A DNA stretch of 40,202 nucleotides from Verrucomicrobiota bacterium (GTDB lineage Bacteria; Verrucomicrobiota; Verrucomicrobiia; Verrucomicrobiales; DEV007), in contig DAOUQC010000042.1 of the NCBI GenBank assembly GCA_030625775.1, positions 1 through 40,202 on the forward strand. Direction: 5' to 3'. Position numbers and translations under genes: made by a program. Numbering within the stretch: the stretch's first letter is position 1; each line of letters opens with the position of its first letter. Positions 1 through 40,202 of this stretch are shown here, one piece after another. The notes under the pieces were generated by a model. That model did not search any database, had not been told where the DNA came from, and saw nothing but the letters and a program-made list of their open reading frames with translations.

Positions 1-1043
1 TTCGCCGACTGCTTGGCATTCGGCCACGGATCCCGCCCCTCCACCAGCGCCGTCAAAAACTCGTGCACCAGATGCGGATGCGATCCTCCATGCCCCGCCC
101 CCTGGGTGAATGACAAATGTTCGTTGTCCCCGTCATCGTAAACACCACCTGCCGTAAAGGGTGCTATTTCATCCGGCAACAAATGACCAAAATCCGGACA
201 CTCCACTTCTTCCGGAATCTCCGGCTCCGGACGCTTGGCGGTGTGCAACACCATCGGCTTTCCTTCGATCAGCGGCCATTCCACCGATTTTTTTGTGCCA
301 TAAACATCGATTGATTCCCGATACTGCCGCGCTACATCAAACAACGAACGGTACACCCGCGCACTGAGATCTGAATCCTTCATCTTGATATGCGTCGTCT
401 CCACCGCAAAGGGCGAGTTGTAGATATCATGCATCTCCTCGCGAATCGTACCCGAGGCAAAACACGACACATACTCCGCATCCTTGCGTGCCAATCCCAA
501 CACCGGCCCCACACAATGAGTCGCGTAATGCATCGGCGGCAAACCCGGCCAGTAACCCGGCCAACCATCCATATCCTGCACATGCGATGATTGAAGAAAC
601 TGCAACTTACCCAAATCCCCCTTCTCATGCAGATCTTTCATGAAAAGAAATTCGCGCGAATACACCACCGTCTCCATCATCATGTATTTCAATCCGGTCT
701 CCTGCGTCAACCGGATGATCTCCAGACAATCCTCGATGCTCGTTGCCATCGGAACGGTGCAGGCCACATGTTTCCCTGCTTTCAATGCCTTGATCGATTG
801 AGCCGCGTGATCCGGAATCGGCGTATTGATATGCACTGCATCAATCTCGGGATCAGCGAGCAGTTCATCATAATTCGTGAAACGTTTTTCCACTCCATAC
901 TCGTCACCGCACTTATCCAACTCCGCCTGATCCCGACGGCAAATCGCCATCATCTTAGCCTGGGGATGCCGTTTGTAGATAGGAATGAACTCGGCACCGA
1001 ACCCGAGCCCGACGATGGCAATATTGATTTTCTTGTCGCTCAT
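1..1043 (-). CDS. Gfo/Idh/MocA family oxidoreductase, C-terminus cut by window edge
   Basis: NAD(P)-dependent dehydrogenase of the Gfo/Idh/MocA family, which usually acts on sugars, inositols or their derivatives. About 347 codons are visible and the reading frame runs off the left edge, so the stop is missing. The ATG is at 1043-1041. The N-terminus reads MSDKKINIAIVGLGFGAEF, with the Rossmann glycine motif GLGFGAE at about residues 11-17. It is followed by DAVHINTPIPDHAAQ and the family-typical GKHVACTVPMA, where EKP-type motifs normally sit; here the lysine of the EKP motif is replaced (TVPMA). No signal peptide is visible, so it is probably cytoplasmic. It is divergent from the PAS-AraC regulator at 1169, which suggests that regulator controls it in response to a sugar. 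The substrate cannot be assigned from sequence. Confidence 0.88.
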   Translation of the reverse strand, partial: MSDKKINIAIVGLGFGAEFIPIYKRHPQAKMMAICRRDQAELDKCGDEYGVEKRFTNYDELLADPEIDAVHINTPIPDHAAQSIKALKAGKHVACTVPMATSIEDCLEIIRLTQETGLKYMMMETVVYSREFLFMKDLHEKGDLGKLQFLQSSHVQDMDGWPGYWPGLPPMHYATHCVGPVLGLARKDAEYVSCFASGTIREEMHDIYNSPFAVETTHIKMKDSDLSARVYRSLFDVARQYRESIDVYGTKKSVEWPLIEGKPMVLHTAKRPEPEIPEEVECPDFGHLLPDEIAPFTAGGVYDDGDNEHLSFTQGAGHGGSHPHLVHEFLTALVEGRDPWPNAKQSA

Positions 1044-1126
1044 GTTCCCACACAATAAGGGAATAAGCCCCAGCTTGTCTTGGCTCAAAGTGCCACTTTT
1101 TATAAGCAATCAGACACAAATATTGT

Positions 1127-1161
1127 ATTTCCCCTTTTATTATCCTCCCAAAATGGGAAAT
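1127..1161. promoter_or_regulatory. inverted repeat ATTTCCC-N21-GGGAAAT in divergent intergenic region
   Basis: The 125 bp between the divergent oxidoreductase and AraC-type genes holds a perfect 7-bp inverted repeat, ATTTCCC at 1127-1133 and GGGAAAT at 1155-1161. The right arm ends 7 nt before the regulator's ATG. This placement suits an operator or autoregulatory site. AraC proteins often bind direct repeats, so the assignment is an inference. Confidence 0.35.
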
Positions 1162-1168
1162 TACCCCT

Positions 1169-1900
1169 ATGGACAAGCGCTCAACCTTTCTCTCCCAGCG
1201 AGCTGACGACAGCCTGTTTTATCATCTTTTCGACCATCTTCCCGGTGTATCCTTCTTCGCCAAGAATCTGGATTACGAAATCGTCTGCGCCAATCTCGCC
1301 TTTCTTGAGCGCCTGGGCTTTCATGACGAATCGGAAATCATTGGCAAAACTGATTTTGAACTCTTCCCGCGACAGCTCGCGGAAAATTTTCGCAAGGATG
1401 ACAAGGCGGTGATGGAATCCGGAGAGCCCCGGCTGCATATCATCGAACTGTTTTTCAATCCACAGGGAATTCCCGATTGGTATATCACCAACAAACTGCC
1501 CATCTTCGACCATGATAAAAACATCATCGGCGTGATGGGCACCGTACAGAGTTACGAGGGCCGGCACCAGGCCATGCAGCCCTACCTGCAAATCGATCGT
1601 GCGGTTCAATACATCCGCCAACATTTCCGCGAACACATTTCGATCTCCGCACTTTCATCGATGGTGAAACTTTCGCCCCGGCAATTGAATCGACGCTTTC
1701 AGGAAACCTTCAAAGTCAGCCCGCAGGCATTCATCATGAAGCTGCGTTTACAGGCGGCCTGTGAAGAATTGCGTCAAAGCAAACTGCCGATCGCCGAGAT
1801 TGCCATCGACCTGGGCTTTCACGACCAGAGCTCCTTTACGCTGCAGTTCAGGAAACAGCTTGGGATCACACCGAGCAAATACCGGAAGTCTTATCGGTGA
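1169..1900 (+). CDS. PAS domain-containing AraC-family transcriptional regulator
   Basis: Cytoplasmic transcription factor of 243 aa with two parts. Residues of about 15-130 form a PAS-like sensor (PGVSFFAKNLDYEIVCAN, then IIGKTDFELFP, then a GVMGTVQSYEGR ending), which usually binds a small ligand or cofactor. Residues of about 140-243 form the AraC DNA-binding unit with two helix-turn-helix motifs: ISALSSMVKLSPRQLNRRF and the signature AIDLGFHDQSSFTLQFRKQLG, ending TPSKYRK. It differs from classical AraC, which has a cupin sensor. It is divergent from the Gfo/Idh/MocA oxidoreductase and is probably its local regulator. The ATG at 1169 directly follows a 7-bp inverted repeat. The ligand is unknown. 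Confidence 0.92.
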   Translation: MDKRSTFLSQRADDSLFYHLFDHLPGVSFFAKNLDYEIVCANLAFLERLGFHDESEIIGKTDFELFPRQLAENFRKDDKAVMESGEPRLHIIELFFNPQGIPDWYITNKLPIFDHDKNIIGVMGTVQSYEGRHQAMQPYLQIDRAVQYIRQHFREHISISALSSMVKLSPRQLNRRFQETFKVSPQAFIMKLRLQAACEELRQSKLPIAEIAIDLGFHDQSSFTLQFRKQLGITPSKYRKSYR

Positions 1901-1945
1901 TGAGGAAGTTGGATAGACTTTAGGAGGGAATGAAGAGACCTCTCA
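1901..1945 (+). repeat. degenerate heptad repeat (TAGG core)
   Basis: Directly after the AraC-type stop codon the sequence contains TAGACTT (1914) followed by TAGGAGG (1921) and a degenerate third unit. It closely matches the array at 6637, which reads TAGAAGT, TAGGAGG, GAGAAGT. It is one member of the family of 7-8 nt repeats seen in several intergenic spaces of this window. Only two units are clear here. Confidence 0.4.
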
Positions 1946-2086
1946 CAAAGGAAAAAATGTAACACTCAATGCCATTGCGTGGAACGACGCTTCCTTAGCC
2001 AGGGAACTTCGATTTTGTAGTAGCGGGACGGATGCTAACTAAAATATCTTGTGCCTATTTATCCTTACCCCTACTCTGATTACCTC

Positions 2087-3304
2087 ATGAACTCCCGACA
2101 ACTTTTCTTTGTTGTATTTACTTTTTTTTGCATACAGCTCACTCCACAAACCGGGGGTTTTGCGTCCGATACCACCGAGGCGACACCAGATGCACTGAAA
2201 TTCAAATACGAGGTTCAAAGGGTGGAAATTGAAAAATCACTCATCGAACTAAAAAAATTGTACCTCTCCCAATTAGACAAGCTACTGGCAAGCATGCAAA
2301 ATGCGGGAGAACTGGACAAAGCCATTGCTGTAAAAGCAGAACAATCCATTCTATCCGGCTCTTTCCCGAAATCGAAGCCCTCCGATTTTGAGAGTTTAAA
2401 ACGATTACGCCGTATTTATAACAAGGAAAAAGAAAAACGAAGTTTGGAGATCCAGCAAAAACTTATCACCCTCCTTACTAGCTACGAGCAGAGCTTAAAC
2501 ACTTCCAAAGTTTCCCTGACAAAAAAAGGCCGCCTTCCCGAAGCGAAGGAAGTAGCAAGTCGCCAGGATGTGATCACCACAGAAATCGCTTCCCTGAAGC
2601 TGTCTATTGAAAAATTAAAATCAGGATTCACCGAGCCGGAAACCGGACAGGTCAAACTTCCTGCCACGATTTTGAAAGGATTGTTACTTCACTATGATTT
2701 CGATAAGGAACCACAGGGCGGAATCATACAGGATGCCGGACCAAACGCCAGACAGGCAAAAGTTGAAGGAGCCACTTGGTCTGCTTCGGGCAAAAACGGC
2801 GGCAGTTTCGCTTTCGATGGACAAAAAAATCGTCTGCAAATCATCCAGACCCTGCCCGACATGAAGGATATGACCGTAGCCGCCTGGATTCGCTACCGAG
2901 CCCCTAACGGGCACCAAGGCATGATCTTCTGCGATTATGATGGTAAAAATGGTAATGATGTCATGTTCGGTTTAACCGATCGATCCACAGTTTATTTGCG
3001 AGCAGACAAAGGCAGAGGACGCAATTTGAGGGATTCAATCGAACTTCGCAACGAACTCACTGATAGCTGGCACCACCTTCTCTGGACACTGTCACCCTCT
3101 CGTTCAACTGTCTATATCGACGGGGAACGCGCCGGATCAGTTACTAAGGCTGGTAGCAACATCGGCTTCCACAATGCTTACATTGGATACGGCAATGACG
3201 AGAAAAGTTGGACCGCTATCAATGGAGATATCGATGATTTTATGATATGGGAACGTGACCTCAGCGCCTCCGAAGTCCGCGACTTGTACCTGTCGACACA
3301 GTGA
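2087..3304 (+). CDS. secreted coiled-coil protein with C-terminal LamG/concanavalin A-like domain
   Basis: Exported protein of 405 aa from the ATG at 2087, chosen because NSRQLFFVVFTFFCIQL makes a good signal peptide; an in-frame GTG at 2051 would add 12 residues before it. After the signal come charged helices rich in Lys, Glu and Leu (about residues 30-190), with the recurrent element AGELDKAIAVKAEQ that is common in secreted Planctomycetes/Verrucomicrobia proteins. The last 190 residues form a LamG-like lectin fold: LLLHYDFDKE, the insertion of GGSFAFDGQKNRLQI, MTVAAWIRY, WHHLLWTLSPSRSTVYIDGE and GDIDDFMIWERDLSASEVRDLY. Such domains usually bind glycans or proteins at the cell surface. No catalytic residues are recognised. 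The neighbours do not narrow the role. Its 3' end faces recQ. Confidence 0.8.
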   Translation: MNSRQLFFVVFTFFCIQLTPQTGGFASDTTEATPDALKFKYEVQRVEIEKSLIELKKLYLSQLDKLLASMQNAGELDKAIAVKAEQSILSGSFPKSKPSDFESLKRLRRIYNKEKEKRSLEIQQKLITLLTSYEQSLNTSKVSLTKKGRLPEAKEVASRQDVITTEIASLKLSIEKLKSGFTEPETGQVKLPATILKGLLLHYDFDKEPQGGIIQDAGPNARQAKVEGATWSASGKNGGSFAFDGQKNRLQIIQTLPDMKDMTVAAWIRYRAPNGHQGMIFCDYDGKNGNDVMFGLTDRSTVYLRADKGRGRNLRDSIELRNELTDSWHHLLWTLSPSRSTVYIDGERAGSVTKAGSNIGFHNAYIGYGNDEKSWTAINGDIDDFMIWERDLSASEVRDLYLSTQ

Positions 3305-3312
3305 CAATACCC

Positions 3313-3328
3313 GCGGGAAGCATCCCGC
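3313..3328. other. perfect hairpin between convergent genes
   Basis: GCGGGA, loop AGCA, TCCCGC forms a 6-bp GC-rich stem in the 29 nt between the convergent LamG and recQ genes. It has no T-tract on either side, so it is not a standard intrinsic terminator. It could still stabilise or delimit both transcripts. Confidence 0.35.
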
Positions 3329-3333
3329 ATTCA

Positions 3334-5241
3334 TCACATCACCTGCGCCTCGGCAATCGTCAGCACTTCCTCATACGACAACCTTCTCAACAGTCCCCAA
3401 TCATCTTTGAAATACAAGCGCCAACGCATCATCGCGGGACTGTTGATGCCGCATAGAAATCTTGTCAGGCGCGGCGGGGAAGAAAGCACAGCGTGCCGGG
3501 TGGCTACCAGCACCTGTATTTTTTCGAGTTCTTCCAGACTCACGGCTTTTGTTTCTGAACATGGTAGTTTACGCGGACGTTTTTCTCCAATGCAGCTCGA
3601 ACAAGTTCCACAAGGCTTCTCCAGTTTTTCTCCAAAATGTTTCAATAGTGCCGAGGTGATACAGGCCCGTGTCGTCGCCGTGCGAAACACAGAATTGATT
3701 CGTTCAAGATCTCGATCTGTGTGCATCTTGAAGGCAGCATGCAATTCCCCCGCCAGATCCGGGATAGATTCTGGTATTTTTGCTATTCGATAAAGATGCA
3801 GGCGATGCGTTCGGCTCAATCCAATATCACCTCCCACTTCCAGGTCTTCCAACAGTTCATTCAAGGCTTCGATTTTCATTCCAAGCTGGCCGGACACTTC
3901 CAACAAGTCCAGATTGCCCTTCAGTTCAAGCAAGGCCACAATCGCCCTTCTCTTCTTCCCGGCATATGCCGACAGCATCTCTTCTTCGCTCACCAGAGGG
4001 CGAATCCTCCCACGCTTCCACGAGCGACCCTTCAATTTCAAAAAACCGGCGATCTCAAGGTGTGCCAACAGGATATCCACCACCGCTTCCGGCAGGTCAT
4101 GCATAGTCTTCAAATCGTAACGCGAAACCACCGCAATCGAGGTCTGCACAAAAATCCCACTCAAGACACTTTCGATCACCCGCCTCGGTGGACGATTGGC
4201 ATGAATAAAATTTCCTAATACCCGCCGATCATCCTCGCAAGCCAACATCTCACAATACGCCACTCCTCCGTCGCGCCCGGCACGACCGCTTTCCTGCATC
4301 CAGCCCTCAGGTGATTTCGGCACATGATAATGCACCACTGAACGGATGTCCGGCATGTCCACACCCATGCCAAAAGCGATAGTCGCGCAGATGACAGGGA
4401 ATTCGTGATTCATGAAGCCGTCCTGCACCTCCGCCCGGCCTTCGGCATTCATACCTGCATGATAGGATCTGCTTTCTATTCCCTTTTCACAAAGAAAGGC
4501 GGCTATGTTTTCCACATCCTCCCGACGAGTTGCATAGACCACTGCCGGTGTTCGGCCCTCCTGCTGCAACAAGCCAAACAATCGTTCATTGCGTTGCTCA
4601 CCGCTCACTGGATGAATCCGGTATTGAAGATTTGCCCGATGGAAAGGCGTGCGCACTTCGCTTTTTTTCTGGATTCCAAAAACCTTGCGAACCTCCCTCG
4701 CCACCTGGGTGGTCGCCGTTGCCGTCAAAGCCAGAACTGCTGCAGCTTTCAGCTTTCTAACCACTTTAGCCAGCCTCAAATAAGCCGGGCGAAAACTATG
4801 CCCCCACTCCGACACACAATGAGCCTCGTCCACCGCCACCAGAGCAACATCCACCCCGCGCAACACTTTCACCAATTCCTCGTCCGCCAAACCCTCCGGT
4901 GACACATAGAGCAAAGCCAGCTTCCTATCTTGAATTGCCTTCAAAACCCGCAAGCTCTCCTTAGGCGAACAGGACGAGTCCAAGCGAGCCGCTAGCAATC
5001 CTTTGGCCAGCAACGCATCCACCTGATCCCGCATCAAGGCGATCAGCGGAGAGATCACTATCGTCAACGCCCCGTCCTCCCGCGTCACCGCCGGATACTG
5101 GTAACACAGGGATTTACCTCCGCCGGTAGGGAAGATCGCCAGGGTATTTACCCCGGCCAACAGCTGGGTGATCACCTGCTCTTGACCTACGCGAAACTCG
5201 TCGAAGCCGAAGTGTTTTTGCAGGGCTGCAGTATCAAGCAT
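3334..5241 (-). CDS. recQ: RecQ-family ATP-dependent DNA helicase
   Basis: 3'-5' DNA helicase of 635 aa for recombination and repair. Walker A PTGGGKSLCYQYP is at about residues 38-50, the DEAH box DEAHCVSEWGHSFRPAY at 138, then LALTATAT and motif VI QESGRAGRDGG near 316. Four zinc-ligand cysteines are present in RACITSALLKHFGE and CGTCSSC (Cys 527, 544, 547, 550). In standard RecQ this element follows the helicase core directly at about 380; here about 180 residues of winged-helix-like sequence come first. No clear HRDC domain is visible in the last 85 residues. The start is the ATG at 5241, preceded by GAGG at good spacing. An in-frame GTG at 5253 would overlap the stop of the upstream SpmA-SpmB gene by 4 nt. 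Translation is therefore probably coupled to that gene. Confidence 0.93.
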   Translation of the reverse strand: MLDTAALQKHFGFDEFRVGQEQVITQLLAGVNTLAIFPTGGGKSLCYQYPAVTREDGALTIVISPLIALMRDQVDALLAKGLLAARLDSSCSPKESLRVLKAIQDRKLALLYVSPEGLADEELVKVLRGVDVALVAVDEAHCVSEWGHSFRPAYLRLAKVVRKLKAAAVLALTATATTQVAREVRKVFGIQKKSEVRTPFHRANLQYRIHPVSGEQRNERLFGLLQQEGRTPAVVYATRREDVENIAAFLCEKGIESRSYHAGMNAEGRAEVQDGFMNHEFPVICATIAFGMGVDMPDIRSVVHYHVPKSPEGWMQESGRAGRDGGVAYCEMLACEDDRRVLGNFIHANRPPRRVIESVLSGIFVQTSIAVVSRYDLKTMHDLPEAVVDILLAHLEIAGFLKLKGRSWKRGRIRPLVSEEEMLSAYAGKKRRAIVALLELKGNLDLLEVSGQLGMKIEALNELLEDLEVGGDIGLSRTHRLHLYRIAKIPESIPDLAGELHAAFKMHTDRDLERINSVFRTATTRACITSALLKHFGEKLEKPCGTCSSCIGEKRPRKLPCSETKAVSLEELEKIQVLVATRHAVLSSPPRLTRFLCGINSPAMMRWRLYFKDDWGLLRRLSYEEVLTIAEAQVM

Positions 5242-5249
5242 GGCTTCCC

Positions 5250-6629
5250 TCACCCAAACACAAAATTACAAATCACCACCGCCGCAATGATGCCTGCCAC
5301 ATCGGCGCACAAACCTGCAGCGAGTGCGTGCCGTGTCCGCCGGATTCCCACGCTGCCGAAATACACCGCCAGCACATAGAAAGTGGTCTCGGTCGAACCG
5401 AACATCGTTGCCGCCGTGTATTTCAGCGTATCACCCAGACCTTCATTGGTCAGTATTTCCACCAGCACCCCCTGACTGCCACTGCCGCTCAAGGGACGCA
5501 TCAAAGCCATCGGCACCAGCTCGACCGGGAAGCTCACCAAATCCAGAAGCGGACGCATCAAATTTTGCAATACCAGCAAAGCACCCGAATCTCTAAAAAT
5601 AGCCAGTGCCACCAGCATCGTCACCAGGAACGGCATGATGCGAACCGCCACCCCGAAGCCCTCCTTCGCACCCTCGACAAATTCCTCATAAACCTTCACT
5701 CCACGCACCCAGGCATAAACGATGAAAAATAACCAAATAAATGGAATAGCCGTCAGCGAGAAAGCAAACATCCAACGACGCCATCCGGGCATTTCACCTG
5801 CCACCTCTTCATGTTCAAGTGTTGCCTTTTCGGCAGCCAACTGATCCAGAATTCCCTGCAAATGCAGTTTATCAATCACTGCCTGGTGGAAGTCAGGCAT
5901 CGCCGCGAGGCAGGCAAAAAATCCCATCGCCAATAGCACCGCAACCAATATCACTGCTCCATATGGGCCTATTTTTTTCAATACTTCATCTTTTTTGGTC
6001 TCTCCACCCACCACTTCATCCGACTCCCCTTGGTCCCGAAACACCGGCATCTTTTCAAAAACCTTCACCGAAATGATGGCAACCATTGTCGATATCAAAG
6101 TCGCCCCAATCACGGTTCCCATGATCTGATAAGGATCCGGAATCCCTGCACTGCTCAACAGTGCAATCGCAGTTACCGGGATCAAAGTCACCGAACTGGT
6201 ATTGATCGCCAGAAAGGTGCACATCGCATTGCTCGCCGTGCCTTTGTGCGGGTTCAATTCGTCCAAATGCTGCATCGCCTTCAAACCCAAGGGAGTCGCT
6301 GAATTTCCCAGACCCAGCACATTGGCCGCCATGTTCATGATCATCGCGCCCATCGCCGGATGATCCGCCGGCACTTCGGGGAACAACCACTTCATCACCG
6401 GTCGCACCGCACGCGCAACCAGATCGATCATACCCGATTTTTCCGCCAGACGCATCACGCCCAGCCAGATCATCATGATCGCCGCCAAAGGCAAGGCAAT
6501 GTTCATCACCCCGATTCTCGCCATCGCAAAAGCGCCATCAATGATCCCGTCTTCCCCACCAAAACGCCCCAGCAAACCTGCTACGCAGATTCCAATAATG
6601 ATCAGGCTGGCCCAGATATAGTTTAACAT
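5250..6629 (-). CDS. SpmA-SpmB fusion, nucleoside-recognition (Gate) domain membrane protein
   Basis: Integral membrane protein of 459 aa in which two families that are separate in Bacillus are joined. Residues of about 1-205 resemble spore maturation protein A, with the diagnostic NMAANVLGLGNSATPLGLKAM and FLAINTSSVTLIP. Residues of about 285-459 resemble SpmB, with VRIMPFLVTMLVALAIFRDSG, MRPLSGSGSQG and FGSTETTFYVLAVYFGSVG. A charged linker and an extra hydrophobic segment join them. Both halves carry the Gate (nucleoside recognition) fold found in transporters. The role outside spore formers is unknown; transport of a small solute is a guess. The C-terminal residues FVFG end with TGA at 5250, just ahead of recQ. 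The upstream leader holds heptad repeats. Confidence 0.85.
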   Translation of the reverse strand: MLNYIWASLIIIGICVAGLLGRFGGEDGIIDGAFAMARIGVMNIALPLAAIMMIWLGVMRLAEKSGMIDLVARAVRPVMKWLFPEVPADHPAMGAMIMNMAANVLGLGNSATPLGLKAMQHLDELNPHKGTASNAMCTFLAINTSSVTLIPVTAIALLSSAGIPDPYQIMGTVIGATLISTMVAIISVKVFEKMPVFRDQGESDEVVGGETKKDEVLKKIGPYGAVILVAVLLAMGFFACLAAMPDFHQAVIDKLHLQGILDQLAAEKATLEHEEVAGEMPGWRRWMFAFSLTAIPFIWLFFIVYAWVRGVKVYEEFVEGAKEGFGVAVRIMPFLVTMLVALAIFRDSGALLVLQNLMRPLLDLVSFPVELVPMALMRPLSGSGSQGVLVEILTNEGLGDTLKYTAATMFGSTETTFYVLAVYFGSVGIRRTRHALAAGLCADVAGIIAAVVICNFVFG

Positions 6630-6636
6630 TAGAATA

Positions 6637-6664
6637 TAGAAGTTAGGAGGGAGAAGTTAGATTC
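6637..6664 (+). repeat. heptad repeat array TAGAAGT-TAGGAGG-GAGAAGT-TAGATTC
   Basis: Four 7-nt units start at 6637, 6644, 6651 and 6658 on the plus strand, in the 88 nt between the Mini-III-like gene and the SpmA-SpmB gene (both minus). The period is exactly seven. Relative to the downstream minus-strand gene the G-rich strand is the template strand, the reverse of the arrays at 7030 and 8122. Confidence 0.55.
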
Positions 6665-6717
6665 GAAGCGGAGTGGAGAAAGCCGGAGTTTACTGCCCAA
6701 AGGCAATTCTCTAGATT

Positions 6718-7029
6718 TCACCTTCTCGCTACTGTGCGGTTGCTTTCCTGCTTGAGAAACAATGGCAGTAAATGTTCTTCGATCCAAGCGAAACCAGCTT
6801 CCAATCCTTCCGTTTGATAAATCACTCCTATTTCCGCTTCGACTACCGTTGGATTGCCAAGCGAACTCAAAAACTGATTGCATGTCATTCGAGCCAGCAT
6901 TCTGCCATCCATCTCTCCCTGCTCCCGCAAAATATAAGTCCGGGCATAGAGATCCAGTATGGTATCCCCAATCCAAGCCTCTCCCCGGACCTTCGGATCA
7001 CGCGCATTTCTATTTTCCAGCTTCTTCAT
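6718..7029 (-). CDS. compact RNase III-fold protein, Mini-RNase III-like (putative)
   Basis: Small protein of 103 aa. Two segments match the RNase III fold. EAWIGDTILDLYARTYIL (residues 17-34) matches the first signature, with Asp22 as a metal ligand. TVVEAEIGVIYQTEGLEAG (61-79) matches the second, with Glu64 as a ligand, followed by WIEEHLLPLF. Canonical RNase III has Glu and Asp where this protein has Ala18 and Thr61. As I recall, Mini-RNase III (MrnC), which matures 23S rRNA, shows that same Ala/Thr pattern. The piece between the signatures is only about 42 residues, much shorter than in Mini-III (about 80), and there is no dsRNA-binding domain. Function as a nuclease is inferred. It lies between dinB and the SpmA-SpmB gene, with heptad repeats providing its AGGAGG-like leader. 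Confidence 0.55.
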   Translation of the reverse strand: MKKLENRNARDPKVRGEAWIGDTILDLYARTYILREQGEMDGRMLARMTCNQFLSSLGNPTVVEAEIGVIYQTEGLEAGFAWIEEHLLPLFLKQESNRTVARR

Positions 7030-7065
7030 TCTTAGTCCTACCTCCTATCTCCTATCTCCTTATTT
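7030..7065 (-). repeat. heptad repeat array (AGATAGG) serving as leader
   Basis: The whole 36-nt gap between dinB and the Mini-III-like gene consists, on the minus strand, of AGATAGG, AGATAGG and AGGTAGG units with exact 7-nt spacing (TAGG cores at 7054, 7047 and 7040). The last units place GGAGGTAGGA about 6-15 nt before the ATG, so the repeat may double as the ribosome binding site. Confidence 0.6.
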
Positions 7066-8121
7066 TCAAAGCAATTCCATTTGCTCGTCACGTTCAGCCT
7101 TACCCTCTTTTGGGGAAAAACGCACTCCTGCACCAATCAGACGCACTGCTTTACCATCTCCCCGCTGCCAGGCTTCCCGCAACAATTCAAAAAAAGCCTC
7201 ACGCTCCACCAGTTTCATGGATCGTTGAGCTGTCGTCACGCTAAAATCATTAAATTTTAATTTTACAAAACCTTCCCGAATCAAACGTTCACTATGTCCT
7301 TTCTGATAGTCGCCAAGCAAGTCATCGAGTAAATCCACTAAGCGCAATTCTCCATCCTGCGCGGTCGCCACATCTTCAGAAAAAGTTCGTTCATTGCTCA
7401 CTGATTTGCGTTCCCGATCCGGATTCACCACACGATGATCAATGCCACGACAAAGCTCATGCAACTGTTGACCAAACTTCCCAAAGCGTTGATCCAATTC
7501 CACCAGGGAGCTTTTCTGCAAATCCCCACAGGTATTCAAGTCCATACGATGCAATTTTTCTGCCGTGCGCTTGCCCACTCCCCAGATTTTTTCCACTGGT
7601 AAATCCAACATGAAAGCCGCCACTTCTTCCGAGTGAATCTCAAACTGCCCGTCAGGCTTTTCCCAGTCACTGGCAATCTTCGCCAAAAATTTGTTTGGCG
7701 CTATACCCGCCGAAGCCGTCAGCTGAGTGGTTTCCTTAATACGCGCTCTCACCTCCCCTGCCACCGATCCTCCCTCCGAATACAGATGACTCACATCCAG
7801 GTAAGCCTCGTCCAAAGAAAGAGGCTCAACCAGCTCAGTAAATTCCTCAAACACCCGCCGGATCCTCTGCGAAGTCTCCCGATACAATTTTGAGTTCACC
7901 GGCACCACCACCAAATTCGGACACTTCCTCATTGCCAGATAGGTCGGCATCGCCGAATGACAACCAAACTTGCGGGCTTCGTAATTACAAGTCGTCAATA
8001 CCCCGCGATCCCGTCCCCCTACTGCTACCGGCTTGCCCTTCAACTCAGGGCGTTCCCTCATCTCAATGGCGGCATAAAAACAATCCATGTCGATATGCAA
8101 AATTTTCCGCTGCTTCTTCAT
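7066..8121 (-). CDS. dinB: DNA polymerase IV (Y-family translesion polymerase)
   Basis: Error-prone translesion polymerase of 351 aa. The catalytic acidic residues are in HIDMDCFYAAIEMRE (about residues 10-24) and SLDEAYLDVSH (about 102-112), the classic Y-family motifs. TASAGIAPNKFLAKIASDWEKPDGQ and KIWGVGKRTAEKL (helix-hairpin-helix) follow, and then a little-finger domain with FSEDVA. The C-terminus ends DEQMELL, which resembles the QxxLxF-type clamp-binding peptide that E. coli Pol IV also carries at its end. Length is normal. The gene follows the MFS transporter by 39 nt on the same strand. No LexA box was recognised upstream. The upstream gap contains TAGG-type heptad repeats. Confidence 0.96.
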   Translation of the reverse strand: MKKQRKILHIDMDCFYAAIEMRERPELKGKPVAVGGRDRGVLTTCNYEARKFGCHSAMPTYLAMRKCPNLVVVPVNSKLYRETSQRIRRVFEEFTELVEPLSLDEAYLDVSHLYSEGGSVAGEVRARIKETTQLTASAGIAPNKFLAKIASDWEKPDGQFEIHSEEVAAFMLDLPVEKIWGVGKRTAEKLHRMDLNTCGDLQKSSLVELDQRFGKFGQQLHELCRGIDHRVVNPDRERKSVSNERTFSEDVATAQDGELRLVDLLDDLLGDYQKGHSERLIREGFVKLKFNDFSVTTAQRSMKLVEREAFFELLREAWQRGDGKAVRLIGAGVRFSPKEGKAERDEQMELL

Positions 8122-8160
8122 ACCTACGGACTACAACCTGATCACCTATAACCTTCCTGC
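8122..8160 (-). repeat. heptad repeat array (TAGG core) upstream of dinB
   Basis: On the minus strand the gap between the MFS gene and dinB reads TAGG, tgat, CAGG, ttg, TAGT, ccg, TAGG, then the ATG of dinB two bases later. Core spacing is 8, 7 and 7 nt. The pattern is nearly the same as in the array at 38868 (8, 8, 7). The final TAGG is too close to the ATG to act as a standard ribosome site. Confidence 0.5.
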
Positions 8161-9399
8161 TTACCTTTGAACCGTATGGCGGCGCTCCAGGTGTTCCTCG
8201 TCATCCGTGCGGGCAATCCCACGAAAGAAAAACACAATCACCAGTAATGATGCCATGCCCAAAAAACCGGCATAATAAAACAAGCTCGTCAATCCACTTC
8301 CTGCCACCATCCCGGCCACCAATCCCCCCAGCACCCGGGAAGTCCCTCCCACCATCATCGTGTACACTCCTTGAATCGAATTGCGAAACTCATTGCCCGC
8401 CAAGCGATTAAAAAACATCACCGGCACCACATACAAAGCCAGGGCCTCCAGTCCATGGCCGACTTGAGTGATCAAGACCATCCAGATATTAGGAAACGAC
8501 GCCAACAACAACATTCTCAAGGCCATAAAAAACAAGCCGGCCACTAAAATCCCTTTCAGGCGAATCCAGCGTTGCAAAAATGGCATCAGCAAGGTGAAGC
8601 CAATTTCCAATACCACCCCGATACTCAAATATAATCCAATCTGGGACGAGCGTATACCTATCACTTGTGAGTAATACAGCGAAATATAACCATAATAAGC
8701 AGTCGTCGCGGCAAAGGCCAATATCAGACCCAATGAGAGGAATCTCGCTTCTGGGGAAATCAATACCTTCAATGCCTCTACTGTTGGTAAGCCTCCTTTC
8801 TTGCCAGTATTTCCACCCTCCTCGTCCTCGGAAGGTCCGACCATATTCACCTGCGGCAAACGAAAACTATTGATCACACTCAGCAAACAAAATGTCACTG
8901 CACACGGCACAATCACCGAAGACGGGCAGCTTAAGAACTCAATCAAAGCGTAGAGCAATAAACTCGGCACAATGAATCCTGTGGTGCCCCATACCCTCAC
9001 CATCGGATAGGATGACACAGGAGCAGCACTTAATCGACACTGCTCTGCATAGGAAAAATAAAAGCCGTCCTGTAAAGGCAGCATCGCCACAAAGCCCATG
9101 CCGTAAAATAAAAACAAAGCCAGGGTCACCCATACCTGTGACGAGAAATAAATGGCTGTCAAAACCAACGCCGTAGCACTGAACGCCACCGCGAGAATTC
9201 TCCTGGTATCAATGCGCTTATCCGCCAACAAGGTAATCAAGGCCGGTGAGATCACCATCGCCACACTCATCAAGGCACCCGACAACCCGACATCAAAAGC
9301 CGAGAAACCCTTGTCCGATCTCAAATACACCGACAACAGAGGCACCAAACTGCCCATGACCGCATAAGAAAAAAAATACTGTGCCTTGATTGCCCGCAT
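8161..9399 (-). CDS. MFS transporter, MFS_1_like/HcaT-NupG-like group
   Basis: Inner-membrane secondary transporter of 412 aa with about twelve hydrophobic segments. The opening RAIKAQYFFSYAVMGSLVPLLSVYL and the middle QDGFYFSYAEQ and SYPMVRVWGTTGFI are typical of the MFS_1_like group that includes phenylpropionate (HcaT) and nucleoside (NupG) permeases. A charged cytoplasmic loop, GPSEDEEGGNTGKKG, separates the two six-helix halves. The ATG at 9399 is preferred. An in-frame GTG at 9417 would add six polar residues before the first helix. It is the first gene of the minus-strand run that ends with recQ. The substrate is unknown. Confidence 0.82.
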   Translation of the reverse strand: MRAIKAQYFFSYAVMGSLVPLLSVYLRSDKGFSAFDVGLSGALMSVAMVISPALITLLADKRIDTRRILAVAFSATALVLTAIYFSSQVWVTLALFLFYGMGFVAMLPLQDGFYFSYAEQCRLSAAPVSSYPMVRVWGTTGFIVPSLLLYALIEFLSCPSSVIVPCAVTFCLLSVINSFRLPQVNMVGPSEDEEGGNTGKKGGLPTVEALKVLISPEARFLSLGLILAFAATTAYYGYISLYYSQVIGIRSSQIGLYLSIGVVLEIGFTLLMPFLQRWIRLKGILVAGLFFMALRMLLLASFPNIWMVLITQVGHGLEALALYVVPVMFFNRLAGNEFRNSIQGVYTMMVGGTSRVLGGLVAGMVAGSGLTSLFYYAGFLGMASLLVIVFFFRGIARTDDEEHLERRHTVQR

Positions 9400-9516
9400 T
9401 CCATGCCTAGAGTCCACCCTTCACAACATATTGCATGGAATTTTTCATCCTCTGGAATACCGTTGATTGTATTCTCTTGAGAAATTTGTCTCAGCGGAAA
9501 CAGTAGAAGCAACAAT

Positions 9517-9590
9517 GCGCCCTTAGCTCAGCTGGATAGAGCAACGGATTTCTAATCCGTAGGTCACAGGTTCGAGTCCTGTAGGGCGCG
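9517..9590 (+). tRNA. tRNA-Arg (anticodon UCU)
   Basis: A 74-nt cloverleaf with all arms paired: acceptor GCGCCCT/AGGGCGC, D stem GCTC/GAGC, anticodon stem ACGGA/TCCGT with loop TTTCTAA (anticodon TCT, reads AGA), variable loop AGGTC, and T arm ACAGG/CCTGT with TTCGAGT. The discriminator is G. CCA is not encoded; the next bases are CTT. Confidence 0.97.
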
Positions 9591-9617
9591 CTTTTCATCT
9601 ATCCAATCCCCTATCCC

Positions 9618-10631
9618 ATGAACATCACCTTACGCTCTCCCTTCTTTTTCATTTTCATCACCTGCCTCCTGGGCTTATTTGCTGCAATCCCCCACCTCCA
9701 AGCAGCCGATCCTTTCACCATTGTAGTCCTGCCGGACACTCAGGGGTATTGCGACACGCGTCACAAACAAGCAGCTCGCAAGTGGAACAACGGAGACCTA
9801 CGGCGCTATTTTTTCAAGCAGACGGAATGGACCCGGGACAACAAGGAGCGGCTCAACATTTCCTTCTTGGTTCATGAAGGAGATATCGTTCAGACCGACT
9901 ATCCGGAAGAATGGGCCATCGCCAAGAAAGCCATGAGCACTCTCGACGGCAAGGTTCCCTACTGCATGTGTCTGGGAAACCACGACATAGGATACCAGAA
10001 GACCGACAAGGATGAAAATTCTTATACCACGGCAGTCAATCGTTCCACCCACTTCAATGAATACTTTCCACGCGAAAAATTTGCCAAGAGGTCGGAATTC
10101 GGTGGCACTTTTGATAAAAGTCGGCACGACAATTCCTGGTATCACTTTACCGCGGCGGGAATGAAATTCATGATCGTAGCGCTCGAATGCAAACCTCGTG
10201 ATGAAGTGTTGGAATGGGCGAACCAGGTGGTGAAGGAGCACCCCGATCATCGCGTAATCTTGCTGACGCATTCTTATCTCAATGCCAACAAAACCAGAAC
10301 CAAGGGCAGTTTCAAAATTGAGGGGAATCTTGGTGAACAAATGTGGGAGAAGTTTGTAAAGAAGCACAAGAATATTTTCATGGTTCTGTGTGGTCACGTG
10401 CTGGGAGAAGCCCTGTTGAGCTCTACCGGTGATCACGGCAATCAGGTTCACCAGATTCTCAGCGATTACCAGGGATTGAACAACGGCGGCGAATCCTGGC
10501 TGCGTTACATGACCTTTCAGCCCGACTCAAACAAGATCGAAGTCTTCACATACAATCCCGATCTAAAAAAATTCGACGAGAAGCCTTCCAGCCGCTTCGA
10601 TCTGAATTACCCGATGCTGCCAAGCAAATAG
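9618..10631 (+). CDS. secreted calcineurin-like metallophosphoesterase
   Basis: Exported phosphoesterase of 337 aa. A signal peptide (FFFIFITCLLGLFAAI, likely cleaved near LQA-AD) is followed by the metal-binding blocks of the calcineurin fold in the expected order: VVLPDTQGY, FLVHEGDIVQ, CLGNHD, VILLTHSY and LCGHVLGE. The first block has Asp-Thr-Gln instead of the usual Asp-x-His, as in several secreted members of the family that cleave phosphodiesters. The substrate is unknown. It starts 27 nt after tRNA-Arg and lies 66 nt ahead of a secreted sulfatase on the same strand. Together they could release phosphate and sulfate from extracellular polymers, which is an inference from context. Confidence 0.88.
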   Translation: MNITLRSPFFFIFITCLLGLFAAIPHLQAADPFTIVVLPDTQGYCDTRHKQAARKWNNGDLRRYFFKQTEWTRDNKERLNISFLVHEGDIVQTDYPEEWAIAKKAMSTLDGKVPYCMCLGNHDIGYQKTDKDENSYTTAVNRSTHFNEYFPREKFAKRSEFGGTFDKSRHDNSWYHFTAAGMKFMIVALECKPRDEVLEWANQVVKEHPDHRVILLTHSYLNANKTRTKGSFKIEGNLGEQMWEKFVKKHKNIFMVLCGHVLGEALLSSTGDHGNQVHQILSDYQGLNNGGESWLRYMTFQPDSNKIEVFTYNPDLKKFDEKPSSRFDLNYPMLPSK

Positions 10632-10645
10632 TAGCCCAGTCCACA

Positions 10646-10664
10646 TAGCGTCTTCGCGTCCTTG
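10646..10664 (+). repeat. short tandem repeat TAGCGTCT-TCGCGTCC
   Basis: Between the phosphoesterase and the sulfatase, TAGCGTCTTCGCGTCCTTG contains two imperfect 8-nt units with a GCGTC core. It resembles the GCGTCTT-type intergenic repeats I recall from many bacterial genomes. It differs from the TAGG-core family in this window. Confidence 0.35.
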
Positions 10665-10697
10665 CACAAAGGCGGCCTCTCTGGGAGGATGGTTGGA

Positions 10698-12173
10698 ATG
10701 AAATTCTACTCCCTCTTTATTGGTCTTTTAATCACCTGTAGCCCTCTCGGCATTCTGACTGCCGGTGACAAGCTGAATGTCCTGTTCATCGCCATCGATG
10801 ATCAAAACGACTGGATCGGATGCCTGGATGGACACCCGTCGGTTAAAACCCCACGAATTGACGCGCTGGCAAAACGCGGCACGGTTTTTCTGAACGCACA
10901 CTGCCAGGCCCCTCTCTGCAACGCATCCAGAACCAGCCTGATGACGGGTTTACGTCCATCGACTACGGGAATATATGGCTTGGCACCCTGGGTCCGAAAT
11001 GTAGATGAGTTCAAAAATGTTGTGACTCTGAATCAATACTTCGGAATCAATGGTTACAGCACTTATACCACAGGGAAAATTTACCATGGTAGATATGGAC
11101 GCGGCAAAAAAGACCATGAATGGGACGTGATTGGCACGGGAGCGAGTGTGGGCGCAAAACCAAAAGAAAAACTGGTCAAGAACACCCCTGCTCCCCATCC
11201 GCTGGTGGACTGGGGAGTATTTCCTCACAAGGACGAGGACAAAGGAGACTGGAAAGTCGCGAGTTGGGCAGTCGAGCAACTGGACGCCAAACCTGAAGAT
11301 CCATTTTTCATGTCGGTGGGATTTTTCCTGCCACATGTGCCGTGTTACGTGACCCAGAAGTGGTACGATCTTTATGAAGACGATGCCGCCAAACTATTGC
11401 CACCCATCCAAAAGAACGATCGTGACGACACTCCACGCTTTTCCTGGTTCATGCATTGGAAATTGCCGGAACCCCGCCTGAAATTCCTCGAAGAAGCTAA
11501 TCAGTGGAACAATCTGGTGCGCTCCTACCTAGCCAGCACCAGCTTTGTCGACAGTCAGGTCGGACGTGTTCTGGATTCACTTAAACGTAACGGTTACGAG
11601 GACAACACTGTCGTTGTGCTGTGGTCGGATCACGGTTGGCATCTCGGCGAGAAACTGATCACCGGGAAAAATTCACTCTGGGATCGATCGACCCGAGTGC
11701 CGCTGATATTTGCCGGGCCGGGAGTTTCAAAAGGGGGGCGCTGCACCCAGCCGGTTGAGTTACTGGACATGTATCCAACCCTGATCAAGTTATGCGACTT
11801 GCCAGAGAAAAAGGGACTTGAAGGAATCAGCCTGATGCCACAACTCAAAGACGCGAACAGCAAACGTAAACGCCCGGCGATCACGACCCACAACCACGAC
11901 AATCACGGGATTCGATCAGAGAACTGGCGTTATATCCGCTATGCTGACGGCAGCGAGGAACTTTACGATATGCGAACAGACCCAAACGAATGGAAAAACC
12001 TGGCTGCTGATCCTAAACACAAAAACGTGATCGCCAGTCACCGGAAATGGCTGCCTAAAAAAAGCAAAAAACCGGCTCCTGGTAGCAGAAGCCGGATTTT
12101 GACCTTTGAAGCCGGGAAGGCCAATTGGGAAGGGAAAGATATCGGTAAGGATGACCCCGTTCCCGAGCTGTAA
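10698..12173 (+). CDS. secreted sulfatase, iduronate-2-sulfatase-like (S1 family)
   Basis: Exported formylglycine-dependent sulfatase of 491 aa. The signal peptide is KFYSLFIGLLITCSPLGIL. LFIAIDDQNDWIGC contributes metal-binding Asp residues. The catalytic motif CNASRTSLMTG begins at Cys74, which is converted to formylglycine by a sulfatase-maturating enzyme not found in this window. VVLWSDHGWHLGEKLITGKN and SLWDRSTRVPLI complete the active site and are typical of the iduronate-2-sulfatase-like branch. The target is probably a sulfated polysaccharide; it cannot be defined here. The ATG at 10698 is chosen because GGGAGG lies at 10683-10688. Upstream in-frame starts (TTG 10662, ATG 10689) have worse ribosome sites and would precede the signal peptide with polar residues. 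Confidence 0.93.
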   Translation: MKFYSLFIGLLITCSPLGILTAGDKLNVLFIAIDDQNDWIGCLDGHPSVKTPRIDALAKRGTVFLNAHCQAPLCNASRTSLMTGLRPSTTGIYGLAPWVRNVDEFKNVVTLNQYFGINGYSTYTTGKIYHGRYGRGKKDHEWDVIGTGASVGAKPKEKLVKNTPAPHPLVDWGVFPHKDEDKGDWKVASWAVEQLDAKPEDPFFMSVGFFLPHVPCYVTQKWYDLYEDDAAKLLPPIQKNDRDDTPRFSWFMHWKLPEPRLKFLEEANQWNNLVRSYLASTSFVDSQVGRVLDSLKRNGYEDNTVVVLWSDHGWHLGEKLITGKNSLWDRSTRVPLIFAGPGVSKGGRCTQPVELLDMYPTLIKLCDLPEKKGLEGISLMPQLKDANSKRKRPAITTHNHDNHGIRSENWRYIRYADGSEELYDMRTDPNEWKNLAADPKHKNVIASHRKWLPKKSKKPAPGSRSRILTFEAGKANWEGKDIGKDDPVPEL

Positions 12174-12283
12174 TACCATTTTCCCAGTTATATTGTCAGA
12201 ATGAGTAAATTATTGAATTAAAGAATCCTCGCTACGCACCAATCTTCAAGAAGCCAGAATCTAACCGATCAAATGGCATAAAA

Positions 12284-12985
12284 TTAATCCGTCACCTTCA
12301 GGCGGATGCCCTTGTAATACACCACACTTTTTGGATCGTGAGCCTGAATGCCAATCGTTCCGCTGCTCAGCTTGCGTCCAGGATTACCTGGAACCGGATC
12401 ACTGCCGTCAGCCGGCTCAGTGTATTTCACCGTAGTCTTTCCATTCACCTTGATCTCAATCGTCTTGCCTTTGACGATGATGTGGTAATCAAACCATTCA
12501 CCATCGGTGCTCGGTGCTGCTTTCGCGTAAGTATCATTGGAATTCTTGCCTTTTTTTGGCACATCCCCTACCCAGATGTTTTTTACCGCATACAAGCTTC
12601 CCGTTTTTTTAGGATCTTTATGGGTTGAGTTAACCTGGGCTTCATACCCCTTATTGGGCCATCCTTCGTCCTGAAATTTGGTGTGGAAATATACTCCCCC
12701 GTTCGAACCCTTGGTCGTCTTGGCTTTCAGTTTCAGTTCAAAATTTTTGAAGTCTGCTGCTCCTACCGGCCCAGCATAAAAGAGGTGGCAACGCGGCCCG
12801 TCGACTACGAGCAACCCATCTTCCACGTGAAATGATCCCGGATTTTCAGCCCCCGCTTTCCAACCGCTCAAATCCTTGCCATTAAAAATTGTAACGAAAC
12901 CTTCGCCGTCGGGCTTGGATTGCGTATTGGTCAATACCAGGGAGAATGTCAATAATGTCAGGAGATAGAATTTCAGTGTTTTCAT
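12284..12985 (-). CDS. secreted DUF1080 (3-keto-disaccharide hydrolase-like) protein
   Basis: Exported protein of 233 aa. A signal peptide (YLLTLLTFSLVLTNTQS) is followed by a single DUF1080 domain: FVTIFNGKDLSGWKAGAENPG, FHVEDGLLVVDG, NFELKLKAKTTKGSNGGVYF, DEGWPNKGYEAQVNSTH and GEWFDYHIIVKGKTIEIKVNG, ending GTIGIQAHDPKSVVYYKGIRL. The fold is a lectin-like jelly roll. Some members hydrolyse 3-keto-glycosides formed by Gfo/Idh/MocA-type dehydrogenases. It converges with the sulfatase, with 110 nt between them and no obvious terminator. The chemistry of this particular protein is not proven. Confidence 0.9.
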   Translation of the reverse strand: MKTLKFYLLTLLTFSLVLTNTQSKPDGEGFVTIFNGKDLSGWKAGAENPGSFHVEDGLLVVDGPRCHLFYAGPVGAADFKNFELKLKAKTTKGSNGGVYFHTKFQDEGWPNKGYEAQVNSTHKDPKKTGSLYAVKNIWVGDVPKKGKNSNDTYAKAAPSTDGEWFDYHIIVKGKTIEIKVNGKTTVKYTEPADGSDPVPGNPGRKLSSGTIGIQAHDPKSVVYYKGIRLKVTD

Positions 12986-13113
12986 GTGAATGAAAAACTA
13001 GGGCATCTCTCCACCGACGCAATCTCAATTCTGTTCAGAGCAATGGCGTGATCGCGCGACTGGTCTTGTCACACAAAACATGAAACTACCGGAATTCTGA
13101 AACTGAGGCCCCT

Positions 13114-13308
13114 TTATCGGGACTGTCCGGCGCCACCAAAGGGTGAACCGCCTTCCCACGACTGGGGGCTGTTGTGCGGAATCGTATTAATACGTCTTCG
13201 CTCATGTGGCGGCTTGGGGGTCTTATCACTTGCGCAACTGGCCAGCGAAAACAGTCCGCAAGCACAGATCGATGCAATAACAAAAAATCGAGTCAGATGT
13301 TTTTCCAT
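13114..13308 (-). CDS. small lipoprotein of unknown function
   Basis: A 64-aa protein with a clear lipoprotein signal: MEKHLTRFF, hydrophobic core VIASICACGLFSL and lipobox LASC, with the lipidated Cys at about residue 25. The short mature part is basic and proline-rich (TPKPPHERRR), ending WEGGSPFGGAGQSR. No known domain is recognised. It lies 54 nt downstream of the two paralogous coiled-coil genes on the same strand and may be co-transcribed with them. Another open frame overlaps it, but only this one has a secretion signal. Confidence 0.6.
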   Translation of the reverse strand: MEKHLTRFFVIASICACGLFSLASCASDKTPKPPHERRRINTIPHNSPQSWEGGSPFGGAGQSR

Positions 13309-13362
13309 TTTAGAACGCTGGTTTCCCCCGAATTGGCAGAAGGAGGCTGGATTAGAAAAATA

Positions 13363-14145
13363 TCAATTGGTAGCTTCGAAGATAACTTTATCACCCGGCA
13401 TCACACGGGCGCCTTTGGCTATCGAATCCGGAACCACATCAGCCACCACCATATCCGGAGCTAGAGTCACGATGCGCAAGCGGGCGATCAATTCTTCCCC
13501 ACGCTTCACCAGCAAGGACGAAGATCCGCTCACTCCCAGGCTCATGCCGGCATTCACCATCACAAAGCCCCAATCTTTATTTACCGCCACCACCGTAGCT
13601 TCCAAGCCGTTCAGGGCAATGGTCTTGGCGCGCTCAATCTGATTTTTTTCCAAGGTGCGCACCTGGGTTTCAACCGTAACTGTCAGCTTGGTTGAATTCA
13701 CCAATTTGGTTTCCACCTCAACTTTAGCTGTTTTTTTATCAGCCAAGGTATCCTGCAAAGCTTTTTCCCTTTCAATCAATTCAGCAACACTCGTAATACC
13801 ATCGAGTTTTTTAACTGCCAGATCGATTTCTTTTTGCTGGATGGCAATTTTCTCCAACTCTTCCGTGGATTTTGAAACCTGTGATTCCTGACGTTTCAAG
13901 GCTTGATCAAGAGAGGAAAGTTCCGCGCTAGTCTGATCCTTGGTATCCTGCGCCTCTTGATGACTTTTTTTTGCATCGGTGAGCTCAGTCTTTTTAACGT
14001 TTAAAGAATCATTCGTGACTCCGTATTCTTTCACCGCCTCATCGCGCAATACGATTTCTTTATCACGGGTCTGCTTGTTCGTCACCCCTACATAAGCGGC
14101 CGCAGCCATACAAAGAATCGCCGCTGCTAAAATTACTCTTTTCAT
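13363..14145 (-). CDS. membrane-anchored coiled-coil protein, paralogue A
   Basis: A 260-aa envelope protein. One N-terminal hydrophobic segment (RVILAAAILCMAAAAYVGV) anchors or exports it. Residues of about 25-165 are a long charged coiled coil (Lys/Glu/Gln-rich, no proline). The last 90 residues form a compact beta domain: VVAVNKDWGFVMVNAGMSLG, SLLVKRGEELIARLRIV, MVVADVVPDSIAKGARVMPGDKVIF. The same order is found in its neighbour at 14239, so the two arose by tandem duplication. The C-terminal domain resembles the small barrel in FlgT-like and other PVC envelope proteins, from memory. The function is unknown; a role in envelope scaffolding is a guess. The next gene downstream is a small lipoprotein. 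Confidence 0.75.
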   Translation of the reverse strand: MKRVILAAAILCMAAAAYVGVTNKQTRDKEIVLRDEAVKEYGVTNDSLNVKKTELTDAKKSHQEAQDTKDQTSAELSSLDQALKRQESQVSKSTEELEKIAIQQKEIDLAVKKLDGITSVAELIEREKALQDTLADKKTAKVEVETKLVNSTKLTVTVETQVRTLEKNQIERAKTIALNGLEATVVAVNKDWGFVMVNAGMSLGVSGSSSLLVKRGEELIARLRIVTLAPDMVVADVVPDSIAKGARVMPGDKVIFEATN

Positions 14146-14238
14146 ATCAGGAAACAGTTTTAATCGTCAAATTTTTACCGATGTTCACCGGGTCGAATAC
14201 CCATTGGAATTTCTAAATTCTCTCGAACTTCGTTTGGT

Positions 14239-15252
14239 TTATTTAAAAGGATCCGAATCAACATCGGGTTTGGCTGGAGCGGGGTTAGCAGCAGGAGCTG
14301 CTGGCTTCGCAGGGGCAAAGGGATCAACATCCGCACCTGCCGGTGCTGCTGGAGCAGCAGGCGCATCCTGCATCAATTCACCTGCAGGAGGCAAGTTCAT
14401 ATCACCTGGTGCCGCTTCTGGCAGAGCTGGAGTAGGCACTGATGCCGGAGCCGGCTTGTTTGCTGCAGGAGCTTTTGGCGTTGGCAAGTCTGTCTTGGTA
14501 ACATCATCTCCTGGTTGAATCGCCTGCCCTGGTGACATTGAACCCGGGATAACCTCAGCCACACACTCACCCGGCTCTACGGTTGTCACCAACAATTTGC
14601 AAATCGGCTGGCCTCGGCGGGTTACATCAAGTTGCGCGCGATTAACCACGCCCTGCTCATTGCCCGCACCGACGATCACAAAACCCCAGTTGTTGAAAGC
14701 TTTTCTGACCGTGCTTTTAAACATGCCGCGAATCCTTCCCGCTGCCTGGTCATTGGTTAAGGCCTGCAACTCATCAGCCGCAGCTTGCAGCTTCTCCCGT
14801 CGCGTATTCACCTCGGCCACTTGCAGTTGCACATTCTGAGTTGCACTCTCTTCTTCCTGAATTTCATTCTGCAGCTCTGCCATCTGCACCTTGCGTGCCT
14901 CGATGTCGGGAACTTCACGCATGAAGTCCTGCCCCTTCTTCAACATGGTTTCCGCAGCCTTCACCTGAGCCGTCAAAGTTTCGATCTGTCCTTTATATTC
15001 GGACTCCTTACCCTTTGCCACTGTCAGTTTGGTGTTCAGACCTTCTGCCTCCTGAACCAGCTCATCGGTAGCATCCACCTCCTTTTTGTGCTCCACGATC
15101 GCATTTTCCAAATCCACCTTGATTTTAACCACCTCGCCCTGCTTGTCAGTACGATCTTTATGTAGAACTTCGAAACTCTTCTTGTTCTCAAAACCCAAAT
15201 AGGCGGCTCCCGCCAATATCAGAGCTGCAACGATTAATAGACCTTTCCACAT
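14239..15252 (-). CDS. membrane-anchored coiled-coil protein, paralogue B, with Ala/Pro-rich tail
   Basis: A 337-aa envelope protein with the same plan as paralogue A: an N-terminal hydrophobic segment (GLLIVAALILAGAAYLGF), a coiled coil over about residues 25-175, and the beta domain FNNWGFVIVGAGNEQGV, LDVTRRGQPICKLLVTTVE, CVAEVIPGSMSPGQAIQPGDDV. It differs in a low-complexity C-terminal tail of about 85 residues rich in Ala and Pro, ending in VDVDPFAPAKP-like and DSDPFK elements. The tail could span the periplasm or the peptidoglycan. The start is the ATG at 15252, with GGATTAAGTC before it. The leader carries a stable hairpin (15288-15309). It is the first gene of the set B, A and small lipoprotein. 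Confidence 0.75.
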   Translation of the reverse strand: MWKGLLIVAALILAGAAYLGFENKKSFEVLHKDRTDKQGEVVKIKVDLENAIVEHKKEVDATDELVQEAEGLNTKLTVAKGKESEYKGQIETLTAQVKAAETMLKKGQDFMREVPDIEARKVQMAELQNEIQEEESATQNVQLQVAEVNTRREKLQAAADELQALTNDQAAGRIRGMFKSTVRKAFNNWGFVIVGAGNEQGVVNRAQLDVTRRGQPICKLLVTTVEPGECVAEVIPGSMSPGQAIQPGDDVTKTDLPTPKAPAANKPAPASVPTPALPEAAPGDMNLPPAGELMQDAPAAPAAPAGADVDPFAPAKPAAPAANPAPAKPDVDSDPFK

Positions 15253-15287
15253 GACTTAATCCGGATGTTATGAAATAAAATTATTGC

Positions 15288-15315
15288 CGCAGTGCCACCG
15301 CACTCTGCGCTTTTT
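15288..15315 (+). terminator. terminator-like hairpin with T-tract, plus-strand sense
   Basis: On the plus strand CGC-AGTGC, loop CACC, GCACT-(CT)-GCG is followed by CTTTTT. That is the form of an intrinsic terminator, yet no plus-strand gene lies upstream. It would stop antisense transcription out of the coiled-coil gene. On the minus strand the same hairpin lies in that gene's 5' leader. Confidence 0.4.
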
Positions 15316-15493
15316 GATACAAGTAAACCGGAGATTAGCGATTTTTGCTCTCGGATACAACCAAATTCTTCACCAATTCAAAAAGTTTTATAATCTTTCA
15401 GATCTCTTGAAAATCAATAAACTCTAATATTTTCGCCAAAAGGCCCTACAATGTAGTTACAGGGAGGCCACTGCTCTTTCATAGAATCCCCGG

Positions 15494-15521
15494 TTGATCC
15501 CGGCAAATTTCCATGTAGAAT
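15494..15521 (+). promoter_or_regulatory. sigma70-type promoter of the SRP RNA
   Basis: TTGATC (15494-15499), a 16-nt spacer and TAGAAT (15516-15521) end 7 nt before the first paired base of the SRP RNA (15529). The spacing predicts a start at about 15528. Confidence 0.6.
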
Positions 15522-15528
15522 CGTCCTG

Positions 15529-15616
15529 CCAGAGGCTGCGGAATGTTGGCTTGCAAACTCCGCCAGGGTCGGAAGGCAGCAACGGTAGCCTGTTCAGTAT
15601 TGCCGCAGTTCTCTGG
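15529..15616 (+). ncRNA. ffs: signal recognition particle RNA (4.5S type)
   Basis: The RNA component of the bacterial signal recognition particle, which pairs with Ffh to target membrane proteins. The diagnostic domain IV core CCAGGGTCGGAAGGCAGCAA (GGAA tetraloop and the asymmetric AGCA loop) is at about 15562-15581. The ends pair over a long helix: CCAGAG-GCTGCGG at 15529-15541 with CCGCAG-TT-CTCTGG at 15603-15616. No Alu domain is present, so it is the short form of about 88-95 nt. The exact ends are inferred from the terminal helix and the promoter. There is no strong T-tract immediately after it. Confidence 0.93.
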
Positions 15617-15652
15617 TCTCCTTTAAAAATCCGCCCCCAATGAGCCCTCAGC

Positions 15653-16474
15653 TCATTTTTTCTCTACCGGAACCAGTGGATCCGATGCCACCCCGATGGC
15701 AATCTCCGCTGCATTGGGAATTGAGCCCGACACTGCAGCATTCAGGCGATCATTGGGAGCTCCACGGGAAGCGGTGATCCAATCCTCACCTGATACCCGC
15801 CCGTGCGGATGATCCCCATAGCCCGGCCCTGCAGTGATTCCCGTCCCTTCCCTGAGTTCAAAATGTAAATGCGCCAGATACTGCCCATTTCCTTTTCCCA
15901 CGGTAGCAATTTTTTCCCCACGACGCACACGAGCACCCAAGGGTAAATCGATATGAGCCAGATGACCGTAGAAAGATTGAAACATCCGGCCGCCTTCATG
16001 CCGGTGAAGCACCGTCATCACCCTGCCCCATCCATCGGACGGCCAGCCGGCAAATATCACCTCTCCATCAGCCACCGCATACACCGCATCCCCCAGATCC
16101 GAATCCCAGCCGCCGATCCCATTCAAATCGTCCCCCAAATGCCTGTTCTCCAAAAAAGGCTGCGCATTGTAGCTGAAGGCCCCGGAGGCACTGCCCATCG
16201 GAAAATCTGCACGGACCGCCAGAGGTGCCCGAGCCAATTCAACTGGCCGTGCCAGTATAAATGCAGAGTCAAAACCACTGCCCGGCTCTGCACTCAGCAA
16301 CGACACCCGCAAGTGAACCTTCTCTGAAACCTCCTTGTTACTGTTTTTTTCAACCGGGGCCAGTAAGGCCATCACCAAAATTGCCACTGCCACGACCGCC
16401 AGAAACACCGGTAGCACCTGCCTCCTCAATTCAGAAAAATGCCGACCCCAATCCAGATTATCCAGTTCCTTCAT
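15653..16474 (-). CDS. membrane-anchored M23 family metallopeptidase
   Basis: Zinc peptidase of 273 aa that should cut peptidoglycan cross-links or activate partner hydrolases in the periplasm. One transmembrane helix (VLPVFLAVVAVAILVMALLAP, residues 20-40) anchors it. The M23 residues are all present: H112 and D116 in HLGDDLNG, H171 in FYGHL, and H202 and H204 in HLHFELREG. The usual AVADGEVIFAG and GWGRVMTVLH strands are in place, with RRGEKIATVGKGNG before the last motif. The segment of about residues 45-110 matches no domain I know. It is divergent from the Fur-family gene with 106 nt between them. The stop lies 36 nt from the SRP RNA 3' end on the opposite strand. Confidence 0.9.
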   Translation of the reverse strand: MKELDNLDWGRHFSELRRQVLPVFLAVVAVAILVMALLAPVEKNSNKEVSEKVHLRVSLLSAEPGSGFDSAFILARPVELARAPLAVRADFPMGSASGAFSYNAQPFLENRHLGDDLNGIGGWDSDLGDAVYAVADGEVIFAGWPSDGWGRVMTVLHRHEGGRMFQSFYGHLAHIDLPLGARVRRGEKIATVGKGNGQYLAHLHFELREGTGITAGPGYGDHPHGRVSGEDWITASRGAPNDRLNAAVSGSIPNAAEIAIGVASDPLVPVEKK

Positions 16475-16580
16475 GATACGACCAGGCTTTTCATTTCAAA
16501 ATTTCAATTGGAGAAGAGAGCTTGCAGCAGGAAGTAACAAAGAATGTCGCAGACAATTAAGAATCCTATAGTCCCAATGG

Positions 16581-17171
16581 ATGATCAAGCATATTCCCTC
16601 GGCTTCTGACTTCGTCATTGCCATTGACCTACCCTGCTTTGCAACAGTAAGCTCCCCTCCAGAGAACTTTGACCCTAGCCATTCCATCTTGAAAACACCC
16701 AACACTGACATCGACCCGGGAATCCTTGAGCGCTTCGCAGCCTTCATCAAAGAAAAAGGCCTGCGACGCACGGTTCAACGCGAGGTCATTGTCGCTGCTG
16801 CATTCAGCACAGACAGCCATTTCACTGCCGAAGAACTCTGGGAAATGGCTCGAAAAATCGACCCCGCTACTTCCCGTGCCACCCTTTATCGGACTCTGGC
16901 CCTACTCACTGAGTGCGGTCTACTTCAAGAGATCGACCTTGGCCGTGACCAGAAATACTACGACCCCAACTTTGTCGAACACCCCAACCACAATCATTTG
17001 ATCTGCCTGGATTGCGGAAAAGTCATTGAATTTGCAGATGAACACATGGCCGTGCTCGAAGATTGTGTCACCCGCAGACTCGGCTTCAGCTCTGTTCGCA
17101 AGGACATCCGCATCGAAGCCCGCTGTGAGGAACTGCGCACCACCGGCAAGTGCAAGAAAGCCAAGACCTAG
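16581..17171 (+). CDS. Fur-family transcriptional regulator
   Basis: Metal-responsive repressor of the Fur superfamily. The winged helix covers KGLRRTVQREVIVAAAF to SRATLYRTLALLTECGLLQEI. The dimerisation domain has HPNHNHLICLDCGKVIEFADE, with the first CxxC of the structural zinc site. The second pair is altered: instead of the usual C-x2-4-C near the end it has C-EELRTTGK-C, eight residues apart. The late His that normally precedes it (HxLxIYG) is absent. The paralogue (Fur, Zur or PerR) cannot be decided. From the ATG at 16581 the protein has 196 aa, about 45 longer than usual; the first 45 residues look non-conserved, so the true start may be the in-frame TTG at 16689. It is divergent from the M23 gene. 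argH follows after 59 nt. Confidence 0.85.
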   Translation: MIKHIPSASDFVIAIDLPCFATVSSPPENFDPSHSILKTPNTDIDPGILERFAAFIKEKGLRRTVQREVIVAAAFSTDSHFTAEELWEMARKIDPATSRATLYRTLALLTECGLLQEIDLGRDQKYYDPNFVEHPNHNHLICLDCGKVIEFADEHMAVLEDCVTRRLGFSSVRKDIRIEARCEELRTTGKCKKAKT

Positions 17172-17230
17172 CGCTTTCTTAAAGCGATCGCACTTGCAAG
17201 ATGCAGCCTGTCGGATTTAGGTATGCCATC

Positions 17231-18592
17231 ATGTGGAAAGGCCGCTTTCAAACCGAAACTTCTGATCTAGTCCAACTCTATGGAGAATCAATCTCCTACG
17301 ATTGGAGATTGTATCAATATGACGTGCAAGGATCGATTGCCCACGCCAAGGCGCTGTTCGCCGCAGGCTTGATTTCCACTAAGGAAAAACAGACCATCAC
17401 TCGAGGCCTCAAGGAAATCCTCAAGGAAATAGAATCCGGCGAGTTTCAATTCAAAACCAGCCTCGAAGATATTCATATGAATATCGAATCTGCGCTGACT
17501 GAAAAAATCGGCGATGCCGGCGCCCGGCTGCACACTGCCCGCAGCCGCAACGATCAGGTCGCGCTCGATACCCGCTTGTATTGCCGTGCGGAGATCAGCG
17601 AAGTTCTCAAACAGATTTCCTCGATGCAAAAGGCGCTCATCAACACCGCCGAGAGATATCAGGATGCCGTTGTCCCCGGTTACACCCACTTGCAGCGCGG
17701 CCAACCCGTGCTCTTTGCCCATCACCTGCTCGCCTATGTCGAAATGCTCGAACGCGATGCCGATCGTCTGCGTGATGCTTATAAAAGAGTCAATGTCATG
17801 CCACTCGGCTCAGGCGCCCTGGCCGGATCCACTATAGTACTTGACCGCAAGCTCATCGCCAGGGAACTCGACTTTCCTGCCATCACCCAAAACAGCATGG
17901 ATGCTGTCAGCGACCGCGACTATGTCGCCGAGCTGATTTTCGACCTGACCCTGTGCGGCATTCACTTATCCCGCCTTAGTGAAGACGTTATTCTATGGGC
18001 TTCCGCCGAGTTTGATTTTGTCGAACTCAGCGACGCCCATACCACCGGCTCCAGCTTGATGCCGCAGAAAAAAAACCCCGACGTGGCTGAGCTCACACGC
18101 GGTAAAACCGGACGCCTGATCGGTGATCTGGTTTCCATCCTAACCACGATCAAAGGCCTGCCGATGACCTACAATCGAGATTTGCAGGAAGACAAAGAAC
18201 CGCTCTTCGATGCCTTTGATACGATGAAGGCCGCTCTTGCTGTATTTGCACAAATGATCGCAGCGATGAAAATCAAAACCTCCAATACCAGGGCAGCCGC
18301 CTCCGACCCCTTCCTGCTCGCGACCGATCTCGCAGATTACCTGGTGCTGAAAAAGGTTCCCTTCCGGCAGGCTCATGAGATCATGGGACAGCTCACCGCT
18401 TACAGTCTCAAGCACAACAAGCCCTTCGCCGGACTCACCCTGGATGAATACCGGCAGGTCAGTGAAGCCTTTGAAAAAGATGTTTACCAGGTGCTTGATA
18501 TAGACACCGCCCTGAAAGCCCGAAAGGGCATCGGTGCACCGTCTCCGTCCAACGTGTCCCGGCAGTTAAAAAGGTGGAAACGCAAACTCTGA
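17231..18592 (+). CDS. argH: argininosuccinate lyase
   Basis: Last step of arginine biosynthesis: argininosuccinate is cleaved to arginine and fumarate in the cytoplasm. It has 453 aa and normal length. The N-terminus MWKGRFQTETS is the usual WxGRF opening, and the family signature GSSLMPQKKNPD contains the catalytic serine loop. DIHMNIESALTEKIGDAGARLHTARSRNDQVA and VPGYTHLQRGQPV are the other two fumarase/aspartase-superfamily blocks (quoted here in part as positions 93-123 and 155-167). The ATG at 17231 was chosen over an upstream in-frame ATG at 17201, because it begins exactly at the conserved motif. No other arg gene lies in the window. The Nudix gene starts 7 nt after the stop, so the two are probably co-transcribed. 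Confidence 0.96.
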   Translation: MWKGRFQTETSDLVQLYGESISYDWRLYQYDVQGSIAHAKALFAAGLISTKEKQTITRGLKEILKEIESGEFQFKTSLEDIHMNIESALTEKIGDAGARLHTARSRNDQVALDTRLYCRAEISEVLKQISSMQKALINTAERYQDAVVPGYTHLQRGQPVLFAHHLLAYVEMLERDADRLRDAYKRVNVMPLGSGALAGSTIVLDRKLIARELDFPAITQNSMDAVSDRDYVAELIFDLTLCGIHLSRLSEDVILWASAEFDFVELSDAHTTGSSLMPQKKNPDVAELTRGKTGRLIGDLVSILTTIKGLPMTYNRDLQEDKEPLFDAFDTMKAALAVFAQMIAAMKIKTSNTRAAASDPFLLATDLADYLVLKKVPFRQAHEIMGQLTAYSLKHNKPFAGLTLDEYRQVSEAFEKDVYQVLDIDTALKARKGIGAPSPSNVSRQLKRWKRKL

Positions 18593-18599
18593 GTTTTCC

Positions 18600-19232
18600 A
18601 TGCCCCATCCAGCTTCAGATTCAACGCCCGATTTCGAACGCTGCCGCATCGAGGACGGTGAAGGATGGGGGAAACTCTCCGTTGATCGAATCCTCGATCA
18701 CCGCTACATCCAGATCGAAGAAATCCGCTACTGTACTCCTGCCCGTGAAAAACCCGTCGACTGGACGGTTGCGCGCAGAAAATCAGCGGTGGCCGTGGCC
18801 CCCATGCTGGAGGATGGGCGTTTTTTACTCATTCAACAAGAACGCTACCCCATTCAGCGCACCATCTGGGAGTTCCCTGCCGGGCAAATCGACGACGTGG
18901 AAAACAAAGCGGATCGAGAAGTCATTCTCAATACCGTGCACAGCGAACTCGACGAAGAAACCGGCCACCAACTTGCTCCCGACGGCGAACTGATCCCTCT
19001 TGGTTATTTTTTCAGCTCCCAGGGCTTCAGCGACGAGCACGTCTACCTTTTCCTCGCCAAAACAGTCATCCCTAACGGTATGGGCCCCAGCCCCGATGAC
19101 GGAGAAAGCATACTCGCTTGCCGGGCAGTCACTGCGGACGAACTGCGGGACGAAATAGCCAGCAACCGCATCGTCGATGCCAATACTCTCGCTCTCTATG
19201 CCCGCCTCTGCGCTTGTGGAATCATCAACTAG
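18600..19232 (+). CDS. Nudix hydrolase, ADP-ribose pyrophosphatase-like, with interrupted Nudix box
   Basis: Cytoplasmic hydrolase of 210 aa resembling ADP-sugar pyrophosphatases (NUDT5/YSA1 type), which split ADP-ribose to AMP and ribose phosphate. AVAPMLEDGRFLLIQQERYP and WEFPAGQIDD are typical. The Nudix box should read G-x5-E-x7-R-E-x2-E-E-x-G. Here G95-x5-E101 is followed by 14 residues before E116-L-D-E-E-T-G, so six extra residues lie inside the box. The usual Arg is Ser115. A second Glu (E107) at x7 from Ser115 could replace E101. The catalytic glutamates E116, E119 and E120 are intact. It starts 7 nt after argH. It may be active with a longer helix, but this is not certain. Confidence 0.82.
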   Translation: MPHPASDSTPDFERCRIEDGEGWGKLSVDRILDHRYIQIEEIRYCTPAREKPVDWTVARRKSAVAVAPMLEDGRFLLIQQERYPIQRTIWEFPAGQIDDVENKADREVILNTVHSELDEETGHQLAPDGELIPLGYFFSSQGFSDEHVYLFLAKTVIPNGMGPSPDDGESILACRAVTADELRDEIASNRIVDANTLALYARLCACGIIN

Positions 19233-19379
19233 CTTGAAAAGCTGGCATTTCATGGATTGCGCGTCGATCATCATCGGCTACAATGGCAGACCGAAAGGCT
19301 GGATTGCCCCCCTTTCACAGAGAACCGACCACTAGATACCGTGACTTTTTTCAAACCCGTTTTATCCAAACTATTCAAA

Positions 19380-20942
19380 ATGCGAGAAGATGCTTCCCGC
19401 ATCCGTTCTGGCGCGGATGAGGGATACGATGCGCATGAAAAACCTTTCCTCGATCACTTGGAAGATCTTAGGAAAACGCTGGGGAAAATCATCATCACTT
19501 TGTTGGTTACGACCATCATTGCTTTTGCCTTCAACATGCAGATCATGCAATTTGTCGGGCAACCCATGAAACTTGCAGGACTCGGCAACAGTGTCACCTT
19601 CATGACCCTCGCGCCGCAAGAGATCCTGATGCTCTCGATTAAAGTGTCTTTTTTTGCAGGCTTGCTCGGTGCCTTCCCTTTATTGATGTTTTTTGCAGGC
19701 GAATTCATCCTGCCCGGTCTTCGCGAGCAGGAGAAACGCTTTGTTTTACCCGGCATCGGAGCTGGTTTTTTCCTCTTCACCACAGGCGCCGCTTTTGCTT
19801 TTTATATGGCCTGTCCCATCGCCCTGAACTTCTTCTTCGAATTCCAAAAAGAGCGAACTGAATTTCTCAACCCCACAACAATGATCAGTGATGGAAGCAT
19901 CAGTGTCGAAGATCTGATTTCTGCTGATTCTACAACAGAAGCCCTGAAAAAATCAGCCTCTGCAGTTCCCGAAACCGCTACTACCCCGGTAGATCCTAAA
20001 CTTCGCGCCCAAGTGATCGAGGTCCTTCGGGATTCTTTAGCGATCAGTGCAGATTCCGAGTTGCATATCACCTTTGATGACACTTCGAAAAAACTGATCC
20101 TCTCCACCTCTCCCATCCAAAAAACTACCTATCAGTATGGAAAGTATATCAACTTCGTCACCCGTCTGGTGCTTGTCTTTGGACTGGCATTCCAGCTGCC
20201 GGTAGTCGTTACCATTCTGGTCAAACTCGAGCTGCTCACCGCACGTGTCATGCGCACCACGCGGCCGATGGCCTGGATTGTCATGTTGATTCTGTCAGCC
20301 GTTTTCACCCCACCCGATATCATGACGCTCGGCCTGCTCGCCGGACCGCTCATCATCCTATACGAAATCTGCATTTGGATTGCCTGGTTCATCGAGACCC
20401 AACGGGAAAAAGCCAAGCGAACCGAAGAGGACGAACGTCAACTGCGTCTGGGTGAACTCTATGCCAAATCTGCTGAAGACCTCAGCGAAGAAGAAAAAGC
20501 AGAGCTGCACGCCCACGAAGTCGCCCAGTACGAAGCCGAGCACCCGGATCAAGGCGATGATCCCGGCCATGCAGGTTATGATGACGCAGAAGAAAACGCA
20601 CAGGGTGAACACGATGACAGTTGGCACGACGACCAACACGAATACCACGAGGACGAAGAGCACTACAATCAACATCACTACGGTGCCGACGCACCAACGG
20701 ACGGCTGGTCAGATCACGAGCACAGTGATGGTGAACACGGTGAGTGTGAACCAAGCGGTTCAATCATCAATCTGAACACAGCGAGTTTGGAAGAACTTCA
20801 AACTCTGCCTGGTGTCGGACCCGCGCTGGCCCAGCGCCTGATCAATCATCGGCCATTTGGCAATTTTGATGATGTATTGGGTGTGCCCGGCATCAGTGAA
20901 GACAAACTCAACCGTGTAATCGACCGGCTGGTCATTGAGTAA
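19380..20942 (+). CDS. tatC: TatC translocase subunit fused to His-rich tail and helix-hairpin-helix domain
   Basis: Core subunit of the twin-arginine export system. From the ATG at 19380 it has 520 aa, about twice the normal 250; a GTG at 19341 would add 13 residues. FLDHLEDLRKTLGK, TLAPQEILMLSIKVS, GEFILPGLREQEKRF, FGLAFQLPVV and FTPPDIMTLGLLAGP are TatC hallmarks across six membrane segments. The Glu often found in FGxAFE is Gln272. Three additions stand out. (1) Residues of about 159-249, in the periplasmic loop between TM3 and TM4, are an insert. (2) Residues of about 374-456 are rich in His, Asp and Glu (about 14 His). (3) Residues 463-520 form a ComEA-like helix-hairpin-helix domain, with INLNTASLEELQTLPGVG and FDDVLGVPGISEDKL. 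With N-in/C-in topology, the last two should be cytoplasmic. No tatA was seen nearby. Confidence 0.93.
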   Translation: MREDASRIRSGADEGYDAHEKPFLDHLEDLRKTLGKIIITLLVTTIIAFAFNMQIMQFVGQPMKLAGLGNSVTFMTLAPQEILMLSIKVSFFAGLLGAFPLLMFFAGEFILPGLREQEKRFVLPGIGAGFFLFTTGAAFAFYMACPIALNFFFEFQKERTEFLNPTTMISDGSISVEDLISADSTTEALKKSASAVPETATTPVDPKLRAQVIEVLRDSLAISADSELHITFDDTSKKLILSTSPIQKTTYQYGKYINFVTRLVLVFGLAFQLPVVVTILVKLELLTARVMRTTRPMAWIVMLILSAVFTPPDIMTLGLLAGPLIILYEICIWIAWFIETQREKAKRTEEDERQLRLGELYAKSAEDLSEEEKAELHAHEVAQYEAEHPDQGDDPGHAGYDDAEENAQGEHDDSWHDDQHEYHEDEEHYNQHHYGADAPTDGWSDHEHSDGEHGECEPSGSIINLNTASLEELQTLPGVGPALAQRLINHRPFGNFDDVLGVPGISEDKLNRVIDRLVIE

Positions 20943-21083
20943 GCGGCAGCCTGACAACTAGCGCGCCAAACCATTGCCTTAGCCCTTGAAAATTCGAATG
21001 CACTGAATGGCATTCCATCCTACCTTCCGCCGCCCAAACAATGAGCGGTGGGGCAGCACTCCAAAGTTTTTATAACCAAACTC

Positions 21084-22580
21084 ATGTCCGAAGAAAAACA
21101 GGAAACCTCAGCAGAAGAAGAAATCAGCGAGCACCAGCTGATCCAATTCCGTCGTCAAAAACTCGACAAACTACGTGAACTCGGTGTCGACCCTTTTGGC
21201 GGCAAATTCGAAAGCACCCACCAACCTGCAGCTTTGCGTGAAAATTTCGAAGAAGAAATCGAAGTCAAAGTGGCCGGCCGAATCGTCGCCCACCGCGACA
21301 TGGGCAAGAGCCAGTTTTTTGACATCGCCGACATCAACGGACGTTTGCAATGTTTCCTCAATCCGAAATCCATCGGTGACGAAGCTTTTGAGATCTTCCA
21401 ACAACTCGACATCGGCGACTGGATCGGCATCGAAGGTTCGACCTTCACCACGCGCATGGGAGAACCTACAGTCAAAGCATCCGCAATCACCGTGTTGTCA
21501 AAATCACTGCGCCCCCTGCCTGATAAATGGCACGGTGTGGTCGACCCACAGATCAAATACCGCCAGCGTTACCTGGATCTGATCGCCAACGAACGCGCCC
21601 GCGACGCTTTTCTCAAACGCAGTGCCATGGTTGCCGAAATCCGCAGCTTCCTCGCCGAGCGCGAATTTATCGAAGTGGAAACTCCCATGCTGCAGGATGT
21701 GCCCGGAGGAGCAGCCGCCGAACCATTCAAGACCCACCACAATGCCCTGGGCATGGACCTCTACATGCGCATCGCTCCCGAACTCTATCTCAAACGCCTG
21801 CTGGTCGGCGGGTTCACCAAGGTTTTCGAACTCAATCGCAACTTCCGCAACGAAGGTATCAGCCGCCGCCACAATCCCGAGTTCACCATGCTCGAAGCCT
21901 ACTGGGCTTTTGCTGACTTCGAACAAATGGCCGATCTGGTTGAAGATATGGTCTGCCATCTGGCGGAAAAATTCTGCGGGGGATTGCAGATCGAACACAA
22001 AAATGCAAACGACGAGCCGATTCGCACCATCGACCTTAGCCGCCCCTGGAAACGTGAAACTTTCTACAACCTGGTCAAAAAAGCCGCCGGAGACGACTGG
22101 TTCGACATCACCAGCAAACAACGCCGTGAGCGCTGCGCCAAGGAACTCAATGTCGAACTCTCCGATGAAATGGAGGACTACGAAGTCAGCCAACAGGTTT
22201 TTGAAAAACTGGTCGAAGAAAAAACTTTTGATCCCTGTTATGTCACTCACGTCCCACGCGAACTCGTCCCCCTGGCCAAACAAAACGCCGACAACGGCGC
22301 CGTAGTTGATGTCTACGAGCTAATCATCAACGGTCAGGAAATTTCACCGGGATACTCCGAACTCAATGATCCGGACACCCAGCGTGAACGCCTGGAACAT
22401 CAAGCCGGTGAAGAAACACAGAAACTCGACGAAGATTTCCTGCTCGCCCTTGAATACGGCATGCCCCCCGCGGGAGGGATCGGCATCGGCATCGACCGCC
22501 TGATCATGATGCTCACCGGCGCTGAGTCCATCAGAGACATTGTGCTATTCCCACAGTTGCGCAAGAGTGGCGGGGAGTGA
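21084..22580 (+). CDS. lysS: lysyl-tRNA synthetase (class II)
   Basis: Charges tRNA-Lys with lysine in the cytoplasm. It has 498 aa, normal for class II LysRS. The N-terminal OB-fold runs over about residues 55-150, with GRIVAHRDMGKSQFFDI. The catalytic core has motif 2 in KVFELNRNFRNEGISRRHNPEF and TMLEAYWAFADFEQM (about 255-290) and motif 3 in GGIGIGIDRLIMMLT near the end, followed by SIRDIVLFPQL. The ATG at 21084 (MSEEKQETSAEEE) is preferred over the in-frame GTG at 21048. The 141 nt upstream hold a small GAATGC/GCATTC hairpin near 21000 of unknown meaning. It is convergent with the vapC-like gene. Confidence 0.96.
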   Translation: MSEEKQETSAEEEISEHQLIQFRRQKLDKLRELGVDPFGGKFESTHQPAALRENFEEEIEVKVAGRIVAHRDMGKSQFFDIADINGRLQCFLNPKSIGDEAFEIFQQLDIGDWIGIEGSTFTTRMGEPTVKASAITVLSKSLRPLPDKWHGVVDPQIKYRQRYLDLIANERARDAFLKRSAMVAEIRSFLAEREFIEVETPMLQDVPGGAAAEPFKTHHNALGMDLYMRIAPELYLKRLLVGGFTKVFELNRNFRNEGISRRHNPEFTMLEAYWAFADFEQMADLVEDMVCHLAEKFCGGLQIEHKNANDEPIRTIDLSRPWKRETFYNLVKKAAGDDWFDITSKQRRERCAKELNVELSDEMEDYEVSQQVFEKLVEEKTFDPCYVTHVPRELVPLAKQNADNGAVVDVYELIINGQEISPGYSELNDPDTQRERLEHQAGEETQKLDEDFLLALEYGMPPAGGIGIGIDRLIMMLTGAESIRDIVLFPQLRKSGGE

Positions 22581-22651
22581 ACTGAATACTGATATTTTGT
22601 GAGTTCATAAAGCTCTTATGGGTAGGGCAAATCCAATTCTGCCCTCACCCC

Positions 22652-23038
22652 TCACCACAGTGTCACCACATCGGGGTATTGCTGGATTTTCCTATCCGGT
22701 GTCAGCAGTATCATCCCTTTTTTTATCGCAGTCGCAATCAATACCCGGTCAAAGGGGTCATTGTGAATGGGCAACAACTCAGTGGATGCCGCAGCCACAT
22801 TTGCATTAAAACTCTCTTCCCTCAGCCCATGCGCACGGCAGGCATAATCAAACCATTGGGTTGGCGACATAGGCAAATCAAGAACACCCCGGGAAACCTT
22901 TTTCCCGATCTCCAGGGCGCTGATCGGCGATACCCATAAATCGCCCGCATACTTCTCAATCGCTGTCTTTGCGGTATCCGACAACTTGTTCTGATCCATC
23001 GCCAACCAGAGAATCACCGGGGTATCAAGCAAAATCAT
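22652..23038 (-). CDS. vapC: PIN-domain ribonuclease toxin (VapC-like)
   Basis: Probable toxin of a type II toxin-antitoxin pair: PIN-domain RNases cut tRNA or rRNA when free of antitoxin. It has 128 aa. The acidic active-site residues are visible in MILLDTPVILWLA (Asp5), SALEIGKKV (Glu of the second block) and DPFDRVLIATA (two Asp of the third and fourth blocks). The start is the ATG at 23038, with a strong GGAGGTGA seven nt upstream; an earlier TTG at 23056 lacks this. The ATG overlaps the stop of the antitoxin by 4 nt (ATGA), so translation is coupled. It is convergent with lysS. Confidence 0.9.
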   Translation of the reverse strand: MILLDTPVILWLAMDQNKLSDTAKTAIEKYAGDLWVSPISALEIGKKVSRGVLDLPMSPTQWFDYACRAHGLREESFNANVAAASTELLPIHNDPFDRVLIATAIKKGMILLTPDRKIQQYPDVVTLW

Positions 23039-23274
23039 CGATTCACCTCCGGCCAATCTTCTTCGACGGCTGCATCCGTCGGATCATAGAGGATTTTTCC
23101 CATCAACTCCGGATGCATTTTTAAAGGATCCGCAACCTTTCTCACTGTCGGCTGCCTCAATTCAGCCACCGGCTTACCCGCCCGACAAATCAACACAGTC
23201 TCCCCCTCTTCCTCGATCGCCCTTATAAGTGCGGACAGTTTGGACTTGGCCTCATGCGTATTAACCGTAATCAC
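23035..23274 (-). CDS. vapB: Phd/YefM-family antitoxin
   Basis: Antitoxin partner of the PIN toxin. It has 79 aa. MITVNTHEAKSKLSALIRAI is the typical N-terminal Phd/YefM beta-alpha DNA-binding fold, followed by GETVLICRAGKPVAEL. The acidic C-terminus (DPTDAAVEEDWPEVNR) should wrap the toxin. The start codon is GTG at 23274; no in-frame ATG is close upstream. The promoter and a palindromic operator lie immediately upstream, and the predicted transcription start coincides with the GTG. Autoregulation by the toxin-antitoxin complex is likely. Confidence 0.88.
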   Translation of the reverse strand: MITVNTHEAKSKLSALIRAIEEEGETVLICRAGKPVAELRQPTVRKVADPLKMHPELMGKILYDPTDAAVEEDWPEVNR

Positions 23275-23280
23275 TTGCTT

Positions 23281-23308
23281 AGTTTAGCTTAGCTAAGTTA
23301 AATGTCAA
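23281..23308 (-). promoter_or_regulatory. vapBC promoter, probably leaderless
   Basis: On the minus strand a consensus TTGACA (23308-23303), a 16-nt spacer and TAAACT (23286-23281) are present. Seven nt beyond the -10 box is 23274, the G of the antitoxin's GTG. This predicts an mRNA beginning at or within a base or two of the start codon. Confidence 0.6.
23283..23302. promoter_or_regulatory. palindromic operator of the toxin-antitoxin pair
   Basis: TTTAGCTTAGCTAAGTTAAA is a 20-bp palindrome broken only by one G/T pair per arm; its inner ten bases CTTAGCTAAG are perfect. It fills the spacer and overlaps the -10 box of the vapBC promoter, the expected place for autorepression by a Phd/YefM-type antitoxin complex. 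Confidence 0.65.
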
Positions 23309-23414
23309 TATTGTGGTATTAATAAGGATTTACAGAGTAATGCTTGCCACCCTTCCAGAGGGACCCTATCCGCAGCTATGCAGAACCGTTCGATTCAAGA
23401 AGAATTCTCAGCTC

Positions 23415-26400
23415 CTAATTCCCCTTCTTCCCGCCCATCTTTTCAGACATCGTCTGCATAAGATAGTAGAACAGCGGCACTGTGGTGAAACTCACCGCCG
23501 TAGCGACCAGCATACCGAAAAACACCGTGGTTCCCAGAACCTGGCGACTCGCCGAGCCTGCTCCACTGGCAATGAGCAGTGGAATCACACCGAGAATAAA
23601 GGAAAAAGCCGTCATCAGCACTGCCCGGAAACGCAGCCGGGTGGCATTTAATGCCGCATCGAATATACTCTTACCCTCCTCCCTCTCCACTTTGGCAAAT
23701 TCCACGATCAATATTGCGCTCTTGGTCGCCAGCCCGATCAACAACACAATTCCAATCTGCATATACACGTCATTGTTCATCCCCCTCAACATCATGCCGC
23801 CCACTGCACCCAGCAGGGCCGTCGGCACCGACAGCACCACTGACACCGGCAAGGACCAGCTTTCATACTGAGCCGCCAGCACGAGATAGACCAACACCAC
23901 AGCAAAGACAAAGATCATCGTGGTGCCGCCCGCCTGTTTTTCCTGGTAGGACAACTCCGACCAGTTGTAACCCATGCTGGCAGGCAGTTTTTTCGCCGCC
24001 ATGTCTTCCATGATTCCCAAAGCTTGTCCTGAACTGAATCCCGGTGCCGCACCTCCGAGAATTTTCACTGAAGGGTACAAATTGAAGCGGGTGATCGATT
24101 GCGGCCCAAGAATTTCTTTTACTTCGGCTACAGAGCCTAAAGGAATCATCCCGCCGTCAGCACCTCTCAACTCAAGTCGCTGAATATCGCCCGGCGTCGA
24201 GCGATACTCTCCATCCGCTTGAGCATACACTTTGAATACCCGTCCGAATAATGTGAAATCGTTTACATAGGCTGAGCCAAGGTACATCTGCAAGGTATCG
24301 AATACCGCCTGCACCGACGTGCCGGTTTTCATGACCTGTTCGCGATCAATATCCACAAACAACTGCGGCACGTTTGCACGGAAGGGCGTATTCAGCCCCT
24401 TCAATCCCGACTGGGCATTGCCTTCCTCGATGATTTCACTTGCAACAGTCTGCAACAGCTCCATCCCGGATCCACCGCGGTCTTGAAGCATAAAAGTAAA
24501 TCCCCCGGACAAACCAATTCCGGGCAGGGACGGCATTGGCATCACGTAGGTCACCGCGCCCGATATCTTATTAAATTCTTTCTGCAGGTGAGACATAATA
24601 CCACTATAACTCAACTCCTCGGTCGTCCTCTCATCCCAGGGCGTCATTGAAAAAACACAAAATGCCGTATTGGTGCTTGCCGCTCCATCCGTCAGAGAAT
24701 AACCCGCAACACTCAGGAAATGCTTCTTTCCGGGAGCTTTGTTCATGATCTCATCCATCTCCTTCAGTACGGCGGCGGTTCGCTCAATCGATGCACCATC
24801 CGGCAACATCACACTTACCAAGCAATAACCCTCATCTTCCTGGGGAACAAATCCTGTCGGCAAGCTGCCCATACCCGTGATTGCCGCCCAGGTCAGTCCC
24901 GCAAAAATCAAAATGCCAATCAGCGACTTGCGAATAGCGAAGCGGGTGATGTTCAGGTAACCATTGGTGGTTTTTTCCAGAGTCGTATTGAATAGCTTGA
25001 AAAAACCGCGCGGCTCGTTTTTCTGTTTCCTCAGTAGCAGTCCGCACATGGCCGGACTCAGGGTCAGCGCATTTATAGAGCTGAAAACCGTCGCCACCGA
25101 AATCGTCACGGCAAACTGCTTGAACAACATGCCTGTGATACCCGGCATGAAAATTGTCGGCACAAAAACCGCCAACAACACCAGAGTGGTGGCAATCACC
25201 GGGCCCGATATTTCGAGCATGGCTTTACTTGTCGCCTCCTTGGGGCTCAAACCAGCCTCCACATGCCGGGTGGCATTCTCCACCACCACGATAGCATCAT
25301 CCACCACGATACCGATCACCAAAACCAAACCAAACAATGTCAACTGGTTGATGGAAAAACCAAGCACAGCGAGGACAGCAAAGGTGCCGATGAGTGCAAC
25401 CGGAATCGTCAAGGCCGGGACAATCGTGGCACGGAAATTCTGCAGGAAAACGAACACAGTAAGGATAACCAGAACCAGTGTAATCGCCAATGTCTCCATC
25501 ACCTCATCAATGGAAGCGTGGATAATATCGGTAGAATCATTGATAATCCGGTACTCCATCCCCTTGGGGAAACCTTTGGCTAACTCTTCCATTTTGGCTT
25601 TCACCCCGTCGTCCACCGCGATCATGTTGGAACCAGGAATCTGGTAGATCGCAATCGTCGCGGAAGGCTTGCCGTCCATGAAAGACAGGAAATTATAAGA
25701 ATCCGAGCCCAATTCGACCCGACCGATATCCTTAAAACGAATGACCCGACCATCCTCACTCGTCTTGACCACAATATCGGCAAACTCCTCTGCTTCGACC
25801 AATCTGCCACGGGTGCTGATCACATACTCATAGGCCGTGCCCTTGGGTGCAGGAGCCCCGCCCACCTTCCCTGCAGCCACCTGCACATTCTGCTCCCGAA
25901 TCGCCTGCACCACATCCGCGGGAATCAGGGAATAGGCCCTCAATTTATCCGGATCGAGCCACATCCTCATGCTGTAATCCCCTACCCCGTAAACCATCAC
26001 CTCGCCCACATCCTTCACCCGGGCCAGCTCATCTTTAATGCGAAGATTAACGTAATTACTAAGATACTGGTCATTGTATTCTCCACCCGGCGCAAAAACT
26101 CCCATGTATAAAACCACATCGGTGGACTGCTTCTTCACCGTCACGCCCTGGCGCTTGACCTCTTCCGGCAATTTGGATTCCGCTACGGACACACGGTTCT
26201 GCACCAACACATTGGCAATATCCAAATCCGTCCCGGGAGCAAAGGTCACCGTCAAAGTCATACTGCCATCATTGGCATTCACGCTCGACATATAAATCAT
26301 GCCTTCCACACCGTTGACTTCCTGCTCGATCGGTGTGGCGACCGTATCAGACACTGTCTGCGCATCGGCTCCAGGATAAACGGCGCTCACCGTGATCGTC

Positions 26401-26525
26401 GGTGGTGCAAGGTCAGGGTAACGAGCGATCGGCAATGAAACCAAAGCGACCAAGCCCACAAGCACGATCAGGATCGAAAGAACCGAGGCAAAAATTGGAC
26501 GTTGTATAAAAAACAGACTGAACAT
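23415..26525 (-). CDS. RND multidrug efflux permease (AcrB/MexB, HAE1 family)
   Basis: Inner-membrane proton-driven drug exporter of 1036 aa, normal for the HAE1 family. The opening FSLFFIQRPIFASVLSI is typical. The proton-relay residues are present: the Asp pair in VIGIVVDDAIVVVENATRH (TM4), Lys in GLATKSAILIVEFAK (TM10), and the Arg region RLRFRAVLMTAFSFILGVIPL (TM11). Porter-domain blocks PGSNMIAVDDGVK and GYCLVSVMLPDGAS are recognisable. The adaptor gene lies 32 nt upstream on the same strand, so the pair is one operon. An outer-membrane channel gene is not in the window, so it probably uses one encoded elsewhere. The substrates are unknown. Confidence 0.95.
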   Translation of the reverse strand: MFSLFFIQRPIFASVLSILIVLVGLVALVSLPIARYPDLAPPTITVSAVYPGADAQTVSDTVATPIEQEVNGVEGMIYMSSVNANDGSMTLTVTFAPGTDLDIANVLVQNRVSVAESKLPEEVKRQGVTVKKQSTDVVLYMGVFAPGGEYNDQYLSNYVNLRIKDELARVKDVGEVMVYGVGDYSMRMWLDPDKLRAYSLIPADVVQAIREQNVQVAAGKVGGAPAPKGTAYEYVISTRGRLVEAEEFADIVVKTSEDGRVIRFKDIGRVELGSDSYNFLSFMDGKPSATIAIYQIPGSNMIAVDDGVKAKMEELAKGFPKGMEYRIINDSTDIIHASIDEVMETLAITLVLVILTVFVFLQNFRATIVPALTIPVALIGTFAVLAVLGFSINQLTLFGLVLVIGIVVDDAIVVVENATRHVEAGLSPKEATSKAMLEISGPVIATTLVLLAVFVPTIFMPGITGMLFKQFAVTISVATVFSSINALTLSPAMCGLLLRKQKNEPRGFFKLFNTTLEKTTNGYLNITRFAIRKSLIGILIFAGLTWAAITGMGSLPTGFVPQEDEGYCLVSVMLPDGASIERTAAVLKEMDEIMNKAPGKKHFLSVAGYSLTDGAASTNTAFCVFSMTPWDERTTEELSYSGIMSHLQKEFNKISGAVTYVMPMPSLPGIGLSGGFTFMLQDRGGSGMELLQTVASEIIEEGNAQSGLKGLNTPFRANVPQLFVDIDREQVMKTGTSVQAVFDTLQMYLGSAYVNDFTLFGRVFKVYAQADGEYRSTPGDIQRLELRGADGGMIPLGSVAEVKEILGPQSITRFNLYPSVKILGGAAPGFSSGQALGIMEDMAAKKLPASMGYNWSELSYQEKQAGGTTMIFVFAVVLVYLVLAAQYESWSLPVSVVLSVPTALLGAVGGMMLRGMNNDVYMQIGIVLLIGLATKSAILIVEFAKVEREEGKSIFDAALNATRLRFRAVLMTAFSFILGVIPLLIASGAGSASRQVLGTTVFFGMLVATAVSFTTVPLFYYLMQTMSEKMGGKKGN

Positions 26526-26557
26526 AGAAAAATCGGTTAAGCTGGATTACTTGAGGC

Positions 26558-27796
26558 TTATTTAGTGTCCTTTACAGGCGCCTTCTCAGGTTCAGCCTTT
26601 TTTTGCGTCTCAGCCGTCTTCGACTCATTTTTGCCTTCGGTAGAGCTTTCCTTTTGATCGCCTGCTTCTTTTGGCTTCACCTCGATGCCCTCTCTCGCTC
26701 TTTGCAAGCCTTGGACAATGACCCTCTCAGAAGCAGTCAATCCTTTCTCAATAATTTTTGTCTGCCCGACCACATTAGTCGCCGTAACATCTCTCCGCTC
26801 AACTACGTTTTCCTCATTCACCACCAGAACATAGTCCCCCTGCATATCTCTTTGAATTGCCTGACGCGAAACCAGAATGGCAGCTTTTTTCTCCTCCGGA
26901 ATCATCACTCTGACAAACAAACCGGACACCAGTTCGGCTTCACTGTTATCAAATTTCCCGCGCAACTGGATTGTGCCTGTATTGGCATCCACTGTATTGT
27001 CCACAAAATCGATGACACCGTCTTTCGAATACTCTTCGCCATTACCCAAACGCAGGCGAACACGGCCATGATTTTTCACCTTCTTCACCCCTTCTTCCCC
27101 AGCTTTTGTTCGAGCGCCCAAATACGGCAAAATGATGCGTTCGTTCACCTCAAAGTAGGCATAGATGATCGTATCATTGATAATCGTCGTCAACAGGGTC
27201 GAATCCCCTGACCCAACTAGATTCCCGATATCCACGAGCGCACGGGACGTCCTGCCCGGCTCTGGCGCCATGATTTTGGTGTAGCTGAGATCAATCTTCG
27301 CATTGTCCAATGCCGCCTGCGCCACCTTCACCGCTGCCGCGGCTGCTTTTTCATTGGCCCGGGCTTTTTCCACATCCAATTTCGAGATCGCATTGGTCTT
27401 ACCCGCCTGCTCCTTCATCCCCTTGTCCGTCGTAGCGATTTGAAGAGCCGCCTGGGCACTGGCCAGATCTCCCTCTGCCGCTTCGACCGCCGCCTTAAAT
27501 GATTCAGGCTCAATCGTGAAAAGAATGTCGCCTTTTTTCACTGGCTGCCCCTGATCGAATTCTCTTTTTTCCAGAAAACCTTTGACTCGCGCACGAATCT
27601 CAACCGTTCGATACGGACTCGTTCGCCCTGGAAATTCCATATAGGTCGTCACATCCCGCTGTTCCGGTGTCTGAACCGTCACTTCAGGGGGTGGGGCCGG
27701 CATAAATTCATTTTTACCGCCTCCGCAGCCACTCAATGCCACTGCAAGCAACAGGGCCCCCACTTTCAATCCTCGCGATTCTGTCAAACTTCTCAT
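26558..27796 (-). CDS. RND efflux adaptor (membrane fusion) lipoprotein, AcrA-like
   Basis: Periplasmic adaptor of 412 aa that links the RND permease to an outer-membrane channel. The ATG at 27796 gives RGLKVGALLLAVALSGCGGG, a lipoprotein signal with the lipidated Cys24; upstream in-frame starts would bury it. Then come the beta-barrel/lipoyl segment RTSPYRTVEIRARVKGFLEK, GQPVKKGDILFTIEP, a helical hairpin of Ala-rich sequence (about residues 95-155), and AKIDLSYTKIMAPEPGRTSR. The C-terminal 40 residues are Lys/Glu-rich and low in complexity. It is divergent from the NfeD-like gene with 165 nt between them. No tetR/marR-type regulator gene is adjacent. Confidence 0.93.
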   Translation of the reverse strand: MRSLTESRGLKVGALLLAVALSGCGGGKNEFMPAPPPEVTVQTPEQRDVTTYMEFPGRTSPYRTVEIRARVKGFLEKREFDQGQPVKKGDILFTIEPESFKAAVEAAEGDLASAQAALQIATTDKGMKEQAGKTNAISKLDVEKARANEKAAAAAVKVAQAALDNAKIDLSYTKIMAPEPGRTSRALVDIGNLVGSGDSTLLTTIINDTIIYAYFEVNERIILPYLGARTKAGEEGVKKVKNHGRVRLRLGNGEEYSKDGVIDFVDNTVDANTGTIQLRGKFDNSEAELVSGLFVRVMIPEEKKAAILVSRQAIQRDMQGDYVLVVNEENVVERRDVTATNVVGQTKIIEKGLTASERVIVQGLQRAREGIEVKPKEAGDQKESSTEGKNESKTAETQKKAEPEKAPVKDTK

Positions 27797-27961
27797 CGGA
27801 TAGCAGATTAGCGGCCCGAATAAAACAAAGCAAGCCACCTTTTACCGAATAATCGGCAGCCCGAATACCGGTTAGAAAATCTTTGTCTTTTTGTAATGGC
27901 ACTCCCACGATCTACCCTCTAATCTGTCATCGAACTCACAGGCGTGGGGAAATAAGCAACT

Positions 27962-28540
27962 ATGAATATGATAACAGAATGGTGGGGAGGCTTGGATTTC
28001 ACGATGCAGATTTTTTATGCAGTTGGCATCTTCTCCGGTGGCATCCTATTGATCCAGACAGCGTTCATGCTGCTCGGCATTGGTGATGGAGATCTTGATC
28101 TCGATAGCGACTTCGACCTCGATCATGACGGCGGTGGCCACATCCTCTCGGTGCGCACCGTCACTGCATTTCTCTTCGGATTTGGCTGGACGGGCGCCCT
28201 GTGCCTCAAGTCCGGACTCAACATCGGCCTGGCCATTCTTGCTGCCATGGCTGCCGGCACGGTGATGTTATTCATTCTCGTTGGCCTCATGCGCCTCATT
28301 TACAGCCTGAAACAGGACGGTACAATCAACTACCGCAATGCCATCGGTCAGATCGGCACGGTCTATCTGCCTATTCCCGCAAAAGGCAACAAAGCAGGAA
28401 AAATCGAAGTCATGGTACAGGGACGCCTGGCTGTCGTGGAAGCCTTTCACAAAGGAGAACAGAAACTCGATAACGGCAGCAAAGTCAAAGTCATCGAAAC
28501 CATCGGCGAAAACGGCCTGCTGGTCGAACCCCTGCCTTAA
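27962..28540 (+). CDS. NfeD/YqiJ-like membrane protein with OB-fold
   Basis: Inner-membrane protein of 192 aa. Two to four hydrophobic segments (FYAVGIFSGGILLIQTAF; TAFLFGFGWTGALCL; IGLAILAAMAAGTVMLFILVGLM) flank an Asp-rich loop (DGDLDLDSDFDLDHD, about residues 42-56). The last 65 residues, from NAIGQIGTVYLPIP to DNGSKVKVIETIGENGLLVEPL, form the NfeD-type OB-fold. In E. coli yqiJ and other bacteria such genes sit beside a flotillin gene and are thought to support membrane microdomains. That arrangement is repeated here, with the flotillin 49 nt downstream. The exact function is unknown. No clear Shine-Dalgarno sequence precedes the ATG. Confidence 0.78.
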   Translation: MNMITEWWGGLDFTMQIFYAVGIFSGGILLIQTAFMLLGIGDGDLDLDSDFDLDHDGGGHILSVRTVTAFLFGFGWTGALCLKSGLNIGLAILAAMAAGTVMLFILVGLMRLIYSLKQDGTINYRNAIGQIGTVYLPIPAKGNKAGKIEVMVQGRLAVVEAFHKGEQKLDNGSKVKVIETIGENGLLVEPLP

Positions 28541-28589
28541 GGATAAAACTAACAACAAACCTAATATCAACCCCTAACAAACAATAACT

Positions 28590-30179
28590 ATGGATTCATC
28601 TACTATCACTCTAATTCTATTTGGTGGCAGCGCGCTGTTCATCATTATCTTCCTCTACTCGCTGATCAAGCGCTACAAAAAGTGCCCTCCGGACCAAGTT
28701 CTGGTGATCTACGGTAAAACCAGTGGCCGGGGACGCAGCGCCCGTTGCTATCACGGTGGCGGTGCTTTTATCTGGCCGATCGTACAAAACTTCAGCTACC
28801 TCGACCTGACGCCGATTCCAATCGACATCCGTTTGGAAGGAGCGCTGTCACAGCAGAACATCAGGGTGAACACACCCTCGACCTTCACCGTTGGTATATC
28901 CACCGAACCCGGCGTCATGGAGAACGCCGCCGAACGCTTGCTCGGCCTCGACCTCGGACGAGTGCAGGAACTCGCCAAGGACATCATCTTCGGTCAGATG
29001 CGTGTGGTGATTGCCACCATGCCGATTGAGGAAATCAACGCCGACCGTGACAAGTTAATCGAGAAAATCTATGAAGGCGTGGAAGTCGAACTCAAAAAAG
29101 TCGGCCTGCGGCTGATCAACGTTAACATCCAAGACATCACCGATGAGTCCGGATACATCGACGCACTCGGTAAAGAAGCTGCCGCTCACGCCATCAACGA
29201 AGCCAAGATCAAAGTGGCTGAAAAACTTCGTGACGGTGAAATTGGTAAAGCCAATGCCGAGCAATCTCAGCGTGTTAAAGTGGCAGCTGCGCATGCTGGC
29301 GCTGTCGAAGGGGAAAACACTGCTGCCGTGACTGTGGCGCGGTCCAACGCCCTCAGACGTGAAGCCGAAGCCGAATCAGAACGCAAGGGGGCCGCCGCCG
29401 AGCGCGTGAAACAAGCTGATGCCCAGCGTGAAGCCTACACTGCTGAGGAACTGGCTGAAACCGAACGTGCCAGTCGCGAAAAAGCGACCCAGTATGCCAA
29501 CATCGTCGTTCCGGCTGAAGTCGAGAAGCAGAAAATCGAAACCCTCGCAGAGGCTGAAGCTGAGCGAGTTCGCCGCACCCGTAAAGGTGAAGCGGACGGT
29601 ATCCGTCTGGTCAAACAAGCGGAAGCCGATGGTATCAAGGCCGACCTGGTCGCTAAAGCGGAAGCAATGACAGTGGAGGCCGAAGGTATCCAGGCTCAAC
29701 TCGATGCAAAAGCAGAAGGTATCAAGAACCTTTACAGTGCAGCTGGAAACGATCCGGATTTTGCCAGCTTGATGATGATCATGGAACAACTGCCTGCTCT
29801 AGTAGGCGAGCAGGTCAAAGCGATCTCCAATCTTAAGATCGACAAAATCACCGTCTGGGATGGCGGAAGCGGCGGTAAGGACGGCAAAGGCGGCAACGCC
29901 ACTTCGGACTTTGTATCCAATCTGGTCAAAACCCTGCCACCCCTGCACGAGCTGACAGAAAATGTTGGGGTTAAACTGCCCGAATATCTTGGGTCTCTTG
30001 AAAAAACCGCTGATGTGGTAAAAAAGAAAAAACCAGCCAAACCCAGTGATGACAGTTCACAGGGCTCTGCACCCAAACCAGCTCAACGCGCTGCAAAATC
30101 TGAAAAACAAGCAAAAGTCATCCGACTTGAAAACGGCGAAGTGTCTGGTGAAATCCCCAAACTACCCCCCATTGACTAG
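28590..30179 (+). CDS. flotillin/YqiK family membrane-microdomain protein
   Basis: A 529-aa SPFH-domain protein. One N-terminal membrane segment (LILFGGSALFIIIFLYSLI) is followed by the SPFH (PHB) domain at about residues 30-210 (PDQVLVIYGKTSGRGRSAR, FIWPIVQNFSYLDLTPIPI). A long Ala/Glu-rich coiled coil follows (about 215-395, with many EAEAE- and KADGI-type repeats), then a C-terminal stretch with GGSGGKDGKGGN and basic residues. Flotillins oligomerise and organise lipid microdomains in the inner membrane. The upstream NfeD-like gene supports the assignment. The ATG is preceded by an A-rich leader (ACAAACAATAACT) and no Shine-Dalgarno. A good intrinsic terminator follows at 30204-30239. Confidence 0.92.
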   Translation: MDSSTITLILFGGSALFIIIFLYSLIKRYKKCPPDQVLVIYGKTSGRGRSARCYHGGGAFIWPIVQNFSYLDLTPIPIDIRLEGALSQQNIRVNTPSTFTVGISTEPGVMENAAERLLGLDLGRVQELAKDIIFGQMRVVIATMPIEEINADRDKLIEKIYEGVEVELKKVGLRLINVNIQDITDESGYIDALGKEAAAHAINEAKIKVAEKLRDGEIGKANAEQSQRVKVAAAHAGAVEGENTAAVTVARSNALRREAEAESERKGAAAERVKQADAQREAYTAEELAETERASREKATQYANIVVPAEVEKQKIETLAEAEAERVRRTRKGEADGIRLVKQAEADGIKADLVAKAEAMTVEAEGIQAQLDAKAEGIKNLYSAAGNDPDFASLMMIMEQLPALVGEQVKAISNLKIDKITVWDGGSGGKDGKGGNATSDFVSNLVKTLPPLHELTENVGVKLPEYLGSLEKTADVVKKKKPAKPSDDSSQGSAPKPAQRAAKSEKQAKVIRLENGEVSGEIPKLPPID

Positions 30180-30203
30180 TCAGAAAAAAACTCAAGCCTT
30201 ATC

Positions 30204-30239
30204 GCGGTTCTGGTTCTTACGAAGCAGAGCCGCTTTTTT
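30204..30239 (+). terminator. intrinsic terminator after the flotillin gene
   Basis: GCGGTTCTG and CAGAGCCGC pair over 9 bp (one G-T pair) around a 12-nt loop, followed directly by TTTTTT. It starts 25 nt after the flotillin stop. Confidence 0.85.
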
Positions 30240-30273
30240 ATGCCCCTTTCTCTTCCCGTAAAACGAAGCTCAC

Positions 30274-30984
30274 TCAAGCAATATTGTTATACACCGCCTG
30301 CACATCCTCATCCTCTTCCAATTTATCGATCAAATTTTCAATTTCCACCAGTTGCTCTTCGCCGAACTCAACGGGTGAATTCGGAATACGCTGCAAACTG
30401 GTTTTTTTGATCGTCACGCCCAGCGACTCCGCCGCCTGGGTCAGACTGCCAAAGGATTTGTAATCGCCGTAGGCAATCGCCATGTCGTCAATTACTTCAA
30501 ACTCTTCCAGACCCGCATCGATCAACTCAAGCTCGACGTCGTCAAAGTCAACCCCCTCGGTTTTTTCCATTTCAATCACCGCCTTGCGTGAAAAAAGAAA
30601 ATCAAACGCCCCGTTGTTCACTACTTCCCCTCCATTTTTGTTGAAGTAGGTTTTCACATTGGCTACCGAACGATTGGTATTGTCAGTTGCACACTCAATG
30701 AACAACAGCACTCCGTGAGGCCCCTTACCCTCATAACTCACCTCGACAATCGCCTGGGCGTCCTTGCCACTCGCCCGCTTGATCGCAGCCTCAATATTAT
30801 CCTTGGGCATGTTCTGGCCCCGGGCATTTAATATAGCCGACCGCAGTTTGGAATTGCTTTCGGGGTCAGCTCCACCCTCTTTTGCCGCCATGGTGATCAC
30901 CTTGCCCAGCTTGGGAAATACCCGTGACATGGTACCCCATCTTTTTTCTTTAGATTTACGGCGGTATTCAAAAGCTCTGCCCAT
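30274..30984 (-). CDS. yebC: YebC/PmpR family protein
   Basis: A 236-aa cytoplasmic protein of the YebC/PmpR (TACO1) family. Members were described as transcription regulators, and some act in translation at polyproline or difficult stretches. The start is the ATG at 30984 ([20 protein letters not shown]), the conserved N-terminus; longer in-frame extensions are unlikely. The family core is [57 protein letters not shown] and [19 protein letters not shown], and the C-terminal region has [10 protein letters not shown]-like sequence. The length is slightly below the E. coli protein. It is divergent from the cysHCDN operon. Confidence 0.95.
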
Positions 30985-31072
30985 GATTCGTGATCCTTCA
31001 AATTTGTAATTTAATCCTGTCGATGAGCGACCATAGCCCCAAATCTCAATGATGCTTGGGAAAACCACTTGC

Positions 31073-31110
31073 TTTACGCTTAATACCGAATACCCTATAT
31101 GGAATTAGGT
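31073..31110 (+). promoter_or_regulatory. probable cysHCDN promoter with imperfect palindrome
   Basis: TTTACG (31073-31078), a 17-nt spacer and TATATG (31096-31101) form a plausible promoter with an initiation point near 31108, 12 nt before the cysH ATG. An imperfect palindrome ACCCTATATGGAATTAGGT (31092-31110) covers the -10 box and start point and may be a repressor site. An Rrf2-type sulfur regulator would fit, but this is speculative. Confidence 0.4.
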
Positions 31111-31119
31111 GTTTAAAGA

Positions 31120-31908
31120 ATGTCCTCCCATACTACAGTTGAAACACGTCAGTCGGATTCTTCAACAGAATCCGGGATGGCGGCGCCCTCCCACCAGACA
31201 TTTCCTGATCTCGACTTGGCGGCACTGAACACCGAACTGTCGGCAAAAACTGCCCTGCAGCGCATCGAATGGGCAAGTGCTCACTTTCCTTCACGAATTG
31301 TCCTGTCTTCCAGTTTCGGGGCACAAGCCGCCGTATCGCTGCACCTGGCCACATCGGTGCAGGCTGATATCCCGGTCATCCTGGTCGATACCGGCTATCT
31401 ATTCCCTGAAACTTATAATTTCATCGATGAACTGACCGAAAAACTATCCCTGAATCTGAAGGTTTATCGTCAGCAAGAACTGAGCCCCGCCTGGCAGGAA
31501 GCCCGCTATGGGAAATTGTGGGAACACGGTGTGAAAGGCTTGGAACAGTATAATCTCATGAACAAGGTCGAGCCCATGCAGCGCGCCTTTGATGAACTGG
31601 ATGCAGCTGTCTGGCTCGCCGGCCTGAGACGCAATCAAAGTGAGTCACGGCAAAATTTGCCAGTCATCACCACCAGCAAAGAGCTGCTCAAGATTCACCC
31701 GATCATCGACTGGAGTGACCGCGATGTTTACGACTACCTCAAAAAACACGACCTGCCTTATCACCCACTGTGGCACGAAGGTTATGTGTCACTTGGTGAC
31801 TGGCACACCTCACGCAAACTGACCGATGGCATGAGCGCCGAGGAAACGCGCTTCTTTGGGCTGAAACGCGAGTGTGGACTGCACGAAGACAACGACTATG
31901 TCATCTAA
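31120..31908 (+). CDS. cysH: phosphoadenylylsulfate (PAPS) reductase, thioredoxin type
   Basis: Reduces PAPS to sulfite in assimilatory sulfate reduction. It has 262 aa. [18 protein letters not shown] replaces the usual SGGKDS-like loop, and [21 protein letters not shown] follows. Other blocks are [15 protein letters not shown] and [21 protein letters not shown]. The catalytic cysteine is Cys252 in [10 protein letters not shown] near the end, and it is the only Cys in the protein. The absence of the paired CC motifs rules out the 4Fe-4S form that uses APS directly. This fits the adjacent APS kinase gene. The gene lies 68 nt before cysC. Sulfite reductase is not in this window. Confidence 0.92.
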
Positions 31909-31976
31909 ATTGCCTCCCGGCACTTGAGATTTTGCTATCTTCCGCTAAATCTTGAGATCATTTTTATATTCACCTC

Positions 31977-32603
31977 ATGCCTTCAAAGAATACAGTGCCC
32001 GAAAATATTCATCCGGAATTCGACCGGATGCTGGATCGGCAGGCCAAAGAATCCCTGCTCAAGCAGAAGGGCTGTGTCGTCTGGTTGTATGGATTGAGTG
32101 GATCCGGAAAAAGTACTCTCGCCAATCAACTCGAACGTCACCTGCACGACGAGGGACTGTTGGTCAAACTGCTCGATGGTGACAATGTGCGCAGCGGCCT
32201 CAACCGTAATCTGGGTTTCTCCGACGAAGATCGTCTGGAGAATATCCGCCGTGTCGCTGAAGTAGCCAAACTGTTCTGCGAAACCGGCATCGTTACTCTT
32301 GCCGCCTTCATCACACCAACCAGGGAACTCAGGCAAGTGGCCAGGAAAATTCTTGGTAATGACAACTTCATCGAAGTCTATGTGAAGTGCTCTTTCGAGA
32401 CCTGTGCCCAACGCGATGTAAAGGGCCTCTACGCCAAAGCGCAGGCAGGAGACGTCCAACTGTTCACAGGCAAAGATTCTGCCTTTGAGGAGCCTGAACC
32501 CCCTAGGCCTGATCTCGTCATCGATACGGATGCAGAAAATGAAGCCGAATCACTTGAAAAGCTCTATCAAATAGTGTCCTCTCGCATTTCAGAAAAAGCC
32601 TGA
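31977..32603 (+). CDS. cysC: adenylylsulfate (APS) kinase
   Basis: Phosphorylates APS with ATP to form PAPS, the substrate of the neighbouring CysH. It has 208 aa. The P-loop GLSGSGKSTLANQLE is at about residues 38-52; LLDGDNVRSGLNRNLGFS, ENIRRVAEVAKLFCETGIV, and AAFITPTRELRQ bind APS and Mg. The later KGLYAKAQAGDVQLFTGKDS loop is also typical. The first 35 residues, with KNTVPENIHPEFDRMLD, form a short N-terminal extension, as I recall from Bacteroidetes members. The gene lies in the run cysH, cysC, cysD, cysN, all on the same strand with gaps of 51-68 nt. Confidence 0.95.
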   Translation: MPSKNTVPENIHPEFDRMLDRQAKESLLKQKGCVVWLYGLSGSGKSTLANQLERHLHDEGLLVKLLDGDNVRSGLNRNLGFSDEDRLENIRRVAEVAKLFCETGIVTLAAFITPTRELRQVARKILGNDNFIEVYVKCSFETCAQRDVKGLYAKAQAGDVQLFTGKDSAFEEPEPPRPDLVIDTDAENEAESLEKLYQIVSSRISEKA

Positions 32604-32657
32604 GGTTTTAATTATTTCTACACTGCTCTCGCTCACTACTACTCATATAAATTAAAG

Positions 32658-33563
32658 ATGAATTCCTACCGAGTCACACATCTCAAACAACTGGAATCCG
32701 AAGCGATTTTTATCCTGCGGGAAACGGCTGCCCAATTTGAAAAACCCGGCCTGCTTTTTTCCGGCGGCAAGGACTCCATTGTCATGGCCCATCTCGCCCG
32801 CAAAGCTTTCTGGCCTGCACGTTTGCCCTTTCCTCTTCTGCATGTCGATACCGGCCACAATTTTCCCGAGACATTGGAATTCCGTAATCATTACGTGGAA
32901 GAAATCAACGCCGACCTCACCGTCGCCCTGGTCCAGGATTCGATCGACCAAGGCAAGGTCGTTGAAGAGAAGGGCATCAACGCCAGTCGCAATAAACTGC
33001 AAACAGTGACCCTGCTCGATGCAATCGAAGACTGCGGATTTGACGCCTGCCTCGGAGGCGGTCGCAGGGATGAAGAAAAGGCCCGCGCCAAAGAACGCTT
33101 TTTCTCTCACCGCGATGACTTCGGCCAGTGGGACCCCAAAAACCAGCGCCCTGAGCTGTGGAATATTTTCAACGGACGCAAGCATCACGGTGAACACTTC
33201 CGCGTTTTCCCTCTGAGCAACTGGACGGAGATGGATGTCTGGCAGTACCTGAAATTGGAAAACATCGAGCTCCCCAATCTGTACTTCGCCCATGACCGGG
33301 AAGTCGTAAAACGAAACGGCACCCTGCTGGCGATATCCGACGTGGTGCAGGCACAGGCTGATGAAACAACTGAAACCCTGCAAGTCCGCTTCCGCACCAT
33401 CGGCGATATGACTTGCACCGGAGCCGTTGAATCAGATGCCGACACCTTGGACAAAGTAATCCAGGAAGTGGCTACTGCCCGACAGACAGAACGCGGCACT
33501 CGCTCCGACGACAAACGCTCTGAAACTGCCATGGAAGATCGTAAAAGAGAAGGTTATTTTTAG
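32658..33563 (+). CDS. cysD: sulfate adenylyltransferase subunit 2
   Basis: Catalytic subunit of two-component ATP sulfurylase, which forms APS from sulfate and ATP with energy from GTP hydrolysis in CysN. It has 301 aa, normal. The PP-loop ATP-binding motif FSGGKDSIVMAHLARKAF is at about residues 34-51, followed by VDTGHNFPETLEFR. AFDACLGGGRRDEEKARAKER-type sequence (about 127-147) and YFAHDREVVKRNGTL also match the family. The final 50 residues are charged. The start ATG at 32658 has an A/T-rich leader without a Shine-Dalgarno. cysN begins 51 nt downstream. Confidence 0.96.
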   Translation: MNSYRVTHLKQLESEAIFILRETAAQFEKPGLLFSGGKDSIVMAHLARKAFWPARLPFPLLHVDTGHNFPETLEFRNHYVEEINADLTVALVQDSIDQGKVVEEKGINASRNKLQTVTLLDAIEDCGFDACLGGGRRDEEKARAKERFFSHRDDFGQWDPKNQRPELWNIFNGRKHHGEHFRVFPLSNWTEMDVWQYLKLENIELPNLYFAHDREVVKRNGTLLAISDVVQAQADETTETLQVRFRTIGDMTCTGAVESDADTLDKVIQEVATARQTERGTRSDDKRSETAMEDRKREGYF

Positions 33564-33614
33564 ACCACTTCTGCAAAAATTCGATAATACATTTTATTTA
33601 AAACCATTTCTACA

Positions 33615-34898
33615 ATGACAGAAGAAACTGATACCAAAGGCTATCTGGACATGGACCTATTGCGCTTCACCACCGCAGGCAGCGTCGATGATGGCAAAAG
33701 CACCCTGATCGGCCGACTGCTCTACGACAGCAAAAACCTGTTCGAAGACCAACTGGAAGCGGTCGAGGAATCGAGTCGCCAACGAGGTGACGAAAATGTC
33801 AATCTGGCCCTGCTGACAGACGGCTTGAAGGCCGAGCGCGAGCAAGGCATCACCATCGATGTGGCCTACCGCTATTTTGCAACCCCAAAGCGGAAGTTCA
33901 TCATCGCCGACACTCCGGGGCATATCCAGTACACCCGCAACATGGTGACCGGGGCGTCAACTGCCAACCTGGCCATCATTCTCGTGGATGCCCGCCATGG
34001 CGTAATCGAACAGACCTGTCGTCACTCCTTCATCGCTGACTTGCTGCGTATCCGCCACGTTGTGGTGGCCGTGAACAAAATGGACCTTGTCGATCACAGT
34101 GAAGAAGTCTTCAATGATATCATCTCCCAATTCAAAGAGTTTGCTTCTCGATTGGACAACATTGTCGATATGACCTGCATCCCCATCAGTGCCTTGAACG
34201 GTGACAACGTGGTGGATCCATCGGAAAATATGCCTTGGTATGAGGGATCGACCCTGCTCTATCATCTCGAAACCGTTTATATCGGCTCGGATCAAAATCA
34301 CGTCGAGGCTCGTTTTCCAGTGCAATGGGTGATCCGTCCCCACTCGGAAAAATACCATGACTTCCGCGGTTACGGTGGACGTGTCGCCGGCGGCGTATTC
34401 AAACCTGGCGATGACATCGTCGTGCAGCCCTCCGGTTTCACATCAAAGATCAAAAGTATCGAATCCATGGATGGCCCGCTCGAAGAAGTTTATGCCCCTC
34501 TTTCGACTACCATCACCCTGGAGGATGAAATCGACATCAGTCGCGGTGACATGATCATCAAAGCCAATAACCCTCCGCACAAAGGGCAGGAAATCGAAGC
34601 AATGATCTGCTGGTTTTCCGAAGTAAAAAATCTAAGCAGCAGAAGTAAATTTGTATTGCGGCATACCACCAAGGAGGTCAAGGCCGTGGTGAAAGAGGTG
34701 CGTTACAAAATCAACATCAATACCCTTCACAAGCTTGAAGATGATCTTGAATTCAAGCTCAACGATATCGGACGTATCTGTCTGCGGACATCCGGCCCGC
34801 TTTTTTACGACAGCTACAAAAAGAACCGCGTGACCGGCAGCTTCATCCTCATCGATGAGCAGAGCAACGAAACCGTGGCAGCGGGAATGATCCTTTAA
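33615..34898 (+). CDS. cysN: sulfate adenylyltransferase subunit 1 (GTPase)
   Basis: GTP-hydrolysing partner of CysD, of the EF-Tu-like translation-factor family. It has 427 aa. GTPase blocks are visible: AGSVDDGKSTLIGRLLYDS (G1), REQGITIDVAYRYF (G2), DTPGHIQYTRNM (G3) and VAVNKMDLVDHSEE (G4). The beta-barrel domains follow. There is no C-terminal APS kinase domain, because that activity is encoded separately by cysC. The leader is A/T-rich without a Shine-Dalgarno. A clean intrinsic terminator lies 31 nt after the stop, which closes the operon. Confidence 0.96.
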   Translation: MTEETDTKGYLDMDLLRFTTAGSVDDGKSTLIGRLLYDSKNLFEDQLEAVEESSRQRGDENVNLALLTDGLKAEREQGITIDVAYRYFATPKRKFIIADTPGHIQYTRNMVTGASTANLAIILVDARHGVIEQTCRHSFIADLLRIRHVVVAVNKMDLVDHSEEVFNDIISQFKEFASRLDNIVDMTCIPISALNGDNVVDPSENMPWYEGSTLLYHLETVYIGSDQNHVEARFPVQWVIRPHSEKYHDFRGYGGRVAGGVFKPGDDIVVQPSGFTSKIKSIESMDGPLEEVYAPLSTTITLEDEIDISRGDMIIKANNPPHKGQEIEAMICWFSEVKNLSSRSKFVLRHTTKEVKAVVKEVRYKININTLHKLEDDLEFKLNDIGRICLRTSGPLFYDSYKKNRVTGSFILIDEQSNETVAAGMIL

Positions 34899-34928
34899 TC
34901 TCCCTGACCGCTAAAAAAGCACAAAAAA

Positions 34929-34957
34929 AGCGGCCTCCTTTCAGAGACCGCTTTTTT
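34929..34957 (+). terminator. intrinsic terminator after cysN, probably bidirectional
   Basis: AGCGGCCTC, loop CTTTCA, GAGACCGCT pairs with one mismatch and is followed by TTTTT. A run of A residues on the left makes it usable on the minus strand as well, where it would serve the lipoprotein gene at 34979. Confidence 0.85.
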
Positions 34958-34978
34958 ATTAATTCGTTAAAGGCAAGC

Positions 34979-35212
34979 TTACTTGGCTTTAGGAGCTGCT
35001 TCCTTCTTAGCTGGAGCTGCTTCCTTCTTAGCTGGAGCCGCTTCCTTCTTAGCTGGAGCTGCTTCCTTCTTAGCTGGAGCTTCTTTAGCTGGTTCAGAAC
35101 CTTTTTTGTCGTCACCTGCTGGTTTGTCCTGTGGTTTGCAGCTCACGCCAACAAATGCGATTCCAAAAGCTGCCGTCATCGCCAGCACTGTATTAAGAGA
35201 TTTGAGTTTCAT
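34979..35212 (-). CDS. small repeat-rich lipoprotein
   Basis: A 77-aa secreted protein. A signal sequence (LNTVLAMTAAFGIAFVGVS) is followed by Cys25 in a weak lipobox, then KPQDKPAGDDKKGSEPAK. Its second half is four to five copies of the heptapeptide EAAPAKK. The DNA is repeated as well: a 21-bp unit about four times between about 34990 and 35085, with one base change per some copies. A Lys/Ala/Pro-rich strand on a lipid anchor could bind the peptidoglycan or anionic polymers, which is a guess. It has no homologue I recognise and shares only the terminator with cysN. Confidence 0.7.
   Translation of the reverse strand: MKLKSLNTVLAMTAAFGIAFVGVSCKPQDKPAGDDKKGSEPAKEAPAKKEAAPAKKEAAPAKKEAAPAKKEAAPKAK
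34990..35085 (+). repeat. 21-bp coding minisatellite
   Basis: Tandem copies of GCTGCTTCCTTCTTAGCTGG-type sequence with a 21-bp period, encoding the EAAPAKK heptapeptide on the minus strand. The copies are nearly identical at the DNA level (one GCC/GCT difference), which indicates recent expansion. Confidence 0.85.
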
Positions 35213-35428
35213 CGTTCTTTATCTAGTTTGTGTTTTTTGCGCCTGTTAGGCAGTTGCCGTGATTTAACCCATATTAAGTCGTTCTGCAAAGCACAATTTT
35301 CAGCTTTTCACCTCCCCAAGGACGTTACAAAAGTTTCCATTATCGGCCAGGTAGAACCTATGCTATGATCACGGCCCGCCATTATTAACAATGGATGGAC
35401 GAAAATCCAGCAAAAAATTCGCACCAAA

Positions 35429-36856
35429 ATGAGCCCGCCAACAAAAAGTCTCTATGAAAAGGTATGGGACGCCCATGCGGTGAAAACCCTTTCCAACGGC
35501 CAAACCCAGCTCTTGATCGGCACCCACCTCATTCACGAGGTGACCAGTCCCCAGGCTTTCGGCATGCTGCGCGACCTGAATTTGACGGTAAAATACCCCG
35601 AACGCACCTTTGCGACCGTGGATCATATCGTTCCCACCGACAACCAGGAAATGCCCTTCGCAGATCCTCTGGCAGATGCCATGATCAAAGAACTGGATAA
35701 TAATGCCAAGGAGTTTGGTATCACTTATTTTGACCTGCCCAGCGGCAAACAGGGTGTGGTACACGTCGTCGGCCCCGAAGAAGGCATCACCCAACCCGGC
35801 ACTACGATTGCCTGCGGAGACTCCCATACTGCGACCCATGGTGCCTTTGGAGCCATTGCTTTTGGCATCGGCACCACCCAGGTGCGCGATGTGCTCGCCA
35901 CCCAGACCATGGCGATGGAAAAAATGAAAGTCCGCCGCATCAATGTCGACGGAGAGCTGCAGGCGGGGGTTTACGCCAAGGATGTCATCCTGCACATCAT
36001 CAAATTGCTCGGAGCCAAGGGTGGCATTGGTTATGCCTACGAATACGGAGGTTCGCTGATGGATGCCTTCTCGATCGAAGAACGCATGACGATCTGCAAT
36101 ATGTCCATCGAAGGAGGGGCGCGCTGTGGTTACGTTAATCCGGATGAAAAAACATTCGAATACCTGAAAGGCCGCCCCTACAGCCCGAAGGGTGACAATT
36201 GGGGTGTGGCAGTCGAACGCTGGAAATCCTTTGCCTCCGATGCAAATGTCGAATACGACGATGTGGTCAATATCAAGGCTGAAGATATTGCCCCTTCGGT
36301 GACCTGGGGCATCAGCCCTGACCAGGGTGTATTCATCGATGAATCTGTTCCCGACCCCGCACAGGCAGGAAGCGAAGCGGAAAAAGCATCCATCACAGAA
36401 GCTTTGGAATACATGAAACTCGAGGCGGGAACTCCGGTAAAAGGAATCCCCGTCAACGTAGCCTTCATCGGCTCTTGCACCAACGGACGATTGAGCGACT
36501 TTCAGGAAGCCGCTCGTTTCTTAAAGGGGCACCAGGTAGCTGAAGGCGTGAAAGCAATCGCCGTGCCGGGATCTCAAATCGTCGCCAAGCAGTGTGAAGA
36601 CGAAGGACTGGATCGCATCTTCGAAGAAGCGGGCTTCCAGTGGCGTAACGCAGGTTGCTCGATGTGTCTGGCAATGAACCCTGACAAGCTGGTTGGTGAT
36701 CAATTGTGTGCCAGCAGTTCAAACCGAAACTTCAAAGGTCGGCAAGGCAGCACAACCGGCAGAACCGTGCTGATGTCACCGGTCATGGTTGCTGCAGCGG
36801 CAGTCGCCGGTGAAATCGCCGACGCCCGCGAAATTTTCAACCTGACTTCAAACTAA
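35429..36856 (+). CDS. leuC: 3-isopropylmalate dehydratase large subunit
   Basis: Large subunit of isopropylmalate isomerase, which moves the hydroxyl group in leucine biosynthesis and carries a [4Fe-4S] cluster. It has 475 aa, normal. [12 protein letters not shown] opens it. Iron-sulfur ligands are in GSCTNGR and [38 protein letters not shown] and [23 protein letters not shown] are further hallmarks. The ATG is at 35429. A small hairpin, CCATT-ATTAAC-AATGG at about 35379-35394, lies in the leader. leuD follows after 43 nt. leuA and leuB are not in the window. Confidence 0.97.
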
Positions 36857-36899
36857 TTGGCATAGTATCTCCAATCACAAACTTTTTACCTAGAAAACT

Positions 36900-37496
36900 A
36901 TGGCTCTCGAAAAAATTTCTGCAGTAAGCGGGCACGGTGTTTACGTGCCGGGCTCGGACATCGATACCGATCGCATCATCCCTGCACGTTTTATGAAATG
37001 TGTGACCTTTGATGGATTGGGCGAATATCTGTTCTATGACGTGCGCTACCATGAAGATGGCAGCACAAAAAACCACCCTCTGGATGATGCTCGTTTTGCC
37101 GGGGCCAACATTCTTCTCAGCGGTGAAAACTTTGGCTGTGGCAGCTCACGCGAACACGCACCCCAAGCTCTCAACCGCTTTGGCATCAAGGCCGTGATTG
37201 CCGAATCCTTCGCTGAAATCTTTTTCGGTAACTGCACCACCCTCGGCATGCCCTGCGTGACGGCTTCATCGGAAGACATTAAAACCCTGGCTGCAGCGAT
37301 TGAAGAAAATCCAAGCCTCGACATCACCATCGATATTACCAACAGCCAAGTCACCTATGGTGAAGGAAATTCGATTGCCGTCACTATTCCCCATACCGCC
37401 AGTGATGCGCTCATCAACGGCCGCTGGGATCCGATCTCGGAACTGCTCGAAGGCGCTGATCAAATCGCCTCGACAATGGGTTCTGCCGGCTACTAA
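36900..37496 (+). CDS. leuD: 3-isopropylmalate dehydratase small subunit
   Basis: Small swivelling subunit of isopropylmalate isomerase, partner of LeuC. It has 198 aa. [37 protein letters not shown] and [12 protein letters not shown] are the aconitase-swivel hallmarks. The ATG has an A-rich leader (ACCTAGAAAACT) and no Shine-Dalgarno. The stop codon overlaps by 3 nt the stop of the convergent SH3-like lipoprotein gene, so there is no room for a terminator between them. Confidence 0.97.
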
Positions 37497-37987
37497 TAAT
37501 AAGACGGCAGTTTCACCGCACTGCCTGGCCTGGCACCCCCTGCCGCAGGCTGATTCTGGCCTGCCGGGGAATTTGTCGGGGATCTTGTCGATACCGGGCT
37601 CACCGCCGACGTGCCCTCGGTCTCACCTGTAGACATCTGGGGAGCCAACACCGACATCGGCATCCAGCCCTGCATGCCATTGATCAATGAAACCTTGCTG
37701 TAGGCTTTGTCATTTTTCAGCATCGTCACCGTCATGCCTTTGGATAGATACAAATAGGGATAACTGTCCTTGCCCCCCCTGCTCTGGGGAGAAGTCTTCA
37801 GGTAAAACGGAGCACGTTCGTTCATCACCTGATAAATGGGGTAATCCTTGCTCTCAGCCGAAGGCATCGAAGATAGAGAAGGCAAGGATGGCATATCCAT
37901 GGAGGCACACGCTGTTAACATCAGTGCTGCCAGCAGCGCTGATGTCTTTATAAAAAAATGCCTGGCGGTTTTTTCGAAAAATTTCAT
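37493..37987 (-). CDS. SH3-like domain lipoprotein
   Basis: A 164-aa exported lipoprotein. The ATG at 37987 follows AGGAGA at good spacing; a neighbouring ATG at 37990 is too close to it. KTSALLAALMLTACAS gives the lipobox LTAC with Cys near residue 27. The middle (YPIYQVMNERAPFYLKTSP to SKGMTVTMLKNDKAYSKVSLINGMQGWMPMSVL) has the pattern of a bacterial SH3 domain (residues of about 52-115), which often binds cell-wall peptides. The end is Ser/Pro-rich and low in complexity. It is convergent with leuD and divergent from the GT2 gene. Confidence 0.72.
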   Translation of the reverse strand: MKFFEKTARHFFIKTSALLAALMLTACASMDMPSLPSLSSMPSAESKDYPIYQVMNERAPFYLKTSPQSRGGKDSYPYLYLSKGMTVTMLKNDKAYSKVSLINGMQGWMPMSVLAPQMSTGETEGTSAVSPVSTRSPTNSPAGQNQPAAGGARPGSAVKLPSYY

Positions 37988-38135
37988 CATTCTCCTGTTC
38001 ACCCAGCCATTTTCCACTGCTCTCGGACCAACCGCAATACAAACCTTGCGCTTTTAGGTGGATGACTGCATGGTTGCGCCGCTCGGAGCCGTCTCTCAGA
38101 GGGTTGCCGAATCCATCAGTAATCCACGCATTTCC

Positions 38136-38861
38136 ATGATCCAGAACAAACGAGTCGCCGTCACCATGCCTAGCTATTACGCGGAGAAGACACTCAAAAA
38201 AACCGTGGATGATATTCCCAAGGACATCGTGGACAACATCATCCTCAATGATGACTGCTCCCAGGATCGAACCGTTGAGATTGGTAAGGAGCTCGGCATC
38301 GAAGTTTACCAAAATGAAAAAAATCTCAATTACGGTGGCAATGTCAAACAGTGCCTGCAGCGCGCCCTGGATACTGGAGCGGATATCATCGTGCTTTTGC
38401 ACCCCGATTACCAATACACCCCAAAACTGATTCTGCCGATGGCCTCGATGCTGGCGGAAAGCCCTTACGACCTGTGTCTCGGTTCGCGAACCTCAGGCCG
38501 AGGCGCCTTGAGTGGCGGCATGCCGATCTGGAAATACCTGGCCAACTTTGCCATCACCAGCTTCATGGATCTGTGTCTCGGTCGACGCCACACCGAATAC
38601 CACACCGGATACCGCGCCTATTCACGCCATCTGCTTGAGACCATCGATTTTCACTCCCTGAGCAACGATTTCATTTTTGATAATGAATTGCTCATCGCCG
38701 CCGTCGAGGCTGACCTGCAAACCTGTGAAATCACCTGCCCGACGGTGTATGAAGAAGACAGCAGCTCGATCAATTTTTCCCGAGCCCTCAAATACGGCAT
38801 TCTCTGCTGCGTGATTTCCGCCAAGTGCTTTGGCCGCCGCTGGGTGAAAAAGCTGGGGTGA
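38136..38861 (+). CDS. glycosyltransferase family 2 (DPM1/DPG-synthase-like)
   Basis: A 241-aa GT-A fold glycosyltransferase. VAVTMPSYYAEKTLKKTVDDIP opens the Rossmann-like fold; the nucleotide-binding Asp pair is in IILNDDCSQDRT, and LLHPDYQYTP takes the place of the DxD motif. CLGSRTSGRGALSGGMPIWKY and YHTGYRAYSR are typical of the polyprenyl-phosphate mannosyl/glucosyltransferase-like branch. It lacks a C-terminal membrane anchor. The start is the ATG at 38136; a GTG in frame at 38058 would add 26 residues without homology to the fold. The substrate is unknown. Confidence 0.85.
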   Translation: MIQNKRVAVTMPSYYAEKTLKKTVDDIPKDIVDNIILNDDCSQDRTVEIGKELGIEVYQNEKNLNYGGNVKQCLQRALDTGADIIVLLHPDYQYTPKLILPMASMLAESPYDLCLGSRTSGRGALSGGMPIWKYLANFAITSFMDLCLGRRHTEYHTGYRAYSRHLLETIDFHSLSNDFIFDNELLIAAVEADLQTCEITCPTVYEEDSSSINFSRALKYGILCCVISAKCFGRRWVKKLG

Positions 38862-38867
38862 CAAGAA

Positions 38868-38904
38868 GGCTGTAGGTGTTTAGGCGTTTAGGCTGTAGGT
38901 AAGG
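38868..38904 (+). repeat. heptad/octad repeat array (TAGG core)
   Basis: Between the GT2 and SufE-like genes four TAGG cores occur at 38873, 38881, 38889 and 38896, spaced 8, 8 and 7 nt: TAGG-tgtt-TAGG-cgtt-TAGG-ctg-TAGG. The array ends 8 nt before the SufE-like ATG. It is the clearest match to the dinB-upstream array at 8122. Confidence 0.6.
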
Positions 38905-38907
38905 GAA

Positions 38908-39348
38908 ATGAGTGATTCCATTCCCCGGCAACTTCAGAAGATCATTGATTTTTACGAGGGACTCCCCGACGACGAAAAGCGGGAGGCGCTGATCAACGAA
39001 GCCGCTCAGGCGGAACAATACGCCCCGCAGGAAGGGGAGGTTTTTGACTTGCAGGAAGTTCGCAAGGACAACGAGTGCTCGGACACGGTGGGCATATATG
39101 TCACCGCGATCAACAACGATACGATTCAATTCAAAATCAGCCTTGGTGAAAATGTCCAGACCCTGACCCGCGCTTTGTCGGTGATCCTTTGCAAAGGACT
39201 CAAGGATTGCTCAGCCGAAAAAATCACCAACTTGCCCGAATCATTTGTTCCCCGCATCGTCGGCAGTGAACTCTATCGCCTGCGCAGCCGGACGATCTAT
39301 TATACGCTGAGGAGATTGAAAGAAGCGGTGCAGAAATTGGCGGACTGA
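38908..39348 (+). CDS. SufE-like iron-sulfur assembly protein
   Basis: A 146-aa protein of the SufE family, which accepts sulfur from a cysteine desulfurase for Fe-S cluster assembly. IPRQLQKIIDFYEGLPDDEKREAL is the usual N-terminal helix. The active cysteine should be Cys57 in DNECSDTVGIYV, equivalent to the GCQS loop. Later blocks are LTRALSVILCKGLKDCS and SELYRLRSRTIYYTLRRLKEAV. No desulfurase (SufS) lies in the window. The leader is made of TAGG-type repeats. It is convergent with the desaturase gene, 11 nt apart. Confidence 0.78.
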   Translation: MSDSIPRQLQKIIDFYEGLPDDEKREALINEAAQAEQYAPQEGEVFDLQEVRKDNECSDTVGIYVTAINNDTIQFKISLGENVQTLTRALSVILCKGLKDCSAEKITNLPESFVPRIVGSELYRLRSRTIYYTLRRLKEAVQKLAD

Positions 39349-39359
39349 AACTAAGCGGT

Positions 39360-40154
39360 TCAAAGGATCTCTTCGTAGGGGTAGGACAGCTTCCTTCTCA
39401 TATCTGCTTTCTGCCGTGCAGGCGTCGTGCTTTCGGACAATCGGGATTTGATCCAGTTTTTGAAAACGAAGTTGAGCAAGGGAATCGACCAGCCATTCAA
39501 TACACTGAAATTACAGTCAATCTCGCTATGGTGCTTGCCGTGCATTTTGAGCGGAATCATCAGCCGGCTTTTCTGCAAAAGTCGTATGATCTTTTTTGAT
39601 AAAGGATGCCTGGCTTTGCCGTGAGCAAAGGCATGGAAAACCTGGGATACGGATGAAAACCATAAAACACTCAACCAAAAGGGGCCGAGCCAATTCAAAT
39701 GCGGAATGGGTGGGAGTATTTTTACCAACAAGGCCGGCAAAAGAGCGAGCACGAGAAAGCTATAAAGCGCGGGACTGAACCATAGAGACGCGTAATTCAG
39801 TTTTGCCGGCCTTTCCAGCTGGTGATGATGCACCCTGGATAAAAACAGCTCTTTGTGAATCGGGTTTTTCCGATCAGAGATGCCAAAATCAATGTACATG
39901 TGAATGAGCCCCGATAGCAGATCGGCGCAATAGGCCCCCGCAAGAATTCCGATAAACCAGAAAACCGCAGGCGTGCCGGATATTGAAAGCAGTAAACTTC
40001 GGCTGAATACCAAATAACCAAGAAACAAACCAAAGGCTAGAAACCTCATTTTAAGGATCGTCCTGCGCGGCATCGGCGCCCCCTTCGTCGGATGATAGAC
40101 AGGCTCCCTGTTCCAATAATAAGCCAGCAGCTCCTGTTTTGTTTTGGTGTCCAT
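39360..40154 (-). CDS. CarF/TMEM189-type lipid desaturase (plasmanylethanolamine desaturase family, putative)
   Basis: Membrane-bound di-iron enzyme of 264 aa from the ATG at 40154; the frame stays open to the right edge, so a longer form is possible. The His motifs follow the order of the lipid desaturase domain (CarF, TMEM189): DLLSGLIHMYIDF, SRVHHHQLERP, QVFHAFAHGKA and KMHGKHHSEIDCNFSVLNGW. Four hydrophobic segments surround them. In animals and myxobacteria, members introduce the vinyl-ether bond of plasmalogens, and CarF is needed for light signalling. Whether this protein acts on ether lipids is an inference. It is convergent with the SufE-like gene. Confidence 0.7.
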   Translation of the reverse strand: MDTKTKQELLAYYWNREPVYHPTKGAPMPRRTILKMRFLAFGLFLGYLVFSRSLLLSISGTPAVFWFIGILAGAYCADLLSGLIHMYIDFGISDRKNPIHKELFLSRVHHHQLERPAKLNYASLWFSPALYSFLVLALLPALLVKILPPIPHLNWLGPFWLSVLWFSSVSQVFHAFAHGKARHPLSKKIIRLLQKSRLMIPLKMHGKHHSEIDCNFSVLNGWSIPLLNFVFKNWIKSRLSESTTPARQKADMRRKLSYPYEEIL

Positions 40155-40202
40155 GGCAGGTGAATCCCAAGATGAACGGGAAGTATTGAGTGCTGGCAAC
40201 GT

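Follow-up and report, generated by a model that had tools for sequence, protein, structure and literature searches.

A clade-specific helix-hairpin-helix domain at the C-terminus of the TatC protein in Verrucomicrobiota

Receptors of the Tat pathway are usually viewed as a minimal membrane core, as stated in the available part of a review (PMC13186574). According to the accessible portion of PMC13323110, TatC is known as a trimer from structures of the E. coli, Nitratifractor, and Myxococcus proteins, and large periplasmic inserts are already known for the latter two genera. The insert of M. xanthus TatC, which is found between TM3 and TM4, that is, at the same place as in the protein described below, folds as a homotrimer, while that of N. 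salsuginis TatC is disordered and unrelated to it; an insert by itself is, therefore, no novelty. In the available text of the TatC survey PMC3827258, the terms "C-terminal," "extension," and "fusion" are not mentioned, and a search of the open-access literature, judged on titles and abstracts, returned no report of a helix-hairpin-helix (HhH) or His-rich extension of TatC. As for ComEA, the available parts of PMC3879209 and PMC9747964 assign importance in DNA binding and transformation to K62/K63 and the hairpin glycine G60 of the V. cholerae protein and to K164 of the B. subtilis protein; K63 and K164 are needed for function, and the exchange G60E renders V. cholerae ComEA non-functional.

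The window, that is, the whole analysed stretch of 40,202 nucleotides, contains the only tatC gene of its genome (158 contigs, 4.88 Mb), the features of which are compiled in Table 1. The encoded protein matches Pfam PF00902 in two stretches with 178.9 bits at a cut-off of 25.1 (E 1.5e-52) and TIGR00945 with 155.1 at a cut-off of 132.7. AlphaFold2, with an input of 55 sequences from the window and the collected loci, predicts six long membrane helices, for which a TM-score of 0.85 on 4b4a, by target length, was obtained. In a Foldseek comparison of the whole protein with the PDB, TatC structures come out on top (4b4a, E 1.7e-9), with 9e03 of M. xanthus on rank 7. The complete Tat core that the original prediction had described is thereby confirmed. 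Apart from its additions, the protein is the usual TatC receptor, present once in the genome, and it would be expected to export twin-arginine substrates. The additions are indeed fused in a single frame, as had been claimed, since neither a stop nor a frameshift was found anywhere in the gene. An assembly join or frameshift as the origin of the fusion is ruled out by the intact frame and by the recurrence of the same architecture in genomes of the family; in two relatives (G061, G118), tatC is split, but at contig ends.

Table 1: Position and basis of the features of the tatC gene in the window.
Feature	Coordinates	Strand	Remarks
tatC	19380..20942	+	520 aa; one unbroken frame, ATG start 19380, TAA stop 20940-20942
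TatC core TM1-TM3, residues 23-163	19446..19868	+	Pfam TatC 25-161; AlphaFold2 helices 23-50, 79-113, 116-163
Insert, second periplasmic loop TM3/TM4, residues 161-249	19860..20126	+	AlphaFold2: helix and beta-hairpin, low to medium confidence
TatC core TM4-TM6, residues 250-345	20127..20414	+	Pfam, AlphaFold2
Predicted cytoplasmic tail, residues 346-458	20415..20753	+	Charged helix to ~387, then disordered acidic/His-rich tether
C-x-P-x-G element, C456 to G460, directly before HhH	20745..20759	+	Pattern in main-clade tails
C-terminal HhH, HHH_3 type, two hairpins, residues 459-520	20754..20939	+	Pfam HHH_3, AlphaFold2, Foldseek

The insert, estimated at about 90 residues in the original prediction, measures 89. 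With regard to the tail, the approximately 14 His residues among Asp and Glu were counted correctly, but the length of about 80 residues was too short; about 114 residues separate the end of TM6 from the HhH, with the 14 His residues falling within the last 89 of them. The single Cys adjoining the HhH was absent from that description. Residues 345-458 contain 14 His, 39 Asp/Glu, and 6 Lys/Arg, and residues 390-458 contain 11 His, 25 Asp/Glu, and no Lys/Arg. The structure prediction of the tail that had been proposed as a check, run with AlphaFold2, yields low confidence (pLDDT <50) for the tether at residues 396-456, which is followed by a confidently predicted HhH fold at residues 461-520 (pLDDT 93-98). 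The family HHH_3 (PF12836) is recognized at residues 462-516 with 50.2 bits at a cut-off of 27 (E 2.8e-13). The nearest solved fold, according to Foldseek against the PDB, is 2duy, which is titled ComEA-related (rmsd 0.8, 46% identity), followed by chains of PsbU. Pfam PsbU (PF06514) is also passed on the HhH (31.3 bits, cut-off 24.5), while the scores remain below the cut-offs of the PsbU equivalog NF002708 of NCBIfam (32.6 versus 85) and of the ComEA equivalog and subfamily models TIGR01259 (38.1 versus 152.35) and TIGR00426 (36.5 versus 53.1). From the known topology of TatC and the Lys/Arg residues just after TM6 it follows that the HhH, being C-terminal to TM6, would reside on the cytoplasmic side, as opposed to the periplasmic or extracellular location of ComEA.

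Within the family of the window genome (f1; 74 genomes), TatC was found in 66 genomes, and 44 of these carry the HhH on TatC. In 42 genomes both parts are encoded in one frame, and in G061 and G118 the TatC frame runs off its contig and an HhH fragment with a matching tail opens another contig. The remaining 22 genomes comprise 21 with a complete TatC frame devoid of HhH and one (G511) with a frame cut by a contig end. Of 18 genera, eight are HhH-bearing (g1, g2, g3, g4, g8, g9, g10, g14). Thus, the domain search over related TatC proteins that had been proposed finds the fusion in 44 of 66 genomes, and the doubt raised at the time, namely that most related TatC genes might stop after helix six, is not borne out inside the family. 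In trees calculated from the core columns only, a single branch separates all HhH rows from the others, both in a quick tree (43 of 107 rows, SH-aLRT 96) and in a careful one (41 of 62 rows, bootstrap 99, SH-aLRT 94). Truncated TatC frames were omitted, except for L003 and L032, which were labelled as HhH-bearing on account of an HhH end that opens another contig of the same genome (L139 and L140); L006 (G138), whose 5′ end is missing, contributes to the 42 but does not appear in the trees. Inside the HhH clade, the domain is present in 43 of 43 complete tails from eight genera. Residues conserved across the clade include, in alignment numbering, His30, Asp37, and Asp38 as well as D/E-R-L/I-M-L-G at the C-terminus. 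In the quick tree, the sister clade has tails in which a similar DPYHYDHGYHDDGYYSGP stretch leads into a terminal helix, charged and leucine-spaced, of the EELKTELKAELKAEL type; this helix with its ELK repeats occupies the position of the HhH and is preceded by a similar His/acidic tether. The charged-helix type is encoded at L146, L151, L154, L160, and further loci from genera g6, g11, g13, and g226-g228, and the TatC tail of L056 is also of this type. The TatC tail encoded at L153:2308-3924 (G497, genus g225) terminates with a stretch that resembles SAP, its match to Pfam SAP_new25 (E 0.012) lying below the cut-off.

Outside the family, 34 frames from f2, f3, f4, f6, Opitutaceae, unclassified, and other named records were devoid of HhH in their TatC tails. 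A sample of 387 Verrucomicrobiota genomes, in which the family is represented by the window's own genome, contained TatC and HhH in one frame only in that genome, as judged from 67 of 84 HhH rows at E up to 1e-8, the other 17 being frames of 120-353 aa. A search of genome contigs returned 19 relatives. The TatC-HhH fusion is real, clade-specific, and conserved.

The three additions, which the original prediction had treated as one package, differ in phylogenetic age, the long acidic tail being the most widespread, the HhH being confined to one clade, and the insert to a part of that clade. Long acidic tails occur in f1, f2, f3, f4, and f6, with medians of 20-36% for Asp+Glu and of 77-169 for length, and TatC tails of Opitutaceae end about 10 residues past TM6 (9 of 9 rows, median 10) and contain 30% Lys+Arg; L075, L084, and L159, in which the end of TM6 was not recognized, are not included in these compositions. 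Among the HhH genomes, those of g3 and g10 excepted, the Pfam hit to TatC falls into two pieces; in the non-HhH genomes it is continuous. Because the split is not shared by g3 and g10, the insert would be younger than the HhH or would have been gained beside it.

It might be argued that the HhH came by gene fusion and has since been tolerated as a functionless appendage of the exporter, as would be compatible with the wide variation of the tails in length and sequence and with the loss of a hairpin glycine in 9 of the 43 HhH domains. Comparison with the two nearest relatives, L004 and L139, argues against this. The pN/pS values for the HhH are 0.122 and 0.157, respectively, close to those for the membrane core (TM1-3, 0.130 and 0.037; TM4-6, 0.085 and 0.056), while values of 0.377, 0.167, and 0.191 were obtained for the tail and 0.362 and 0.174 for the insert; since synonymous differences are near saturation (pS 0.52-0.75), all of these serve as ordering values rather than as precise rates. 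On this basis, the HhH is under purifying selection about as strict as that on the membrane core. In addition, it is retained in every one of the 43 clade rows across eight genera, and its fold is predicted to survive the loss of the hairpin glycine; the HhH of L138, with GVDD instead of GVGP, is modelled as compact, helical, and HhH-like (mean pLDDT 86). A passive appendage is, consequently, very unlikely.

The HhH is a domain type best known for DNA binding, and a DNA-binding role with a possible link to the nucleoid had been proposed for the window protein. The domain would then keep DNA or RNA near the exporter and, thus, tether the Tat system to the nucleoid or to transcripts. Such a role could be supported by the HHH_3 family match, by the ComEA-related protein 2duy as the nearest solved fold, and by the retention of both hairpin glycines (full G-h-G) in 34 of 43 TatC-HhH domains; in other HhH proteins, this hairpin contacts DNA via backbone nitrogens. 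The weak SAP-like end of the non-HhH relative L153 might be added, and a local basic patch would be compatible with a negative net charge. The net charge over the shared columns, however, averages -5.8 in the TatC-HhH domains (n=43, range -13 to -1) versus 0.0 in controls (n=29, range -3 to 3); the p-value of this difference, 3e-11, overstates the evidence because the sequences compared are related, and it does not count as independent evidence. The controls are those HhH domains of the phylum sample that match the TatC-HhH profile best, and they are themselves only candidate DNA binders. At the position of K63/K164, the 43 distinct TatC-HhH domains contain Leu (as in the window), Met, Ile, or Asp, and Lys or Arg in no case. 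Among the 29 controls, Lys is likewise never found at this position and Arg once, which makes the lysine a weak discriminator. The K62 position is occupied by Lys in 21 of the 43 domains and by Ala in the window. The second hairpin Gly, corresponding to G60 and, hence, to the site where G60E inactivates V. cholerae ComEA according to the parts of the sources cited above, is replaced by Asp, Glu, or Asn in 9 of the 43 domains and in none of the 29 controls. Furthermore, the acidic tether would repel nucleic acid, and in the sister clade a charged helix takes the place of the HhH. Taken together, DNA binding by the TatC-HhH is disfavoured, and neither it nor the proposed nucleoid link is supported by these sequence comparisons; a tether to nucleic acid of either kind is unlikely, and annotation as a ComEA-like, DNA-binding HhH would mislead here. 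The window genome encodes a second HHH_3 protein (L093:1204-1746; G000 contig 48) of 180 aa with an apparent N-terminal signal sequence, which is very Lys-rich and, therefore, a better DNA-binding candidate than the TatC domain.

A different function could be sought in the tail itself, where the His/Asp/Glu tether together with the conserved Cys would bind Zn, Ni, or Cu at the Tat receptor, either buffering the metal for folded metalloprotein substrates or sensing their metal loading, with the HhH serving as a hook or cap. Besides the abundance of His and acidic residues given above for residues 345-458, this is in line with the presence of C-x-[PA]-x-G before the HhH in all 37 main-clade tails examined and of a Fur-family gene three genes upstream of tatC in the window. 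The same 37 tails share the blocks DESW (29), HDESWH (20), SDH[AV] (28), and DPYH (13); with blocks that are partly conserved, the tether is not of pure low complexity. The median His content, which is high in the tails of the HhH clade (11.2%, 39 rows) and of f3 (8.0%), is not a general trait, since the equally acidic tails of f4 and f6 have 0% and 1.2%; thus, acidity, not His, is what is shared. The order and spacing of the His blocks vary, moreover, and in none of the 29 genomes of genus g2 was tatC found near argH. Metal binding by the tail is possible, with a charge or pH role also being a candidate, and a metal function at the receptor remains a doubtful proposition.

In the window, a Fur-family regulator, argH, a NUDIX gene, tatC, and lysS are arranged in this order on one strand. 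A tblastn search with the ArgH protein of the window placed argH ahead of tatC, both on one strand, in 34 of the 37 family genomes that do not belong to g2, in 8 of 9 of f3, and in 8 of 9 of f4. No such arrangement was seen in g2 (0 of 29 genomes), f2 (0 of 7), f6 (0 of 3), or the other records (0 of 14), where absence carries little weight because the stretches searched are of unequal length. The loci L141, L161, and L163-L165 of genus g2 are examples of tatC without an argH neighbour, unlike in the rest of the family. The preserved order speaks for a vertically inherited locus in f1, f3, and f4, and a mobile or recently acquired tatC is not favoured, given that this order is kept in f1 outside g2 as well as in f3 and f4. 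A functional partner for TatC is not indicated by the conserved neighbourhood in the argH-tatC comparison.

The window genome contains one TatA hit, on another contig, with a frame of 102 aa and an acidic end; a second row of 12.4 bits is noise. TatA sequences were read at 30 loci. Tandem genes of the TatA/B family are present in most non-HhH genomes of the family, and single ones in the majority of HhH genomes and of the remaining genomes of the order. A hand count restricted to TatA-positive family genomes gives two hits in 15 of 16 non-HhH genomes versus one in 33 of 42 HhH genomes; the only non-HhH genome with a single TatA is G497, to which L153 belongs. This distribution needs seven changes on the careful tree, compared with a mean of 19.0 in shuffles, and it could mean that tail and HhH took over the work of a second TatA/B-family protein and permitted its loss. 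Against this, a single TatA hit is found in 92 of the 97 TatA-positive genomes that the order sample contains beyond the family, and the TatC tails inspected there carry no HhH; hence, having one TatA does not depend on the HhH. The second TatA copy looks instead like a gain inside the family, two TatA are kept in nine HhH genomes, and the pattern rests on few events among related genomes. Such a substitution is, therefore, hardly to be expected. For comparison, the available part of PMC3827258 lists four genomes of Verrucomicrobia in which TatC lies apart and two TatA are present, while most of the order sample used here has one.

The most economical reading of the HhH is that of a module for protein docking which the Tat receptor carries on a flexible tether; we assign to this reading a probability of roughly one half. 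It takes up the last option of the original prediction, in which the tail was considered as a protein interface, and the evidence favours such an interface over DNA. It is consistent with the invariable presence of the domain in its one clade under purifying selection, with a predicted fold that persists without the hairpin motif, with the acidic character of the domains, and with the charged helix found at the same position in the sister clade. It also agrees with the occurrence of PsbU among the neighbours in sequence and fold; PsbU is an extrinsic subunit of photosystem II and, thus, of a protein complex. On the other hand, the closest solved HhH in both respects is the ComEA-related 2duy and not PsbU, the full G-h-G hairpin persists in 34 of 43 domains, and the missing ComEA lysine is missing in the 29 controls, too.

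In one Verrucomicrobiota clade, TatC has gained a small HhH at the end of a long, flexible, acidic/His-rich tether that is predicted to be cytoplasmic. According to the scenario of protein docking, and given the trimeric state of TatC, three HhH modules per core complex would be exposed to the cytoplasm, where folded substrates, chaperones, and TatA arrive. The HhH would most likely bind protein, be it itself, a Tat component, a substrate, or a chaperone, and bound partners would be docked or retained at the receptor. The tether would give reach, and its His residues may add a metal- or pH-sensitive element; the sister clade would dock likewise through its terminal charged helix. More tentatively, and with rather less than even odds, the three acidic HhH modules of a TatC trimer might, on metal- or pH-responsive tethers, capture a specific partner such as a chaperone, a cargo protein, or TatA and thereby add a selection step to export, with the helix serving the same end in the sister clade. 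If this were true, it would be a step in Tat export that is not described for other Tat systems. A conserved, folded TatC module predicted on the cytoplasmic side would provide a handle on the way in which substrates, once folded or matured, encounter the receptor.

Summarizing the relation to known systems, the window protein shares the six-helix core with the TatC proteins of known structure (4b4a, 4hts, 9dzz, 9e02, 9e03) and adds to it the P2 insert, the acidic/His tether, and the HhH. The closest counterpart of its insert is that of M. xanthus TatC (9e03), likewise located between TM3 and TM4 but comprising about 160 residues instead of 89, the two being likened by position; an HhH tail is a feature of the window protein and is not described for M. 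xanthus TatC in the available part of PMC13323110. With ComEA and ComEA-related proteins (8dfk, 8dss, 2duy), the double HhH without connector helix is common to both, whereas ComEA is extracytoplasmic and has the DNA-binding lysine, and the HhH of the window protein is acidic, lacks this lysine, and would be cytoplasmic. PsbU has the HhH fold in a different protein, location, and context. Outside TatC, the closest HhH sequences of the phylum sample belong to exported proteins (for example, L102, L105, L110) which we take to be nuclease-like because of an N-terminal GDGDSF/GDADSF-like motif recognized by eye. This arrangement of a signal-like N-terminus, the GDGDSF/GDADSF motif, and a C-terminal HhH is found in many Verrucomicrobiota (L096, L101, L102, L105, L110, L119, L122, and others). 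Compared with the TatC-HhH, the HhH domains of these nuclease-like proteins are neutral to basic, retain the second hairpin Gly in 29 of 29 cases, and are not attached to a membrane core.
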